64,000 nt of DNA from Lutibaculum baratangense AMV1 (GTDB lineage Bacteria; Pseudomonadota; Alphaproteobacteria; Rhizobiales; Tepidamorphaceae). Shown piece after piece: positions 1 to 64,000 of the stretch. The stretch covers positions 186,001 through 250,000 of the forward strand of contig NZ_AWXZ01000039.1 in NCBI RefSeq assembly GCF_000496075.1, read 5' to 3'. Both the position numbers and the translations under genes were made by a program. How positions within the stretch are numbered: the first letter of the stretch is position 1; the number at the start of each line of letters is the position of its first letter. Below the pieces are notes generated by a model. The model made no database searches and was not told where the DNA came from. It saw only the letters and a program-made list of their open reading frames with translations.

Positions 1-585
1 CGCCGCTTCCGCGCCGAACGCTGGCCGACCGAGCGCGACCGTTACGAGAAGCTCGCCCTCTACGGGCAGCGTCCCGAGACCCTCGTCATCGGCTGCTCGG
101 ATTCGCGCGTCGACCCGCAGACGGTGTTCGGGGCCGGGCCGGGCGAGCTCTTCGTCGTGCGCAACGTCGCGGCGATCGTGCCGCCCTACGAGACGGGGAC
201 GGGACATCACGGGACGAGCGCGGCTCTGGAGTATGGCGTCCGCGTCCTGGAGGTGAAGCGCATCGTCGTCCTCGGCCATGCCCAGTGCGGGGGTGTGAGG
301 GCGATCGTCGAGGGCGCTCCCGACAGCGCGGCCGACTTCATCAAGCCATGGCTGCAGCTGGCTGCGCCGGCGCTGCAGGCGATCCCGGAAGGCCTCGATC
401 ACGCCGAGGTTATCCACCGCTGCGAGCACGAGGTCGTGCGCCTCTCGATGAGCAACCTCCTGAGCTTCCCCTGGATCAAGGACGCCGTGGATGCCGGCCG
501 GCTCGAGATCGAAGGATTCTCCTTCGGTGTCGCCAACGGGGCGCTGCAGAGATTCGACGGCGAGCGCTTCGTGTCGGTCGACTGA
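1..585 (+). CDS. Beta-class carbonic anhydrase, 5' end missing
   Basis: Zinc enzyme interconverting CO2 and bicarbonate in the cytoplasm. The reading frame is open from base 1, so the N-terminus lies outside the window; 194 codons remain. The frame carries the two signature zinc-ligand regions of the beta class: CSDSRV at about 94-111 (Cys ligand and the Asp-Arg dyad) and GHAQCGG at about 274-294 (His and Cys ligands). The C-terminus is normal for the family. It converges with the TauE/SafE-like gene, 13 bp away. Family assignment is firm; the physiological role is unknown because the upstream context is missing. Confidence 0.93.
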   Translation, partial: RRFRAERWPTERDRYEKLALYGQRPETLVIGCSDSRVDPQTVFGAGPGELFVVRNVAAIVPPYETGTGHHGTSAALEYGVRVLEVKRIVVLGHAQCGGVRAIVEGAPDSAADFIKPWLQLAAPALQAIPEGLDHAEVIHRCEHEVVRLSMSNLLSFPWIKDAVDAGRLEIEGFSFGVANGALQRFDGERFVSVD

Positions 586-598
586 GGCAGTCCGACGC

Positions 599-1351
599 TC
601 AGAGGAAGGCGAGCACGCCGTCCCAGGTGAGCTTCACGCTGGCCAGGAAGATCCCGGCATAGGCGATCCGGTAGAATGTCCGGGGATCGACGATGCGCAC
701 GAGGTAGACCCCCGCGCGCGTCGCGAGCGGAGCCAGCGGAAGCAGCACGAGCGAAGCCGTCAGCGTTTCCTGGGTGTACTGCCCGAGCTCCAGGTAGGGC
801 AGGAGCTTCAGCACGTTCACGACGAAGAAGAAGATCGCGGCCGTTCCCGCCAGCAGGCGCGGCTCGAGCCGCAGCGGGGTCGCATACATGTGGAACGGCG
901 GTCCGCCGGCATGGCTCACGAAGCTCGTGAAGCCGGAGACCATGCCCCAGAACCGGCCGAGCCACGGCCTTTGAGGCTGGGCGGGCCGCTTGCGGCCGCC
1001 GAAGACGTAGTTCGCGGTGAAGGCGAGGCCGACCAGCCCCAGGAGAAGGCGCACCTGGTCCGGCGTGATCCAGCTCGCCGTGATCCAGCCCAGCGCGACG
1101 CCCGCGACCGCTCCGGGCAGCATGATGAGCAGCGTGCGCCTGTCGAACGTTCCCCAGTAGGAATAGAGCGCGACCGCGTCCATCAGCACGAGGACCGGGA
1201 GGAGAATGGCGGCGGCCGTGAGCGGGCTCATCACGAGCGCCATGATCGGCACGGCGAGCTGTGACAGGGGGCCGCCGAACCCGCCCTTGCCGAGCCCGTA
1301 GAGCACGATGGCGGGAAGGGCCACGAGGTAGAAGTCGAGATTCGAGATCAT
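599..1351 (-). CDS. Sulfite exporter TauE/SafE family membrane protein
   Basis: A 250-residue, very hydrophobic protein with about eight predicted transmembrane stretches, the usual size for TauE/SafE (DUF81) permeases. The N-terminal glycine-rich segment GLGKGGFGGP and the second-half segment SHAGGPP match the two repeats of the fold. Members export sulfite, sulfoacetate or other small organosulfur or organic acids; the substrate here cannot be read from sequence. It stands alone, convergent with the carbonic anhydrase gene. The 166 bp between its start and the next gene show nothing recognisable. Confidence 0.85.
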   Translation of the reverse strand: MISNLDFYLVALPAIVLYGLGKGGFGGPLSQLAVPIMALVMSPLTAAAILLPVLVLMDAVALYSYWGTFDRRTLLIMLPGAVAGVALGWITASWITPDQVRLLLGLVGLAFTANYVFGGRKRPAQPQRPWLGRFWGMVSGFTSFVSHAGGPPFHMYATPLRLEPRLLAGTAAIFFFVVNVLKLLPYLELGQYTQETLTASLVLLPLAPLATRAGVYLVRIVDPRTFYRIAYAGIFLASVKLTWDGVLAFL

Positions 1352-1517
1352 CGGGGGAGAGACGCCAGGAGGGATGGCCGCCAGGTCGCAAGGCCACTGC
1401 CCAAGCTAGCCCAAGTTCTCCGGGGACGGAATCGCGAAGTGGTCAGAAGAGCATGCCGATCGCGGCGCCTGAGCCGCGCGTGGCCGCGATCGGGTATCGG
1501 GGCCGGCGGCTCTCCGG

Positions 1518-2198
1518 CTACTCCGCTGCGACGCGCGTTTCGAGGAGGTTCCGCTCAACGGTCCTGAGATGCGCCAGCATCGCCTGGGCCGCGCCGTCGA
1601 GGTCGCGTTCGGCGATCGCGGCGACGATGCGGTCGTGCTCGGCGAAGGAGTGGTGGTTCTCCGGCGGGCGTGTCGGATTGGCCCTCAGGCGGCCCCAGAC
1701 GACCGTGCGGCGCACGCGGTTCAACGCGTCGAACAGAGCGAGGAGGAGCCTGTTCTGCGTCGACTCCGCGATGACGCGGTGAAGCTGGTTGTCGAAGAAC
1801 TCGTACTGCCGCCAGGTGTCCGCCGAACGCATGCTCTGGATGCAGCGGCCCATCGCGGCGACGTCGGCAGAGGTGGCGTTGAGCGCCGCCTCCCGCGCGA
1901 TCATCGGCTCGACGAGGAGCCTCGTCCGCATGACCTCCGCGGGATTGGTGCGGCTTTCGACATCCCCGAAGGAGAGGACCTCCTCTTCCGGCTTCACCCC
2001 CACGAAGGTGCCCTTGCCGACGTGGCGCCAAAGGTGCCCTTCGTCCTCCAGCACCGCCAGTGCCTTGCGAAGATCGCCACGCGAGACGCCCAACTGCTCC
2101 GCGAGCTCACGCTCGGCCGGGAGCCGTGTGTTCGCGGGAAGGTCCTGCTGCGCCAGATAGGCCCTCAGCTGGACCAGAGCTCCCACATGTTCGTCCAT
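1518..2198 (-). CDS. GntR-family (FadR subfamily) transcriptional regulator
   Basis: Predicted DNA-binding regulator of 226 residues: an N-terminal winged helix (LPAERELAEQLGVSRGDLRK at about residues 26-45) and a C-terminal all-helical FCD effector domain, which in this subfamily binds small carboxylates, often through a metal. I chose the Met at 2198 rather than the upstream in-frame Met at 2261, because the longer form adds an unrelated 21-residue leader and would put the 2211-2226 palindrome inside the coding region. It faces the transporter operon beginning at 2397, so it probably controls that operon and itself. Effector unknown. Confidence 0.88.
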   Translation of the reverse strand: MDEHVGALVQLRAYLAQQDLPANTRLPAERELAEQLGVSRGDLRKALAVLEDEGHLWRHVGKGTFVGVKPEEEVLSFGDVESRTNPAEVMRTRLLVEPMIAREAALNATSADVAAMGRCIQSMRSADTWRQYEFFDNQLHRVIAESTQNRLLLALFDALNRVRRTVVWGRLRANPTRPPENHHSFAEHDRIVAAIAERDLDGAAQAMLAHLRTVERNLLETRVAAE

Positions 2199-2210
2199 CG
2201 CTGTCCGTGA

Positions 2211-2226
2211 CCAATTCCCGAATTGG
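2211..2226. promoter_or_regulatory. Candidate operator palindrome for the FadR-type regulator
   Basis: Perfect inverted repeat CCAATTC-CC-GAATTGG, 7-bp arms and a 2-bp centre, 12 bp upstream of the chosen regulator start and inside the divergent intergenic region. A half-site-like CCAATTT recurs at 2299-2305. FadR-family regulators bind short palindromes in such positions, so autoregulation together with control of the divergent operon is likely. The A+T-rich content is unusual for this locus. The binding role is inferred. Confidence 0.5.
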
Positions 2227-2396
2227 CAACGTTCATGCGCCTCGCGGGTGCCCTCTGTCAATGGAATTGATCTTGACCAATGCCTGCGAGTTTCCTAACC
2301 AATTTGATGATGGGTCGGAATGGCGGCAGAGAACCGCAGATGCCCATCGGGCCGGCGCAGAGCCGGTCCCACGAGATACGCAAGGGAGATGCCCAG

Positions 2397-3401
2397 ATGT
2401 TTGGTTTCACGCGTAGAGCAGTGGCCGGGGCGATCGCCGCCGGCATGGTGATGGGGGCCGCGGCACTGCCCGGGGCTGCGCCGGCGCAAGCCCAGGGGGA
2501 TCCGATCAGCATCGCGTTCGGCGACATCGCCAGCGTGGAGAGCCTGAACCTCCTGATCGCGATCGAGCGGGTGAAGGAGCGCGGGGTTCCGGTCGAGGTG
2601 ACGTTCTTCAACTCCGAGGACGTCGCTGCGCAGGCAGTCGTCTCGGGGCAGGCCGATATCGGCATCGGCGCGCCCTACGCCTTCATCCAGAACTCCGGCG
2701 CGCCGGTCCGCATGTTCTACCGGATGAGCCGCCTCCTGTTCTTCCCCGTCGTGAACTCCGAGGTCTATTCGGGCTGGCAGGACCTCGACGGCGAGGAGGT
2801 GACGGTCCACTCGCGCGGCTCCGGCACCGAGGCGCTGATGCGGCTGATGGAGAGCCGGGAGGGCATCAGCTACTCGAACGTCTCCTACATCCCCGGTTCG
2901 GAGGTGCGCGCCGGCGCGATGCTGCAGGGGCGGATCAACGCCACGATCGTCGATGCGGCCGCTTTCCGTCTCCTTCAGGAGCAGGGCGGCGACAAGTTCC
3001 AGCGGCTGCCGCTCGAGGGCGTCGACGCGACCGACGAGGCGCTTTACGCCAACCAGCAGTTCCTCGAGGAGCGGGCCGAGGACGTCGCCGTTCTCGTCGA
3101 GGAGCTCCTGAAGACGTGGCAGGAGATCGACGAGAACCCGGAGGTCGTCGTCGAACTGCGTGAGCAGTACGACCTTCTGCCCGACCTGCCGGAGGCGGCC
3201 GCGGCCGACGCGGGCCCGTACTACGTCGAGGCCGTCGAGGGCGACGTCTACCCGACCGACGGCGGGTCGCCCGACGTCGTCCAGCAGGACCTCGAGTTCC
3301 TGGCGGCGGCCGGTCAGGTCGAGGCGAGCGACGCGGATCCCGAGGACTACTGGGACTTCGGCCCGCTCGAGCGCGCCAAGGGCAATCTGGGCCAGAACTG
3401 A
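2397..3401 (+). CDS. NitT/TauT-type ABC transporter substrate-binding protein
   Basis: Periplasmic solute-binding protein of 334 residues. The Met at 2397 is chosen because it is preceded by GGGAG at 2384-2388 and starts a clear signal peptide (TRR, hydrophobic core, AQA-like cleavage site near residue 31); an upstream in-frame Met at 2280 would add an unrelated leader. The mature part resembles the NMT1/THI5-like and SsuA/TauA fold (FNSEDVAAQAVVSGQADIGI at about residues 70-89). The substrate is not a safe call: relatives bind taurine, nitrate, sulfonates, pyrimidine precursors or aromatic acids. First gene of a five-gene operon with two permeases, an ATPase and an FAH-family hydrolase. Confidence 0.85.
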   Translation: MFGFTRRAVAGAIAAGMVMGAAALPGAAPAQAQGDPISIAFGDIASVESLNLLIAIERVKERGVPVEVTFFNSEDVAAQAVVSGQADIGIGAPYAFIQNSGAPVRMFYRMSRLLFFPVVNSEVYSGWQDLDGEEVTVHSRGSGTEALMRLMESREGISYSNVSYIPGSEVRAGAMLQGRINATIVDAAAFRLLQEQGGDKFQRLPLEGVDATDEALYANQQFLEERAEDVAVLVEELLKTWQEIDENPEVVVELREQYDLLPDLPEAAAADAGPYYVEAVEGDVYPTDGGSPDVVQQDLEFLAAAGQVEASDADPEDYWDFGPLERAKGNLGQN

Positions 3402-3419
3402 AGCTCGAACCCACAGGCC

Positions 3420-3456
3420 GGGGGCGGAGCGGTGCGTGAAGCACCGATCCGCCCCC
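3420..3456 (+). other. Large intercistronic hairpin after the binding-protein gene
   Basis: GGGGGCGG at 3420-3427 pairs with CCGCCCCC at 3449-3456, and the stem continues inward through CGGTGC/GCACCG with a single mismatch, leaving the loop GTGAA. No T-run follows, so it is not a standard terminator. Hairpins at this position, between a periplasmic binding-protein gene and its permease gene, often protect the upstream mRNA from 3' decay so that the binding protein is made in excess; that role is inferred here. Confidence 0.65.
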
Positions 3457-3469
3457 ATCGGAGATCGGG

Positions 3470-4306
3470 ATGTTGTCAGCAAATACGACTGCCCAGAAGC
3501 TGACGGGAGACAGCCAGCCGCAACACGCGGCCCCGGGCCTCATGGCCCGGATAGGCGACAGGCCGGTGCTTTGGCGCGTGCTGTCGCTCGCCCTCTTCTG
3601 CGCGGTGTGGGAGGTGGGCGCCCGCGCGAGCGGTAACTTCGCCTTCCCCTCGTTCAGCCAGACCCTGTTCGCCTTCCTCGAGATGATCGGCGACGGCTCG
3701 CTGTTCTGGGCCTACGGGCGCACGCTCGAGCCGCTCGTCATCGGTGTCACCTTCTCGCTCCTCGTCGGCATCGGGACGGGAGTGGCGATGGGCCTGCGGC
3801 GGGACGTCGAATGGCTGACGCTGCCGGTGTTCATCGTCATGCAGGCGGCCCCGATGGCCGCGCTGATCCCGCTCGTCACCTTCGTCTACGGCATCGGCCT
3901 CGCATCCAAGGTCGTCGCGGTCGTCATGCTCTCGCTGCCGGTCATCGCGATGAACAGCTACAAGGCCGTCCGCAACACGAGCCCCTCGCTCACCGCGATG
4001 TGCCACTCCTTCCAGGGGAGCCGCTGGCAGCAGATTTCGAAGGTGATCCTGCCCGAGGCGAGCCCGATGATCTTCGCCGGCGTTCGGCTCGGCGTGGCCG
4101 AGGGCTTCTCCGGCGTCGTGCTGGCGGAGCTTCTGATCACGCCGACCGGCATCGGCGACCTCATCACCTATCACCGCTCTATCGCCAACTTCGACAGCAT
4201 GTACGCGGTGATCGTCTCGATCGTCGTGTTCGCCGTCGTCACCGTCACCCTTCTGCAGCTTCTCGAGACGGCGCTGTTCCGGCCCGACAAGCGGAGATCC
4301 AAATGA
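3470..4306 (+). CDS. ABC transporter permease (first of two)
   Basis: Inner-membrane permease of 278 residues with about six transmembrane helices, BPD_transp_1 (SsuC/TauC-like) type. The ATPase-contacting EAA loop is visible as EASPMIFAGVRLGVAEGFSG at about residues 196-215. A polar N-terminus of roughly 25 residues precedes the first helix. Its stop overlaps the start of the ATPase gene in ATGA (4303-4306), so the two are translationally coupled. A second, different permease follows the ATPase, suggesting a heterodimeric channel. Confidence 0.88.
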   Translation: MLSANTTAQKLTGDSQPQHAAPGLMARIGDRPVLWRVLSLALFCAVWEVGARASGNFAFPSFSQTLFAFLEMIGDGSLFWAYGRTLEPLVIGVTFSLLVGIGTGVAMGLRRDVEWLTLPVFIVMQAAPMAALIPLVTFVYGIGLASKVVAVVMLSLPVIAMNSYKAVRNTSPSLTAMCHSFQGSRWQQISKVILPEASPMIFAGVRLGVAEGFSGVVLAELLITPTGIGDLITYHRSIANFDSMYAVIVSIVVFAVVTVTLLQLLETALFRPDKRRSK

Positions 4307-5118
4307 CAATGGCCGAACCCATCGTGGCGGCGCCCGAGCGGCGCGCTGCCTCGGATGTCGCTGCCCCCATCGTCGAGGTCAGGGGCGTCCACAAGATCTA
4401 CAACGGCGACGTCGTCGCGCTGAAGGACATCAACCTGTCCTTCGAGGAGGGCCGGCTGACGAGCCTCCTCGGCCCCTCCGGCTGCGGCAAGACGACGCTC
4501 CTGAAGATCATAGCCGGGCTGCTCGAGCCGACGGCCGGCGAAGTCATGGTCAAGGGGCGGAAGATCACGGGGCCGGGCCCCGAGCGCGCCTTCGTCTTCC
4601 AGGACTTCGCGCTGATGCCGTGGGCCACCGTCCTGCGCAACGCCGCCTTCGGGCTCGAGCTTCGGGGCGTGCCGGCGAAGGAGCGCAACGAGACCGCCCG
4701 CCACTATGTCGAGGAGGTCGGGCTCAAGGGCTTCGAGGAGAAGTATCCCCACGAGCTCTCGGGCGGCATGCGCCAGCGCGTCGGCCTCGCCCGGGCCCTG
4801 GCGGTGAACGCGGACGTTCTGCTCATGGACGAGCCGTTCTCCGCGGTCGACGAGCAGACGCGCCGCAAGTTCCAGGAGGACCTGATCCGGCTGCGGGAGG
4901 TCGAGAACAAGACGTTCCTCTTCGTCACGCACTCGATCGAGGAGGCTGTCTACGTCTCCGACCGGATCATCCTGCTCTCGCCCCGTCCGGGCCGGGTGAA
5001 CAACGTCATCGACCTCGACATCCGCCGTGGCGACGATCCCGAGGCCATCCGTCGCGACCCGAACTACCTCGACACGGTCGAGGAGATCTGGCGCGGCATC
5101 AAACAGTACCTGGATTGA
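4303..5118 (+). CDS. ABC transporter ATP-binding protein
   Basis: ATPase of 271 residues, SsuB/TauB type, energising the importer at the cytoplasmic face of the membrane. Visible motifs: Walker A GPSGCGKTT, Q-loop in FVFQDFALMPW, signature LSGGMRQR, Walker B VLLMDEPF followed by the D-loop, and the H-loop in FVTHSIEEA. The start overlaps the upstream permease stop by 4 bp, and the next permease begins 4 bp after its stop. An N-terminal tail of about 25 residues is not part of the ATPase domain. Confidence 0.92.
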   Translation: MTMAEPIVAAPERRAASDVAAPIVEVRGVHKIYNGDVVALKDINLSFEEGRLTSLLGPSGCGKTTLLKIIAGLLEPTAGEVMVKGRKITGPGPERAFVFQDFALMPWATVLRNAAFGLELRGVPAKERNETARHYVEEVGLKGFEEKYPHELSGGMRQRVGLARALAVNADVLLMDEPFSAVDEQTRRKFQEDLIRLREVENKTFLFVTHSIEEAVYVSDRIILLSPRPGRVNNVIDLDIRRGDDPEAIRRDPNYLDTVEEIWRGIKQYLD

Positions 5119-5122
5119 TCAG

Positions 5123-5878
5123 ATGACGATCTACGGCTACCGCATCCCGATGATGGCCTCGCTCATCGTGTGGTGCATTCTCTGGGAGATCGTCGGGCGG
5201 CTGGACCTGCTGCTCCTCTTCCCGCCGTTCAGCGACGTGCTGGTGGCGCTGGGCGACGTGGTGAACTCGCGGAGCTTCGCGAGCGCCGTGTCGATCACGC
5301 TTTATTCCTACGCCTGGGGGCTCGGTCTCGCGATCGTCTTCGGCGTCGCCCTCGGCTTTCTCATGGGCACGGTTCCCGTGGCGGACCGGCTCCTGAACAT
5401 GTGGGTCAACGTGTTCCTGTCCGCGCCGCTGTCGGCCCTCGTGCCGGTGATCATGATCCTGTTCGGCATGGGAGCGCCGACGGTCATCGTGACGGTCTTC
5501 ATGTTCGCGGTGTGGATCATCGCCCTCGATACGAGGGCGGGCGTCCTGCACGTCCCCGCATCTCTTCTCGAGATGGCCCGTTCCTTCGGTGCGAGCCGCT
5601 GGACCACGACGTGGAAGATCGTCCTCTGGGCTGCGATGCCCGAGATCCTGGCCGGCATACGTCTCGGGGTGATCCGGGGCGTGAAGGGCGTCGTGATCGG
5701 ACAGCTGCTCGTCTCGATCATCGGGGTGGGGGCGCTGTTCACGACCTACTCCAACAACTTCCTGATGGAGCATTTCTGGGCGCTGACGCTGATCCTCTTC
5801 GCGTTCGCCCTGACCGTCGGGCAACTCATCGCGCTTCTCGAGGCGCGCATCGACTACTACGCAGGAGCAAGAAGCTGA
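5123..5878 (+). CDS. ABC transporter permease (second of two)
   Basis: Inner-membrane permease of 251 residues, BPD_transp_1 type, about six transmembrane helices, with an EAA loop around AAMPEILAGIRLGVIRGVKG. The Met at 5123 is chosen because it follows the ATPase stop by 4 bp and precedes the first hydrophobic helix; the longer reading from 5027 overlaps the ATPase gene. Its stop overlaps the next start in TGATG. It is clearly diverged from the permease at 3470, so the channel is probably a heterodimer. Confidence 0.88.
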   Translation: MTIYGYRIPMMASLIVWCILWEIVGRLDLLLLFPPFSDVLVALGDVVNSRSFASAVSITLYSYAWGLGLAIVFGVALGFLMGTVPVADRLLNMWVNVFLSAPLSALVPVIMILFGMGAPTVIVTVFMFAVWIIALDTRAGVLHVPASLLEMARSFGASRWTTTWKIVLWAAMPEILAGIRLGVIRGVKGVVIGQLLVSIIGVGALFTTYSNNFLMEHFWALTLILFAFALTVGQLIALLEARIDYYAGARS

Positions 5879-6612
5879 TGTCTTTGAAGAGCACCGTCCT
5901 CAGCGCCGTGGGCGTGGGTGCAACGAATTACGTGTTCGAGCCGCAGGCGGTCCCGACGCTGCCGGTCCGCGGCACCGACCTTCTGTTCCCCGTGCACCGC
6001 ATCTATTGCGTCGGCCGGAACTACGCCGCCCACGCCGTCGAGATGGGGCACGATCCCGACAAGGAGCCCCCCTTCTTCTTCCAGAAGAACCCCGACAACC
6101 TCGTCGTCGGCGACGACGTCGTCTTCCCCTATCCCTCCGAGACGAGCGACGTCCACTTCGAGATCGAGATGAACGTCGCGCTGAAGTCCGGCGGCACGAA
6201 CATCCCCGTCGAGCGGGCGATGGACCACGTCTACGGCTACGGCGTCGGTCTCGACATGACGCGCCGCGACCTGCAGGGCGAGGCGAAGAAGCTCGGCCGC
6301 CCGTGGGAAGTCGGCAAGGCGTTCGAGGCGTCCGCCCCGTCCACGCCGCTCGTCACGGCCGAGGAGATCGGCCACCCGGCGAAGGGCGCGGTCTGGCTCA
6401 AGGTCAACGGCGAGATGCGCCAGCAGGGCGATCTCGAGCAGATGATCTGGAAGGTGCCGGAGATGATCTCCTACCTCTCGAAGCTGTTCGAGCTCAAGGC
6501 GGGCGACGTCATCATGTCCGGGACGCCGGCCGGGGTCGGCCCCTGCAAGCGCGGCGACGTTCTGGAGGGGCACGTCGACGGCGTCGGCGATCTCCGGGTG
6601 ACCGTTGCCTGA
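5878..6612 (+). CDS. Fumarylacetoacetate hydrolase family protein (fumarylpyruvate-hydrolase-like)
   Basis: A 244-residue single-domain FAH protein. The family splits C-C bonds of beta-diketo acids or acts as acylpyruvase, oxaloacetate decarboxylase or isomerase. Recognisable parts are YCVGRNYAAHAVEMG (about residues 42-56), FFFQKNPDN, the metal-ligand region HFEIEMNVAL (two Glu), and the glycine-rich C-terminal SGTPAGVGPC. The N-terminal pattern is closest in my memory to fumarylpyruvate hydrolases of gentisate breakdown. It overlaps the permease stop by 1 base, so it is the last gene of the importer operon; an enzyme in this place suggests that the imported compound, or a product of it, is an aromatic-acid-derived diketo acid. 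No dioxygenase gene is nearby. Confidence 0.82.
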   Translation: MSLKSTVLSAVGVGATNYVFEPQAVPTLPVRGTDLLFPVHRIYCVGRNYAAHAVEMGHDPDKEPPFFFQKNPDNLVVGDDVVFPYPSETSDVHFEIEMNVALKSGGTNIPVERAMDHVYGYGVGLDMTRRDLQGEAKKLGRPWEVGKAFEASAPSTPLVTAEEIGHPAKGAVWLKVNGEMRQQGDLEQMIWKVPEMISYLSKLFELKAGDVIMSGTPAGVGPCKRGDVLEGHVDGVGDLRVTVA

Positions 6613-6640
6613 TCGACCGGGCCCGCATGACCACTGCCAG

Positions 6641-6667
6641 AAGGCGGGCCCTCGGGTCCGCCTTTTT
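6641..6667 (+). terminator. Rho-independent terminator of the importer/FAH operon
   Basis: AAGGCGGGCCC pairs with GGGTCCGCCTT (one G-T wobble) around a TC loop, followed directly by a T-run (CCTTTTTCG). It lies 28 bp after the FAH stop codon. Confidence 0.85.
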
Positions 6668-6838
6668 CGCGACGAGGCGGCAGCGCGGTCGCAAAGACCC
6701 GGCGGGTCCCGAGCCCCCCTTGCGGGATGGCCTTCTGCTTCAGCGGCCGGGCATAGTGTTGCCGAAAACGTGTTGGATGAGGGAAGGGGATTGTCGCCTT
6801 CGCGCTTGCGGAAGATCGCGGTCCCGAGGCCTTGTGCG

Positions 6839-6893
6839 GGTCGGTCGATTGGTCTATCGCAGGCGCCGACCTTCCCGTGCGGGAAGTTCTTTT
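6839..6893 (+). promoter_or_regulatory. Leader of cysD with a terminator-like hairpin
   Basis: CTTCCCG-TG-CGGGAAG at 6871-6886 is followed by TTCTTTT (6887-6893), the shape of an intrinsic terminator, 64 bp before cysD. An upstream pairing GGTCGG (6839-6844) with CCGACC (6866-6871) touches the base of that hairpin and could be an alternative fold. A further hairpin, CCCCGCTC with GGGTGGGG, lies at about 6916-6935. Attenuation is inferred; the element could also be a second terminator for upstream transcripts. The rest of the 345-bp gap shows no gene. Confidence 0.4.
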
Positions 6894-6957
6894 CGTCCAC
6901 GCCGCCGTGGCTGCGCCCCGCTCCTTCGGGTGGGGTGAGAAATCTATAGGACTGCAG

Positions 6958-7866
6958 ATGTCATCCGAGCGATTTTCGCATCTCAGGCGCCTCGAGGCGG
7001 AGTCGATCCGCATCATGCGCGAGGTCGCCGCGGAGTTCCGCAACCCGGTCATGCTCTATTCGATCGGCAAGGACTCCTCGGTCATGCTTCACCTCGCCAT
7101 GAAGGCGTTCTACCCCTCGAAGCCGCCGTTCCCGCTGCTTCACGTCGACACGACGTGGAAGTTCCGGGAGATGATCCGCTTCCGCGACGACACGGCGAAG
7201 AGCCTCGGCCTCGACCTGATCGTTCACACGAACGAGGAGGGCCGGTCGCAGGGGATCAATCCCTTCGACCACGGCTCGTCGCACTACACCCACATCATGA
7301 AGACCGAAGCGCTGAAGCAGGCCCTCACGAAGTACGGCTTCGACGCGGCCTTCGGCGGTGCGAGGCGCGACGAGGAGAAGAGCCGCGCGAAGGAGCGCAT
7401 CTTCTCGTTCCGCACGCAGAGCCATGCCTGGGATCCGAAGAACCAGCGGCCGGAACTCTGGAACCTCTACAACACGCGGGTCAACAAGGGCGAGTCGATC
7501 CGGGTCTTCCCGCTGTCGAACTGGACCGAGCTCGACATCTGGCAGTACATCCTCGCCGAGGACATCCCGATCGTGCCGCTCTACTTCGCTGCGGAGCGGC
7601 CGATCGTGAATCGCGACGGGACGCTCGTGATGGTCGACGACGAGCGGCTGCCGCTTCATGATGGCGAGACCCCCGAGATGATGATGGTGCGCTTCAGGAC
7701 GCTCGGCTGCTACCCGCTGACGGGCGCGATCGAGAGCCCGGCGACCTCGCTGCAGGAGATCGTCGGCGAGATGCTGATCGCGAGGACCTCGGAGCGCTCG
7801 GGGCGGCTCATCGACAGCGACGAGGCGGCCTCGATGGAGAAGAAGAAGCGCGAGGGGTACTTCTGA
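6958..7866 (+). CDS. cysD: Sulfate adenylyltransferase subunit 2 (CysD)
   Basis: Catalytic subunit of ATP sulfurylase (302 residues), forming adenosine 5'-phosphosulfate from sulfate and ATP together with the CysN GTPase; first step of sulfate assimilation. It carries the PP-loop-like [12 protein letters not shown] near residue 34 and the family segments [16 protein letters not shown] and [12 protein letters not shown]. The Met at 6958 has AGGA at 6948-6951; the longer reading from 6832 runs back through the leader and is rejected. The stop overlaps the next start in TGATG, so it is coupled to cysNC. Confidence 0.96.
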
Positions 7867-9767
7867 TGAGCGAAGCCATGTCGAATGTCGCCCTCGTCAG
7901 CGACTACCTCGCGGAGCAGGAGAACAAGTCGCTTCTCCGCTTCATCACCTGCGGCTCCGTCGACGACGGCAAGTCGACCCTGATCGGCCGGCTGCTCTAC
8001 GATTCCAAGCTCATCTTCGAGGATCAGCTCGCGGCCCTCACACGCGACAGCCGCAAGCACGGCACCGTCGGGGAGGACATCGACTTCGCCCTCCTCGTGG
8101 ACGGGCTCGAGGCCGAGCGCGAGCAGGGCATCACGATCGACGTCGCGTACCGCTTCTTCACGACCGAGGCGCGCAAGTTCATCGTGGCCGACACGCCGGG
8201 GCACGAGCAGTACACGCGCAACATGGCGACGGGCGCCTCCAACGCGGAGCTCGCCGTTATCCTCGTCGACGCCCGCTACGGCGTCCTGCCGCAAACGAGG
8301 CGCCATTCCTTCATCGTCTCGCTCGTCGGCATCAAGCACGTGATCCTGGCGATCAACAAGATCGACCTCGTCGATCACAGCCAGGAGGTGTTCGAGCGGA
8401 TCTCGGCCGATTACCGCGAGTTCGCCTCGTCCTTCGGCTTCGAGACGCTGGTGCCGATCCCGATCTCCGCGCGCTATGGCGACAACGTCTTCGAGCGCTC
8501 GGCGAAGATGCCGTGGTACGACGGGCCGACGCTGAAGGAGCAGCTCGAGACGGTCAACGTCGTCGACGACCTCGAGCACAAGCCGTTCCGGATGGTCGTG
8601 CAGTGGGTCAACCGCCCGAACCTCGATTTTCGCGGGTTCTCCGGCACGATCGCCACGGGTTCGATCAAGCCGGGCGACGAGATCATCGTGGCGAAGTCCG
8701 GCCGGACGTCGAAGGTCAAGTCGATCGTCACCTATGACGGGAAGCTGGCAGAAGCCTTCGCGCGCCAGGCGGTGACGATCCAGCTCGAGGACGAGATCGA
8801 CATCTCGCGCGGCGACGTTCTGGCGAAGCCGTCGCAGCGCCCGGAGGTGGCGGACCAGTTCGCGGCGCAGCTGATCTGGATGCAGGACGGCCAGGACCTC
8901 ATGCCCGGTCGCCCGTATCTCCTGAAATGCGGCGCGAAGAGCGTGACGGCCACCGTCACAGAGCTCAAGTACAAGGTCGACATCAACAATTTCGACCATC
9001 TGGCCGCGAAGACGCTCCACCTCAACGAGGTGGCGATGGTGAACCTGTCGCTCGCCGAGCCCATTCCCTTCGATCCGTACGACGAGAACCACGAGACGGG
9101 CTCGTTCGTCCTGATCGACCGGCTGACGAACCAGACGGTCGGCGCGGGCATGATCCAGTTCGCGCTCAGGCGTGCCTCGAACGTGCACCTGCAGGCGCTC
9201 GACGTCGACAAGGTGGCCCGTGCGCGTCTGAAGGCCCAGAAGCCCGCGATCCTGTGGTTCACCGGCCTCTCCGGCGCCGGCAAGTCGACGATCGCGAACC
9301 TCGTCGAGAAGAAGCTCAACGGCGGTGGTCAGCACACATATGTCCTGGACGGCGACAACGTCCGCCACGGGCTGAACCGTGACCTCGGCTTCACCGACGT
9401 CGACCGCGTCGAGAACATCCGCCGCGTGGCCGAGGCTGCAAAGCTCTTCGTCGATGCGGGGCTGATCGTGCTCGTCTCGTTCATCTCGCCCTTCCGCTCG
9501 GAGCGGCGCCTCGCGCGGGAGCTCGTGGAGGAAGGCGAGTTCATCGAGATCCACGTCGACACACCGCTGTCGCTCGCGGAGGAGCGGGATCCGAAGGGCC
9601 TCTACCAGAAGGCCCGTGCCGGGCAGATCAAGAACTTCACCGGCATCGACAGTCCCTACGAGTTGCCGGAGAATGCGGAGCTGACCCTGAACACCGCCGA
9701 GCATACGGCGGAGGAACTGGCCGAGGCCGTCGTGAAGCACCTCCGCGACAACGGGTACGTCTCGTAG
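7866..9767 (+). CDS. cysNC: Bifunctional sulfate adenylyltransferase subunit 1 / APS kinase (CysN-CysC fusion)
   Basis: A 633-residue fusion, NodQ-like. The N-terminal GTPase (CysN) has GSVDDGKST near residue 32, DTPGHEQY and NKID, then two beta-barrel domains; it drives APS formation with CysD. The C-terminal APS kinase (CysC) begins near residue 455 with P-loop GLSGAGKS, followed by [10 protein letters not shown] and the substrate segment [10 protein letters not shown], and phosphorylates APS to PAPS. Fused CysNC is common in alphaproteobacteria and lets APS pass directly to the kinase. No PAPS or APS reductase gene is in the window, so the reductive branch is elsewhere. Confidence 0.96.
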
Positions 9768-9799
9768 GACCAGCTACGTCTGGTCACGCGAACGGGGCT

Positions 9800-9830
9800 G
9801 CGGCGGGCGATGGCCCGCCGCCGTCATTTT
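9800..9830 (+). terminator. Probable terminator of cysD-cysNC
   Basis: Perfect GCGGCGGGC-GATG-GCCCGCCGC hairpin (9800-9821) followed by CGTCATTTT. The T-run is interrupted, so strength is uncertain. It sits between two converging genes and may also limit transcription from the other side. Confidence 0.65.
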
Positions 9831-9857
9831 CAGGCGACGTCCTTGGTGGTGCGCCGG

Positions 9858-11105
9858 TCAGACGATGAGGCCGTCGAGCGGTTTCAGGCCGATGCTGTCG
9901 GGGAAGATCCTCGTGGCGAGCGTGCGCTGATCGATCCCGAGGTGGTCGCGCAGGACGCCCTTCAGGACGGCGCGGAGATCGGTCGTCGGCTGCAGGTCGC
10001 GCTCCTCGTAGAGGTCCCGGGTCCGCAGGCCCGGCCAATCCGCGATCACGCGGCCTCCCTTGACGGCGCCTCCCATCAGGAAGGCGGTCGTCGCAGTGCC
10101 GTGATCGGTTCCCTTGTTGCCGTTCGCGCGCGCCGTGCGGCCGAATTCCGTGACGACGGCGACCACCGTCTGGCTCCAGACGGCGCTCAATTGCCCCGCC
10201 AAGGCGTCGAGCGAGGAGTCGAGAGCGTCGAGAAGCACGGCCAGACGGCCGTCCGCCGCGCCCTCTGCGGCGTGGGTATCCCACCCGTCGTAGCTGATCG
10301 CCGCCAGTCGCGGCCCGTCGTCCTCCGCGATGAGCCGGCCGGATCCCTCCGCCAGCGCGATGAAGGAGGAGGCGAGCCCGTTGCGTCGCTTCTCCCCGGC
10401 ATCATCCATCGGCACGCCCATGGCCAACTCGTCGAGCTCGACCCCCGCCGTGAATACGCGGGACAGTTCGGCATCCGTCTCGCCGTAGAGCGATGCCAGG
10501 CGCTGCACGGTATCGGACCCGGCCTGCTTCATCGAAGGGGGGCTCCAGGTGAGCACCGGGGCGTCGCCGCGCAGGATGAGCGGCACCGTGGCGCCGACGG
10601 CGAGGCCCTGCGTCGGCCTGGCCCGATCTCCCGCAGGCAATGCCGCAGCCACGCGGTTCAGCCACCCGTCCTGGCTGCCGCGCGGGCCGACGAGGCCGCT
10701 TTCGAGCACGTCCTGACCGTCGAAGTGGGACCGCTCGCGGTAGGGCGTCGCCGCCGCGTGGACGATCAGGGCCTCGCCCTTGCGCATGCGCCGATGGAGC
10801 TTCGGCATGGCGTCGTTCAGGGCGAACAGATCGTCGAGGGGCAGGATCTCGCTGCCGTCGGCGCCGAGGGCGAGGTCGCCGCGCAGCGCCGCATAGTCGC
10901 GGTCGCCGACCGGGGGCACGGCCGCCAGCCCGTCCATCGCACCCCTCAGGATCACGAGGACAAAGCGCGGATCCGCCGTGCCGGCGAAGCCTGCACGGGG
11001 CATGTTGGCCCAGGCCACCAGGGAGCCGGCGCCCGCCAGGAAGGCACGGCGGCTGGGGCAGAGGCGAGCGTCCTGTGCGAGGAATGAGGGAACAGACATC
11101 GGCAT
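9858..11105 (-). CDS. DUF1501 domain-containing secreted protein
   Basis: A 415-residue protein with a Tat-type signal (SRRAFLAGAGSLV at about residues 18-30) and the alkaline-phosphatase-superfamily-like DUF1501 domain (VLVILRGAMDGLA, later VVTEFGRTARANGNKGTDHG). Function unproven. DUF1501 proteins are almost always encoded beside DUF1800 proteins, as here, and are exported folded. The start at 11105 overlaps the DUF1800 stop in TGATG, so translation is coupled. Stretches such as FGRTARANGNKGTDHG resemble metal-binding motifs of sulfatase-like enzymes, but catalysis is not shown. Confidence 0.88.
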   Translation of the reverse strand: MPMSVPSFLAQDARLCPSRRAFLAGAGSLVAWANMPRAGFAGTADPRFVLVILRGAMDGLAAVPPVGDRDYAALRGDLALGADGSEILPLDDLFALNDAMPKLHRRMRKGEALIVHAAATPYRERSHFDGQDVLESGLVGPRGSQDGWLNRVAAALPAGDRARPTQGLAVGATVPLILRGDAPVLTWSPPSMKQAGSDTVQRLASLYGETDAELSRVFTAGVELDELAMGVPMDDAGEKRRNGLASSFIALAEGSGRLIAEDDGPRLAAISYDGWDTHAAEGAADGRLAVLLDALDSSLDALAGQLSAVWSQTVVAVVTEFGRTARANGNKGTDHGTATTAFLMGGAVKGGRVIADWPGLRTRDLYEERDLQPTTDLRAVLKGVLRDHLGIDQRTLATRIFPDSIGLKPLDGLIV

Positions 11106-12445
11106 CACCTGCGCTGGAATTCCGGGCTCATGAGAAGTAGTGCGAGACCCTGCTCGGTCGTCTCCGCGCGTGAGATGCTCTGGGATGTCGCCATCGACAT
11201 CGAAGCGCCCAGCACCTCCTCCGCCACCCCGCGGGGATCGAGCGCACGGCTTCTGCCCGCGATCGCCTGCGCGATGTCGAGGCGCGTGGTCAGGGCGTCG
11301 GGAGCGAGCCATTCGGCGCTGTCATCGGGGAAGCCGGCGGGCGAGGGCGGGTTCCACAGCGGTTGGCCGAGGAGGTTCAGCACACGCTGGCAGAACGGGG
11401 CGGGGGCGTTGAAATCGACAGCGCGAATGGTCGCCCACAGGAACTCCTGAGGGGGGCGCAATTTGCTCGGCGGAAGGTCCCAGGCCTCGTCGGAGTGAAG
11501 CAGCGTCGCGTAGACGCTGCGCAAATCGCCGTCGCTGTCGAGAAAGCTGTCGGTCAGCGCCTCGACCAGCCGTGGCGGAGGCGCGTCGGAGACGAAATGC
11601 CGGGCGAGCTTGGTGGCGACGTGGCGCGCGGTCGCGGGCTGGCGGGCGAGATCCCTCAGAGCCGCCACGCCTTGTTCCTCGCCGTCGTCGGGATATCGCG
11701 TGCCCATGAGCACCTGGGGCCCCGGCTCGTGCGTGGGTGCCTTGAAGGTGAACCGGCCGAAGCGCTCCGGATACTTCGCATCCGCCCCGAGCGACCAGCC
11801 CGTGAGGATCTTCGCCAGCGCGATCACGTCGTCCTGGGTGTATCCGCCCGTCACTCCCACGGTGTGAAGCTCGAGGATCTCGCGGGCGTGGTTCTCGTTC
11901 AGCCCGCGCCCGCGCCGGACCCCGAGCCGGCTGTTCGGGCCGACCGAGGTGATGTTGTTGAGGTAGTAGAGCATGGCCGGATGGCGCGTCGCGGCGAGCA
12001 GCAGGTCGTCGAAGTGACCGAGCACGTGCGGCCTGATCGCCTCGCGCTCGTAGGCGCCGGCCATGCCGCGCCGGGCGCCCCCGCGGAGGTCGACGGCGAA
12101 ATGGTTCGTCCAGAACCCGACGATCCGCTCCACGAAGCCGGTGTCCACGCGGCGGATCCGCCGGACACGGGCCTCGACCTCGTCGAAATAGATCGCTCTG
12201 GCGACGTTCTTCGGCGCGCCCTCCGGTGGTTCCTTGCCCTCCTTGCGCCGCCGCGCCTCCTCGCGCACCGCGAGCCAGGCCTCCCGGCTGTCCAAAAGGC
12301 TCGGATCGTTCATGAGCGCCGCGCGCGGACGGTCGATTTCGGCGAGCAGGAGCGTTCGAACGTCGCCTTGCCCTCTCGTCTCCGCGTTCCCCCTCATGCC
12401 GAGACCGAACCGCGCCAGGGCGCGTGATGCATCACTTGGAGCCAT
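11105..12445 (-). CDS. DUF1800 domain-containing protein
   Basis: A 446-residue DUF1800 protein, partner of the DUF1501 protein downstream. Family landmarks are FWTNHFAVD, LNENHAREILELHTVGVTGG and FVSDAPPPRLVE. The Met at 12445 is chosen over 12559 because an AGGTGG ribosome-binding site precedes it and the longer N-terminus is arginine-rich and unlike the family. No signal peptide is obvious; DUF1800 proteins may travel with their Tat-exported partner. The biochemical role of the pair is unknown; roles in extracellular polymer or cell-surface processes have been proposed for relatives. Confidence 0.87.
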   Translation of the reverse strand: MAPSDASRALARFGLGMRGNAETRGQGDVRTLLLAEIDRPRAALMNDPSLLDSREAWLAVREEARRRKEGKEPPEGAPKNVARAIYFDEVEARVRRIRRVDTGFVERIVGFWTNHFAVDLRGGARRGMAGAYEREAIRPHVLGHFDDLLLAATRHPAMLYYLNNITSVGPNSRLGVRRGRGLNENHAREILELHTVGVTGGYTQDDVIALAKILTGWSLGADAKYPERFGRFTFKAPTHEPGPQVLMGTRYPDDGEEQGVAALRDLARQPATARHVATKLARHFVSDAPPPRLVEALTDSFLDSDGDLRSVYATLLHSDEAWDLPPSKLRPPQEFLWATIRAVDFNAPAPFCQRVLNLLGQPLWNPPSPAGFPDDSAEWLAPDALTTRLDIAQAIAGRSRALDPRGVAEEVLGASMSMATSQSISRAETTEQGLALLLMSPEFQRR

Positions 12446-12580
12446 GCCACCTCGCTGGAACGGCGCCCGAGCGCCGAATGAAGGGAGCTTCAGGATAACG
12501 CGGAGCTCGTGGCGGAGTTGTGGCTGCACCCGTCCCAGGGCACGCGGTGACCGCGGCAAGACGCGCAGAGGTGCTGTGTT

Positions 12581-12657
12581 TGGAGGCCCGGCCCCGGGGT
12601 CGAACCGGGGCTGGCCGGCGTTGCATCGCCGTCGGGTGGCCGCTCCCCCACCGGGCC
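12581..12657 (-). tRNA. tRNA-Cys(GCA)-like gene with atypical stems
   Basis: 77 bases reading down from 12657. The 7-bp acceptor GGCCCGG/CCGGGCC is perfect, the discriminator is T (a Cys identity base) and CCA is encoded. The D arm is GGG-GAGCGGCCA-CCC, the same 3+9+3 layout as the E. coli tRNA-Cys I recall. The anticodon region GATGCAAC holds T33, GCA and A37. The T loop is TTCGACC. Odd points: the anticodon loop is 8 bases on a 4-bp stem or 6 bases on a 5-bp stem (CGGCG/CGCCG), and the T stem is 6 bp (CCCCGG/CCGGGG) instead of 5. Whether it is a working, minor or decayed tRNA-Cys is open. Confidence 0.72.
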
Positions 12658-12689
12658 GTCTACGCCACCGACGATAGCCGGCCGAGCCG

Positions 12690-12707
12690 GATCACGGAAG
12701 CGTGATC
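12690..12707. other. Perfect hairpin between trkH and the tRNA-like gene
   Basis: GATCACG-GAAG-CGTGATC, 7-bp arms. On the minus strand it follows trkH by 33 bp and precedes the tRNA-like gene, with a CTTC loop in the transcript. There is no T-run. It may end or stabilise the trkH transcript; the role is inferred. Confidence 0.45.
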
Positions 12708-12740
12708 TTACCTGTCGGTTAACGCGGGTGGGCCGCAGTC

Positions 12741-14177
12741 TCAGCGGCGCCAGAACTCGGGATCGAGGAGAAGCAGCATCGTGAAGAGCTCCAGTCGCCC
12801 GAGGAGCATCGCAAAGGCGAGGATCCACTTGGCGGAGTCGGGCACCTCCTGGAAGTTGCCGGAGGGACCGATGATCTCGCCGAGCCCCGGGCCGACATTG
12901 CCGAGGGCCGTTGCTGCCCCGCTCAGCGCGCTGACGATGTCGAGCCCGGTAGCGGCCAGCAGTAGCGTCACGACCACGACACTGGCGAAGTACGTCGTGA
13001 GGAAGAGCAGAACCGAGGGCGGCACGTCCTCTGGAATGCGCTGCCCGGAATAGCGCAACGGGATGAGACGGTTGGGCCGGGCGAGCCGCCCGAGATGGGC
13101 CCTGAGAACGCGCCACAGGATCTGGAAGCGATAGATCTTGATCGCTCCGGTGGTGGAGCCGCTGCACCCGCCGATGAACGTCAGAAGAAAGAACAGACCG
13201 ACCGCCGCGGCGCCCCAGAGCGTATAGTCGCTGCTCGCGTAGCCCGTCGTGGTGGTGATCGAGACGACGTTGAACGCGGCCAGCCGCAAGGCCTCGAGCG
13301 GCGGCAGGTCGTGCGTTCGGACGAGCCACAACGCCAGCAGGATCGACACGACGACGATCAGTTGCAGGAAGGTGCGGATCTGCGGGTCGCGCCACAGGGA
13401 GACCTGCTCTCCCTTTACCAGCTTGATGTAGGCCACGAAGGGGAGGGCTCCCGCCAGCATGAAGATCGTGGCCGTCCAGTGCAGGAGGGGCGGCTCGAAG
13501 TGACCGAAGGAGGCGTCGTAATTGGCGAACCCGCCCGTGGAGAGGGTGGTCATCGCGTGGCAGATGGCATCGAAGAAAGACATCCCGCCGATCTTGTAGA
13601 GCGCGGCGCATGCCGCCGTCAGCGAGATGTAGGTCAAGCCGATGAACTGCACGAGCTGGACGGGTCGGGGGACGATCTTCTCGGACCGGTCGGAGCTTTC
13701 CGTGTGGAAGAGCTGCATGCCGCCGACACGCAGGAACGGCAGGACGATGATGGCCGTGACGACGATGCCGACGCCGCCGATCCATTGCAGCAGCGCACGC
13801 CAGAACAGCAGGCCCGGCGGGAGTAGCTCGAGATCCGAGAGCACGGTCGAGCCGGTGGTGGTGAAGCCCGAGACGGCTTCGAAGAACGCGTCGTGATAGT
13901 TGAGGCCGAGCCCCAGGAACGGGAGGGCGGAGAAGGCGGAGAGCGATATCCAGACCGAGGTGGTCACGATGAAGGCGGTCTGCATTCGCAGCGCGCTCTC
14001 CACCGGCCGCCTCGCAGCGAGTGCGATCAGCGTGCCGAGCGACCAGGTGACGAGCGCGCTGACGGCGAAGATCGACCAGTCCTCGTTGCCGATGACGACG
14101 TCGATCAGCGCCGGCACGAGCATGGTCACGCCCAAGCCGGCCAGCAGGAGCCCGTTGACATAGAAGATGATGGACAT
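12741..14177 (-). CDS. trkH: Trk-type potassium uptake transmembrane protein (TrkH)
   Basis: Inner-membrane K+ uptake channel subunit of 478 residues, normal for TrkH. All four selectivity-filter loops can be read: GFTTTGST, TTLSTGGF, TTTTGYASS and CSGSTTGA. It needs the cytosolic NAD-binding regulator TrkA, which is not in the window. It is preceded on the same strand by a small membrane protein gene 115 bp upstream. Confidence 0.94.
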   Translation of the reverse strand: MSIIFYVNGLLLAGLGVTMLVPALIDVVIGNEDWSIFAVSALVTWSLGTLIALAARRPVESALRMQTAFIVTTSVWISLSAFSALPFLGLGLNYHDAFFEAVSGFTTTGSTVLSDLELLPPGLLFWRALLQWIGGVGIVVTAIIVLPFLRVGGMQLFHTESSDRSEKIVPRPVQLVQFIGLTYISLTAACAALYKIGGMSFFDAICHAMTTLSTGGFANYDASFGHFEPPLLHWTATIFMLAGALPFVAYIKLVKGEQVSLWRDPQIRTFLQLIVVVSILLALWLVRTHDLPPLEALRLAAFNVVSITTTTGYASSDYTLWGAAAVGLFFLLTFIGGCSGSTTGAIKIYRFQILWRVLRAHLGRLARPNRLIPLRYSGQRIPEDVPPSVLLFLTTYFASVVVVTLLLAATGLDIVSALSGAATALGNVGPGLGEIIGPSGNFQEVPDSAKWILAFAMLLGRLELFTMLLLLDPEFWRR

Positions 14178-14292
14178 TCGTGGGCCTCTTCGCGACCCGA
14201 AGCCTCTAGCACGGTCTCGTGCGCGGGCGAACGGCTACTCGCCGTGGGAGGCACCGCGTCGCATGGCCGCGACGCTTTGATCACACTTCGGT

Positions 14293-14451
14293 TCAGAGAA
14301 CCGCGAAGAGCAGGACGAGAACGACCATCCCCACGAGGCCCGCGAGGAAGATCGCGCGCCGCTGCCGGCTCCGCAGGATGATCGTGCCCTGCCTCACACT
14401 CTCGGCCGAATAGGTCTTCTCGACGTCCTCGCGGTTCGGCCGCTCGCTCAT
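14293..14451 (-). CDS. Small single-pass membrane protein, 52 residues
   Basis: Starts at 14451 after GAGGAG; the longer in-frame reading to 14586 overlaps the upstream gene and lacks support. The polar N-terminus ends in REDVEKTYSAESVRQGTIIL and RSRQRR, followed by one transmembrane helix to the C-terminus. I recall similar short proteins with a QG-IILR-RRAIF-like core in other alphaproteobacteria, but no function. It lies on the same strand as the lytic transglycosylase (82 bp upstream) and trkH (115 bp downstream). Confidence 0.75.
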   Translation of the reverse strand: MSERPNREDVEKTYSAESVRQGTIILRSRQRRAIFLAGLVGMVVLVLLFAVL

Positions 14452-14533
14452 GTCCGTCTCCTCGATCTGTGGTGACGGGAACGGCCCCGCGGACGCCTCT
14501 GTTCCGTGCGTCGTCCTCGCCGGCCGCCGTCGC

Positions 14534-15499
14534 TCACCGGTTCCTCTGCACGAGGCAGTTGCCGCCGTTCGCTCGAAGCCTGCCACAGATGCGTTCCGCC
14601 TCGTCGCGGCTCTCCGCCGGCGCCTGAACCTGGTAGAACCGGCGCGGGCCGCGGCCGGGGACCCGGCCCGTCACCACCATCGGCTCGACGTCGCCGAGAA
14701 TGGACGCATGGCGTTGCTGCTGACGCCGGTAGCCGGCCATCGCGACGTCGAGCGAGTGGTTGCCGGCGAGCTGAACGCCCCATGGGGTCGTCCGGGAGGT
14801 GCCGGTGGCCTTCTCGGCCGTCAGCTGGCCGCGCCCCGAGGCGATCTTCAGGCAGTCGTCGGCGGGGTCGAGGACGGCCTGTTCCTGTTCCTGTTGCTCC
14901 TCCTCCGCGTCCTCGGCCTGCGCCTGGGGCAGCCAGTCCTCGGGGCCGCGCCCGGTGATCTTCCAGACGTAATTGCGGGTCTCGAGCGGCAGGCCGCGGT
15001 CCCCCGCGACGAAGCCCAGGACGCGGTTCTCCCCGGCATTGTAGGCCGCCGCCGCGAGGCCGAGGTTGCCGAACCGGTCGCGCAGGTCGGACAGGTAGTG
15101 CGCGGAGGCCGTGATGGCCGTGGCGGGGTCGAACGGGTCGACGAGGCCGCGAAGATCGGCCGTGCCGCGCATGAACTGCGCGATGCCTTCCGCGCCCTTC
15201 GGGCTCACGGCCCGAGGATTGAAGCTGCTCTCCGTCTGGATCAGCCTGGCGAAGAAGCCGATCGGCAGGTCGTGCTGTTCGGCGGCGGCCTCGACGAGAT
15301 CGCACAGCGTCTCCCTCGACTGCGGCTCTGGCCGGTCTACCTCCCCGGCCTCGGCGTCCCCGTCGGGGGCCGTCGGCGGGTGCGGCGAAAGCCGAACCTC
15401 GGCGGGCGCATCCCCCGGCGCGGCGTCTTCTTGCGTCTGGCCGGGGACGACGGCCATGAGCGTGAGGACCACCGTGGCGACCGCCATGCGCGTCGACAT
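14534..15499 (-). CDS. Lytic transglycosylase with C-terminal SPOR-like region
   Basis: Periplasmic cell-wall enzyme of 321 residues that would cleave peptidoglycan glycan strands. A signal peptide covers about 22 residues, then a Pro/Asp-rich linker. The SLT domain follows, with catalytic Glu in QTESSFNPRAVSPKGAEGI (about residues 89-107), the AQFMRGTA segment and AYNAGENRV. An acidic Glu/Gln-rich linker precedes a C-terminal stretch (RFYQVQAPAESRDEAERIC) that resembles a SPOR peptidoglycan-binding repeat. It starts 12 bp after the YbaK-type gene stop, so the two may be co-transcribed. Confidence 0.88.
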   Translation of the reverse strand: MSTRMAVATVVLTLMAVVPGQTQEDAAPGDAPAEVRLSPHPPTAPDGDAEAGEVDRPEPQSRETLCDLVEAAAEQHDLPIGFFARLIQTESSFNPRAVSPKGAEGIAQFMRGTADLRGLVDPFDPATAITASAHYLSDLRDRFGNLGLAAAAYNAGENRVLGFVAGDRGLPLETRNYVWKITGRGPEDWLPQAQAEDAEEEQQEQEQAVLDPADDCLKIASGRGQLTAEKATGTSRTTPWGVQLAGNHSLDVAMAGYRRQQQRHASILGDVEPMVVTGRVPGRGPRRFYQVQAPAESRDEAERICGRLRANGGNCLVQRNR

Positions 15500-15511
15500 A
15501 TGCGCCGCTCC

Positions 15512-15991
15512 TCAGGCGGTCAGGCCGGCCGCCCGCGCCTCGCAGGCGCGCAGCAGGTCGGCGGGTGCGACGGCGAACACGCAATGGGGCGTGCCCGCAG
15601 CCGCCCAGACGACGGGGTGATCGAGCAGCGACCGGTCCATCAGCGTCTGCATCTGCGTCTCGTGGCCGAGCGGGGGGACACCCCCGATGGCGTATCCGGT
15701 GAGCTCGCGGACCGTCCTGCCGTCGGCCCGTCGCAGGCCCTCTCCGACCTCGCGCTCGACGGTCGGCTCGTCGACGCGGTCGGCGCCCGAGACGAGCAGC
15801 AGAAGCGGAGTCTCGCTCTCGCTTCCGACGAAGACGAGAGACTTGACGATCTGGGCGACCGAGCAGCCGCAGGCCAGGGCTGCCTCCTCGGCGGTCCGCG
15901 CAGACACGTCGTGCACCACGACCTCGATCTCCAGCCCACGCGCGAGGGCTCGGCGGCGGAAGCGTTCGGCACTGGCGGGCAATTCGGTCAT
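15512..15991 (-). CDS. YbaK/EbsC family protein (aminoacyl-tRNA deacylase-like)
   Basis: A 159-residue cytoplasmic protein of the YbaK/ProX editing family, which removes wrong amino acids from tRNA (for example Cys or Ala from tRNA-Pro). The lysine of IVKSLVF and the GYAIGGVPPLGH loop are typical. I start at 15991; the upstream Met at 16054 adds an arginine-rich leader not seen in the family. The substrate cannot be assigned. Confidence 0.87.
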   Translation of the reverse strand: MTELPASAERFRRRALARGLEIEVVVHDVSARTAEEAALACGCSVAQIVKSLVFVGSESETPLLLLVSGADRVDEPTVEREVGEGLRRADGRTVRELTGYAIGGVPPLGHETQMQTLMDRSLLDHPVVWAAAGTPHCVFAVAPADLLRACEARAAGLTA

Positions 15992-16095
15992 GCGCGGAGG
16001 GTAGTGCCGGAGCGGGCGCGACGGAAGCAGCAAGCCTCGCCGGGCGTGCGGCAAACATGGTAAACAGCGCGTTAACCAATGCGAGGTCGCCCCAC

Positions 16096-16761
16096 ATGCT
16101 CGAAGAACAGGATCGTCAGACGACGCCGCAGGACACGCCGCAGCGCGAGGACAAGGCAGGCCCGGCGGTCAATGGAGAGGCGGCCGTGGCCAAGTCGCGC
16201 CTGCAGGACGCGATTCGGCGGGCCAGGCTCAACGAGGCGGAGCGGTCGGACGTGATACTCGAGCTTCGCGAGGCCGAGGCCGCGCGGCTCGAGATGCTGC
16301 ACGCCTCGCTCCGCGACCTCTTCGACGAGATCCCGCCGGGCACCGATCTTCTCGAGTGCTCGCTCGTCGCGAGGTCTCCGCCACGGCTGTGGATCGACGT
16401 GATCGCGTATGTCGTGATGGGTCGCGACAAGCGCACCTACCGCTTCGTGAAGGAGACCCGCTACGGCCCGAAGATCATCCTCGAGAGCACCAATCTCGAT
16501 GAGGTCAACCAGGCGGTCACGGACTACGTCGCCCACCGGCTTCTCGAGCGGGCACGGGCCCTCGACAGCGACACGACGGAGCCTCGCGTCGCGCCTGCCG
16601 CCGAACGTCCGGCAGCCGAGCCTGTGCCGGTGCAGAGCATGCCGGTGCAGCGCCGTCGCGGGCCCGGCTGGTTCAGCCTGTTCGTCGCACTCTTGTTCGG
16701 GGCGCTGTTGGGCGCGGGAGGGTTGTTCGCCTACGGCTACTACCTCGTGAGCTTCGGCTGA
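16096..16761 (+). CDS. Hypothetical protein with C-terminal membrane anchor
   Basis: A 221-residue protein from the Met at 16096. It has a charged helical first half (LNEAERSDVILELREAEAAR), a conserved-looking centre (PPRLWIDVIAYVVMGRDKR and TYRFVKETRYG), a Pro-rich linker and one transmembrane helix near residues 193-215. I recall this domain arrangement as widespread and uncharacterised in Hyphomicrobiales. Its last 22 bp overlap the end of the converging MocR gene. Confidence 0.82.
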   Translation: MLEEQDRQTTPQDTPQREDKAGPAVNGEAAVAKSRLQDAIRRARLNEAERSDVILELREAEAARLEMLHASLRDLFDEIPPGTDLLECSLVARSPPRLWIDVIAYVVMGRDKRTYRFVKETRYGPKIILESTNLDEVNQAVTDYVAHRLLERARALDSDTTEPRVAPAAERPAAEPVPVQSMPVQRRRGPGWFSLFVALLFGALLGAGGLFAYGYYLVSFG

Positions 16762-18230
16762 ACGCGGGGTTGCTGCGCATCGAGCGCGCGTTCGAGGCTC
16801 CGGATGCCGGCCTCGATCTGGGACGCGGTGGCCCCCGCGAAGCCGATCACGAGGCCGGGCCGGGGCGCGGCGTCGAGGTAGCAGGCGCTGAGAGGCGAGA
16901 CGGCGAAGCCGTCGCGCTGCATCGCCATCGCGACCTCCGCGTCGTCGACGGGGGCCCTGAATGCCACCGTGAGCTGGACGTTCCCGGTCGGCCGATCGAC
17001 CTCGATCCGGTCGCCGAACCGGCTGACGAGCGCTCGGTGGAGTGCTGACCCGCGCTCCTCGTAGACAGTGCGGATGCGGCGTAGGTGGGCCTGATAGTGC
17101 CCGCCGTCGATGAAGTCGGCGATGGCGAGCTGCGCATGCACGTTGGCGAGCCGGCCCGTGCTGCGGAAGAGCTCGGTGAGATCACGCGCCAGAGCCTTGG
17201 GGACCACGCAATAGGCCGTCCTCAGCCCCGGCAGGAGGGTCTTCGCGAAGGTGCCGAGGTAGATGACCTGCTCCGACTGGGCGAGACCATGCAGGGCCGA
17301 GATGGGTCTGCCCTCGAAGAGGAACTCGCTGTCATAGTCGTCCTCGAGAACCATCGCGCCGACGCTCCTCGCGTGAGCGAGGAGGGAGAGCCGTCGCGCG
17401 AGGGTCATACGCGCGCCCGTGGGGTACTGGTGCGACGGCGTGACGTAGATGAGCCGCGCGGCGTCCTCGCTCTTCATCCGTTCGACATTCGCGCCCTCGG
17501 CATCGACCGGCAGCCCCGACAGCGCCAGTCCCGCCCCCGAGAAGGCGGCACGTGCTCCGAGATAGCCCGGGTCCTCGATCCAGACGCGCTCGCCCGGATC
17601 GCAGAGCGCCTCGGCCAGTCCCGACAGGGCGCCCTGCGTGGAGGCGACGACGAGGATCTGGTCCGGCTCGGCCTCCACGCCTCGCGCCGCGGCGAGATAG
17701 CTCGCGAGGATCTCGCGCAGCTGCGGCACGCCGCCGGTCCGGTCGTAGTGGAGAACCGCGGATCGCTCGCGCATCACGGCGCGGCGGAGGCAGCGCGCCC
17801 ATAGCTCGAAGGGGAAGAGATCGGTCGCCGGCGCTCCCGGCTGGAGCAGCCCCGGATGGCGGGCCCATGCTCGGCCCCTGGTGTCGTCGGCCTTGAGCCG
17901 ACCCCGCACCGAGAGAGACGGTGGCGGCGGTGACGTGGCCGACCGAGGCGCTTCCCCCTCCGGAGGGACCCGCGCCGCCACGATCGGGGCCGAGCGACCG
18001 GTGATGTCGACGATGCTCTCGCCTTTCAGGAGGTCGTAGGCCGCATTCACCGTGTTGCGGGAGACGTCGAGCGTGGCAGCCAGGCGTCGGCTGGAGGGAA
18101 GCCTGTGGCCGGGCCGCAGGGTTCCCTCGGCCACCGCCTGGCGCAGCGACCTGTAGATCTGCTCCGGCAGCGGCACGGCCGAACTTCTGTCCAGCAGGAC
18201 CTGCCCCTCCTGCAGTATTGGTACTTCCAT
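16740..18230 (-). CDS. MocR-type regulator: GntR DNA-binding domain fused to aminotransferase-like domain
   Basis: A 496-residue MocR/PdxR-family protein. The N-terminal winged helix reads PLPEQIYRSLRQAVAEG and SSRRLAATLDVSRNTVNAAY. The C-terminal fold-type-I aminotransferase-like domain senses PLP or a PLP adduct. The likely PLP lysine is in YLGTFAKTLLPGLR; the residue before it is Ala where Ser is common. It diverges from a PNPOx-like gene 69 bp away, so regulation of that gene and of itself is likely. Regulator of vitamin B6 or amino-acid metabolism is an inference. Confidence 0.9.
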   Translation of the reverse strand: MEVPILQEGQVLLDRSSAVPLPEQIYRSLRQAVAEGTLRPGHRLPSSRRLAATLDVSRNTVNAAYDLLKGESIVDITGRSAPIVAARVPPEGEAPRSATSPPPPSLSVRGRLKADDTRGRAWARHPGLLQPGAPATDLFPFELWARCLRRAVMRERSAVLHYDRTGGVPQLREILASYLAAARGVEAEPDQILVVASTQGALSGLAEALCDPGERVWIEDPGYLGARAAFSGAGLALSGLPVDAEGANVERMKSEDAARLIYVTPSHQYPTGARMTLARRLSLLAHARSVGAMVLEDDYDSEFLFEGRPISALHGLAQSEQVIYLGTFAKTLLPGLRTAYCVVPKALARDLTELFRSTGRLANVHAQLAIADFIDGGHYQAHLRRIRTVYEERGSALHRALVSRFGDRIEVDRPTGNVQLTVAFRAPVDDAEVAMAMQRDGFAVSPLSACYLDAAPRPGLVIGFAGATASQIEAGIRSLERALDAQQPRVQPKLTR

Positions 18231-18299
18231 TTTCGTCGATCTGGCTCTTCTCGGGAACCAGAGTGTGCGTCATGGATCGGCGGAAGGCCATAGCCGAGG

Positions 18300-18986
18300 A
18301 TGGAGAACGAGATGAACGTCATGTCGAAGGCCGAGCGGGAGAGGATCCCGCCCCACGCGCGAATCCGGAACGCGAAGCGGGGAAGCTATGACCGCGAGCA
18401 GGTGTGGGCGGTACTCGACAAGGGGCTCGTCGCGCATGTCGGCTTCATCGATGCCGGTCGCCCGATGGTGATCCCCATGATCTACGCGAGGCGCGGCGAC
18501 ACGCTCTACATCCACGGCGCGAGCTCGACCCGCATCATCCGCAAGGTGGGCGAGACGGCGCCGCTGTCGCTCACGGTCACGCTGATCGATGGCCTGGTGG
18601 TCGCGCGGGCGGCCTTCCACAACTCCGTCAACTACCGCTGCGCGATCGTCCACGGCCAGGCCCGGCACGTCACGGACCCGGACGAACTGGACGAGGCGCT
18701 GACGCTCCTGACGGACCATCTGCTGCCGGGACGCTGGGCCGAGAGCCGGCCGGTGTCGGCGAAGGAACGGAAGGCGACGGGCGTGCTGGCGCTCGAGGTC
18801 GAGGAGGCGGCGACGAAGGTGCGGACGGGAGGGCCGGTCGACGACGAGGAGGACTACACCCTGCCGATCTGGGCGGGAGTCGTTCCGGTCGTCACGGCGC
18901 TGGGGCAGCCGCTCGACGACGGGCGACTGGCCGAAGGCGCGCAGGTGCCGCCTTCGATCGCCGCCAGCCGCGGCCGGTTCCTGTAG
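18300..18986 (+). CDS. Pyridoxamine 5'-phosphate oxidase-like flavoprotein
   Basis: A 228-residue protein of the FMN-binding split-barrel superfamily (GLVAHVGFIDAGRPMVIPM, later GETAPLSLTVTLIDGLVVAR). Members include PNP oxidases, FMN reductases and F420-type enzymes; this one is of the large poorly defined group, not a canonical PdxH. Three in-frame Met lie close together (18300, 18312, 18321); GGAG at 18303-18306 suits the second, so the exact start is uncertain. Its divergent MocR neighbour suggests a link to B6 or amino-acid metabolism. Confidence 0.85.
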   Translation: MENEMNVMSKAERERIPPHARIRNAKRGSYDREQVWAVLDKGLVAHVGFIDAGRPMVIPMIYARRGDTLYIHGASSTRIIRKVGETAPLSLTVTLIDGLVVARAAFHNSVNYRCAIVHGQARHVTDPDELDEALTLLTDHLLPGRWAESRPVSAKERKATGVLALEVEEAATKVRTGGPVDDEEDYTLPIWAGVVPVVTALGQPLDDGRLAEGAQVPPSIAASRGRFL

Positions 18987-19011
18987 GCGCTGCCGTCGCT
19001 GCCGCGGACGC

Positions 19012-19932
19012 TCAGCCGACCACTGCGTGGCCGTCGCGCCAGAGGGGGCGCCGCTGCGTCTCGGAGATCGCCTCGTCCTCGAATCCGCGCACCGACATCG
19101 TGCAGTTCCAGCCGTGACGGCCGCGGTCGATCTCGTAGACGTTGTAAGCGGCCGCCGGCTTTCCGCCGAACGCCAGAGCCGAGGCGGACGGCACGCCGAT
19201 GACGGGCACGGGCTCGCGCGGGCTCTCGATGTGCCGCACGGTGCTCGTGTGGTCGTGGCCGTGCAGCACGAGCTCGGCCCCGAGGCGGCCCACCATCTCC
19301 ACGAAATGCTTGCCGTCGAGCAGCCGGCGGTAACGGTCGCCCTGGGTGCGCAGCGGGGGATGATGGATCAGGACGACGCGGAAGAGATCCGCGGATCGCA
19401 GCTCCGCAAGCATCGTCTCGAGCCGTTCGAGCTGCGAGGAGCCGATCTTGCCGGTGGCGAGGAAGGGAGCGGTGGCGACGGCGGAGGAGACGCCGACGAG
19501 AGCGAGCGGCCCGCGTCGCCTGAGATAGGGAAAGCGCGCCATGCTTTCGTCGGGATCGGCGCCGTCGCCCGTCATGTATTCCCGCCACGCACGCCGCGTC
19601 GCAGGAACGGCACCGCGTGTGTAGGCGTCGTGGTTGCCGGGCACGAGGGAGACGTGGTCGCCGTGGCCGATCTCGTTCAGCCACTCGCGGCACGCAGTCC
19701 ACTCCGCCCGCGAGGATACGATCGTCAGGTCCCCCGTCACGGCGATATGGTCCGGTGCCTCGCGCTCGAGATCCCCTGTCAGGACGTCGAGCACCTCGCG
19801 GCGGTGCACGTCGCGACGGCTGCGACGCCAGTTCGTCCAGCCGACGAGGCGCTGGCTGAACAAGAGCTCCCGTCGACGCGGACGGCGCGAGGGCGGAATG
19901 TGAGGGTCGGAAAGATGAGCGAGACGATACAT
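19012..19932 (-). CDS. Metallophosphoesterase (calcineurin-like, class III cAMP phosphodiesterase type)
   Basis: A 306-residue cytoplasmic dimetal phosphoesterase. All motif blocks are visible: LAHLSDPHI, TGDLT, PGNHD, IHHPP and LHGHDHT. The start at 19932 puts the first motif near residue 4. The substrate is unknown; relatives cleave cAMP, nucleotides, UDP-diacylglucosamine or other diesters. A second paralogue lies at 37869-38675. Confidence 0.9.
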   Translation of the reverse strand: MYRLAHLSDPHIPPSRRPRRRELLFSQRLVGWTNWRRSRRDVHRREVLDVLTGDLEREAPDHIAVTGDLTIVSSRAEWTACREWLNEIGHGDHVSLVPGNHDAYTRGAVPATRRAWREYMTGDGADPDESMARFPYLRRRGPLALVGVSSAVATAPFLATGKIGSSQLERLETMLAELRSADLFRVVLIHHPPLRTQGDRYRRLLDGKHFVEMVGRLGAELVLHGHDHTSTVRHIESPREPVPVIGVPSASALAFGGKPAAAYNVYEIDRGRHGWNCTMSVRGFEDEAISETQRRPLWRDGHAVVG

Positions 19933-20016
19933 CACCGCTGGCATCTAGCGCGCCTCGGTGCGAAATGACAGACGGAACCAGGCGCGAGGGCCGGATCGTC
20001 CGCTCCCGAGCAACCC

Positions 20017-20127
20017 TTAGTTGCTGGAGAAGGTCATCAGCGTCGCGGCGATGCGTGCATTGCCGAGGTCGATCGCGGGACGCCAGATGTAGCCGGGGCG
20101 CCGCGAGCGGAACAAGAAGGAGAACAT
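20017..20127 (-). CDS. Possible small ORF, 36 residues
   Basis: A short reading frame in the 397-bp gap between the phosphoesterase and the NUDIX gene, too small for normal gene callers. It begins MFSFLFRSRRPGYIWRP, has a balanced composition unlike random high-GC sequence, and ends in TAA. No strong ribosome-binding site precedes the ATG at 20127. It could be a real short protein or chance. The rest of the gap shows nothing. Confidence 0.35.
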   Translation of the reverse strand: MFSFLFRSRRPGYIWRPAIDLGNARIAATLMTFSSN

Positions 20128-20329
20128 CGGAGATTCCAGAGGTCATAGAAACGGGAAGCGCCGCATCGTCGAGACGCGCGGCGCTGGATGCGATCTTCTA
20201 CCAGCCTGCCCAGGAGGCGGGCAGATGCCCGCGCGCTGGGCAGACCTGCGCGCCGCTCATGCCGTTCGGTAAGCCTATGTCAACGGGATGTGTCGTTCCG
20301 GCCGCCGGCCTCCGCGGAAGCGGGCGGTG

Positions 20330-20782
20330 GTGAGGCCGTTGACGCGCCGCCTGGCGCAGACCTACTGGCGATGGTCACGCGGCCTCACGATGGGCGTCCG
20401 CGTCGCCGTGCTGGACGGCAGGTACGTGTTTCTCGTCCGCCACACCTACACGTCCGGCTGGCACCTGCCGGGGGGCGGCATCGAGCGGGGCGAGACCGCC
20501 CGGCAGGCGCTCGAGCGCGAGCTGATGGAGGAGGCGGGCATCCGGCTCGACGAGGAGCCGAGGCTGCACGGGGTGTTCCTGAACGAGGCGACATTTCCCG
20601 GAGACCACGTGCTCACCTTCGTGGGAGAGGCCTGGACGCAGGTGGAAGTGCCGTACCCGTCGAAGGAGATCGCCGAAGCCGGCTTCTTTCCGGCGGACGG
20701 GCTCCCCGCCGGCACCACGCCCGGCACCCGCCGCCGCATCATGGAGATCGTCGATGCCGCCCCTCCGGCGGCTCACTGGTAG
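20330..20782 (+). CDS. NUDIX hydrolase
   Basis: A 150-residue NUDIX protein with a complete Nudix box, GGIERGETARQALERELMEE then AGI (about residues 46-68), which binds the catalytic metal and cleaves nucleoside-diphosphate-type compounds. The start is taken as GTG at 20330 (alternative GTG 20327) with GGAAG at about 20316-20320. The upstream in-frame Met at 20288 adds an arginine-rich leader. It ends 2 bp from the converging quinone-reductase gene. Substrate unknown. Confidence 0.85.
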   Translation: MRPLTRRLAQTYWRWSRGLTMGVRVAVLDGRYVFLVRHTYTSGWHLPGGGIERGETARQALERELMEEAGIRLDEEPRLHGVFLNEATFPGDHVLTFVGEAWTQVEVPYPSKEIAEAGFFPADGLPAGTTPGTRRRIMEIVDAAPPAAHW

Positions 20783-20784
20783 CC

Positions 20785-21765
20785 TCAGGCCGCCTTCAGG
20801 CGCTCCCGCCCATGGGGCTCGTGCAGGTCGATCTGCGGACCCACCGGCACGATGCCCGTCGGGTTGATCGTGCGGTGGCTCGCATAGTAGTGGCCCTTGA
20901 TGTGGTCGAAGCGCACCGTCTCCTCGATGCCCGGAACCTGATAGAGTTCACGGAGATAGCCGGAAAGGTTCGGGTAATCCGCGATGCGCTTCAGGTTGCA
21001 CTTGAAGTGGCCGTGATAGACGGGATCGAAGCGGACGAGCGTGGTGAAGAGGCGCCAATCCGCCTCCGTCAGCTGTTCGCCCGCCAGGTAGCGGCTCTGG
21101 CCGAGCAGCCTGTCGAGATCCTCCAGCGTCGCGAAGAGATCCGCGAACGCTTCCTCGTAGGCCTCCTGTTCCGTCGCGAACCCCGCCTTGTAGACCCCGT
21201 TGTTCACGGAGTGGTAGACGCGCTCGTTCACCTCGTCGATGCGGCCGCGGAGATGCTCGGGATAGAGGTCGAGAGCCGGATTCTCCGCGAAGGCGTCGAA
21301 GGCCGTGTTCAGCATGCGGATGATCTCGGAGGACTCGTTCGAGACGATCGTGCCGCGCTTCTTGTCCCACAGGGTGGGCACGGTCACGCGGCCCGTGTAG
21401 TCGGGCTTGGCCCTGAGATAGATCTCGTAGAGCCGCCTCGCCCCGAAGAGCGGGTCGGGGTGCTCGTCGTCGAAGACCCAGCCCTCGTCGAGCATCAGCC
21501 AGTCGACCGGGCTGAAGCTGACGACGTTCTCGAGCCCCTTGAGCTTGCGCACGATCAGGGTGCGGTGCGCCCACGGGCAGGCGTAGGAGACGTAGAGATG
21601 GTAGCGCCCGGGCTCCGCCGCGAACCCGTCCGTGCCGCTCGGGCCCGCCGAGCCGTCGGCGGTGACCCAGTTGCGAAAGACCGAGTCCTCGCGCTTGAAG
21701 CGGCCACCCGTCTTGTCGGTGTCGTACCACTTGTCCTGCCAGTTTCCGTCGACGAGTAGGCCCAT
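20785..21765 (-). CDS. Glutathionyl-hydroquinone reductase (xi-class glutathione transferase)
   Basis: A 326-residue enzyme reducing glutathionyl-hydroquinones to hydroquinones, cytoplasmic. The catalytic Cys is in YACPWAHRTLI near residue 62; SNESSEIIRML and the C-terminal all-helical domain are typical of the xi class (YqjG/PcpF/ECM4). ATG at 21765 has GGGAGAC upstream. It is followed within 38 bp upstream by wrbA on the same strand; together they protect against quinones. Confidence 0.92.
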   Translation of the reverse strand: MGLLVDGNWQDKWYDTDKTGGRFKREDSVFRNWVTADGSAGPSGTDGFAAEPGRYHLYVSYACPWAHRTLIVRKLKGLENVVSFSPVDWLMLDEGWVFDDEHPDPLFGARRLYEIYLRAKPDYTGRVTVPTLWDKKRGTIVSNESSEIIRMLNTAFDAFAENPALDLYPEHLRGRIDEVNERVYHSVNNGVYKAGFATEQEAYEEAFADLFATLEDLDRLLGQSRYLAGEQLTEADWRLFTTLVRFDPVYHGHFKCNLKRIADYPNLSGYLRELYQVPGIEETVRFDHIKGHYYASHRTINPTGIVPVGPQIDLHEPHGRERLKAA

Positions 21766-21803
21766 CTCGAAAGTCTCCCTGTTCGCGTCGAGTGCCGGCG
21801 CCG

Positions 21804-22403
21804 TCAGCCGTGCATCTTCTTCGTGATCTCGGCCACGTGGCGGCCCTGGAATCGGCACTGGGCGAGCTCGTTCTCGGAAACGTCGCGGCTTCCGTCGGAG
21901 TTCGACAGCGCTCCCGCGCCGTAGGGCGAGCCGCCGCGGGGCTGGGTGATGTCGGAGATCTCCGGGCACGAGTAGGGCAGGCCGACGATCACCATGCCCT
22001 GGTGGAGTAGCGTGACATGGAAGGACGTGATGGTCGTCTCGTTGCCGCCGCCGACGCCGGTGGAGGTGAAGACCGAGCCGACCTTGCCGATGAGCGCGCC
22101 CGAGGCCCAGTGCTTGCCGGTCTGGTCGAGGAAGTTGCGCATCTGCGAGGTCATCATCCCGAAGCGGGTCGGCGTGCCGAAGATGATCGCGTCGTAGTCG
22201 GGCAACTCGTCGATCGTCGCGAGGGGAGCCTCCTGCTCGACCTTCATGTGGGCGGCCCGCATCTGCTCCTCCGTCATGAGCTCGGGCACGCGCTTGACGA
22301 CGATTTCGGCGCCTTCGACCGAACGCGCGCCTTCCGCGACGGCGTGCGCCATCTTCTCGATATGGCCCCAGCTCGAATGGTAGAGGACGAGGATCTTCGG
22401 CAT
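21804..22403 (-). CDS. wrbA: NAD(P)H:quinone oxidoreductase WrbA
   Basis: A 199-residue flavodoxin-like FMN enzyme, tetrameric in relatives, doing two-electron reduction of quinones without semiquinone release. Visible: [19 protein letters not shown] (phosphate-binding loop), [21 protein letters not shown] and the C-terminal [12 protein letters not shown]. The divergent LysR gene (start 22523) probably controls it and the downstream quinone reductase. Confidence 0.94.
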
Positions 22404-22522
22404 TTCGTGTCTCCAATAAGTGGCTGCGGCCGCACGCCGCCTGAACCGGGTAGAGAGGTAGAGGTTGCGCGGCCCGGAAAAAGCCCGTGCAATGCGAAGG
22501 GATTGTTGACCGAAGGGGAACG

Positions 22523-23458
22523 ATGGGACGGTTGGCCGAGATCGAGGCGTTCGTGAAGATCGTCGAGGCGGGCGGCGTGGGGGCGGCGGCGGAGCGCCTC
22601 GACATCGCGAAATCCGTCGTGAGCCGGCGGCTGCGCGACCTCGAGGCGCGGCTCGGCGTCCGCCTTCTCCAGCGGACGACGCGCCGGATCAGCCTAACGG
22701 AGGTCGGACGCGCCTACCACGAGCGGTGTCTGCGCATCCTGGCCGATCTCGAGGAAGCCGACCAGGCGGCGACGCAGGAGCATGGCACGCTGCGCGGACG
22801 TCTCAGGGTCGCCGCTCCGCTGACCTTCGGCATCATGCATCTGGGGCCCGCGATTCCGGCCTTCCTCGAGGCGAACCCGGAGATGTCGATCGAGCTTGAC
22901 CTGAACGACCGCAGGCACGACCTGGTCGACGAGGGATTCGACCTGGCGGTCCGGATCGGAAAGCTCGAGGACTCGAGCCTCATCGCGCGGAAGCTCGCCC
23001 GCGTCCGCAATGTCGCGTGTGCAAGTCCCGCCTATCTCGCCCGCCACGGCCGGCCGGAGCGGCCCGAGGACCTCGTGAACCACTCTGGCCTCAGATACAC
23101 GAACGTGCCCGAGCGACGCTCCTGGACGTGGCTCGACGGCGAGGGGCAGGAGCGTTCGGTCTCGGTCCCGTTCCGGTTTGCCGCCAATAACGGGGAGATC
23201 CTGGTGACGGCCGCGGAGGCGGGGCTGGGAATCATGGTCCATCCCGTCTTCATCGTTCACCGGGCCATCGAGGAAGGGCGACTGGAGGTGGTCCTGCCCG
23301 ACGTGGAGTGGAGGGAGATCTCCGCCTACGCCGTCTGGCCGCAAGGCCAGCAGCTCTCGGCCAAGGTGCGCGCGTTCGTGGACTTCCTGGCCGAGCGCTT
23401 CGGGGATCCTCCCTACTGGGAGCGGTGCCTCGACAAGAGCAACGGGCGCGCGACCTGA
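22523..23458 (+). CDS. LysR-family transcriptional regulator
   Basis: A 311-residue regulator of the subgroup with an N-terminal helix-turn-helix ([20 protein letters not shown] near residue 33) and a periplasmic-binding-like effector domain. ATG at 22523 follows GAAGGGGAACG; the upstream Met at 22487 is less likely. It is divergent from wrbA, so control of the quinone-reductase pair is the natural inference. The 273 bp downstream, before the acetyltransferase gene, show no feature I can name. Confidence 0.92.
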
Positions 23459-23731
23459 CGCAGTTCTGCAACGGCCGATACCGGCGGGCGGTCGCGTGCA
23501 AAAGCGGGTGGCGGCCCCCTGAACATCATGCTATTCCTCTCGCGTCTCCACCAGTTCGGGGTGCAGGTTCTGATGAATCACGCACAACAGATGCGACGAG
23601 TTTTTTGGTGCACGCCCATTGTGCGCCGTCTCGCCGCGCGCCCGAGCCGGCCTCGCTCCTTCCTACGGTAGAGCGCACGGGGCCTTCGCTGACGGGCGCT
23701 GCCGAAAGAAAGCAACGCCCAGGGAAGACCC

Positions 23732-24334
23732 ATGACGACCCCTTCGAAGTCCTTCATAATCCGTCCGGAACACCCGTCCGACACCGGCCCGATCGAGGCG
23801 CTTGCCGCGGAAGCCTTCGGCCCCGGCCGCTTCGCGAAGACGGCCTATCGCCTGCGCGAGGGTGCCGAGGCCATCGAGCCTCTCTGTCTCGTCGCCGAGC
23901 TCGACGGCGAGCTGATCGGATCGATCCGCCTGTCCGCGATCATGATCGGAGATAGCCCGGCCCTGCTGCTCGGCCCGCTCGTCGTGCGTCCGGCGGAGAA
24001 GGGGCGCGGTTACGGGATCGCCCTCATGCAGACGGCGCTCGACCGCGCGCGGGAGCTCGGCCACCGGCTCGTGATTCTCGTCGGGGACCTCCCGTACTAC
24101 TCGCGTGTCGGGTTCGGCCACGTTCCGTTCGGACGGGTGAAGCTGCCGGGCCCGGTGGATCCGCGCCGCCTGCTCTACCTGGAGCTCGCCGAGGGGGCCT
24201 TCGACGGCGTGTCCGGCGAGGCGAGGGCCGCGTCCCTAGCGCCCCTCGCGGAACCAGGTCCCCGCGAGGGCGGCGAGCAGCAGGAGAAGCCCGAGAATTC
24301 CGCTCATGACCGGAAGCGTATGAACGCCGTGTAG
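23732..24334 (+). CDS. GNAT-family N-acetyltransferase
   Basis: A 200-residue predicted acetyl-CoA-dependent N-acetyltransferase. The acetyl-CoA loop is in VVRPAEKGRGYGIALMQTAL (about residues 89-108), preceded by the hydrophobic strand LLLGPL. The first ATG is preceded by AGGGAAG. The last ~30 residues are rich in Glu, Arg and Gly and overlap the end of the converging membrane-protein gene by 99 bp, so the true C-terminus may be shorter in practice. Substrate unknown. Confidence 0.85.
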   Translation: MTTPSKSFIIRPEHPSDTGPIEALAAEAFGPGRFAKTAYRLREGAEAIEPLCLVAELDGELIGSIRLSAIMIGDSPALLLGPLVVRPAEKGRGYGIALMQTALDRARELGHRLVILVGDLPYYSRVGFGHVPFGRVKLPGPVDPRRLLYLELAEGAFDGVSGEARAASLAPLAEPGPREGGEQQEKPENSAHDRKRMNAV

Positions 24335-26323
24335 GATCGAATCCTCACTGCGCCTCAACCCCATCCAGTCGCTCCCCGAGGCGCTGTTGCCGGCTCTCAC
24401 GGGCAGGATCCGCGGCAGGCTCGGGGTGTCCCCCGGATCCTCGGCAAGACGGTAGACGCCGCCTCCGGTCTGCTCGGCGAGAGGCGACAGCTTCTCCTGG
24501 GTGGAGAGCACCTCCGCAAACTCCTTGGGGTTTGCGGGGCCGACGCTGGCCACGGTGCGCAGGTCTCCCTGCACGACGCGGTAGAGGCCCTGCTGCTCGG
24601 CCTCGACCGCGACCCGCCAGCGCCCGGGCTCCGCCTGCGTCATCTCGAGCGTCTCCTCGATGTCGCTCGGGCGGGTGAGCGTGGCCTCTGGAACGCTCTC
24701 CTCCATCGTCTGCCGCTCGATGACGAGGCGATCGCCCTCCTGGTAGGCGCGCAGCGCCTCCTCTTCCAGGTCCGTCTCCTTCATGAGCCAGTGCGACAGC
24801 CGGCGCAGAAGCGGCACGTACGGGCCGCCGCCCTCGAAGCCGCGGGCCCACAGCCAGGCGTGGTCGGAGAGCATGAGGGCGATGCGCCCTTCGCCCTGGC
24901 GGGCCGTGACGAGGAGAGGCATCTCCTCCGCGCCCGTCATGAGGGTGCGGGTCTCGCCCGCCGGGTTCGCCTCGACGAGGCGGAACCACTCGCTCCAGTC
25001 ACCGACCGTCGCGCCGGCCGGAACGAGGTCGCGCGTGATCGGATGGCGCTGCCCCTCGATCGACAATGCGGCCCTGTAGGGCTCCTCGACGACCCGTCCG
25101 CTCGGCTGCGCAGGCAGGACCGAGGCGAGGGGAGTGCGGAAGAGGCTCACGTTCTCGGCGTATTCCGGTCCGGAGGCCACGAGCACCGCCCCGCCGTCCT
25201 CCACATAACGCGCGATGTTGTCGTAGTAGAGGATCGGCAGGACGCCGCGGCTCTGATAGCGGTCGAATATGATCAGGTCGAACTGGTCGATCTTCTCCGA
25301 GAACAGCTCCCGCGTCGGGAAGGCGATGAGCGAGAGCTCCGAGATCGGCGTGCCGTCCTGCTTCTCCGGCGGACGCAGAATGGTGAAGTGCACGAGGTCG
25401 ACGGAGGCGTCCGATTTCAGGATGTTGCGCCATGTCCGTTCGCCCGCATGCGGGGATCCCGAGACGAGGAGGACGCGCAGCGTGTCGCGGATGCCCTCCA
25501 CCGAGATGACGCCGCGGTTGTTCTGATCCGTCAGCTCGCCTTCGAGCGGCGCCGCCTCGATCTCGATCAGGTTCTTGCCGCCGTGGGCGATCTCGACCGG
25601 CACCGTCACGTTGTCGCCCGGCGTCACGTTCATCGTGCGCAGAAGCTCGCCGTCGCGGCGGATCTGCACTTCGACGCGGGTGCCGGGTCCCGGCTCGGGC
25701 GCGGCGGGCCCCACGTCCTCGACGTGGAACGTGATCGGCTTCTCTTCCCCGACGATGCCGAAGCGCGGGGTGGAGTTCAGGACCACGCGGCGGTCGGACT
25801 CCTGCTCGTGGCCCGTGACGAGGACATGGACCGGCGCGTTGAAGCCGAGCTCCGCGGCGTCGGCGGGGATGTCGTGCACCTGCCCGTCCGTGACGAGCAC
25901 GGTGCCGCCGACACGTCCCTCCGGCACGTCGGCCAGAGCCTGCTCCAGAACGCCGAAGAGATGGGTCCCGTCGGTCCCGGCGCTGTCGGCGGCGACTTCG
26001 CGCACCTCGAACCCGCCGAGGCGCTCGATGCGCTCGCGGAGGCCGGCCACCGCGGCGTCGGTCTGGCCCTCCCGTTCGCCGAAGCCCTGGCTCGCGCTGC
26101 GGTCGGTGACGATCGTCACGACCGCCGGCACGGTCTCCCGATCCTCCTGGCGCAGCGACGGCACCGCGAGTGCGAGAAGGAGCAGGCCCCCCGCGAGCGC
26201 GCGCAGCCAGGCGCCGGGCGTGCGCCGGAACAGGCCCACGAGCGCGACGACGGCGACGGCGACCGCAAGGCCGGCCAGCAGCCGGTCGTCGATCATGGGG
26301 GAGAAGCTCAGCGACCAGTCCAT
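24236..26323 (-). CDS. Membrane protein with von Willebrand-like and amidotransferase-like regions
   Basis: A 695-residue protein, last gene of the MoxR cluster. Two transmembrane helices at the N-terminus and one at the C-terminus flank a large, probably periplasmic, part. The first domain has a Rossmann/VWA-like core (TIVTDRSASQGFGE then GTVLVTDGQVHDIP); a second domain (VLLVSGSPHAG, LIIFDRY, GGAVLVASGPEY) resembles class-I glutamine amidotransferase folds without obvious catalytic residues. I know no experimental function. It starts 9 bp after the DUF4159 gene stop. Confidence 0.85.
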   Translation of the reverse strand: MDWSLSFSPMIDDRLLAGLAVAVAVVALVGLFRRTPGAWLRALAGGLLLLALAVPSLRQEDRETVPAVVTIVTDRSASQGFGEREGQTDAAVAGLRERIERLGGFEVREVAADSAGTDGTHLFGVLEQALADVPEGRVGGTVLVTDGQVHDIPADAAELGFNAPVHVLVTGHEQESDRRVVLNSTPRFGIVGEEKPITFHVEDVGPAAPEPGPGTRVEVQIRRDGELLRTMNVTPGDNVTVPVEIAHGGKNLIEIEAAPLEGELTDQNNRGVISVEGIRDTLRVLLVSGSPHAGERTWRNILKSDASVDLVHFTILRPPEKQDGTPISELSLIAFPTRELFSEKIDQFDLIIFDRYQSRGVLPILYYDNIARYVEDGGAVLVASGPEYAENVSLFRTPLASVLPAQPSGRVVEEPYRAALSIEGQRHPITRDLVPAGATVGDWSEWFRLVEANPAGETRTLMTGAEEMPLLVTARQGEGRIALMLSDHAWLWARGFEGGGPYVPLLRRLSHWLMKETDLEEEALRAYQEGDRLVIERQTMEESVPEATLTRPSDIEETLEMTQAEPGRWRVAVEAEQQGLYRVVQGDLRTVASVGPANPKEFAEVLSTQEKLSPLAEQTGGGVYRLAEDPGDTPSLPRILPVRAGNSASGSDWMGLRRSEDSILHGVHTLPVMSGILGLLLLLAALAGTWFREGR

Positions 26324-26332
26324 CGGGCGTCT

Positions 26333-29134
26333 CTACTGTCCCAGTCGTTCGAGGAGGGCTGGCAGGTGGACCTGGTCGGCCTTGTAGTTGCCGGTGAGCG
26401 CGTACATCACGACGTTGATGCCGGCCCTGTAGGCCATCTCGCGCTGCCAGTTGCCGTCGGGCACGACTGGGTAGAGCGGCTGTCCGCGCGGGTCGATCGC
26501 CCAGGCGCCCGCCATGTCGTTTGCAGTGATCAGGATCGGCGAGACGCCGTCGGCGGCCCGCACCGGCCGGCCCGTCTGCCCGTCGTCCGGCAGCGAGGCT
26601 TCGACCCACATCTCACCGTCGTCCCAGCGGCCCGGAAAGCCCTGTACGAGGTAGAAGGTCTTCGTCAGAACGTGGTCGGGCGGCACGGGCTCGAGTTCGG
26701 GTATGTCGAGACCGCTCAGCATCTCCCGGAGCTTCGCCATGCCGGGACCGGTGCCCGACGCAGCGGAGGTCAGGGCATCGCGGGTGTCGAAGAGCACCGT
26801 GCCGCCCTGCTTCATGAAGGCGTCGACCTTCGCCATCGCCTCCTCCGACGGAGGCGAGCCCTCATGGTCCATCGGCCAGTAGATCAGCGGAAAGAAGGCG
26901 AGATCGTCGCGCTCGACGTCGACGCCGATCGGCGCTCCGGGTTCGAGCGCGGTGCGTGCGGCGAGCATCTCGCTCAGGCCCTGCAGGCCGGCCTCGCTCG
27001 TCCGGTCGACCTCCGAATTGCCGGTGACGACGTAGGCGAGGCTCGTCTCGAGGCTCGCTCTCATCGCGAAGCTGCGGTCGCCCTGCTGGGCCGCGAGGGG
27101 GGAGGGCGTGAGGACCGGAGAGAGCGCAAGCAACACGAGCGCCGCGGTCGCCCCGCCCCTGGCGGCCCGGCGCGCGAGGGCGCCACTCATGGCGAGCATG
27201 ATCAATCCATCCACGATGAAGAGGGCGAGGGCGGCCGCGAGGAGCCAGGGCGCCAGCGTGCGCGGGTCGCGGTCGGGATATGCGGCCGCGGGCACGCCTG
27301 CGAGGTCCAGCGGTCCGAACTCGCTCTCGTCGCTCACGAGGTTGATCGCCCGCACCGCATCCTGCTCGCCGTACCAGCCCGGCGGATGTGCCGCGTTCGG
27401 GCGGGCGGTCCCCAGATCGGCCTGGGCGATCGGTCGCGCGGACGGCGGAGGATCGACGAGCCTGCCCTCGGCGTCGAGCGTGCGGAAGGGCCGCAGGACC
27501 CCTCCCGGTGCGAGCTCGCCTCCTGCGGCCGCAGGATCCCCTTGTGCCGGCCCAGCCAGCTCCTGCAGGCGGCGGAGCATTTCGACGAAGACGCCGGACA
27601 GGGGAAGGTTCGACCAGGCTGCGTCGGCGGTGACGTGGAAGAGCACAATCCACCCCTCGCCCTCGCGCCGTGCGGTGACGAGTGGCGTGCCGTCGGCGAG
27701 GCTCGCCCAGGTGTGGTCGACGAGCTCGCCGGACGGCTCCGCCAGGATCTGCCGCTCGATGCGAACGTCCGGAGGGATCTCGAGCCCCGCGAAGGGAGAG
27801 CCCTCTTCGAACGGCGCCATTGCCTGAGGCTCCGACCAGGACAGGGTGCCTCCCAGTTCCCTGCCGCTGCCCCGCAAGGGCACCGGCAGCAGCGCATCGC
27901 TCTCGCCGCCGGCGAGACGTGGCCCGGCGAAACGCACGAGCACACCGCCGTCGCCGATCCACTCGGAAAGCTCGCGCTCGGTGCTGCCGATGAGCGTGCC
28001 GACATCCGTCAGGATCATCATCGACACCCCGGAGCCGAGGAGAGCCTCGATGGCGTCCGGGACATTGGCGCCACCCGCAGGGCGGAGGTCGGCATAGGGC
28101 TCGAGCGCCCGCTCCACGTAGTAGAGGGGGGACAGCAGCGGTTGCGCGCGGTCGCGGGCCTCGCCGCTGACGAGGCCGATGACCCGTCTGCGCCAGCGGT
28201 CGTCGAGAAGCTCGACCGCGCCCGGCTGAGCCTGCCCGAGCACCGCCACGCGCGCGATCTCGTTCCGGAGGTCCCTCGGCAGGTCGACGGAAGCCTCGCC
28301 GGACAGGCTGCCTTCCCCGAAACTGACGAGGGCGCGGACCATCTCCCGCCCCCTGAGATCATAGGCCGCGACGGCGGCCGGCGCAGCATCCGCAGCAGAG
28401 GCACGCAGCACCTGCACGGTGAGCGCTTCGGCCTCTCCGCGCACGCCGCCGATCGCCAGCGGCAGCTCGTCGCCGCTCGGGGAGAGGACGCTGACGCCGC
28501 CTGGAGCTTCCAACGCGGCGAGCCGGTCGGCGAGCTCGCTGCCGGCTCCGTGATCGATGCCGTCCGTGAGCCAGACGATCTGCTGGAGACGCCCTTCGGA
28601 GACCGCTCGCGCCAGCTCGTCGAGCCTGCGGGCGCGGTCCGGCGCATGCGGCTGCGGCTCCAGGCCCTCGAGGCGGTCGGCCACGATCACGGCCGCGTCG
28701 GCGGCGGGTAGTGCGTCGTCGGATGCCGTCGCGGCGAGAATGACCGGCCGCGACTCCTGGTCGGCCGCCTCCAGGAGGTTCCGGGCGGCAGCCTGGATGC
28801 GTGGCCAGTGCGGGGTCGAGGCCCAGCCGTTGTCGATCATGACGGCGAGCGTGCCTTCGCCCGCGCCGGTCGCCGGCGGCGGGTCGAGCGTCGGCCGCGC
28901 CAGGGCCAGGATGATGAGCGCCGCGATCACGAGACGCAGGAGGACGAGCCACCAGGGCGTCGTCGACCGCGTGTCCTCCTGCCGCTCGAGCTCCGCCAGG
29001 ATGCTCGTCGGCGGAAAGGCGACGCGGCGCGGCCGGGGCGGCACGAAGCGCAGCAGCCACCAGATCGCCGGCAGGGCGACGAGGCCGAGGAGCAGCCAGG
29101 GCTGCAGGAAACCGATGGAGAGGCCGGGGATCAT
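26333..29134 (-). CDS. DUF4159 protein with N-terminal BatA-like domain
   Basis: A 933-residue membrane protein. Near the N-terminus are two transmembrane helices (LQPWLLLGLVALPAIWWLL, then WWLVLLRLVIAALIILALA), a BatA-like region with VMIDNGW and IVWLTDGIDHGAG, a central segment, two more helices near residues 640-680, and the C-terminal DUF4159 domain (FFPLIYWP, GTVLFDTRDA). Relatives are uncharacterised but always cluster with MoxR ATPase and DUF58. It overlaps the DUF58 gene stop by 4 bp. Confidence 0.88.
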   Translation of the reverse strand: MIPGLSIGFLQPWLLLGLVALPAIWWLLRFVPPRPRRVAFPPTSILAELERQEDTRSTTPWWLVLLRLVIAALIILALARPTLDPPPATGAGEGTLAVMIDNGWASTPHWPRIQAAARNLLEAADQESRPVILAATASDDALPAADAAVIVADRLEGLEPQPHAPDRARRLDELARAVSEGRLQQIVWLTDGIDHGAGSELADRLAALEAPGGVSVLSPSGDELPLAIGGVRGEAEALTVQVLRASAADAAPAAVAAYDLRGREMVRALVSFGEGSLSGEASVDLPRDLRNEIARVAVLGQAQPGAVELLDDRWRRRVIGLVSGEARDRAQPLLSPLYYVERALEPYADLRPAGGANVPDAIEALLGSGVSMMILTDVGTLIGSTERELSEWIGDGGVLVRFAGPRLAGGESDALLPVPLRGSGRELGGTLSWSEPQAMAPFEEGSPFAGLEIPPDVRIERQILAEPSGELVDHTWASLADGTPLVTARREGEGWIVLFHVTADAAWSNLPLSGVFVEMLRRLQELAGPAQGDPAAAGGELAPGGVLRPFRTLDAEGRLVDPPPSARPIAQADLGTARPNAAHPPGWYGEQDAVRAINLVSDESEFGPLDLAGVPAAAYPDRDPRTLAPWLLAAALALFIVDGLIMLAMSGALARRAARGGATAALVLLALSPVLTPSPLAAQQGDRSFAMRASLETSLAYVVTGNSEVDRTSEAGLQGLSEMLAARTALEPGAPIGVDVERDDLAFFPLIYWPMDHEGSPPSEEAMAKVDAFMKQGGTVLFDTRDALTSAASGTGPGMAKLREMLSGLDIPELEPVPPDHVLTKTFYLVQGFPGRWDDGEMWVEASLPDDGQTGRPVRAADGVSPILITANDMAGAWAIDPRGQPLYPVVPDGNWQREMAYRAGINVVMYALTGNYKADQVHLPALLERLGQ

Positions 29135-30048
29135 CGCGACAGCCCCGTGCTGGCGGCCGTCAGCCGCGCCTGCAGGGCGAGCAGCGCCTCCTGGGCCGGC
29201 CGGTCCGTGTGGTGGACGAGGTGGCTCCAGCCGAGCGTCTTCGACAGCTGCCGCAGCCGCTGTCGCCTAGCCTGGAGGCGCTCGCGATAGGCCTCGCGCA
29301 GCTCCTGCGCCCGGCCGGCGAGATAGGTCTGCCCCGTCTCGGGATCCTGAAACTCGGTGCGGCCGCTGAACGGAAAGGTCTCCTCGGCCGGATCGAGAAC
29401 CTCGAGGAGATGGCCGCGGACACGGCCTGCGCCCATCGCGCGCAGGCGCGCCTCGATGTCGTCGATCGGGGAGAGGAAGTCGCTGATCAGGACGGCATCG
29501 GACAGCGGCCTGAAGAGCGTCGGCTCCGGCAGGTCGTCCTCGGCGAGCGGTGCGTGCGCGAGCGCTTCGGCGGCGCGCTCCGCCGCGTCGGGTCTGCCGG
29601 TGATGCGTGTGACGCCGGCGATCGCCACGCGCTCGCCGCCCCTCACCATCAGATCGAGGGTCGCGAGGGCCAGGACGATCGCGCGCTCGATCTTGCGCTG
29701 TGGCGCGAGCCCGCTCCCGAACAGCATCGACTGCGACCGGTCGAGGTGCACCTGCACCGTGTGGGCCGCCTCCCACTCCTTCTCCCTCACGTAGAGGTGG
29801 TGGTCGCGCGCCGAGCGCCGCCAGTCGACGCGCGAGGCCGGCTCGCCCGACTGGAAGTGACGGAACTGCCAGAAGGCTTCGCCAGGTCCGGGCCGGCGGC
29901 GGCCGTGCAACCCTTGCGAGACATTCGCCGAAACCCGCCGCGCCTCCATGACGAGATACGGCATCCGCGCGGCGATCTGACTCGCCTGCCGCAGGAGGCC
30001 CGTGGCCGGCGGCGGGGTGAGATCGAGGTCTGGGCGGGCGATGGCCAA
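29131..30048 (-). CDS. DUF58 domain-containing protein
   Basis: A 305-residue protein with the DUF58 signature (GEAFWQFRHFQSGEPASRVD then WRRSARDHHLYVREKE), a von Willebrand-A-like domain whose MIDAS-type start is the DRSQS segment. In these clusters DUF58 is thought to be the partner of the MoxR ATPase. It follows the MoxR gene by 5 bp and overlaps the DUF4159 gene by 4 bp; the operon reads MoxR, DUF58, DUF4159, membrane protein. Confidence 0.9.
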   Translation of the reverse strand: MAIARPDLDLTPPPATGLLRQASQIAARMPYLVMEARRVSANVSQGLHGRRRPGPGEAFWQFRHFQSGEPASRVDWRRSARDHHLYVREKEWEAAHTVQVHLDRSQSMLFGSGLAPQRKIERAIVLALATLDLMVRGGERVAIAGVTRITGRPDAAERAAEALAHAPLAEDDLPEPTLFRPLSDAVLISDFLSPIDDIEARLRAMGAGRVRGHLLEVLDPAEETFPFSGRTEFQDPETGQTYLAGRAQELREAYRERLQARRQRLRQLSKTLGWSHLVHHTDRPAQEALLALQARLTAASTGLSR

Positions 30049-30053
30049 CGCGG

Positions 30054-31049
<996 letters not shown>

Positions 31050-31207
31050 GTGCTCGACTATATGGCGGGCGGCGTCCGTGGGGACGGGGCGGAGCCTCAC
31101 ATGTGTGTGAGTCCTGCGCCCCACAACAAGGGCAGTGCGACGTTTTCCGAGCCAGATCAAGGCTTCGCCAGCTTTCGTCGATTACCGCTCGCGAGGTGGG
31201 CAGAACT

Positions 31208-31813
31208 ATGACCGGCAGGAACGACACCCATGCGGCGCCGGACCGTGGGAGCACGCCAGGCGGCCTGGCCGCTCTCGAGGCGGCGGCTCGGGAGGCCGGC
31301 CGGCGCGGCGCGCCACCGGTCGAGCGCTGGAACCCCGACTACTGCGGCGATCTCGACATCCGGATCGCCGCCGACGGCAGCTGGCACTATCTCGGCACGC
31401 CGATCGGCCGGCAGCGTCTGGTCAGGCTCTTCGCCTCCGTGCTGCGCAGGGACGAGGACGGCCGCACCTATCTGGTGACCCCGGTCGAGAAGATCGGCAT
31501 CACCGTCGACGACGCGCCGTTCCTGGCGGTGGAGATGGCGGTCGAGGGCGAGGGCAAGGCGCAAAGCGTCTCGTTCCGGACGAATGTCGACGACGTCGTG
31601 ACCGTGAGCGCGGACCATCCGCTGCGCTTCGTGGCGGAGCCGGGCACGGGAGGGATCAAGCCGTACGTCCTGGTGAGGGGGCGTCTCGAGGCGCTCGTGA
31701 CACGGGCGCTGCTCTACGACCTCGCGGAGCTGGCGGTCGAGGCTGAGGGCCACGGGGGTCCCGGCATCTGGAGCGAAGGCGCGTTCTTTCCGATGCGTGG
31801 CGCGGTCGCATGA
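31208..31813 (+). CDS. DUF1285 domain-containing protein
   Basis: A 201-residue protein with the DUF1285 fold: RWNPDYCGDLDIRIAADGSW, YLVTPVEKIGITVDDAPFLA and the FRTNVDD segment. Function unproven. The start at 31208 removes a poorly supported 35-residue leader. Its stop overlaps the NUDIX start in ATGA, and the chain continues through two further overlapping genes to the CCA-adding enzyme, so the four are very likely one transcript. Confidence 0.88.
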   Translation: MTGRNDTHAAPDRGSTPGGLAALEAAAREAGRRGAPPVERWNPDYCGDLDIRIAADGSWHYLGTPIGRQRLVRLFASVLRRDEDGRTYLVTPVEKIGITVDDAPFLAVEMAVEGEGKAQSVSFRTNVDDVVTVSADHPLRFVAEPGTGGIKPYVLVRGRLEALVTRALLYDLAELAVEAEGHGGPGIWSEGAFFPMRGAVA

Positions 31814-32496
31814 GCACGAGCGTCGAGCCGCGCATCGGCCACGAGCGGACGGTCTTCGCGGCATCCGAATTCCGCCGGCTTGCCGGTCTCCATCTGCTGG
31901 ATGAGCCGTCGGCGGCGGCGAGCGACCTGTCGCTGCCGGCCGAGCGCGGCGATCACGACCTGAACCCGGATCTCGCCGCGGAGGTATACGGGGAGGGCCC
32001 CTCCCGCCTCGCGGCCGTGCTCGTGCCGCTCGTGCCGCGCGAGGATGGTCTCGCCGTCATCCTGACGCGGCGCACCGAGCATCTTTCGAGCCACGCCGGG
32101 CAGATCGCCTTTCCCGGCGGCAAGGTCGAGAAGGGCGATCAGGGGCCGCTCCAGGCCGCGCTGCGGGAGACGCGCGAGGAGATCGGCATCGCGTCGGACC
32201 GGATCGAGCCTCTCGGCTATCTCGACACCTACCAGACGAGGAGCGGCTTCCGGATCGTGCCGGTCGTCGCCTTCGTCGATCCCCATGCCGAGCTGGTGCC
32301 GGATCCGGGCGAGGTGGCCGCGGCCTTCGAGGTTCCGCTGTCGTTCCTGATGACGCCGGCGAACCACCGGCGCGACAGCCGCGAGTGGCGCAGCCGGCGC
32401 CGGTACTTCTACGCCATGCCGTTCCGCGAGCATCACATCTGGGGTGTGACCGCCGGCATCATCCGCAATCTCTACGAGCGGGTCTACGGCCGATGA
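31810..32496 (+). CDS. NUDIX hydrolase, probable CoA pyrophosphatase
   Basis: A 228-residue NUDIX hydrolase of the CoA-type group: LTRRTEHLSSHAGQIAFPGG leads into the Nudix box GGKVEKGD, then AALRETREEIGI. This group cleaves coenzyme A or acyl-CoA to 4'-phosphopantetheine and ADP in housekeeping. It overlaps both neighbours by 4 bp. Confidence 0.9.
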   Translation: MSTSVEPRIGHERTVFAASEFRRLAGLHLLDEPSAAASDLSLPAERGDHDLNPDLAAEVYGEGPSRLAAVLVPLVPREDGLAVILTRRTEHLSSHAGQIAFPGGKVEKGDQGPLQAALRETREEIGIASDRIEPLGYLDTYQTRSGFRIVPVVAFVDPHAELVPDPGEVAAAFEVPLSFLMTPANHRRDSREWRSRRRYFYAMPFREHHIWGVTAGIIRNLYERVYGR

Positions 32497-32756
32497 TACG
32501 TGCGATCTGGTTCCATGTGGCGCTCTTTCTGGCGCCGTTCGTGGTCTATGCGTTCTACCTCTACTTCTCGCACCGGGACCCTCTCGCCCGCGAGGCCTGG
32601 GAGACCCGCGCGACCTGGTGGCTCACGGCGGTGGGGCTCGTGCTGCTCATCGGCTCGATCCTCCTCGTGTCGGCCTTCCGTGGCGCAACCCCCGACCGGA
32701 CATACGTACCGCCCCGCTTCGAGGACGGCCGCGTCGTCCCCGGTCACTTCGAGTGA
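32493..32756 (+). CDS. Small two-helix membrane protein (DUF6111-like)
   Basis: An 87-residue protein with two transmembrane helices (VALFLAPFVVYAFYLYF and LTAVGLVLLIGSILLVSAF) and a polar C-terminal tail YVPPRFEDGRVVPGHFE. I recall this conserved tail and gene position from Hyphomicrobiales as DUF6111; no function is known. Start ATGA overlaps the NUDIX stop and its stop overlaps the CCA-transferase start. Confidence 0.72.
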   Translation: MIRAIWFHVALFLAPFVVYAFYLYFSHRDPLAREAWETRATWWLTAVGLVLLIGSILLVSAFRGATPDRTYVPPRFEDGRVVPGHFE

Positions 32757-33988
32757 GGCCACGTCGCGCGGAGTTCGACTGGCTCCGCCGCGAGCCGCTC
32801 CGCACGCTCCTGGCCATCCTGAATGGAGACGGCATCGAGACGCGCGTCGTCGGGGGCGCGGTGCGCGACGCCCTGATCGGGCGAGAGATCGGCGATGTCG
32901 ACCTCGCCACCACCGGGCTGCCCGAGGAGATCGCGAGGCGGGCGACGCTGGCGGGCTTCAGGCCGGTGCCGACGGGGCTGGAGCATGGCACCGTCACCGT
33001 CGTCGCCGACGGTCGCGCCTTCGAGGTGACGACACTGCGCCATGACGTCGAGACCGATGGCAGGCGCGCCGTCGTCCGGTTCGGCAACGACTGGGAGGAG
33101 GATGCCCGGCGTCGCGACTTCACGATGAACGCGCTCTACGTGGAGGCCGACGGGACGATCCAGGATCCGCTCGGCGGCTGCGAGGACGCCCTCGCCGGAC
33201 GGGTGCGCTTCATCGGCGAGGCCGAGCGCCGCATCGCCGAAGATCATCTGCGGATCCTCCGCTTCTTCCGCTTCCACGCCGGGTACGGGCAGGGCGACCC
33301 TCAGCCGGCCGACCTCGCCGCCTGCGTGCGCCTGCGGCTCACCCTCCTGAGGCTCTCGGCGGAACGGGTGAGGCAGGAGATGCTGAGGCTGCTCGTCCCC
33401 CCGCGCGCCGCGGCCGCCCTCCGCGTCATGAGTGAGACGGGCATCCTGCAGATCGTGATTGGGGGCGTCGACAGGCTGCCGGCCTTCGAGCGCCTGGCGC
33501 GTCTCGAAGAGACGCTGGACGAGGCTGCCGAACCGGTCCGGCGCCTGGGCGCCCTGGCGGTGATCGTCGAGGAGGACGCCTCGCGCCTGTTCGACCGGCT
33601 GCGCCTGTCCAAGGTCGAGAGCCGGCGGCTCCTCGCCATGGCGGAAGCGCGCCCGCGCCTCAAGTCCCCGGCGGACGAGGCCCCGGCGAAGGAGGTTCTC
33701 TACCGGAACGGCCCGGAGCTCTACGCCGACATCGTCCGCCACGCCGCCGCGAGCGAGGCGCGGGACGCCGACGCCCTCGCCGGGTGGCACGACCTCGTGC
33801 GCCTTCCGCAACGCTGGACGGCACCGGCCTTTCCGCTCAATGGCGGCGACGTGGCGGCGCTCGGCGCCAGGGGACGCGAGATCGGCCAGACGCTGAAGGC
33901 GCTGGAAGCGGCCTGGATCGCCGGCGGCTTCTCTGGCGGGCGGGAGCACTGGCTGGCAAGGGCCGCCGAACTCCTGCCGCGCGGCTGA
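32753..33988 (+). CDS. cca: CCA tRNA nucleotidyltransferase (class II)
   Basis: A 411-residue enzyme adding or repairing CCA at tRNA 3' ends. The GTG at 32753 overlaps the previous stop (GTGA) and is chosen because the upstream reading from 32618 runs inside two genes. Motifs: GGAVRDALIGREIGDVDLAT near residue 31, RRDFTMNALYVEADG, and EDHLRILRFFRFHAGYG. The C-terminal half is the helical RNA-binding part. It is an important function even where CCA is encoded. Confidence 0.94.
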   Translation: MRPRRAEFDWLRREPLRTLLAILNGDGIETRVVGGAVRDALIGREIGDVDLATTGLPEEIARRATLAGFRPVPTGLEHGTVTVVADGRAFEVTTLRHDVETDGRRAVVRFGNDWEEDARRRDFTMNALYVEADGTIQDPLGGCEDALAGRVRFIGEAERRIAEDHLRILRFFRFHAGYGQGDPQPADLAACVRLRLTLLRLSAERVRQEMLRLLVPPRAAAALRVMSETGILQIVIGGVDRLPAFERLARLEETLDEAAEPVRRLGALAVIVEEDASRLFDRLRLSKVESRRLLAMAEARPRLKSPADEAPAKEVLYRNGPELYADIVRHAAASEARDADALAGWHDLVRLPQRWTAPAFPLNGGDVAALGARGREIGQTLKALEAAWIAGGFSGGREHWLARAAELLPRG

Positions 33989-33992
33989 CGCC

Positions 33993-34874
33993 TCACGGCC
34001 AGCGGGCCAGCGGCGGCATCGACGACAGGATCGAGGCGACGTTGCCGCCGGTCTTCAAGCCGAACACCGTGCCGCGGTCGTAGAGCAGGTTGAACTCCAC
34101 GTAGCGGCCGCGCCGGACGAGCTGCTCCTCGCGATCTTCGGGGGCCCACGGCGTGGCGAAGTTGCGGCGCACGATCTCGGGATAGACCTCGAGGAAGGCG
34201 CGGCCGACATCCTGGGTGAAGGCGAAGTCCGCGTTCCAGTCTCCGGTATCGACATAGTCGTAGAAGATGCCGCCGACGCCCCGGGGCTCGTTGCGGTGCT
34301 TGAGCCAGAAGTACCGGTCGCACCAGTCGCGATACTCCTCGAAGGCGCGATCGTTCTTCTCGCAAGCCCGGCGCAGCGCCGCGTGGAAGTCGATCGTGTC
34401 CGGGTCTTCCCGGGTCCTGCGACGGTCGAGCACCGGCGTGAGGTCCGCTCCGCCACCGAACCAGGCCTTCGACGTGACGACGAAGCGGGTGTTCATGTGG
34501 ACCGCGGGCACGTTCGGGTTCCACAGATGCGCGATCAGCGAGATGCCGCTCGCCCAGAAGCGGGGGTCCTCTTCCGATCCGGGGATCTGACCGCGGAAGT
34601 CTGGACTGAACTCGCCGTGCACGGTCGAGCAGTGCACGCCGACCTTCTCGAAGAGGCGCCCGGTCATGCTCGACATGATGCCGCCCCCGCCCGGCGCGCC
34701 GGAGTGATCGGTCCTGTTCCAGGGTGTGCGCAGGAAGCGGCCGGCCTGGCCGTCGCCACCGGCCAGCTCCGCTGGCACCTCGTCCTCCAACGCCTCGAAG
34801 GCGTCACAGATCCGGTCGCGCAGGCTCTCGAACCAGCGCCGTGCCGTCTCCTGTCTCTGCGTCAGTTCGTCCAT
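33993..34874 (-). CDS. hemF: Oxygen-dependent coproporphyrinogen III oxidase
   Basis: A 293-residue cytoplasmic enzyme of haem biosynthesis converting coproporphyrinogen III to protoporphyrinogen IX with O2. Family landmarks: [65 protein letters not shown] and the C-terminal [20 protein letters not shown]. Normal length. It converges with the CCA-enzyme gene, 4 bp away. Confidence 0.96.
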
Positions 34875-35005
34875 GATCGCCTTCCGAACGCCCGTGCTCT
34901 GGCCACGCGATCTAAGGCCGATCGTCCCTCGCGTCCACTTTCGCCGCCGCTCGCACCGGATTGGCCATTGGCTGGGGGCGCCGCGCGACTATCTAATGCG
35001 CGGTC

Positions 35006-36859
<1,854 letters not shown>

Positions 36860-36933
36860 TCGAGTTCGGACCTTCTACCGCCGCGGCGCGTTCTCATCGG
36901 ATCGTGGTGGGGCTACGTACCGGGATCGCGTGA

Positions 36934-37872
36934 ATGCGCTTCATCGCCGTCATCAATCGTGAGGCCGGCGGGGTCCGGAGGACGGGCGTCCGCCGGCTGG
37001 AAGAGATGGCGGAGGAGACGCTCGGGCACCAGCTCGTCGGCCTCGAGAGCGCGCGCGGCCGTGTCTTCCCGAGCGCCGTCACCGCGGCCCTGGCTCAGCG
37101 GCCCGACGGGCTGATCGCCATCGGCGGCGACGGCACGGCCCGCACCGTTGCCGGCTATGCCATCACCGCCGGCGTGCCCGTCACTTTCGCGCCCGCGGGA
37201 ACCATGAACCTGCTGCCGCGCCGGCTCTGGGGCGAGCGCGAGATCGAGGAGGTTCTGGCGGCGATCGCGGCCGGCGAGTTCTGCCTCGACGCCCTGCCGG
37301 TGGCGATGATCGAGGGAGAGCCCTTCTTCGTGGCGGCCGCGTTCGGGCTCGTGCCCGCGTTCGGCCGGATCCGCGAGCATCACCGGCTCGCCAGGAGCTG
37401 GCGGCGGCGGCTCGGTGCCCTGCTGCAAGGCCTGGCGCTCGGCCGGCGCGTCTTCCGCCCGAACGTGATGTTCCGCAGCGAATCCCGCCGCACGATGCGG
37501 ACCCCGGCCCTGATCGTCACGGTGGGTGATGCCGATCAGCTCTATCCCTGGCGCGGCGTCGACGCGGGCATCGGCGGGTTCGAGTGCGTCAGCCTCCGCC
37601 TCGAAGGCTGGATGGACGTGCTTCAACTGGCGGGCAAGACGCTCCTTCGTCGCGATTGGAGGGACGACGAGAGGATCGAATCGTTCTCGGCACGGCGCAT
37701 CGTCGTGTCCGGGCGAGGCCGCCGGCTGTGGATGATGGTGGACGGCGAGCCTCTGTGGCGGGATCCCCCGGTGCGACTGCGCTTCTCCTCGTCCCCGATG
37801 CAGGTGATGGCCTCGACCGATTCGCCGCTGGCGAAGGCGAGGCACTCGGTGAACGAGAGCGAGGGCTCTTGA
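36934..37872 (+). CDS. Diacylglycerol-kinase-family lipid kinase-like protein
   Basis: A 312-residue protein of the DGK catalytic / NAD-kinase-like fold. N-terminal INREAGGVRR and the nucleotide-binding GGDGTAR (near residue 64) are clear, then FAPAGTMNLLPRRL. It would phosphorylate a lipid such as diacylglycerol, ceramide or sphingoid base; the substrate is unknown. Its stop overlaps the start of the phosphoesterase gene (TTGA), so the two are translationally coupled. Confidence 0.85.
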   Translation: MRFIAVINREAGGVRRTGVRRLEEMAEETLGHQLVGLESARGRVFPSAVTAALAQRPDGLIAIGGDGTARTVAGYAITAGVPVTFAPAGTMNLLPRRLWGEREIEEVLAAIAAGEFCLDALPVAMIEGEPFFVAAAFGLVPAFGRIREHHRLARSWRRRLGALLQGLALGRRVFRPNVMFRSESRRTMRTPALIVTVGDADQLYPWRGVDAGIGGFECVSLRLEGWMDVLQLAGKTLLRRDWRDDERIESFSARRIVVSGRGRRLWMMVDGEPLWRDPPVRLRFSSSPMQVMASTDSPLAKARHSVNESEGS

Positions 37873-38675
37873 AGCGGATCCTGCACATTTCCGATCTCCA
37901 CCTGCCGGCGAGGCGCGAGGGGCAGGTGGCGGCGCTGGCCGACGCCGTCGCGCGGTTGCGGGCCGATCTCCTCGTCGTGAGCGGCGATCTGACCCGCCGC
38001 GGGTCGCGGAAGGAGTTCGCGGCGGCCGCCGAGTTCCTGTCGGCCCTGCCGAAGCCGCAGCTCGTCATCCCGGGGAATCACGACGTGCCGCTGTTTCCGC
38101 TGACGCGGATGACGAGGCCCTTCCGGCGGTACCGCAAGGCGCTGACCGAGGATCTGGCCCCGCTCCACGTGGATGACGAGATCGCCGTTGCGGGGCTCAA
38201 CACCTCCCGGGGGGTGCAGGCGCGGCTCGACTGGTCGCTGGGGCGCATCAGCGGCCGCGCCGTCCGCCGCGCCACGGAGCGGCTGTCGGCCGTGCCGACC
38301 GACCGGACCCGCATCGCCGTTACGCACCACCCGCTGGCGCCCGACATCGCCGATCTCCGCCGCTCGCAGGTCCGCGGCGCCGCGAGCGCCGTCACGTCGC
38401 TGGCGCTGGCGGGTGTCGGCATCATGCTGCATGGGCACCTGCATCGGCCTCGCGTGGACGTGGTCGATGTGGCTTCGCGAAAGGTCGTGATGGTCGGCGC
38501 CACCACGGCTCTGTCCGATCGCGAGCGCGGCGGAGGCAGCGGCTTCAACGTTCTCGATATCGTCGACGGCGTGCTGACGGTCGCGGAATCGCGCTGGAAC
38601 GGGACGAGCTACGAGCTCGAGCCGCCGCGGCCCGTTCCGGTCGGCGCTTCGCCGGTCGTCGCCCAGCCTGTCTGA
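37869..38675 (+). CDS. Metallophosphoesterase, coupled to the DGK-like gene
   Basis: A 268-residue calcineurin-like phosphoesterase with LHISDLHL, SGDLTRRG, PGNHDVP, THHPLAP and LHGHLH. The start is a TTG at 37869 overlapping the upstream stop; no ATG or GTG gives the intact first motif. Coupling to a lipid-kinase-like gene suggests a kinase/phosphatase pair acting on one lipid, which is inferred. Its 3' end overlaps the converging trmL gene by 67 bp. Confidence 0.85.
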   Translation: MKRILHISDLHLPARREGQVAALADAVARLRADLLVVSGDLTRRGSRKEFAAAAEFLSALPKPQLVIPGNHDVPLFPLTRMTRPFRRYRKALTEDLAPLHVDDEIAVAGLNTSRGVQARLDWSLGRISGRAVRRATERLSAVPTDRTRIAVTHHPLAPDIADLRRSQVRGAASAVTSLALAGVGIMLHGHLHRPRVDVVDVASRKVVMVGATTALSDRERGGGSGFNVLDIVDGVLTVAESRWNGTSYELEPPRPVPVGASPVVAQPV

Positions 38676-39109
38676 CGCATCGCTTCACCGACCACGAGCG
38701 CCGCGGCCATCGCGATGTTGAGCGACCGCAGGCCGGGGCGCATCGGCACGACCACTCTCGCATCCGCGCGCTCGTGGACGCGCAGGGGCACGCCCGCCCC
38801 TTCGCTGCCGAGCAGCAGCACGTCCCCGCGGCGATAGGCGAAATCGAGATGAGGCGTGCTGCCGCGGGTGGTCAGGAGCACGATGCGGTCGCAAGCCGCG
38901 CGGCAGCTGCCCTCGAAGGCGTCGAAATCGACATGCCGGCGCACGGCGACATGATCGAGATAGTCCATGCCCGCCCGGCGGAAGCTCCTCTCCGACCAGG
39001 GAAAGCCCGCCGGCTCGATGATGTCCACGGCCAAGCCGAGGCAGGCGGCGAGACGCAGGATCGTCCCCGTGTTCTGTGGAATGTCGGGTTCGTAGAGAGC
39101 GAGCCGCAT
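38609..39109 (-). CDS. trmL: tRNA (cytidine(34)-2'-O)-methyltransferase
   Basis: A 166-residue SPOUT methyltransferase methylating the wobble position of tRNA-Leu. It starts [20 protein letters not shown] and carries the SAM-knot loops [11 protein letters not shown] and [21 protein letters not shown] at 39109 is chosen; the longer reading from 39391 runs back into the petA promoter and gene. It diverges from the petABC operon, a common Hyphomicrobiales arrangement. Confidence 0.94.
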
Positions 39110-39294
39110 GTGGACTTTCAACCGCAGTGCTACCGCTTTGCGACAAATGGAACCGCCCTCTCCTGCATTGCTGGACAACGCGAGGCAAGAGTGCAAAAAG
39201 GACCGACGCCGCCGCCCGGCGGTCACGCCCGCGCTGCGTCCCGAGGAGGAGGGGGGCGGGCGAATTCTCGGGGACTCTACTTGGGGAATTGGAC

Positions 39295-39855
39295 GTGGCC
39301 CATACCCACACGGACGCGGAAGAACCGACACGTCGGGACTTCCTCTACATCGCGACCGGCGCGGTCGCAGCCGTCGGCGCCGCCGCCGCACTGTGGCCCT
39401 TCATCGATCAGATGAATCCCGATGCCGGTGTCCAGGCTCTCGCCTCGATCGAGGTCGATCTGAGCGCGGTCGAAGTCGGACAGGCGATCACTGTCATGTG
39501 GCGCGGCAAGCCGGTCTTCATCCGTCATCGCACGGAGGGGGAGATTCAGGAGGCCGACGAGGTTCCGCTCTCGGATCTGCCCGATCCCGTCGCCCGCAAC
39601 GAGAACGTGGCCGCCGACGCCCCGGCGACGGACGCCAACCGGGCGGAGAAGCCCGAGTTCCTGATCATGATCGGGATCTGCACGCATCTCGGCTGCGTGC
39701 CTCTCGGTGAATCCGGCGATTATGACGGCTGGTTCTGCCCCTGCCACGGGTCTCACTACGACACGGCGGGCCGCATCCGCAGGGGGCCGGCCCCGCGCAA
39801 CCTCGATGTGCCGGTGTACGCCTACACGTCCGACACCACCGTGCAGATCGGCTAG
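39295..39855 (+). CDS. petA: Ubiquinol-cytochrome c reductase Rieske iron-sulfur subunit
   Basis: A 186-residue [2Fe-2S] subunit of the bc1 complex taking the first electron from ubiquinol. [20 protein letters not shown] is a Tat-type membrane anchor; cluster ligands are in CTHLGC and CPCHGSH. The GTG at 39295 (GGGGA 7 bp upstream) gives the usual N-terminus; the longer ORF from 39076 passes through the promoter. First gene of petABC. Confidence 0.95.
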
Positions 39856-39873
39856 CGGCGAGGGCAGGAAACA

Positions 39874-41154
39874 ATGAGCGGTCATCACCCCACATCCGAA
39901 CTCGAACATCCGGTCGCCCGCTGGCTCGACAGCCGGCTGCCGATCATCAGCGCCATGAAGGCGCAGTTCATCGACTTCCCGACGCCTAAGAACCTGAACT
40001 ACTTCTGGACATTCGGCGGCATCCTGATGCTGATGCTCGTCGTCCAGATCATCTCGGGCGTCGTTCTGGCCATGCACTACACGCCGCATGTCGACCGCGC
40101 TTTCGAAAGCGTCGAGATGATCATGCGCGACGTGAACTATGGCTGGCTGATCCGCTACATCCACGCGAACGGCGCGTCGATGTTCTTCGTGGCGGTCTAC
40201 ATCCACCTCGCACGCGGACTCTATTACGGCTCCTACAAGGCGCCCCGCGAAGTGCTGTGGGGGATCGGCGTCATCATTCTCATCCTCATGATGGCCATCG
40301 CCTTCATGGGCTACGTCCTGCCCTGGGGCCAGATGTCCTTCTGGGGCGCCACCGTGATCACGAACCTGTTCAGCGCGATCCCGCTGGTCGGCGCGCCGAT
40401 CGTCGAGTGGCTGTGGGGCGGCTTCGCGGTCGGAAACCCGACCCTCAACCGCTTCTTCTCGCTGCACTATCTCCTGCCCTTCGTGCTCGCGGGCCTCGTG
40501 TTCCTGCACGTCTGGGCGCTGCACGTCCCGGGCAACAACAACCCGACGGGCGTGCCGGTGAAGACGCCGAAGGACGCCATTCCCTTCCATCCGTACTACA
40601 CGGTGAAGGACGGCTTCGCGATCGTCTGCTTCATCATCTTCTTCGCCTTCTGGGTGTTCTACGCCCCTAACTATCTCGGCCACGCCGACAACTACATCCC
40701 GGCCAACCCGCTGGTGACGCCCGCTCACATCGTTCCGGAATGGTACCTGCTTCCGTTCTACGCGATCCTGCGCGCGATCCCCTCGAAGCTCGGTGGCGTC
40801 ATCGCGATGTTCGCGGCGCTGATCGTGCTGTTCTTCCTGCCCTGGCTCGACACGTCCAGGGTCCGCTCGGGCGCCTTCCGGCCGATGTTCAAGGTGTTCT
40901 TCTGGATCTTCGTCGCGGCCTGCATCGGCCTCGGCTATCTCGGCGCACAGCCGGCGGAAGGGATCTACATCGTCTTCGCCCGCATTCTGACGATCTACTA
41001 CTTCGCCCACTTCCTCGTCGTTCTGCCGCTGCTCGGCATCTTCGAGACGCCGCGGCCGTTGCCGAATTCCATCTCGGAGGCGGTTCTGAAGGGGCAAGGC
41101 GGGAGTGCCACGGTCCCGGCCGGGGCTGCGTCCGCACCCGAGAAGAGGGGGTGA
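39874..41154 (+). CDS. petB: Cytochrome b of the bc1 complex
   Basis: A 426-residue membrane subunit carrying two b haems and both quinone sites. Visible: [20 protein letters not shown], paired His in [20 protein letters not shown] and [20 protein letters not shown], and the Qo-site PEWY in [16 protein letters not shown]. It is a separate gene here, not fused to c1 as in Bradyrhizobium FbcH. An Ala/Pro-rich tail follows the last helix. Confidence 0.97.
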
Positions 41155-41168
41155 AAGTGAGGGGATTC

Positions 41169-41963
41169 ATGTTCAAGACGAAGGCCGGCGTGAACGCGCT
41201 CGTCCTCGCGGCGGCCCTCTCCGTCGGCGGCGCCCAGTTGGCGCACGCCGCGGAGGCCGATTTCGAGCTGAAGAACGTCGACTTCTCCTTCGAGGGCCCG
41301 TTCGGGACCTTCGACCGGGGCCAGCTGCAGCGCGGCTACAAGGTCTACGTGGAATCCTGCGCGGGCTGCCACGGCATCGACTACCTCGCCTTCCGCAACC
41401 TCGGCGAGCCGGGCGGGCCGGAGTTCAGCGAGGACGTGGTCAGCGTCCTGGCCGAGGAGTTCCCGCGCCAGGTGACGGACGGGCCGGACGAGACGGGCGA
41501 GATGTTCGAGCGTCCCGGCACGCCGCCCGATCGCCTTCCGCCGCCGTTCCCGAACGAGGCCGCCGCGCGCGCCGCGAATGGCGGTGCATATCCGCCGGAC
41601 CTCTCGGTCATCGCCAAGGCGCGTGCCGGTGGCCCGGACTACATCTACTCCATCCTCACGGGATACGAGGAGCCGCCAGCGGACGTCGAGATGCGGCCGG
41701 GCCAGTATTACAACGCCTACTTCCCCGGTCACGCGATCGGCATGCCGCCCCCCCTCGACGACGGCCTCGTGAGCTTCGACGACGGTGCGCCCGAGACGCT
41801 CGACCAGTACGCGAAGGACGTCTCGGCGTTCCTGATGTGGACGGCGGAGCCGAAGCTGGAGGCACGGCGGCGCCTCGGCTTCGAGGTGATGGTGTTCCTC
41901 ATCATCTTCGCCGGCATGATGTACTTCTCGTACAAGAAGCTGTGGCGCGACGTGGAGCATTGA
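41169..41963 (+). CDS. petC: Cytochrome c1 of the bc1 complex
   Basis: A 264-residue haem-c subunit passing electrons to soluble or membrane cytochrome c. A signal peptide ends near AHA, the haem site is CAGCH near residue 62, the axial Met is in GHAIGMPPPL, and a C-terminal helix (VFLIIFAGMMYFSYKK) anchors it. ATG 41169 has GAGGGG upstream; GTG 41157 in the same frame is an alternative. The stop is followed by a strong terminator. Confidence 0.96.
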   Translation: MFKTKAGVNALVLAAALSVGGAQLAHAAEADFELKNVDFSFEGPFGTFDRGQLQRGYKVYVESCAGCHGIDYLAFRNLGEPGGPEFSEDVVSVLAEEFPRQVTDGPDETGEMFERPGTPPDRLPPPFPNEAAARAANGGAYPPDLSVIAKARAGGPDYIYSILTGYEEPPADVEMRPGQYYNAYFPGHAIGMPPPLDDGLVSFDDGAPETLDQYAKDVSAFLMWTAEPKLEARRRLGFEVMVFLIIFAGMMYFSYKKLWRDVEH

Positions 41964-41993
41964 TCCGGCCTCCCGGTCGGACGCACCGATTGC

Positions 41994-42018
41994 AAAGGGG
42001 CCCGTCGGGCCCCTTTTT
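41994..42018 (+). terminator. Rho-independent terminator of petABC
   Basis: Perfect AAAGGGGCCC-GTC-GGGCCCCTTT hairpin ending in a T-run (CCCCTTTTTG), 30 bp after petC and just upstream of mtnP. Confidence 0.93.
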
Positions 42019-42043
42019 GTTGTCTTTCCGAGGAGGTTTCCGC

Positions 42044-42919
42044 ATGACCAGGGCAGTGTTGGGCATCATCGGCGGGTCGGGGCTCTACGACCTGCCCGGC
42101 CTCGTGAACGCCCGGTGGGAGAGGATCGCCGGTCCCTGGGGAGAGCCGTCCGACGAGCTGCACCGCGGCGAGGTCGACGGGCTCGAGATCGTGTTCCTGC
42201 CGCGCCACGGTAGGGGCCACGCGATCCCGCCCTCGGAGATCAACTACCGTGCCAATATCGACGCGCTGAAGCGGGCGGGGGTGACGGACCTCGTGTCGAT
42301 ATCCGCCTGCGGTTCGCTGCGGGAGGAGCTTTCGCCCGGGACCTTCGTCCTGTGCGACCAGTTCATCGACCGGACCTTCGCCCGCGAGAAGAGCTTCTTC
42401 GGGAAGGGTTGCGTGGCGCACGTGTCGTTCGGCTTTCCCACGAGCCCGGCTCTCAGCGGGCACGTGGCGCAGGCGGCCGAGGCGGAAGGGATCCCGCTCA
42501 GGCGGGGGGGCACCCACATCGTGATGGAGGGCCCGCAGTTCTCCACCCTGGCGGAATCGAACCTCTACCGGTCATGGGGCTGCGACGTGATAGGCATGAC
42601 GAACATGCCCGAGGCGAAGCTCGCCCGTGAGGCGGAGCTTTCCTACGCCTCCGTCGCGATGGTCACGGATTACGACTGCTGGAACTCGGAGCACGGCGAC
42701 GTCGACGTCCCCACGATCCTCAAGGTCGTGCGCGAGAACGCATCCAAGGCGCGCCGTCTCGTCCTCCGGCTCGCGCGCGACCTGCCGCGGGACCACGAGC
42801 CGTGTCCCAAGGGGTCGGACCGGGCACTCGATACGGCCATCGTCACGCCACCCGAGGCGCGCGACCCCGAGCTCGTCGCCAGGCTCGATGCCGTCGCGGG
42901 GAGGGTGCTTCGCGGCTGA
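42044..42919 (+). CDS. mtnP: S-methyl-5'-thioadenosine phosphorylase
   Basis: A 291-residue purine-nucleoside-phosphorylase-fold enzyme splitting methylthioadenosine into adenine and 5-methylthioribose-1-phosphate, for methionine salvage after polyamine or quorum-signal synthesis. GIIGGSGLYDL, PRHGRGHAIPPSEINYRANI, MEGPQFSTLAES and TDYDCWNSEHGDVDV are diagnostic. AGGAGG lies upstream of the ATG. A group-IV PLP decarboxylase at 61132 could be a polyamine source in the same cell. Confidence 0.95.
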   Translation: MTRAVLGIIGGSGLYDLPGLVNARWERIAGPWGEPSDELHRGEVDGLEIVFLPRHGRGHAIPPSEINYRANIDALKRAGVTDLVSISACGSLREELSPGTFVLCDQFIDRTFAREKSFFGKGCVAHVSFGFPTSPALSGHVAQAAEAEGIPLRRGGTHIVMEGPQFSTLAESNLYRSWGCDVIGMTNMPEAKLAREAELSYASVAMVTDYDCWNSEHGDVDVPTILKVVRENASKARRLVLRLARDLPRDHEPCPKGSDRALDTAIVTPPEARDPELVARLDAVAGRVLRG

Positions 42920-42972
42920 GGCGGCGGCCGCGGATACGTGAACCATGACAGGCCTGACACGTTCAGTCGGGC

Positions 42973-43995
42973 ATGCTCCTGCTGATCGATCTTCCCGTCG
43001 CCGCGACGGTCGCCATCTTTCTTGCCGCGGCCGCGCTGGTCACCTTCGCCGGCACCCGGCTTTCGCCCGTGGCCGACGAACTGGCGGATCATACCGGCCT
43101 CGGCGAGGTGGTCGCCGGGGCTCTCTTCGTCGGAATCTCCACCTCGCTGCCAGGCATCCTCACCTCCGTCCTGACTGCCGCAGCCGACTACCCCTCGCTG
43201 TCGATCGGCAACGCGCTCGGCAGCCTGACGGCGCAAACCATGTTTCTCGCGATCGCGGACATGGCGTATCGCCGGGCGAATCTCGAACACGCCGCCGCGA
43301 CGGTGACGGGGCTCGCGCAGGGCGTCCTGTTCATGGCGCTCCTCTGCGTGCCGCTCTTCGCGGCCTCCTTCCCGCTGCCGGTGTTGGGAATAGACGTGGC
43401 GACGCTCGTGATGATCGGCGGCTACGCGCTCGGCCTGCGGCTCCTGACCGGCATCAAGAAGGAGCCGATGTGGGTGCCGGTCGAGACTTCCGAGACGGCG
43501 GAGGAGGAATCGGAGCCTGACGAAAGCGGCAGCTCCGCGAAGGAGTGCTGGAAGCGGTTCTTCCTCTACTCGGGACTGACGGCGGCGGGAGGGTACTTCA
43601 TCGCCGTGTCCGGCGTGGCGCTCGTCCGGCAGAGCGGCATGTCGGAGACGGCTGTCGGCACGATCTTCACGGGCGTCGCGACCTCGCTGCCCGAGCTCGT
43701 CACCGCGGTCATGGCCGTCCGGATCGGCGCCGTCAGCCTCGCCGTCGGGGATGTTCTCGGAGGCAACGCGTTCGACGTGCTCTTCCTGGGCGTCGCCGAC
43801 CTCTTCTACGGCGGATCGATCTATGCCGAGTTCAGCGCCCAGGACCGCTCGACCGCACTGATTGCCCAGACGATGACCGGAATCATCATACTCGGGATGC
43901 TGCGACGGGAGAGGAACGGCCCGGGCGGCATCGGCTTCGAGAGCGTCATCGTCCTGGGCCTCTACGCCGTCTCCGTCGCAGTCGTCGCCTTCTGA
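42973..43995 (+). CDS. CaCA-family sodium/calcium antiporter-like membrane protein
   Basis: A 340-residue protein of about ten helices in two inverted halves. The second alpha repeat is intact: GVATSLPELVTAVMA and GGNAFD. The first repeat reads GISTSLPGILTS and GNALGSLTAQ: the Glu of the usual TSLPE is Gly, and the usual GSN motif is GSL. An acidic Glu/Asp/Ser-rich loop (residues ~174-193) separates the halves. CaCA exchangers use one Glu from each half, so transport stoichiometry or ion may differ. Annotated by fold; function not proven. Confidence 0.78.
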   Translation: MLLLIDLPVAATVAIFLAAAALVTFAGTRLSPVADELADHTGLGEVVAGALFVGISTSLPGILTSVLTAAADYPSLSIGNALGSLTAQTMFLAIADMAYRRANLEHAAATVTGLAQGVLFMALLCVPLFAASFPLPVLGIDVATLVMIGGYALGLRLLTGIKKEPMWVPVETSETAEEESEPDESGSSAKECWKRFFLYSGLTAAGGYFIAVSGVALVRQSGMSETAVGTIFTGVATSLPELVTAVMAVRIGAVSLAVGDVLGGNAFDVLFLGVADLFYGGSIYAEFSAQDRSTALIAQTMTGIIILGMLRRERNGPGGIGFESVIVLGLYAVSVAVVAF

Positions 43996-44001
43996 AGACG
44001 G

Positions 44002-44208
44002 TCAGGGGAGGTGGAAGCCTCCGCCACCGAACATCATGCCCATGCCGCCGAAGATGCCGGCGAAGAGCATCATCAGGAACGAGATGATGAAGGACACGAT
44101 GATGGCGGCGGGAATGGCGGCAAGGCTCCACTTGATGAAGATCATCACGAGCCGGACGAACGGGATGTCGATGTCCGTGATCGTGATGCGTTCAGAGTGC
44201 TCGGCCAT
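44002..44208 (-). CDS. Small membrane protein with glycine-rich tail, 68 residues
   Basis: Starts at 44208 with GGAGC upstream; the longer reading to 44337 is not supported. A short polar N-terminus (ERITITDIDIPFVRLVMIFI) leads into a hydrophobic region of one long or two short helices and ends with MLFAGIFGGMGMMFGGGGF. It ends 6 bp from the converging antiporter-like gene. No function known to me. Confidence 0.75.
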   Translation of the reverse strand: MAEHSERITITDIDIPFVRLVMIFIKWSLAAIPAAIIVSFIISFLMMLFAGIFGGMGMMFGGGGFHLP

Positions 44209-44357
44209 GTGATCGGCTCCTGTGACTGTCGAATCCTCCCGCGACTCTTGGGGGATTGGGAGCGTTCCGGCAACGCAGTTTTCCTCCCGGTCCGCCTGAA
44301 GCGAACCGTCTCGCATGCTTATCTTCCCGGTAGACACGCAAGGGAAAGGACCAGGAG

Positions 44358-45224
44358 ATGGTCGAAGTCAGAGATCGGGTGGCCGCCTCGTGGCGCCCGG
44401 AAGACGAGGCCCGCACGCGCATCGGCGCGGTCGGGCTGAAAGTTCGGGATCTGGACCGGCTCGTCTCGTTCTACCGCGACGCCATCGGCCTCGATGTGGT
44501 GGACACACGGCCGGGCGAGGCAGTTCTCGGCGCAGGCGACGAAGCGCTTCTCCATCTGGCGGAGGACAGGGACGCCCGTCTCGACGACCCGCGGGAGGCG
44601 GGCCTCTTCCACACCGCCTTCCTGCTGCCCGACCGTGCGGCTCTCGGGCGCTGGCTACGCCACGCGGGCGACACGGGTCTGCAGCTTGAGGGCGCGTCCG
44701 ACCACCTCGTGAGCGAGGCGGTCTATCTTTCGGATCCCGAGGGCAACGGCATCGAAATCTATGCAGACAGGCGGCCGGAGGAGTGGCAGTGGAGCGAGGG
44801 CAGGGTGGGGATGGAGACGCTGCCTCTCGACGTCGCCTCGCTCCTGGCCGCCGCGCTGGGCTCGTGGACGGGCATGCCGGCGGGCGCCACCATCGGGCAT
44901 ATCCATCTGCGGGTGGGCACGCTGGATGACGCGGTGCGCTTCTATGGCGACGGGCTGGGCTTCGAGGTCGTCGCCGAGTATCCAGGCGCGCGCTTCCTGT
45001 CGCGCCAGAACTATCACCACCACATCGGAACCAACATATGGCGCAGCCGCGGGAGCGGCCGCCGCGACGGGAGCCGGACGGGACTCGAGTGGTTTTCGAT
45101 CGTGCTGGACCCCGAGGGCTTCGACGCTCTTGGAGCGAAGCTCGGCAAGCCGACGGGCGGCCACTACGAGGTGGAGGACCCCTGGGGGACGCGCGTCAGG
45201 CTCTCGCGGACGCCCGCCTCATGA
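44358..45224 (+). CDS. VOC-family protein with two glyoxalase-like domains
   Basis: A 288-residue tandem VOC protein. The first domain begins IGAVGLKVRDLDRLVSFYRD, the second IGHIHLRVGTLDDAVRFYGD. Likely metal ligands: His in LFHTAF (first domain), GHIHL and later Glu (second). It resembles the CatE-type catechol 2,3-dioxygenase group of uncertain activity. Its last 6 bp overlap the converging MaoC-type gene. Confidence 0.85.
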   Translation: MVEVRDRVAASWRPEDEARTRIGAVGLKVRDLDRLVSFYRDAIGLDVVDTRPGEAVLGAGDEALLHLAEDRDARLDDPREAGLFHTAFLLPDRAALGRWLRHAGDTGLQLEGASDHLVSEAVYLSDPEGNGIEIYADRRPEEWQWSEGRVGMETLPLDVASLLAAALGSWTGMPAGATIGHIHLRVGTLDDAVRFYGDGLGFEVVAEYPGARFLSRQNYHHHIGTNIWRSRGSGRRDGSRTGLEWFSIVLDPEGFDALGAKLGKPTGGHYEVEDPWGTRVRLSRTPAS

Positions 45225-45710
45225 GCGGGTCGCGAGGGGTTCCCGCCGCTCCAGCATGAAGGAGCCGAGGAAGCTCATGGCGAGGGCACCGTCGGCCTTT
45301 CGCGCCTCGACGCGAAAGCTGACGAGGCCCCAGCCGGGGTGCCGCTCGAGATCGCGCGTGCCGACGACCGTGTTGCGGTAGGTGACCTCGTCGCCGGGAA
45401 AGACCGGCAGCTTCCAGACGAGTTCGTCGAAGCCGGGGGACGGGCCGATCCTTGGCGGGCGCTGTCCCGAGGCCGCCGCCGTCCGCATCTGGCGCTCGAT
45501 GTAGCGGACGTTGTGCTTCATCCAGGCGCAGGTCGTGTGCCAGCCGCTGGCGCAGAGTCCGCCGAACTGGCTGTCCCTGCCGCCCTCTTCGGTGAGGTGG
45601 AAGCGCTGCGGGTCGTACTTCCGGGCGAAGTCCACGATCTCGTCCGCCGTGAACAAATGCGGGCCGATCTCGTAGGCCTCGCCGATCTCGATGTCCTCGA
45701 AGAACTTCAT
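45219..45710 (-). CDS. MaoC-like (hot-dog) hydratase, second of a pair
   Basis: A 163-residue hot-dog-fold protein: FEDIEIGEAYEIGPHLFTAD, FARKYDPQRFH (the catalytic Asp/His region) and ASGWHT. MaoC proteins hydrate 2-enoyl-CoA or related CoA thioesters. ATG 45710 overlaps the upstream gene stop by 4 bp (ATGA); the longer reading to 46301 runs through that gene. The pair probably makes a heterodimer or acts on related substrates; identity unknown. Confidence 0.87.
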   Translation of the reverse strand: MKFFEDIEIGEAYEIGPHLFTADEIVDFARKYDPQRFHLTEEGGRDSQFGGLCASGWHTTCAWMKHNVRYIERQMRTAAASGQRPPRIGPSPGFDELVWKLPVFPGDEVTYRNTVVGTRDLERHPGWGLVSFRVEARKADGALAMSFLGSFMLERREPLATRS

Positions 45711-46165
45711 CCGGCCACCACCGCGGGTTCCCGGCGCTCGAACATGATCATGCAAACCAGCGTCATCACGAGGTCGCCGTGCTGGTTCACGGCCTCGCCT
45801 GCCACCTTGACGAAGCCAATGGTCGGCCTCGACGCGGAGCCCCGCGTCTCGACGATCCTGACACGCATCGAGAGCGTGTCGCCGGGGCGCACCGGCTTCT
45901 TCCAGCGCAACTGCTCGACGCCGGGCGATCCCATCGACCTCGCATCGTGGAGGAGGTTGTCGCAGAGCTGCCGCATCCACAGGCAGACGGTCTGCCAGCC
46001 GCTGGCGATCAGCCCGTCGAAGAGCCGGTCCGCCGCGCCTCCCGCGTTCGTGTGCATCGGCTGGGGGTCCCACTCGCGCGCGAAGGCGACGATGTCCGCC
46101 TCGCTGAGGCTGACTGCCCCGAGGTCGAACGTGTCGCCCTCCCGAAGATCCTCGAAGCTGCGCAT
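45707..46165 (-). CDS. MaoC-like (hot-dog) hydratase, first of a pair
   Basis: A 152-residue hot-dog protein: FEDLREGDTFDLGAVSLSEA, FAREWDPQPMH and ASGWQT. It shares the DPQ-x-x-H catalytic pattern with its neighbour and overlaps it by 4 bp. The ychF gene upstream ends 14 bp before this start, on the same strand. Confidence 0.87.
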   Translation of the reverse strand: MRSFEDLREGDTFDLGAVSLSEADIVAFAREWDPQPMHTNAGGAADRLFDGLIASGWQTVCLWMRQLCDNLLHDARSMGSPGVEQLRWKKPVRPGDTLSMRVRIVETRGSASRPTIGFVKVAGEAVNQHGDLVMTLVCMIMFERREPAVVAG

Positions 46166-46179
46166 GCTCGAGGCCCGGC

Positions 46180-47277
46180 TCAGTTGGCGAAGCGGAAATG
46201 CATGACGTCGCCGTCGCGCACGACGTAGTCCTTGCCCTCGAGCCGCATCTTGCCCGCGTCCTTCGCGCCCGTCTCGCCTTTGCAGGCGAGGTAGTCGTCA
46301 TAGGCGATCGTCTCGGCGCGGATGAAGCCCTTCTCGAAGTCGGTGTGGATCTCGCCGGCCGCCTGCGGCGCCTTCTTGCCGTTCTCGATCGTCCAGGCCC
46401 GGGTCTCCTTGGGGCCGACGGTGAAGAAGGTCACGAGGTGCAGGAGCTCGTATCCCGCCCGGATGAGACGGTCGAGGCCCGGCTCCTCGAGCCCCAGAGT
46501 GTCGAGATACTCGCGGCGCTCGTCCCTCGGGAGGAGGGCGATCTCGGCCTCGATCTTCGCGGAGACGACGACGATCCCGGCGCCTTCGGCTTCGGCCTTC
46601 GCCTTCACCCGCTCGGAATGGGCATTGCCGGTCGCCGCCTCGCCCTCGTCGACGTTGCAGACGTAGAGCACCGGCTTCGATGTCAGCAGGTTCAGGGCCT
46701 CGAAGGCTTTGCGCTCCTCCTCGTCGATCTCCGCCATGCGCGCGGGCTTGCCGTCCCGCAGGACGACGAGCGTGCGCTCGATGAGCTCGACCGTCGCCTT
46801 CGCCTCCTTGTCGCCGCCCTTGGCGCGCTTCTCGAGGCCGGCCACCCGCTTCTCGAGGCTCTCGAGGTCGGCGAGCATCAGCTCCGTCTCGATCGTCTCC
46901 GCGTCGGCGATCGGATCGACGCGTCCCTCCACGTGGGTGACGTCGGGATCCTCGAAGCAGCGCAGCACGAAGGCGATCGCGTCGACCTCGCGGATATGGG
47001 CGAGGAACTGATTGCCGAGACCCTCGCCCTTCGAGGCGCCGCGGACGAGGCCGGCGATGTCGACGAAGGTCAGCCGCGTCGGGATGATCTCCTTCGAGCC
47101 CGCGATCTGGCTGAGTTCCTTCAGCCGGGGATCCGGCACGGCGACCTCGCCGACATTCGGCTCGATCGTGCAGAAGGGATAGTTGGCGGCCTGGGCGGCC
47201 GCCGTCTCGGTGAGCGCGTTGAAGAGGGTCGACTTGCCCACGTTGGGCAGGCCCACGATGCCGCACTTGAAACCCAT
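46180..47277 (-). CDS. ychF: Redox-regulated ATPase YchF
   Basis: A 365-residue Obg-family P-loop protein that prefers ATP and binds ribosomes and the proteasome-like machinery in relatives. [17 protein letters not shown] near residue 5, the TGS domain at the C-terminus and the [12 protein letters not shown]-type segment (here [20 protein letters not shown]) are typical. Follows pth by 83 bp, a common alphaproteobacterial order. Confidence 0.96.
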
Positions 47278-47360
47278 TGAAGATCCTCCGGCCGCGTCTC
47301 GAGGGCCGCTTGTGGCAGGTGTCTGTTGTGGTGGTCGGCGGAACGGGCGCGAACGCGCCG

Positions 47361-48071
47361 TCAGTCCCTCCGGCCGCCGGTCAGCTTGCGCAGCGCCTCC
47401 GCGAACGGGTTCGGCGCAGGTTCGGATGGCCCGACTGAGGCGCGGGGCGGGGTCGGCGTGAACTCCGGCGCGGACGGCTCCTTCTGCGGCTTGTCCTTAG
47501 CCGGCTTCGTCTTGCTCGCGACCTTGTTCATGAAGCCCGGGTCGTCACCCTTCGCGAGCAGACCGGCCGCGTCGGACACTGCCTCCAGCATCGGCTCGAG
47601 CCAGGCCTTGCGCTCCTCCTTCGCGAAGTCGCTGAGCACGTGGGCGTGCACGAGCTCCTTCACGCCGGGATGGCCGATACCGAGGCGCACGCGGCGAAAA
47701 TCCGCCCCGATATGTGAGGTGATCGAGCGAAGGCCGTTGTGCCCCGCAGCACCGCCGCCCGTCTTCGTGCGGAGCTTGCCGGGTGCGAGGTCGAGCTCGT
47801 CGTGAAAGACCACGACCTCGTCCGGCTGGAGCTTCAGCCAGCGCATGGCCTCGCCGACCGACTGGCCGGACTCGTTCATGTAGGTCATCGGCTTGAGGAG
47901 CGTGACCTTGATGCCGGCCACGTGGCCCTCGGTGGCCTCGCCCTGGAAACGGCGGCGCCATGGCGGAAAGCGATGCCGCTCCGCCATGGCGTCGACAGCC
48001 ATGAAGCCGATATTGTGCCGGTTTCCCTCGTAGCGAGGCCCCGGATTGCCGAGGCCGACGAAAAGCACCAT
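47361..48071 (-). CDS. pth: Peptidyl-tRNA hydrolase with C-terminal extension
   Basis: A 236-residue enzyme freeing tRNA from peptidyl-tRNA that dropped off ribosomes. [20 protein letters not shown] holds the catalytic His; YMNESGQSV and GHNGLRSI follow. The last ~45 residues are a Pro/Lys-rich extension ([20 protein letters not shown]) not needed for the core fold. It follows rplY by 31 bp and is in the same operon. Confidence 0.96.
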
Positions 48072-48102
48072 CGGTCTCGTCCTTCGCGCCTATCGAGGGC
48101 GA

Positions 48103-48780
48103 TCAGCCCTCGTTCGCCTCTTCGTCGCCGGGCTCCACGCCCTCGACGGTCTCGGCGTTCTGCTCGATCACCTCGGTCTCGGGCGTCTCCTCGGATTCCT
48201 CCTCGGTCGGCGCGACCGTCGGTGCCGCGATGGTGGCGACCGTGAAGTCGCGGTCGGTGATCGTCGGCTCGACGTTCGCCGGCAGCTTGATCGCGGAGAT
48301 GTGGATCGAATCGCCGATGGCGAGGCCGGTCAGGTCGGCCGTGATCGCGTCCGGGATCGAGTCCGCGGGGCAGGAGAGCTCCACCTCGTGGCGCACGATG
48401 TTCAGCACGCCCCCTTCACGCAGGCCGGGGCAGTCGTCCTCGTTGACGAAGCTCACCGGCACGGCGACGTCGACGCGCGTGTCCTTCGAGATGCGCAGGA
48501 AGTCGACGTGGACGGGGGTCTCGCGGACCGGGTCGAGCTGGACGTCGCGCGGCAGGCAGCGCGTCTTCTTGCCGCCGACCTCGATCTCGAAGGTCGTCGT
48601 GAGGAAGTGCCCCGTGTTCAGGAGCTTCTTGATCAGGCGCTCTTCGATCTGGATCGGCTCGGGCGCCTTCTTGTCGCCGTAGATCACGGCGGGCGTCATG
48701 CCCTGGCGGCGTGCGGTACGGGCGGCCCCCTTGCCGACCTTCTCGCGCGCCGTGGCGGGAAGCGCAACGGTCGCGGTCAT
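48103..48780 (-). CDS. rplY: 50S ribosomal protein L25 (long Ctc form)
   Basis: A 225-residue L25/Ctc protein binding 5S rRNA. The L25 domain starts ATVALPATAREKVGKGAART and RRQGMTPAVIYGDKK, followed by the TL5 domain and an acidic Glu-rich tail (TEEESEETPETEVIEQ). A hairpin followed by four T lies just upstream of its GAGGAG site. Leads the rplY-pth-ychF-MaoC strand. Confidence 0.95.
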   Translation of the reverse strand: MTATVALPATAREKVGKGAARTARRQGMTPAVIYGDKKAPEPIQIEERLIKKLLNTGHFLTTTFEIEVGGKKTRCLPRDVQLDPVRETPVHVDFLRISKDTRVDVAVPVSFVNEDDCPGLREGGVLNIVRHEVELSCPADSIPDAITADLTGLAIGDSIHISAIKLPANVEPTITDRDFTVATIAAPTVAPTEEESEETPETEVIEQNAETVEGVEPGDEEANEG

Positions 48781-48799
48781 GCTAGTCTCCTCGAAATTG

Positions 48800-48825
48800 A
48801 AAAGGCGCCGGCCTCAGGCCGACGC
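48800..48825 (-). promoter_or_regulatory. Terminator-like hairpin in the rplY leader
   Basis: On the minus strand GCGTCGGCC-TGA-GGCCGGCGC (one G-T pair) is followed by CTTTT, ending about 20 bp before the rplY ATG and just before its GAGGAG. The only gene upstream on that side points the other way, so a terminator here can only act on rplY's own transcript: attenuation or autoregulation by L25 is the natural guess. L25 leaders are known in other bacteria. Confidence 0.5.
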
Positions 48826-48948
48826 GCGGCCCGTCTCCTCCAGGGGTGCGGACGGGAACGGCGCGCTTATACCGCGCCCGGCCGGAGATGACAACGCCAA
48901 GCGGACCCGCCATTCTGCCCCTCGAGACGGCGACTAGCAGGAGGCGAG

Positions 48949-49569
48949 ATGATCGAGGTCTGGGGGCGGGTCACGTCCATCAACGTGCAGAAGGTGATGT
49001 GGACCGCGGCCGAACTGGGGCTCGAGTGGCGCCGCCACGACGTCGGCGGCGCGTGGGGCGGAACGACGGAACCGTCCTTCGTCGCGATGAACCCCAACCG
49101 CCTCGTGCCCGTCCTGCGCGACGGCGACACGCTCGTCTGGGAATCCCACGCCTGCGTCCGCTACCTCGCGGCGACATACGGCTCGGATGCCCTCTGGCCA
49201 TCGGAGCCCGGCGCCCGCGCGGCGGCCGACATGTGGATGGAGTGGGCGTCGACGACCCTCATCCCCGCGCTCGGTCCGACCTTCATCCAGCTCGTGCGCA
49301 CGAAGCCGGAGGCGCGCGATCTCTCCCTGCTCCAGGCATCCATGAAGCGCACGGCCGAGGCCTTCGCCATGCTGGACGCCCACCTCCGCGACAGGGACTT
49401 CGTGGCCGGCGATCGGCTGACGATGGGCGACGTGCCGGTGGGGTGCGCGACGTACCGCTACCTGAACCTGAACATCGAGAGGCCGGAGCTCCCTGATCTC
49501 GCGCGATGGTACCGCACGCTCTGCGCGCGGCCCGCCTTCCGGACGCATGTCATGGTGCCGCTGGTCTAG
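48949..49569 (+). CDS. Glutathione S-transferase family protein
   Basis: A 206-residue GST: thioredoxin-like N-terminal domain (IEVWGRVTSINVQKVMWTAA, NRLVPVLRDGDTLVWESHAC) and all-helical C-terminal domain. Catalytic residue is probably Ser/Thr of the first segment. Function probably detoxification or a GSH-linked reduction; substrate unknown. Its last 4 bp overlap the converging hemerythrin gene. Confidence 0.88.
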   Translation: MIEVWGRVTSINVQKVMWTAAELGLEWRRHDVGGAWGGTTEPSFVAMNPNRLVPVLRDGDTLVWESHACVRYLAATYGSDALWPSEPGARAAADMWMEWASTTLIPALGPTFIQLVRTKPEARDLSLLQASMKRTAEAFAMLDAHLRDRDFVAGDRLTMGDVPVGCATYRYLNLNIERPELPDLARWYRTLCARPAFRTHVMVPLV

Positions 49570-50174
49570 AAGCCCGTCTCGCCGCGCTCGATGAGGAGGG
49601 GAATGATCAGGTCCTCCTCGTCGTCGAGGTGGAGAACGAGCGTCCTGCCGAGGCCCTCGTAGGACTCGCGAAACCGCTCCATCTCGCCGTGGAAGGCGAG
49701 GGGGTCGGACGCCGGCTGTTGCAGGACGCGGTTGGCGATCGCCACGATCTCCCCGATCGCGTGGTGGAGCGCCTCGTGGTCGTTGTCGAGGATGTCGAAG
49801 CCGCGCGCGAGGCCGGGCTCGGCGCGCCGGAAGACCGGGAAGTAGTGGTGGTCCTCGACCGCGTGGTGGTTCTCGAGCTCCCCGAGATAGAGGTTCAGCT
49901 GGCGCGCGAGCCACGGCTTGAAGGCCTCCGCGCCGAGCCTCTCGATCACCGCCCTGTCGCTGCCGTCGCGGATGACCTTGTCGAGCTTGCGGAACGCGTC
50001 GTGGCGGTCGAGCCAGAACCGGGCGACCTCGCCGAGGCCGGGATTCGCGGGCCATCCCTCGCGCGGGTGCCTGCGGGCGAGGACCAGAAGCTCCTCGTCG
50101 AGCCGGCGAGGTTGCCCCTGTCTCGTCGGCAGGGCCTCCTCGACCGGCGTCGGACGATCGTCCTCGCGCGTCAC
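49566..50174 (-). CDS. Hemerythrin-domain protein
   Basis: A 202-residue protein with a four-helix HHE cation-binding domain: ENHHAVEDHHYFPVF, DNDHEALHHAIGE and LHLDDEEDLIIPLL contain the His and acidic ligands. Proposed roles for relatives are O2 or NO sensing, or iron-centre repair. It follows the dodecin gene by 9 bp on the same strand. Confidence 0.85.
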   Translation of the reverse strand: MTREDDRPTPVEEALPTRQGQPRRLDEELLVLARRHPREGWPANPGLGEVARFWLDRHDAFRKLDKVIRDGSDRAVIERLGAEAFKPWLARQLNLYLGELENHHAVEDHHYFPVFRRAEPGLARGFDILDNDHEALHHAIGEIVAIANRVLQQPASDPLAFHGEMERFRESYEGLGRTLVLHLDDEEDLIIPLLIERGETGF

Positions 50175-50183
50175 GCTTGAGCC

Positions 50184-50408
50184 TCAGTCGGCGACGTCGG
50201 GGCCGTCGAGGGTAAAGCCGAGCTTCAGCTTCACCTGGTAGTGGTGGACGGCGCCGTTCTCGATATGGCCGCGCGTCTCCACCACCTCGAACCACCGCAG
50301 GTGCTTCAGTGTCTGTGAGGCGCGGGCCACGGCCCGCTCGATCGCGTCCTCGATGCTCTTCTCCGACGAGCCGACGATCTCCACGACCTTGTAGACATGA
50401 TCGGACAT
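50184..50408 (-). CDS. Dodecin family protein
   Basis: A 74-residue protein matching dodecins, which form hollow dodecamers binding FMN/FAD or CoA for storage and protection. [20 protein letters not shown], a helix, and the aromatic flavin-stacking strand [20 protein letters not shown] are typical. Operon partner of the hemerythrin gene (9 bp). Confidence 0.9.
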
Positions 50409-50486
50409 GGCACTGACCTCGCTGGTGTTCGTGAGTGGGCCCTGTGAACTGGGCCGGCCGTGCGGCCCGTCAAGGGGCGGGAGCCT

Positions 50487-51380
50487 CTAGAGCACGAGCA
50501 CGCCCTGCTGCTTCGCCTTGTGCGCCGGCTCGACGTGGATCGAGATCATCGCCTCTTCCATCTCTTCACGCAGGGCGCTCTCCACCTTGTCGCAGATCTC
50601 GTGTGCCTGCTCGACCGTCATGTCCGAGGGCACGACGAGATGGAACTCGATGAACGTCATGCGGCCGGCGTGGCGGGTGCGCAGGTCGTGGGCCTCTTGG
50701 GCGCCGCCGGCATTCTCGGAGATGAGCTGGCGGATCCTCTCCAGCGTCTCCGGCGCCGGCGCGGCGTCCATCAGGCCGCCGACCGATTCCTTCATGACCT
50801 GCCAGCCCGTCCAGAGCACGTTGAGCGAGACGAGCGCGGCCAGGAGCGGGTCGAGAAGCAGGAAACCCGTCAGCGGCACGAGCGCGAGGCCCGCGAGGAC
50901 GCCGATGGAGGTGACGACGTCGGCCATCAGGTGGCGCCCGTCGGCCGTCACGGCAGGCGAGCTCCAGCGCCGGCCCCGGGTGATGAGATACCGCGCCCAC
51001 AGGAGGTTGATGATCGTCGCGAGAGCGTTGAGGGCCATGCCCTCGACCGGCGCGTCGATCGGCGTGGGGTTCAGGAACCCGAGATAGGCCTCGCGCATGA
51101 TGGAGAGCGCCGCGAGGACGATGAGCACGCCCTCGATCACCGCGGAGAAATACTCTGCCTTGTGGTGACCGTAGGGGTGATCGGAATCGGCAGGCTTCGA
51201 GGCGTAGTGCAGCGCCACGAGGGCGGCGAAGGCGGCCGCGACGTTGATGATGCTCTCGAGCGCATCGGAGTAGAGCGCGATGGAGCCCGTGATCCACCAG
51301 GCCGCCGTCTTCAGCAGAAGCACGACGATCCCGATGAAGACGCTGCACCAGGCGGCACGGATAGCACGCCTCATCGGCAT
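50487..51380 (-). CDS. Cation diffusion facilitator family metal exporter
   Basis: A 297-residue inner-membrane CDF protein with six helices and a cytosolic C-terminal domain. Metal-site residues are visible: SDALES and HHKAEY in the first half, DGRHLMADVVTS in the second. Likely exports Zn, Fe, Mn or Cd; the metal cannot be read. Normal length for the family. Confidence 0.92.
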   Translation of the reverse strand: MPMRRAIRAAWCSVFIGIVVLLLKTAAWWITGSIALYSDALESIINVAAAFAALVALHYASKPADSDHPYGHHKAEYFSAVIEGVLIVLAALSIMREAYLGFLNPTPIDAPVEGMALNALATIINLLWARYLITRGRRWSSPAVTADGRHLMADVVTSIGVLAGLALVPLTGFLLLDPLLAALVSLNVLWTGWQVMKESVGGLMDAAPAPETLERIRQLISENAGGAQEAHDLRTRHAGRMTFIEFHLVVPSDMTVEQAHEICDKVESALREEMEEAMISIHVEPAHKAKQQGVLVL

Positions 51381-51470
51381 GGGCTCACGGCTCCATCCTC
51401 GCGAGTATCTTCACGCCGGGTCGCTTGGACGGCCGGCCGTTCCATCAATGCGTAAGGCGCCCCGGCGCGA

Positions 51471-52403
51471 TCAGTCGAAGAGGCTCGAAACCGATTCCTC
51501 GGTGGCCGTGCGCCGCATGGCCTCGCCCATCAGGGGTGCGATCGAGAGAACCCTGATGTTGTGCGAGACGCGCACGGCCTCGGTGGCCTGGATGGAGTCG
51601 GTGATCACGAGCTCGTTGATCTGCGAGGCCGAGATGCGGGCGACCGCGCCGCCCGACAGCACGCCGTGGGTGATGTAGGCATGCACCGACGTCGCGCCCT
51701 TCTGCATCAGAGCGGCCGCGGCGTTGCAGAGAGTGCCGCCCGAATCGACGATATCGTCGACGAGGATGCACGCGCGCCCCTGGACGTCGCCGATGATGTT
51801 CATGACCTCCGACTCGCCCGGCCGCTCGCGCCGCTTGTCGACAATGGCGAGCGGTGCGTCGATGCGCTTGGCGAGGCCGCGCGCGCGCACGACGCCGCCG
51901 ACATCAGGCGAGACGACCATCAGCTTCGAGGTGTCGAAGCGTTCCTTGATGTCGCGCACCATCACCGGGGCCGCGAAGAGGTTGTCGGTCGGAATGTCGA
52001 AGAAGCCCTGGATCTGCCCGGCGTGGAGGTCGAGGGTCATCACCCGGTCGGCGCCCGCATGGGTGATCAGGTTGGCGACGAGCTTCGCCGAGATCGGCGT
52101 CCGCGGCCCGGGCTTCCGGTCCTGGCGGGCATAGCCGTAATAGGGAATGACGGCGGTGACGCGCCTGGCCGATGCCCGCTTCAGCGCGTCGAGCAGGATC
52201 AGGAGCTCCATCAGGTTGTCGTTCGCCGGGAAGGACGTCGACTGCAGGATGAAGACATCCTCGCCGCGCACGTTCTCCTGGATCTCTACGAAGACTTCCA
52301 TGTCGGCGAAGCGCCGGACCACGCAGCGGGTGAGGGGCGTGCTGAGATGGGCCGCGATGGCTTCCGCCAGGGCGCGGTTGGAGTTGCCGGCGACGAGCTT
52401 CAT
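51471..52403 (-). CDS. prs: Ribose-phosphate pyrophosphokinase
   Basis: A 310-residue enzyme making PRPP from ribose-5-phosphate and ATP for nucleotide, His and Trp synthesis. Motifs: [38 protein letters not shown] and the PRPP loop [13 protein letters not shown] 52403 with GAGGAG is chosen over the unsupported start at 52532. Confidence 0.96.
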
Positions 52404-52653
52404 GGGGCTCCTCGATCTCCTTCTTGGGCGGATCGAAGCGGGAGGAAACGGGTCGGCCGTCCGCCGACGTTTCGCAGCTTCTAACAAGGCACGGGCGCGG
52501 TGCAAAGGGGCCGCTTGCCACGCGGTGAACAAACCGCCGAATCTCCGCTTCCGATCCGCTCACCGCAAGCCCCCGTTCTGCTTGACGAAGCTCGGAAACC
52601 CAGCGCTCATCCGTCGATCGGGAGCGGGGGGCTCCCCGGACATGGAGATATGA

Positions 52654-53142
52654 GTGAAGGGGATTCTTGTTGCGGCCATCCTGGCCGGCGCAACGGCGGG
52701 GTGCGTCACGACGGAGCAGGCGAACCAGGCGATCCAGATGCAGTGGACCGGCCAGCCGAGCGATGCGTTCTTCTCGGCATACGGACCTCCGGTGAGCGAG
52801 TATCGCCTCAACGACGGCGGCACGCTCTACACCTGGCGGGGCGGCGAGACGCAGCGCAACGTTCCGCCCGTCTATCGCCAGATGACGGAGGAGGAGAAGA
52901 AGCGTCAGCCCGCCCAGCAGACCATCATCAACGTCAACACCTACGGCTCCCCGAACTGGACGCCCCCGCCTCCGCCGGGGCAGGTGCTCGTCTCGCCGGG
53001 CCGCTACGAATATCTGGGCTGCGAGGCGCAGATCGCGACGGACCGGCAGGGAATCATCACGAGCATCCGGACCAGCAAGGATTCCGACGGCGAGGGCCTC
53101 GCCTTCTCGCGCTGCGCGGAGGTCTTCGGGGTCAGGGGGTAG
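52654..53142 (+). CDS. Predicted lipoprotein, Pro-rich central linker
   Basis: A 162-residue protein starting at GTG 52654 with a lipobox-like LAGATAGC (Cys near residue 17), so probably exported and lipid-anchored. FFSAYGPPVSEYRLNDGGTL and TLYTWRGGE are followed by a Gln/Pro-rich linker and two Cys (GCEAQ, RCAEV). It resembles small periplasmic lipoproteins of unknown function in Hyphomicrobiales. It diverges from prs and converges with the lipoprotein gene ending near 53178. Confidence 0.75.
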   Translation: MKGILVAAILAGATAGCVTTEQANQAIQMQWTGQPSDAFFSAYGPPVSEYRLNDGGTLYTWRGGETQRNVPPVYRQMTEEEKKRQPAQQTIINVNTYGSPNWTPPPPPGQVLVSPGRYEYLGCEAQIATDRQGIITSIRTSKDSDGEGLAFSRCAEVFGVRG

Positions 53143-53177
53143 CGCGATGGGGGGATCCGTCCGCGTCTATCGCCCCG

Positions 53178-54193
53178 TCACGAGGCCGTGGAGGCCGTGG
53201 ACGGCGGCCATCGCGGCGCGTCCGGCCTCCATCCCCCCAGCCCGGAGCGATGTCGCCCGCGGGCAGCTCGCGAACCTGACGGATGGTTCCAAGCGGCCGG
53301 CCGTCCGCTGCGGCGATCGACCAGATGATGGCGACGGTGCGCCCGGTGGCCACCTCCGGGCCGACCGTCGCCTCGCCCTCGACGAGCACGTCGGCCTCCG
53401 CCCTCGATGCGGCGGGGGTCAGGCCCGCCCGCTGCATCTGCGCGAGCATGGCCTCCGCGAGGGCCCGTGCCGCCGGCGCGTCGAGCCCCGAGATCCCGGT
53501 GATGAAGATTGTGGCCCCGGGCGCAGGCTTCGCAAAGGCATGCGCCGGTTCCGCCGAGGGTGCGGCGTAGCCGTGCGCCGCCGCGATACGCTGGGTGGTC
53601 GCGACACCGATCTCTGCGGCGGGCGTCTGCGGCTCCGGCACGCCTGCGCGCGACTGCTGTTGCTGCTGTGCCATGGCCGACCCCTCGGTCTTCGGAGCGC
53701 CTGCCGTGACGGGCGCACCGCTGCCGAGCCAGGCGGAGACCTGCTCGACCGTCCTCCGGGCGATCGCGTCCAGGGCGGCGTCGGTCACGGTCTGCCACGG
53801 ATCCGGAAGGGCTGCGGGCAGGCGCTCCTCTCCCTCGATCCGGTGAACGCGTGGCCCGGCATCCGCGAAGACGTCCCAGACGAAGGCGACGACGGTCTGT
53901 TTGCCTTCGGACCGCGCCGTGACGTAGCCCTTGAGGCGAAACTCCACCCCTTCCGTGTCGCGACCCACCACGTTCAGGCCCGTCTCCGCCGCATGCGTTC
54001 CGAGCGCGGTGGCGAATGTGGCGGTCCGGTCGGCCGGCAGGCCGGTGATCGGCTCGAAGGCGACGGCCTTGCGGGCAGGCGCCTCGGCCGTGGCGACGGT
54101 AGCCGGGGCCATCGGCTCGGCCACGATCGTGGGGCCGCAGCCAGCCACCGCCAGCACGAGAAGCAATACGGCGAGTACCCGAGCGACCGGCAT
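53178..54193 (-). CDS. Predicted lipoprotein with an apparent frameshift near its 3' end
   Basis: Signal peptide VARVLAVLLLVLAVAGC ends in a good lipobox, from the Met at 54193. The protein is Ala/Glu-rich with a central KTEGSAMAQQQQQSRAG linker and a probable second globular region (IFITGISGLDAPAARALAEA). In the sequence as given the frame continues to 53132 through an Arg/Pro-rich tail that looks out of frame. Skipping one base in the C6 run at 53233-53238 gives APGWGMEAGRAAMAAVHGLH and a stop at 53178, a much more natural end. About 338 residues in that reading. Function unknown. Confidence 0.7.
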
Positions 54194-54264
54194 GGAATGT
54201 CCCACGGTTTTCAGCTTCCTGCGGAGGGGGCACGTCTCCGGCGCGCGCGCCGCGTCTGGTATCG

Positions 54265-55416
54265 CTATTTCACGATGAGGTCCAGCGGCGCGCGGGTCAG
54301 AGGCTCGCTGCCCCCCTGCGTGACGAGCGACGTGCGCCCGAGGGTCATCGCGGTCCCCGAATCGGAGTCCATGATGATCATGTGCGCGAACATCACCATG
54401 CCAGATTCGAGGACCCACGGGTTGTCCTCGTAGAACATCGGACGGTCCATCCAGCACGGGGTGAACGTCGTCCCGAGCGAGTAGCCGCAGGCGTTCAGCC
54501 GGTGCTCCGACAGGCCGTGCGCATCGAGCACGCGGGCATGCGCCGCGAAGACCTCGCCCGCGGTGCTGCCGGGGCGGATGGCCGCCTCGACCGCTGCGAG
54601 AGCCTCCCGGGCCGCCGCATGAAGGGCGACGTGCCTCGGGGTTGCTTCTCCGGTGCAGACCGTCCGCATGAGCGCCACGTGGTAGTGGCGGAAGACCCCG
54701 GCGAACTCGAGCGTGATCTGGTCCTTCTCGGACAGCCTCTTCCGGCCGGACTTGTAGCGGCAGAGAAGGGCGTCGGCCCCGGAGCCGATGATGAACTCGT
54801 TGCCGGGATAGTCCCCGCCGCCCTCGAACACCGCGCCCTGCATCGCGGCGAGGATGCGTCCCTCGTCGGCGCCTGCGCGGATTTCGGCGAGGCCCGCCTC
54901 GTCGGCCGCGTCGGCGAGCCGCCCGGCTTCACGCACACAGGCGATCTCGGCGGCCGACTTCACGGCGCGCAGCCGCATCACGAGGTCGGAGGCGTCGACG
55001 AGCGTGGCGAAGCCTTCGAATGCTGCGTCCACGGCCTTCCCGTTCGCGGCGGTCAGGCCCTGCGTGTCGTACTCGATGCCGAGCCGGCCCGCGGAGAACC
55101 CGAGGTCGCGGACCATCTCCTTCAGCTGGCCGGCGGGCGTGGCGCCGGCGCGGTCGGTCCAGATCCTGATGTCGGCGATGTTGGAGGTGTGCCGGGCCTG
55201 CCGCAGGTCGGCCGATCGGGTGAGCAGCGCCATGCGCCCGTCGGTGCCCACAAAGAGGCACTGGAAGAAGCAGAAGCCGAACGTGTCGTAGCCGGTCAGC
55301 CAGTGCATCGAGTTCTGGTTGAAGAGAAGGATGCCGTCGAGCTCCGCCTCCGCCAGCGCGTGGAGCAGGCGATGCCGCCGGTCCTCGAACTCGCTCGCGT
55401 CGAAATGCAGTGCCAT
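54265..55416 (-). CDS. M24 (creatinase/Xaa-Pro dipeptidase-like) family protein
   Basis: A 383-residue two-domain creatinase-fold protein; the catalytic part contains LEFAGVFRHYHVALMRTV, GYSLGTTFTPCW and ESGMVMFAHM. The usual metal-ligand Asp pair appears as Glu and Ala, so it may be a non-metal, creatinase- or ectoine-hydrolase-like enzyme rather than a peptidase. It starts 8 bp after pgeF on the same strand. The exact substrate is unknown. Confidence 0.82.
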   Translation of the reverse strand: MALHFDASEFEDRRHRLLHALAEAELDGILLFNQNSMHWLTGYDTFGFCFFQCLFVGTDGRMALLTRSADLRQARHTSNIADIRIWTDRAGATPAGQLKEMVRDLGFSAGRLGIEYDTQGLTAANGKAVDAAFEGFATLVDASDLVMRLRAVKSAAEIACVREAGRLADAADEAGLAEIRAGADEGRILAAMQGAVFEGGGDYPGNEFIIGSGADALLCRYKSGRKRLSEKDQITLEFAGVFRHYHVALMRTVCTGEATPRHVALHAAAREALAAVEAAIRPGSTAGEVFAAHARVLDAHGLSEHRLNACGYSLGTTFTPCWMDRPMFYEDNPWVLESGMVMFAHMIIMDSDSGTAMTLGRTSLVTQGGSEPLTRAPLDLIVK

Positions 55417-55424
55417 CTCGTGCG

Positions 55425-56213
55425 TCAGCCTCTCGTTTCGTCGCGGCCGTCGAGCGGGTGCAGCGCGATGGCCGAGATCAGCCGGCCATAGTCGGCCTCC
55501 TGCGCGTGCGTCGCGCGGCGGTAGGAGAAGAACTCTTCGTCGGCGTAGGTGCAGCGGCCGAGGTCGGTGACGTTCGACAGGCCGATGCGCCCCAGCCGGG
55601 CGACGATATAGGCCGGCAGGTCGAAATGCGGCTTGCCGCCTTCCACGAGCTCGTCGAAGAAGGGCTCGCTGTCGGGATCCTCCTCCATGAAGCGCGCCCG
55701 GAACTCGCGGCCGACCTCGTAGGCTTCCCGGGAGATCGTCGGGCCCACCACGGCGACGATCCGGTCGGCCTCGGCGCCGAGCCGCTCCATCGCCTCGACG
55801 GTCATGTCGAGCACGCCGGACAGCGCGCCGCGCCACCCGGCATGGGCGGCGCCGACGACGCGCGCCGCAGGGTCGGCGAACAGAACAGGGCCGCAGTCGG
55901 CGGTGGAGACGCCGATGGCGATCCGTTCGAGCCGCGTCACGACGGCGTCGGCCTTGGGCCCCTCGCCGTGCGGCCACGGCTCCTCGACGACCTTCACGTC
56001 GGCGGAGTGGAACTGGTGGGGCGTGACGAGCTGGTGCACCCGTACCCCGAGCGCCGCGGCGACGCGCGCGCGATTCTGGATGACGTTCGCCGGGTCGTCC
56101 TTCGAGCCGAGGCCCACGTTCAGGCTGTCGTAGATGCCGGTCGAGACGCCCCCGTGGCGGGTGAAGAAGCCGTGCCGGATGCCCGGCAGCGCGAGCGCCT
56201 CGCTCTCGATCAT
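55425..56213 (-). CDS. pgeF: Peptidoglycan editing factor PgeF (YfiH family)
   Basis: A 262-residue Zn enzyme of the laccase-like COG1496 family, which in E. coli removes non-canonical amino acids from peptidoglycan precursors. Landmarks: RHGFFTRHGGVSTG, CGPVLFADPAARVVGAAHAG, WRGAL and the metal ligands of TPHQFHSADV. Follows the MidA-type gene by 60 bp. Confidence 0.92.
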   Translation of the reverse strand: MIESEALALPGIRHGFFTRHGGVSTGIYDSLNVGLGSKDDPANVIQNRARVAAALGVRVHQLVTPHQFHSADVKVVEEPWPHGEGPKADAVVTRLERIAIGVSTADCGPVLFADPAARVVGAAHAGWRGALSGVLDMTVEAMERLGAEADRIVAVVGPTISREAYEVGREFRARFMEEDPDSEPFFDELVEGGKPHFDLPAYIVARLGRIGLSNVTDLGRCTYADEEFFSYRRATHAQEADYGRLISAIALHPLDGRDETRG

Positions 56214-56273
56214 GCGTGTTCTCCCGATGGCGGGCGGCCGCTTCGCCCGAAGGCTCGAAGGTGTGCCGGGAGG

Positions 56274-57344
56274 CTAGGCAATGTCAAACGGCTGCGGTGT
56301 CGCCGTGCCGGGGGTCACGAGGGCCAGGACCTTGAAGAGATCGCCCATCGCGCCGACACCGGTCAGCCGCTCGAGAGCCAGCCCAAGATCGCCCGCGTCG
56401 GCCCCTCCCTTGCGCAGCCTCTCGGCGCGGGCGCCGATGCCGAGGGCCGTCAGGAAGCTGCCCTGCGCGAGGGGGCCGTGGCTGTCGGCGCCTGCGGCCC
56501 GAGCGGCCTCGGCGAGCGCGCCGAAATCGACATGGGCGGTGAGGTCCGCTTCGCCCGGGGCCGCCAGAGGATCGGCCGGCCGCTTGCCCTTCAGCGCCTG
56601 GAGCGTGTCTCCCGGAGCGGCGGCGCGGTAGCCGTAGTCGATGACGAGGCCGGCACCCGGAGCGTCCGCCATGCGGCGGCCGATGGCGGTGGCGACGGCG
56701 CGAGCGGCCTCGCAGATCTCGGCGATCGCGCCTTCGGGGGCGATCGCGAAGGCCGGGCCGAGATCGGCCTCCACCGGCTCGGCGTCGACGAAGGCCAGGC
56801 CGCCTTCCGGGGCGAAGGCGACCCGCCGTTCGCGCCAGCTCTCGCCGCGGCGCACGAGATGCCGGATAGGCAGGGCGTCGAACAGCTCGTTCGCGACGAG
56901 AAGCGTCGCGCCCGCCGGCACCTCGTCCAGCGTCTCGTGCCACTCGACGGGCAATCCGGAGAGGCGATCCGCCTGCTGTGCGCGCAGGCGGGGGCTCGTC
57001 TCGACGAGGTGGATGCGGGCGGCGTCCCGCAGGCCCGGCACGAGCGCGAAGGTGCGCCAGATGTCGGCCGTCAGCGTGCCGCGTCCGGGACCGAGCTCAA
57101 CTAGGGCGACGGGGGAGGGTGATCCGAGCACCGTCCACATATGCGCGAGCCATGCGCCGACGATCTCGCCGAACATCTGGCTCACCTCCGGCGCGGTGGT
57201 GAAGTCGCCCGACTGGCCGATCGCCGGGCGGCTCATGTAGTAGCCGTGCTCCGGGTGGCCGAGGGCGAGCGCCATGTAGCGGTCGAGCCGCATCGGGCCG
57301 TTGAGGTCGATCTCCCCGTGGATGAGCTCTTCCAGCCTGTTCAC
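56274..57344 (-). CDS. Class I SAM-dependent methyltransferase, MidA/NDUFAF7 family
   Basis: A 356-residue methyltransferase; the human relative NDUFAF7 methylates an arginine in the respiratory complex I subunit NDUFS2. GYYMSRPAIGQSGDFTTAPE, VELGPGRGTLTADIWR (SAM loop), LLVANELFDALPIRHLV and GAGLVIDYGYR are diagnostic. The GTG at 57344 overlaps the lgt stop (GTGA). Confidence 0.9.
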   Translation of the reverse strand: MNRLEELIHGEIDLNGPMRLDRYMALALGHPEHGYYMSRPAIGQSGDFTTAPEVSQMFGEIVGAWLAHMWTVLGSPSPVALVELGPGRGTLTADIWRTFALVPGLRDAARIHLVETSPRLRAQQADRLSGLPVEWHETLDEVPAGATLLVANELFDALPIRHLVRRGESWRERRVAFAPEGGLAFVDAEPVEADLGPAFAIAPEGAIAEICEAARAVATAIGRRMADAPGAGLVIDYGYRAAAPGDTLQALKGKRPADPLAAPGEADLTAHVDFGALAEAARAAGADSHGPLAQGSFLTALGIGARAERLRKGGADAGDLGLALERLTGVGAMGDLFKVLALVTPGTATPQPFDIA

Positions 57345-58195
57345 GGATAAGCCGACCCGGCGGTCGGGCGGGGCGGTCGCCTGAGCGCCGCGGCGGCGAC
57401 GGCGAGTCCCACGAGGATCATCGGGATCGACAGGAGCATGCCCATGGTGAGGCCGCCCCAGAGGAAGCCGAGCTGCGGGTCGGGCTCGCGGAAGAACTCC
57501 GAGACGGTGCGACCGAGGCCGTAGCCTGCGAGGAAGAGACCGGTCGTCAGCCATGGCCGCGAGAGCGAGCGGTAGGCCCAGACGCAAGCCGCGAGGACGG
57601 CGAACAGGAGAAGTCCCTCGAGGGCGGCCTCGTAGAGCTGGCTCGGATGACGCGGCTCGGGGCCGGCGAAGGGAAAGACCACCGCCCACGGCACGTCGGC
57701 CGGCCTGCCCCAGAGCTCGCCGTTGATGAAGTTCGCGATGCGCCCGAGGAAGAGCCCGGCCGGCGCCGCCGCGGCCGCGCAGTCCGACAGCGCGGACAGC
57801 GGAATGCCGCGGGCCCGGGTGAACAGGACGAGGGCGACGGCGACGCCGAGGAAACCGCCGTGGAAGGACATGCCACCCTGCCACACCGCCAGGGCCTCCA
57901 CCGGGAATTGGAGATAGTGCGGCAGGTTGTAGAAGAGGACGTAGCCGAGCCGTCCACCGAGGACGACGCCGAGCGTGCCCCAGACGATGATGTCGTCGAC
58001 GTCGCGGCGCTGAAGCGGCGCGGAGGCGCCGGGCGTCGCGCTCCACAGCCTGTCGGTCTTCACGAGCTGGAGCATGTACCACCAGGCGAAGAGCAGCGCC
58101 GTCACGTAGGCGAGCGCATACCACCTGATGGCGAACGGCCCGATCGAGATGGCGACGGGGTCGATCGCGGGGAAGGGCATGACGAAAATGGGCAT
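57341..58195 (-). CDS. lgt: Prolipoprotein diacylglyceryl transferase
   Basis: A 284-residue inner-membrane enzyme attaching diacylglycerol to the lipobox Cys of prolipoproteins; both predicted lipoproteins above depend on it. Helices and the signature GGMSFHGGFLGV, GRIANFINGELWGR and RHPSQLYEA are clear. Overlaps the methyltransferase start by 4 bp. Confidence 0.96.
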   Translation of the reverse strand: MPIFVMPFPAIDPVAISIGPFAIRWYALAYVTALLFAWWYMLQLVKTDRLWSATPGASAPLQRRDVDDIIVWGTLGVVLGGRLGYVLFYNLPHYLQFPVEALAVWQGGMSFHGGFLGVAVALVLFTRARGIPLSALSDCAAAAAPAGLFLGRIANFINGELWGRPADVPWAVVFPFAGPEPRHPSQLYEAALEGLLLFAVLAACVWAYRSLSRPWLTTGLFLAGYGLGRTVSEFFREPDPQLGFLWGGLTMGMLLSIPMILVGLAVAAAALRRPPRPTAGSAYP

Positions 58196-58276
58196 CGGCG
58201 GGGCCGGCTCGCTGTGGTTGGAGGCGGCGGGACGGTGTGGGGCGGGGCCCGGCTTGTCAAGGGAGCGGCGGCGCCC

Positions 58277-59155
58277 TCAGAGCGTGACGCGCCAGACGAA
58301 GTCGCGGCTCGCTCCGGGTGGCACTATGAGGATGCCTGGCTTCTCAGCGAACTCGCCGTCCCAGTCGACGGGGCTCGCCATCGAAAACCACGGCTCGATG
58401 CAGACGAAGGCCGCGCCGCCGGGTTTCGCCCAGATGCCGAGGTCCTTGTAGCCCTCCCAGCCGACGGTGATGGCCCGGATCTCCTGCCCATCGGGCCCCC
58501 GTGCGGCGTAGCGCACGCTGCGGCTTCCGACCGCCGGCATCACCAGGGCATCGCGCTCGAACAGGCTTTCGGCGAGGGGCAGCGTGGTGCCGTCGAACGG
58601 AAGGGGCTTGGGGTCCGCCAGCAGGCTGTCCCGAACCGACAGGGCCTGGCCTGTCTCCCGGCTCTCGAAGACGACGACATGCGCCTCCTTCGGCACGCCG
58701 TCGACGAGGGGCCAGCGGAAGCCCGGATGGGCGCCGACACCACAGGGCAGAGCCTCCGATCCCGTGTTCGTGACCCGTGTGGTCACCGACAGCGTTCCGC
58801 CGTCCGCCTCGTAGATCATCTCGAGCACGAAGGGGAACGGGTAGCGGGCGAGCGTCTGCGGGCTCTCCGTGAGCCGCAGGGAGGCGCGGCCCTCGGAGCG
58901 CTCCGTCCATCGAAATCGACAGTCGCGGGCGAAGCCGTGCTGCCCCAGCGAATACGCCTTGCCGCGGTGGCGCAGCGTGTCGTCCTTCAGGCGGCCGACG
59001 ACGGGGAAGAGGAGGGGCGCATGGCGCGGCCATTCCGGCCCCGCCTGCCACAGGAGCTCCCGGCCTTCGGGGTCCCGGAGGCCGATGAGCTCCCCGCCTG
59101 CGGCCGTCACGGTGGCGGACAGGCCGGGGGCCAAGACCGTGTGGCGGTCCGTCAT
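58277..59155 (-). CDS. Aldose 1-epimerase family protein
   Basis: A 292-residue galactose-mutarotase-fold protein interconverting anomers of a sugar or sugar phosphate. GAHPGFRWPL holds one catalytic His; the Glu/His surround in the C-terminal half (FVCIEPWFSM) is similar to the family. Sits alone between lgt and small genes; substrate unknown. Confidence 0.88.
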   Translation of the reverse strand: MTDRHTVLAPGLSATVTAAGGELIGLRDPEGRELLWQAGPEWPRHAPLLFPVVGRLKDDTLRHRGKAYSLGQHGFARDCRFRWTERSEGRASLRLTESPQTLARYPFPFVLEMIYEADGGTLSVTTRVTNTGSEALPCGVGAHPGFRWPLVDGVPKEAHVVVFESRETGQALSVRDSLLADPKPLPFDGTTLPLAESLFERDALVMPAVGSRSVRYAARGPDGQEIRAITVGWEGYKDLGIWAKPGGAAFVCIEPWFSMASPVDWDGEFAEKPGILIVPPGASRDFVWRVTL

Positions 59156-59186
59156 ACGGGCCCGGTTCCTCGCATCATCCGCCCGC

Positions 59187-59321
59187 TCAGTGCCCCGCGG
59201 GGCCGCTCGTCAGGAAGTGGCGGGCAAGGCCCAGGACGATGAGGATCAGGACGGCGATCGCGAGCCAGGTGCCGAATCCGTATCCGTAGAACGTGCCGCC
59301 GCTCAGGATGTACTCGATCAT
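59187..59321 (-). CDS. Small membrane protein, 44 residues
   Basis: A reading frame too short for normal callers, starting at 59321 after GGGAGAGAGAG. It begins MIEYILSGGTFYGYGFG, has a single transmembrane helix (WLAIAVLILIVLGLA) and a short polar C-terminus. Composition and ribosome-binding site make a real gene likely. No function known to me. Confidence 0.65.
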   Translation of the reverse strand: MIEYILSGGTFYGYGFGTWLAIAVLILIVLGLARHFLTSGPAGH

Positions 59322-59405
59322 CACTCTCTCTCCCGGATGTCTTGGCGATAGTTCATCCTATCGCGCCCGGCCGGGGTTTTGGAGCCTCGGTTGGACGCTG
59401 CTGCG

Positions 59406-60062
59406 TCACGCGAGCCGCGCATTGTCGCCGACGAAGGGATTGTTCACCCGCTCCTCGCCGAACATGCCCCCCGGCCCGTGGCCGCACAGGAACTGGATGT
59501 CGTCGCCGAGCGGGAAGAGCTTGTTGCGGATCGAGTGCAGGAGCGCCTCCGGATCGCCGCCCGGGAGGTCGGTCCGCCCCACCGAGCCGTTGAACAGGAC
59601 GTCGCCGACGATGGCGAAGCGCGCCTTCTTGTGGACGAAGACGACCGAACCGGGGCTGTGGCCGGGGCAATGCAGGATGTCGAAGGTCTCCCCCGCCATC
59701 TCGATCGTCTCGCCCTCCGACAGCCATTGGTCGGGCGTGACGTTGCGGACGCCCGAGATGCCGTACTGGATGCCCTGCATCTCGAGCCGCTCGAGGAGCG
59801 GGCGGTCGGCCTGGTGGGGCCCGTAGATCTTCAGGCCTTTCGCCTGGCGCATCTCGGCCGCGCCGCCGGCATGGTCGATGTGGCCATGGGTCAGCACGAT
59901 CTTCTCCGGCTCGACACGCAGCTCCTGAAGTGTCGCGTCGATCCGGGCGAGATCACCGCCGGGATCGATGACGACGCCCTTCCTCGTCTCTTCGTCGAAG
60001 AGGATCGTGCAGTTCTGCTGAATCGGAGTGACGACGACGATCGCCGCGTTCAATTTCGCCAT
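59406..60062 (-). CDS. MBL-fold hydrolase, glyoxalase-II-like (YcbL-like)
   Basis: A 218-residue metallo-beta-lactamase-fold protein with THGHIDHAGG, CPGHSPGSV, VGDVLF and CGHGPGGMFGEE as metal-ligand motifs. Lacks the C-terminal helical extension of full glyoxalase II, as in YcbL-type enzymes that still cleave S-lactoylglutathione. It diverges from the cupin gene. Confidence 0.9.
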   Translation of the reverse strand: MAKLNAAIVVVTPIQQNCTILFDEETRKGVVIDPGGDLARIDATLQELRVEPEKIVLTHGHIDHAGGAAEMRQAKGLKIYGPHQADRPLLERLEMQGIQYGISGVRNVTPDQWLSEGETIEMAGETFDILHCPGHSPGSVVFVHKKARFAIVGDVLFNGSVGRTDLPGGDPEALLHSIRNKLFPLGDDIQFLCGHGPGGMFGEERVNNPFVGDNARLA

Positions 60063-60178
60063 GCGAAGCTTCCTGTCAAAAACTCGCCCCTTTGCTAGTC
60101 GAAGCCTCGCGGCGAGGGAAGGGCGGGGCGCGCACCGTGCGCCGTCCCGCGCGGATCCGGCCGGGGAGTGGAGGCGAC

Positions 60179-60529
60179 ATGGACTTCTTCCGCATCATAG
60201 ACGCCGAGAGCGTGAAGCCTGAGGCGGGGGCGCCCGCGGCCGAGCGGATCGAAGAGGGCAGCCCGCGCACGACCACCTGGGTCGCCTCGGAGACCCCTGA
60301 CGGGAAGACCATCGCGGGCATGTGGGAAGCGACGCCGGGGCGGTGGCGGGTCGAGTACGACGAGTGGGAGAGCTGCACCATTCTCTCCGGCATCTCGATC
60401 GTCCGCTCAAGCGGGGGCGCCGAGCGCACCGTGCGCGCCGGCGACAGCTTCGTGATCGAACCGGGCTTCAGAGGCACGTGGGAGGTCGTGGAAACGACAC
60501 GAAAGGTGTTCACGGTGAGGCTGCCCTGA
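60179..60529 (+). CDS. Cupin-domain protein (EutQ/DUF861-like)
   Basis: A 116-residue single-domain cupin beginning MDFFRIIDAESVKPEAGAPA. IIAGMW-like and WESCTILSGISIVRSSGG and IEPGFRGTWEVVETTRKVF are the family strands. The usual His ligands are few, so it may be a structural cupin. GGAG lies upstream of the chosen start; a longer in-frame start at 60092 is less likely. Function unknown; followed by cspA. Confidence 0.82.
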   Translation: MDFFRIIDAESVKPEAGAPAAERIEEGSPRTTTWVASETPDGKTIAGMWEATPGRWRVEYDEWESCTILSGISIVRSSGGAERTVRAGDSFVIEPGFRGTWEVVETTRKVFTVRLP

Positions 60530-60566
60530 GCGGCAGGGAAGCGGGAGCGGACGAGGACGGCGAGAG

Positions 60567-60782
60567 ATGCGGCAGACCGGGACGGTGAAGTTCTTCAACC
60601 AGGCCAAGGGCTTCGGCTTCATCCAGCCGGACGACGGCACGAGCGACGTCTTCGTCCATGTCTCCGACGTCGAGAAGTCGGGCCTTCCCGTCGTCGACCA
60701 GGGCATGCGGATCTCGTTCGAGGTGATGCCCGACAAGCGCGGCAAGGGGCCGAAGGCGATCAACCTGCAGATCGCGAGCTGA
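60567..60782 (+). CDS. cspA: Cold-shock protein (CspA family)
   Basis: A 71-residue RNA-binding OB-fold protein with the RNP-1 and RNP-2 motifs (KGFGFIQ, DVFVHVSDV). Starts 38 bp after the cupin gene, possibly with its own promoter. Normal length. Confidence 0.95.
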   Translation: MRQTGTVKFFNQAKGFGFIQPDDGTSDVFVHVSDVEKSGLPVVDQGMRISFEVMPDKRGKGPKAINLQIAS

Positions 60783-60828
60783 CCTTGCGGGACACCGGCG
60801 TCGCCTGTGCTATCCTGTTCCGGATGGG

Positions 60829-61122
60829 ATAGGAGCGCGCCTCGCACTCTTCGGACTGCTGTCGGCCGGCCTTGCCTCGGCAGCCGCGGCGAACACGGTC
60901 TTGCCCGGAAGCGGGCCCGAGGCGGGAAGCGCCTCGAGGCCGTGCAGCTGCCGATCCGCCGGACGCGACTACCTGCTCGGCGCGACGACCTGCATCAGGG
61001 GCCGGGTGGCGCGGTGCAGGCTCGTCCTCAACAACACGTCTTGGGACATCGGCGAGGCTCCGTGCCCGGTGTCGCTCCTGCCGGATCTGGCTCCCGACAC
61101 TCCCCTTGCGCGTCAGCGGTGA
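60829..61122 (+). CDS. Small secreted cysteine-containing protein with no standard start codon
   Basis: Reads as a signal peptide (GARLALFGLLSAGLASAAAA) followed by CSCRSAGRDYLLG, CIRGRVARCRLVLNNTSW and EAPCPVSLLP; I recall this ARC-x-LVLNNTSW pattern as a small secreted family in alphaproteobacteria. About 97 residues if read from 60829. No ATG, GTG or TTG gives the signal peptide: the codon in the right place is ATA. TTG at 60901 would give a 73-residue form with no signal peptide. It may use a rare start or be decaying. Confidence 0.6.
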   Translation: MGARLALFGLLSAGLASAAAANTVLPGSGPEAGSASRPCSCRSAGRDYLLGATTCIRGRVARCRLVLNNTSWDIGEAPCPVSLLPDLAPDTPLARQR

Positions 61123-61131
61123 TCCCGGTCG

Positions 61132-62373
61132 TCAGCCGGTCGCCCGGAAGGGCTGCTCCACCTCGACGAACGTGTCGGGGTAGAGGCCGTTGAAGTCGGT
61201 CCTGAGGGAGAGCGAATAGGCGCCGATATGGCCCACCTCGATCCAGTCGCCGGTGGAGACCGTCTCGGGCAGCCAGAAGGGCCGGGTCAGGATGTCGACG
61301 GAGTCGCAGGTCGCGCCCATGATGCGGAACGGCGCGAGCGTCCTCGGGTCCCCCTTGGCCGGACGCCGGTCCGGCTCGGGGATCAGGTTCACCGGCAGGG
61401 TGAGCTTGCCGGTCCACGCGTCCGACAGGCTCGCCCAGATGCCGTCGTTGATGTAGAGGCGCTGCCCCTTCCGCAGGAGAACCCGAACGAGCACGGAGAA
61501 GGCGCGGGCGGCGATCGCGCGTCCCGGCTCGGCGATGACCGGAACGTCGCCGAAGCCGAAGCCCTCGACGGTGCGATTGATGGCCGGCATCAGGAGATTG
61601 AGCGGCGGCACGGCGTGGGTGGCCGCCGCCTTCTTCCTGCGATCCTGCGCGTATCGCGCGGGAAACCCGCCCCCGATGTCGAGCGCGGCCAGCGGCACGC
61701 CCGCCCGCTGGCGCACCCATTGCGCGGTGCGCAGCGCCTTCTCGTAGGCGTCGGCCTCCTCGATCTGGCTGCCGACGTGGAAGCAGAGGCCCGCCTTCGC
61801 GCCGAGCCGGCTCACCCTCTGCAGGAGCTCGACCGCGTGGCCGGGAGCCGCGCCGAACTTGCGCGACAGCTCGTAGACCGCGTGTCCCTTCGTGGCGAGG
61901 CGCACGAACAGCGTCAGCTCGTCGATCGGCACGCCGAGCGAACGCGCCTCGCGCAGGATCTTTGCCGCCTCGCCCTCGTGGTCGAGCGCGAAATGGCGGA
62001 TCCTGTAGGCGGCGAGCGCTTCCCGGATCGCGGATTCCGACTTCACCGGGTGCATGTAGAGCAGCTCCGACGACGGTGCCGCCGCCCGTGCCATGCGGAA
62101 CTCCGAGGGTGCCGCGACGTCGAATGCCGATATGCCGGTATCGGCGAGCGTGTTGAGCACAAGCGGATGAGGGTTCGTCTTGACGGCGTAGGCGGTCTTG
62201 CCGCGGAAGGTCGTCGCGAAGCTCTTCGCGTCCGCGACCAGAGCCGCGGGCCTGAAGAGGTAGACCGGCATATCCGGCCAGAGCGTCTCGACGACGCCGC
62301 GCGCGTTGGAGAACTTCGGCAGCCCGCTCCCGCGGATGGCAGGAGGTGCCGTTTTCGTGGGTGCGTCCGTCAT
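61132..62373 (-). CDS. Group-IV PLP-dependent decarboxylase (ornithine/lysine/DAP-type)
   Basis: A 413-residue alanine-racemase-fold decarboxylase. PLP lysine in YAVKTNPHP, GGGFPARYA, EPGRAIAARAF and the catalytic-Cys loop GATCDSVDIL support ornithine/lysine decarboxylase rather than diaminopimelate decarboxylase, which usually differs near that loop. Would supply putrescine or cadaverine. No other polyamine gene is adjacent. Converges with the small secreted gene. Confidence 0.88.
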   Translation of the reverse strand: MTDAPTKTAPPAIRGSGLPKFSNARGVVETLWPDMPVYLFRPAALVADAKSFATTFRGKTAYAVKTNPHPLVLNTLADTGISAFDVAAPSEFRMARAAAPSSELLYMHPVKSESAIREALAAYRIRHFALDHEGEAAKILREARSLGVPIDELTLFVRLATKGHAVYELSRKFGAAPGHAVELLQRVSRLGAKAGLCFHVGSQIEEADAYEKALRTAQWVRQRAGVPLAALDIGGGFPARYAQDRRKKAAATHAVPPLNLLMPAINRTVEGFGFGDVPVIAEPGRAIAARAFSVLVRVLLRKGQRLYINDGIWASLSDAWTGKLTLPVNLIPEPDRRPAKGDPRTLAPFRIMGATCDSVDILTRPFWLPETVSTGDWIEVGHIGAYSLSLRTDFNGLYPDTFVEVEQPFRATG

Positions 62374-62461
62374 GTCCTCCTGCCTGATCTATGTCATCTC
62401 GAAGGGCGGCGAGAGCGGCGTCACACCAAGCGACAGGCGCCTCGTCCGTTCCCCGGCCCAG

Positions 62462-62510
62462 AGCGGGATGAGGAAAAGTGGGGACCGGTTTTCCGCGCGC
62501 ATCCCGCTCC
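62462..62510. repeat. Palindromic intergenic element
   Basis: GAGCGGGATG (62462-62471) and CATCCCGCTC (62501-62510) are perfect arms; an inner GGAAAA/TTTTCC pairing surrounds GTGGGGACCGG. I recall elements with this GGAAAA-CCGGTTTTCC-CATCCCGCTC plan as dispersed repeats in Rhizobiales. Only one full copy is visible in this window. Role unknown; it may be a non-autonomous mobile element. Confidence 0.65.
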
Positions 62511-62525
62511 GAACCGCAACGTGAT

Positions 62526-63185
62526 CTAGCGAGCCGGAATCCCGGGCACGGCGATCGAGCCGACGCGGCAGGATCGCCTGTCGACCTCCGGGCATGGCCG
62601 GAAGGCGAGCTGTTTCGTCAGGCAGATGCGGACCTCGTCGAGGCGTTGCCGCTCGCAGGTCACCGCGATGCCGTCCGGACGCAGGCCTGGATTGGCGCGG
62701 ATGAAAGCCTCCTCGATCGCCTGGGGCGAGCCTGCCGAGCGCTGCATCGCATCAGTCAGCGAGGGCGGGATGGCGATCCGGTTCCAGGCCAGTCGCGCGA
62801 GGCGGAAATACCCTTCGGGCGTGAGGCCGGAGCAGCTGCCGTGCTTTTCCCATTCGTGGCGGATCAGCCGCTCGCTCGGCGTGAGGTCGAGACTGTCGCG
62901 CACGACCTGTGCCGGCACGCGCTCGGGCCTGGCCTGGCAGTACTCGGGATAGCCTCGCTCATATTGCGGCCACAGCCCGTGGACGATGAATCCGCGCCGG
63001 CGGCCGACGCCGCACTGCAGATTGTCGGCCGGAGAAGCCGTCTCGCAATAGGTCGGCGACCAGGAGAGGGAGAGGACGTAGAAGTCGAAGTCGCCGGCCC
63101 GGTTGATCACACGGCCCTGTGCGTGTCCCGGAGAGGCCGCGAGCAGGAGCCCGATCGCCGCGGCGAGGAGGGCGATCGGCCGCAT
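62526..63185 (-). CDS. Ribonuclease T2 family protein
   Basis: A 219-residue secreted RNase: signal peptide (IALLAAAIGLLLAASPGHAQ) then the two catalytic boxes GFIVHGLWPQYE and HEWEKHGSCS, with several Cys. Cleaves single-stranded RNA in the periplasm or outside. ATG 63185 is chosen; upstream reading to 63389 is not supported. It follows the next gene by 8 bp, so the two are probably co-transcribed. Confidence 0.92.
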   Translation of the reverse strand: MRPIALLAAAIGLLLAASPGHAQGRVINRAGDFDFYVLSLSWSPTYCETASPADNLQCGVGRRRGFIVHGLWPQYERGYPEYCQARPERVPAQVVRDSLDLTPSERLIRHEWEKHGSCSGLTPEGYFRLARLAWNRIAIPPSLTDAMQRSAGSPQAIEEAFIRANPGLRPDGIAVTCERQRLDEVRICLTKQLAFRPCPEVDRRSCRVGSIAVPGIPAR

Positions 63186-63193
63186 GAAACGCA

Positions 63194-63655
63194 CTACGGC
63201 CGCAGCATCCGGCATGCCGGAGCGTAGGCCATGTGCTCGTCGAAGCCGGCGACGCAGAACTGCAAGCCCCAACCGACGCCGGCGAAGCCCTGCTCGCTGC
63301 GCAGCCAGTAGGTCACGTCGTGCCGTGACCCGTCGGAGAGGTAGGCGGTGGCGTTGCAGTAGCGCGTCGCGATGAGCGGCGGATCCCACTGGTTCGTGGC
63401 GACCTCGCGGGCATAGACGACGTCGTTCATCAGGACCGCCGGGCTCCAGTACTCCTTCCGGTTCTGGTTGAACCGCTCGACGATCCGCGCCGCGACCTTG
63501 GGGTCGTCGCAGGCTGGCCCGGCCCAGGGGGCCACGCGGTCGGTCGAGTAGAGGAAATCGCGGTTCTCGGTGCCCCAGCCCCAGGCGCCGGCCGGGCCGG
63601 CGGCAAGCAGGATCGCCAGGACGGCGACAGGCAGAACCCGGCTCAGGACGTGCAT
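63194..63655 (-). CDS. Secreted protein of unknown function, partner gene of RNase T2
   Basis: A 153-residue protein with a clean signal peptide (VLPVAVLAILLAAGPAGAWG) and four Cys (PACDDPK, RYCNAT, LQFCVAG, PACRML) that could form disulfides. KEYWSPAVLMNDVVYARE and ATAYLSDGSRHDVTYWLRSE suggest a compact beta-rich domain. It leads the RNase T2 gene by 8 bp. I do not know its function; RNase partner or inhibitor-like roles are only guesses. Confidence 0.8.
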   Translation of the reverse strand: MHVLSRVLPVAVLAILLAAGPAGAWGWGTENRDFLYSTDRVAPWAGPACDDPKVAARIVERFNQNRKEYWSPAVLMNDVVYAREVATNQWDPPLIATRYCNATAYLSDGSRHDVTYWLRSEQGFAGVGWGLQFCVAGFDEHMAYAPACRMLRP

Positions 63656-63744
63656 CTCGACCTTCTCCACGACTGTTTGCCGCGGAGAGTGCCGGTGGGG
63701 CGTCGGGGGGTCAAGAGCGCCGCGGCCACAGGGGCGCGGCCGTG

Positions 63745-64000
63745 CTAGCGGAACGTGTAGGTCACGCCGGCGCGGACGGTGTGGCTGTCGAACTCGCTCT
63801 TGAAGGGTGTGCCGCCGATCTCGCCCGACTTCGATCCGAGGTCGGTGTAGAGATATTCCGCCCGTGCCGTGAAGTTGTCCGTCAGCGGCATTTCCACGCC
63901 TGCACCGAGCGTCCACCCGAATTCGGTGGAGCTGTCGGAGCCGGCAGGGGTCGAAACCTCCACGTCGCCGACCGCGAGACCACCGGTGCCGTAGACCATC
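63745..64000 (-). CDS. Outer-membrane beta-barrel protein, 5' end missing
   Basis: The last 84 codons of an OmpA-like / Omp25-type barrel: alternating strands such as FTARAEYLYTDLGSKSG and the terminal HTVRAGVTYTFR ending in an aromatic-basic pattern typical of BAM-inserted barrels. The gene continues past base 64000. Family exact type cannot be fixed from the fragment. Confidence 0.82.
   Translation of the reverse strand, partial: MVYGTGGLAVGDVEVSTPAGSDSSTEFGWTLGAGVEMPLTDNFTARAEYLYTDLGSKSGEIGGTPFKSEFDSHTVRAGVTYTFR

What the first reader, a model, noticed from the sequence alone, without database searches (positions are those of the whole stretch)
12581..12657. tRNA-Cys-like gene with abnormal anticodon loop and T stem
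It has a perfect 7-bp acceptor, Cys discriminator T, encoded CCA, GCA anticodon, TTCGACC loop and the D-arm size of tRNA-Cys. But the anticodon loop is 8 bases (on a 4-bp stem) or 6 bases (on a 5-bp stem), and the T stem is 6 bp. The acceptor/T helix is 13 bp instead of 12, as in some unusual minor Cys and Sec-type tRNAs that have been described. An 8-base loop is also the shape of frameshift-suppressing tRNAs. It may be a minor tRNA-Cys, a regulatory tRNA-like RNA or a decaying copy.
Basis: partly seen in the sequence, partly recalled or inferred. Interest (0 to 1): 0.7.

Follow-up and report, generated by a model that had tools for sequence, protein, structure and literature searches.

The report
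Extra tRNA-Cys with remodelled anticodon arm
This is one copy of a conserved, easily missed family of extra cysteine-tRNA-like genes in one order of alphaproteobacteria, which keep the cysteine-charging marks but have a rebuilt anticodon arm, so they may carry cysteine without reading codons in the normal way.

Summary
Window 12581-12657, minus strand, is a complete 77-nt cloverleaf with cysteine marks, a 6-nt anticodon loop and a 6-bp T stem. It is not a decaying copy: covariance models started from it find relatives of 75-78 nt in at least 42 of 397 genomes of the order. In one carrier family 57 of 139 genomes have such matches. None was seen among listed rows of about 380 genomes of other orders. 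Compensatory changes uphold all four arms, including the pair that closes the loop to 6 nt. Within genera the gene is better conserved than its flanks. Of 18 carriers checked, 17 also have a normal tRNA-Cys; 42 of 42 have one CysRS above cut-off. U73, CCA, G1:C72 and C3:G70 are invariant in 77 distinct sequences; GCA is found in 64, but U33 is lost in 19 of those and the D-loop GG in 39 of 77. Rfam's tRNA model misses the copies tested. Best reading: a second tRNA-Cys, charged but largely withdrawn from ordinary decoding. Charging, expression and function are untested.

The parts
12581..12657 (-). noncanonical tRNA-Cys-like gene, 77 nt with encoded CCA
12616..12631 (-). anticodon arm: 5-bp stem CGGCG/CGCCG and 6-nt loop ATGCAA; the next outward pair is an A.G mismatch where most relatives have a sixth pair
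12622..12624 (-). GCA at the anticodon position
12592..12610 (-). T arm with 6-bp stem and TTCGACC loop
12581..12584 (-). discriminator T (U73) and encoded CCA; invariant in 77 of 77 distinct family sequences
12671..12676 (-). possible -10 box TATCGT, 13 nt upstream of the mature 5' end
   Evidence: family-wide enrichment; the tool's sigma-70 scan found no promoter here
12741..14177 (-). upstream neighbour: TrkH-type cation transporter
   Evidence: ten TrkH loci in 6 of the 7 other same-family genomes have no tRNA within about 1.5 kb by ARAGORN (no TrkH match in the seventh)
11105..12559 (-). downstream neighbour: DUF1800 protein (true start probably near 12445, a judgement)

Best explanation
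A second tRNA-Cys that has diverged from the housekeeping gene. Shown by sequence: a conserved family with a cloverleaf upheld by compensatory changes, a rebuilt anticodon arm (6-bp stem and 6-nt loop in most), invariant acceptor-end marks U73, C3:G70 and encoded CCA, in genomes that (17 of 18 checked) also hold a normal tRNA-Cys. Inferred: it is transcribed from its own promoter, processed, and charged with cysteine by the single housekeeping CysRS through U73, C3:G70 and usually GCA. Because the anticodon loop is closed down, U33 is not strictly kept and the D-loop GG is lost in half of the sequences, it decodes UGY poorly or not at all, and so forms a pool of Cys-tRNA that is diverted from the ribosome to a non-ribosomal acceptor or to sensing of cysteine. 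The acceptor reaction is unknown. In one carrier genus (g39) GCA itself has been replaced, so charging there would rest on the acceptor end alone.
For: Distribution: at least 42 of 397 genomes of the order, including 14 of 14 in genus group g40, 13 of 13 in g39 and 4 of 4 in g121; 57 of 139 genomes of family f35 with non-74-nt matches, 44 of them read. Covariation on 38 distinct sequences: 99.5% of cells paired, 14 of 21 pairs with change on both sides, against at most 58.6% paired when slid. Purifying selection: mean within-genus identity 0.92 in the tRNA against 0.67 and 0.71 in the 80-nt flanks (g40, n=14), 0.90 against 0.63 and 0.69 (g39, n=13). Over 83 loci, 77 distinct sequences: U73, CCA, G1:C72 and C3:G70 in 77; GCA in 64; position 33 among those 64 is T 45, C 12, A 5, G 2; 6-nt loop in 62; D-loop GG absent in 39. 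Bacterial cysteine determinants are U73, G2-C71, C3-G70 and GCA, and U73 alone confers cysteine identity on minihelices (PMC9976931, passages). A normal tRNA-Cys in 17 of 18 carriers checked. The same carB-linked interval in genus groups g40, g108 and g432. All 38 family sequences in the tree split from the 12 canonical ones (99.6/99).
Against: No expression or charging data. 0 of 11 distinct g39 sequences keep GCA, nor does G311; G880 was not resolved by the script; G2:C71 is A-U in 8 and G-U in 8 of 77. U33 is kept in 45 of 64, so decoding is not excluded in those; the window copy itself keeps U33 and GG. No dedicated CysRS, and no acceptor enzyme was searched for or seen; neighbours are housekeeping genes that differ between lineages. 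Members were collected with models that contain the acceptor end, which favours its invariance, and A4 was fitted to the structure that one search tests. No terminator or sigma-70 promoter was detected in the window copy.
Confidence: 0.5

Rival explanations
1. A working decoding tRNA-Cys, or a recoding/frameshifting one, whose unusual loop still reads UGY or slippery sites.
For: GCA kept in 64 of 77 and U33 in 45 of those 64 distinct sequences. A few f35 copies have 7-nt loops and several are called tRNA-Cys by ARAGORN. Unusual anticodon arms are common in bacterial tRNAs and a 4-bp-stem tRNA-Trp reads UGA (PMC13092985, abstract and one section). Extra tRNA-Cys genes with 4-bp anticodon stems are expressed in mycobacteria (PMC6582537, passages).
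Against: The pair that shortens the loop is kept by compensatory change; U33 varies more than GCA outside g39; genus g39 has GGGAAC loops in all 13 genomes; a normal tRNA-Cys is present in 17 of 18 carriers checked.
Confidence: 0.2
2. An uncharged tRNA-like regulatory or decoy RNA that uses its 6-nt hairpin loop to bind a partner.
For: Loop sequences are fixed or nearly so within g39 (GGGAAC) and g40 (TGCA core) but differ between them. The D-loop GG is lost in 39 of 77.
Against: Invariant U73, CCA and C3:G70 in 77 of 77 are hard to explain without aminoacylation; T arm and cloverleaf are kept.
Confidence: 0.23
3. The window copy is a chance cloverleaf or a decaying tRNA-Cys copy.
For: 82% GC; Rfam's tRNA model does not report it; fold energy z -0.37; no second genome of the genus appeared among relatives, and model R1 finds nothing at E<=0.01 in the 7 other same-family genomes.
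Against: All stems intact, with differences from the normal gene that keep pairing; the model without the window copy finds it as the only match in 64 kb; it groups with the conserved family.
Confidence: 0.05

Closest known systems
canonical bacterial tRNA-Cys (GCA)
   Same: acceptor end, U73, CCA, GCA, D-arm length, T loop; full-length similarity to the genome's own gene
   Different: 6-nt anticodon loop, extra nt before the anticodon stem and in the variable region, 6-bp T stem; separate side of the tree; not reported by Rfam's tRNA model
selC* tRNA-Cys of anaerobic bacteria (Mukai 2017, as told in a section of PMC7609411)
   Same: an additional tRNA-Cys with U73 and GCA and an odd acceptor/T branch
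   Different: no 8/4 branch, no 51a bulge, no long variable arm; no second CysRS
extra mycobacterial tRNA-Cys genes with 4-bp anticodon stems (PMC6582537, passages)
   Same: second tRNA-Cys gene with an altered anticodon arm in genomes that have a normal one
   Different: different phylum; stem shortened there, lengthened with a 6-nt loop here
non-proteinogenic tRNA-Gly of Staphylococcus aureus (PMC4052509, passages)
   Same: extra isoacceptor beside normal genes; GG18-19 replaced there, GG absent in 39 of 77 here
   Different: glycine; the passages mention no rebuilt anticodon arm; acceptor pathway (cell wall) known there, unknown here; the window copy itself keeps GG
8-nt-loop tRNAs (yeast mitochondrial tRNA-Thr1, start of an abstract in a listing, PMC4267643; frameshift suppressors, recalled)
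   Same: the arm can be drawn with an 8-nt loop
   Different: loop ends pair and covary, leaving 6 nt

Membership tests
canonical tRNA-Cys | U73, C3:G70, G2:C71, GCA (PMC9976931, passages) | tested here: met
   window copy has all four
canonical tRNA-Cys | 5-bp anticodon stem with 7-nt loop | tested here: not met
   6-nt loop; 62 of 77 distinct family sequences likewise
canonical tRNA-Cys | reported as tRNA by Rfam RF00005 | tested here: not met
   0 of 9 family loci and 0 of 7 at gathering score
canonical tRNA-Cys | charged with cysteine and decodes UGY | not testable with these tools
   needs biochemistry
noncanonical tRNA-Cys family described here | covarying cloverleaf with anticodon loop closed to 6 nt, acceptor GRCC/GGYC-UCCA, distinct from the normal gene | tested here: met
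selC* tRNA-Cys | 8/4 acceptor/T branch with 51a bulge and long variable arm | tested here: not met
   7/6 branch, 5-nt variable stretch
selC* tRNA-Cys | second selB (two subgroups) or second cysS (one subgroup) downstream | tested here: not met
   no second full CysRS in 42 of 42 carriers; five window neighbours are DUF1501, DUF1800, TrkH, SLT, tRNA_edit; SelB was not searched genome-wide
tRNA-Sec | UCA anticodon and long variable arm | tested here: not met
   GCA, 5-nt variable stretch
allo-tRNA | 12-bp 8/4 or 9/3 branch and long variable arm | tested here: not met
   13-bp 7/6 branch, 5-nt variable stretch
frameshift-suppressor 8-nt-loop tRNA | open 8-nt anticodon loop | tested here: not met
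   closing pair formed in 36 of 38, 15 by change on both sides; 2 of 38 (A.C) would be open
non-proteinogenic tRNA | charged but kept from EF-Tu/ribosome | not testable with these tools
   indirect: U33 and GG loss in part of the relatives

The most novel reading that the evidence does not exclude
A dedicated non-decoding Cys-tRNA (with a linked 6-nt-loop tRNA-Gly partner in some genera) that feeds an undiscovered tRNA-dependent, non-ribosomal cysteine reaction in this order of alphaproteobacteria.
Probability: 0.28. Interest if true: 0.9.

Novelty: new variant of a known kind. Interest (0 to 1): 0.7.

Why it matters
A tRNA gene conserved across many genera, with compensatory evolution in all four stems, is below the detection line of a standard tRNA covariance model, and undetermined types are dropped by at least one large survey (methods passage of PMC13092985). 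It gives a natural test of which tRNA-Cys features serve charging and which serve decoding, because evolution seems to have kept the first and loosened the second. If it is charged but not used by the ribosome, there is an unknown use of Cys-tRNA in this order of bacteria.

Tried and rejected
Frameshift-suppressor reading: weakened by covariation of the loop-closing pair. Sec-like or selC* reading: defining marks not met. Mobile element origin: weak partial matches only for the window copy in phages and plasmids, none at E<=0.01 for two relatives in plasmids, none in viral contigs with one pattern, which fits g39/g40-like copies but not the window copy. Dedicated second CysRS: one match above cut-off in 42 of 42 carriers; G234 and G362 each have a second, partial match of 41.8 bits, far below cut-off. 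Synteny with same-family genomes: ten TrkH loci in 6 of 7 genomes lack both DUF1800 and the tRNA nearby. Terminator test: positive in 5 of 13 g39 loci (0 of 260 control stretches) and 0 of 30 other loci (3 of 600 control stretches). DNA-level search for orthologues was uninformative. Prior description: the listings of paper searches showed none; the key paper (Mukai 2017) is not held, so an earlier mention in it or its supplement is not excluded.

Rows left out before counts: 76-nt g66 copies (L085-L088, L121) and g99 copies (such as L098, L122) were read as canonical-like and not counted as family; L090 and 74-nt rows likewise. In one search rows below the print limit (E about 5e-13) were not seen, so 42 of 397 is a lower bound, and the rows of the 7 same-family genomes were among the unseen. 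In one search, 61 of 139 genomes matched; 4 had only 74-nt rows and were not counted; of the other 57, sequences of 44 were read. In some searches and 66 rows outside the order were judged by length only, and one search was cut. Model R1 is not fully sensitive: it found 37 of the 42 carriers at E<=0.01, 34 of them at the 1e-5 used, so absence outside the order is not firm.

Full report
What is there. The minus strand of 12581-12657 encodes a full 77-nt tRNA cloverleaf with encoded CCA, U73 and GCA. ARAGORN lists it as the only tRNA of the window, type '???' with a two-base anticodon. Rfam's tRNA model does not report it, nor does the genome-wide search with that model, which lists 52 other places at E<=10. 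The genome also has a normal 74-nt tRNA-Cys beside tRNA-Asn. Relative to that gene, the candidate has one extra nucleotide before the anticodon stem, a loop shortened by one, one more variable nucleotide and one more T-stem pair; acceptor and D-stem differences keep pairing.

Not chance. Among 30 tRNAs of the genome (those in the loci fetched, not all) the best match is tRNA-Cys (score 66; next 32.5), while 5000 shuffles that kept TCCA reached at most 44.5. In 200 Mb of simulated sequence ARAGORN made 180 calls, 17 of type '???', and one of the 180 ended in TCCA, a false tRNA-Val. An earlier 20-Mb run gave 26 calls. Folding energy alone is not informative at this GC (z -0.37).

A family. Model R1, built from the candidate alone, matched 71 of 397 genomes of the order at E<=0.01; these include normal 74-nt genes, but the best rows are 75-78 nt, and 16 of the 17 noncanonical loci printed are '???' to ARAGORN. 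Model R2, from 18 members, lists 43 such loci in 42 of 397 genomes at 72-91 bits, above most canonical genes: 14 of 14 in genus group g40, 13 of 13 in g39, 4 of 4 in g121, 2 of 2 in g68, 4 of 5 in g33, single genomes of g1, g77 (two copies), g108 and g138, and 1 of 8 in g86. In the 7 other genomes of the window's own family R1 found nothing at E<=0.01; their R2 rows were below the print limit. In family f35, 57 of 139 genomes carry non-74-nt matches; G890 has three copies and G850, G853 and G902 two each. In f34, 16 of 18 genomes match at E<=1e-13, and a seventeenth (G268) just misses it but matches. In a class-wide sample of 385 genomes, about 380 of other orders, listed rows outside the order are 74 or 75 nt, as expected for normal tRNA-Cys; this was judged by length only, and R1 at that threshold would have found 34 of the 42 known carriers. 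Model R3, built without the window copy, finds the window locus as its only match in the window (70.2 bits), but four normal tRNA-Cys genes score alike (68.7-73.4 bits), so R3 shows kinship to tRNA-Cys and not family membership by itself. In a maximum-likelihood tree of 51 sequences, the 12 canonical ones plus the g66 variant separate from all 38 family sequences, window included (SH-aLRT 99.6, bootstrap 99; short sequences).

Structure. On 38 distinct sequences, 99.5% of pair cells are standard, 14 of 21 pairs change on both sides, and slid controls reach at most 58.6%. The alignment was fitted to this structure, which favours it, but RNAalifold on the same alignment found the same four arms and a further outer anticodon pair. 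The loop-closing pair (columns 35-43) is formed in 36 of 38, with G-C, C-G, A-U, U-A and G-U versions. So the usual arm is a 6-bp stem and 6-nt loop; the window has an A.G mismatch at the outer pair and thus 5 bp. The 6-bp T stem occurs in 13 of 38.

Selection and context. Within-genus identity of the tRNA is 0.92 (g40) and 0.90 (g39) against 0.63-0.71 in the adjoining 80 nt on either side; it is higher than both flanks in 88 of 91 and 78 of 78 genome pairs, 6 of 6 in g33 and 5 of 6 in g121. In g121 the stretch 81-160 nt upstream is as well conserved (0.84 against 0.81 in the tRNA). A -10-like hexamer starts 9-23 nt upstream, mostly 12-15 (mean best score 7.79 in 42 loci against 5.84, control sd 1.47). 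Terminator-like hairpins follow in 5 of 13 g39 loci and 0 of 30 others. In the g40 and g108 loci read with wide flanks (L114-L117) Dps-like and methyltransferase genes precede the tRNA and a carB-like gene follows, with carA in view in L114 and L115. In g432 the order carA, Dps-like, tRNA, carB holds in 4 of 4 loci (L247, L248, L249, L251), with the methyltransferase called in two of them. In g121 the gene follows carB-greA (4 of 4), in g39 gyrA (3 of 3), in g33 an aminotransferase gene (2 of 2), and in g68 it lies near lepA. Pfam was run on one representative of each gene; the others are named by likeness. This is positional orthology inside f35, with moves between families.

Which features are kept. 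In 77 distinct sequences from 83 loci: U73, CCA, G1:C72 and C3:G70 in 77; G2:C71 in 61, A-U in 8, G-U in 8; GCA in 64 (64 of 66 outside g39, 0 of 11 in g39, whose loop is GGGAAC; G311 lacks it and G880 was not resolved). Among the 64, position 33 is T in 45, C 12, A 5, G 2. The loop is 6 nt in 62. D-loop GG is absent in 39. Eight of the twelve distinct canonical sequences were put through the same script and all have U33, a 7-nt loop and GG. According to PMC9976931 (passages) U73, G2-C71, C3-G70 and GCA are the bacterial cysteine determinants. Selection thus seems to hold the charging marks more firmly than the decoding marks, with g39 as the exception for GCA. Loss of GG18-19 also marks the S. 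aureus tRNA-Gly copies thought to escape translation (PMC4052509, passages). Hence the inference of a charged tRNA withdrawn from ordinary decoding; charging, expression and the use of the cysteine are not shown. A normal tRNA-Cys was found in 17 of 18 carriers searched (one search also held two g66 genomes, both positive; the miss, G094, is 84% complete). One CysRS above cut-off per carrier (42 of 42) means that charging, if any, falls to the housekeeping enzyme.

Known or new. selC* tRNA-Cys and allo-tRNAs (PMC7609411, section read) and tRNA-Sec fail on structure. Mycobacterial extra tRNA-Cys genes (PMC6582537, passages) are the nearest in kind that I saw. The listings of my paper searches showed no description of this family, but the main paper on odd tRNA-Cys genes is not held.

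Noticed in passing
L247:6401-6473, L249:6953-7024, L251:5352-5424, L252:6034-6104 (and L248:6834-6907): A tRNA-Gly-like gene with a 6-nt loop lies within about 1 kb of the noncanonical tRNA-Cys in four f35 genomes (7-nt loop in a fifth, G887); the ones in L247, L249 and L252 pass Rfam's tRNA threshold. It could be a second remodelled tRNA.
   Followed up: partly
L085-L088, L121: In genus group g66 a 76-nt tRNA-Cys variant has G33 and a 6-bp T stem beside a normal tRNA-Cys (checked in G074 and G209); it groups with canonical genes. G209 has a second copy with a shortened acceptor (L121).
   Followed up: partly
L223, L224, L225 (G890); L219, L220 (G850); L230-L233 (G902, G853): Several f35 genomes carry two or three different copies of the noncanonical tRNA-Cys.
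   Followed up: no
L223 and L229, just downstream of the tRNA: The sequence after the noncanonical tRNA looks like the start of a tRNA-Ser gene, by eye; ARAGORN did not list one in L253, which covers the L223 copy.
   Followed up: no
L247:7325-8065 and equivalents in L114-L117 and L251: A SAM methyltransferase gene lies directly upstream of, and in line with, a noncanonical tRNA-Cys in several f35 genomes.
   Followed up: partly
window 15512-16054: A tRNA_edit (YbaK/ProX-type) protein gene lies 2.9 kb from the tRNA; whether it also lies near the relatives was not tested.
   Followed up: no
window 9858-12559: A DUF1800 gene followed by a DUF1501 gene on the minus strand, directly downstream of the tRNA.
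   Followed up: no
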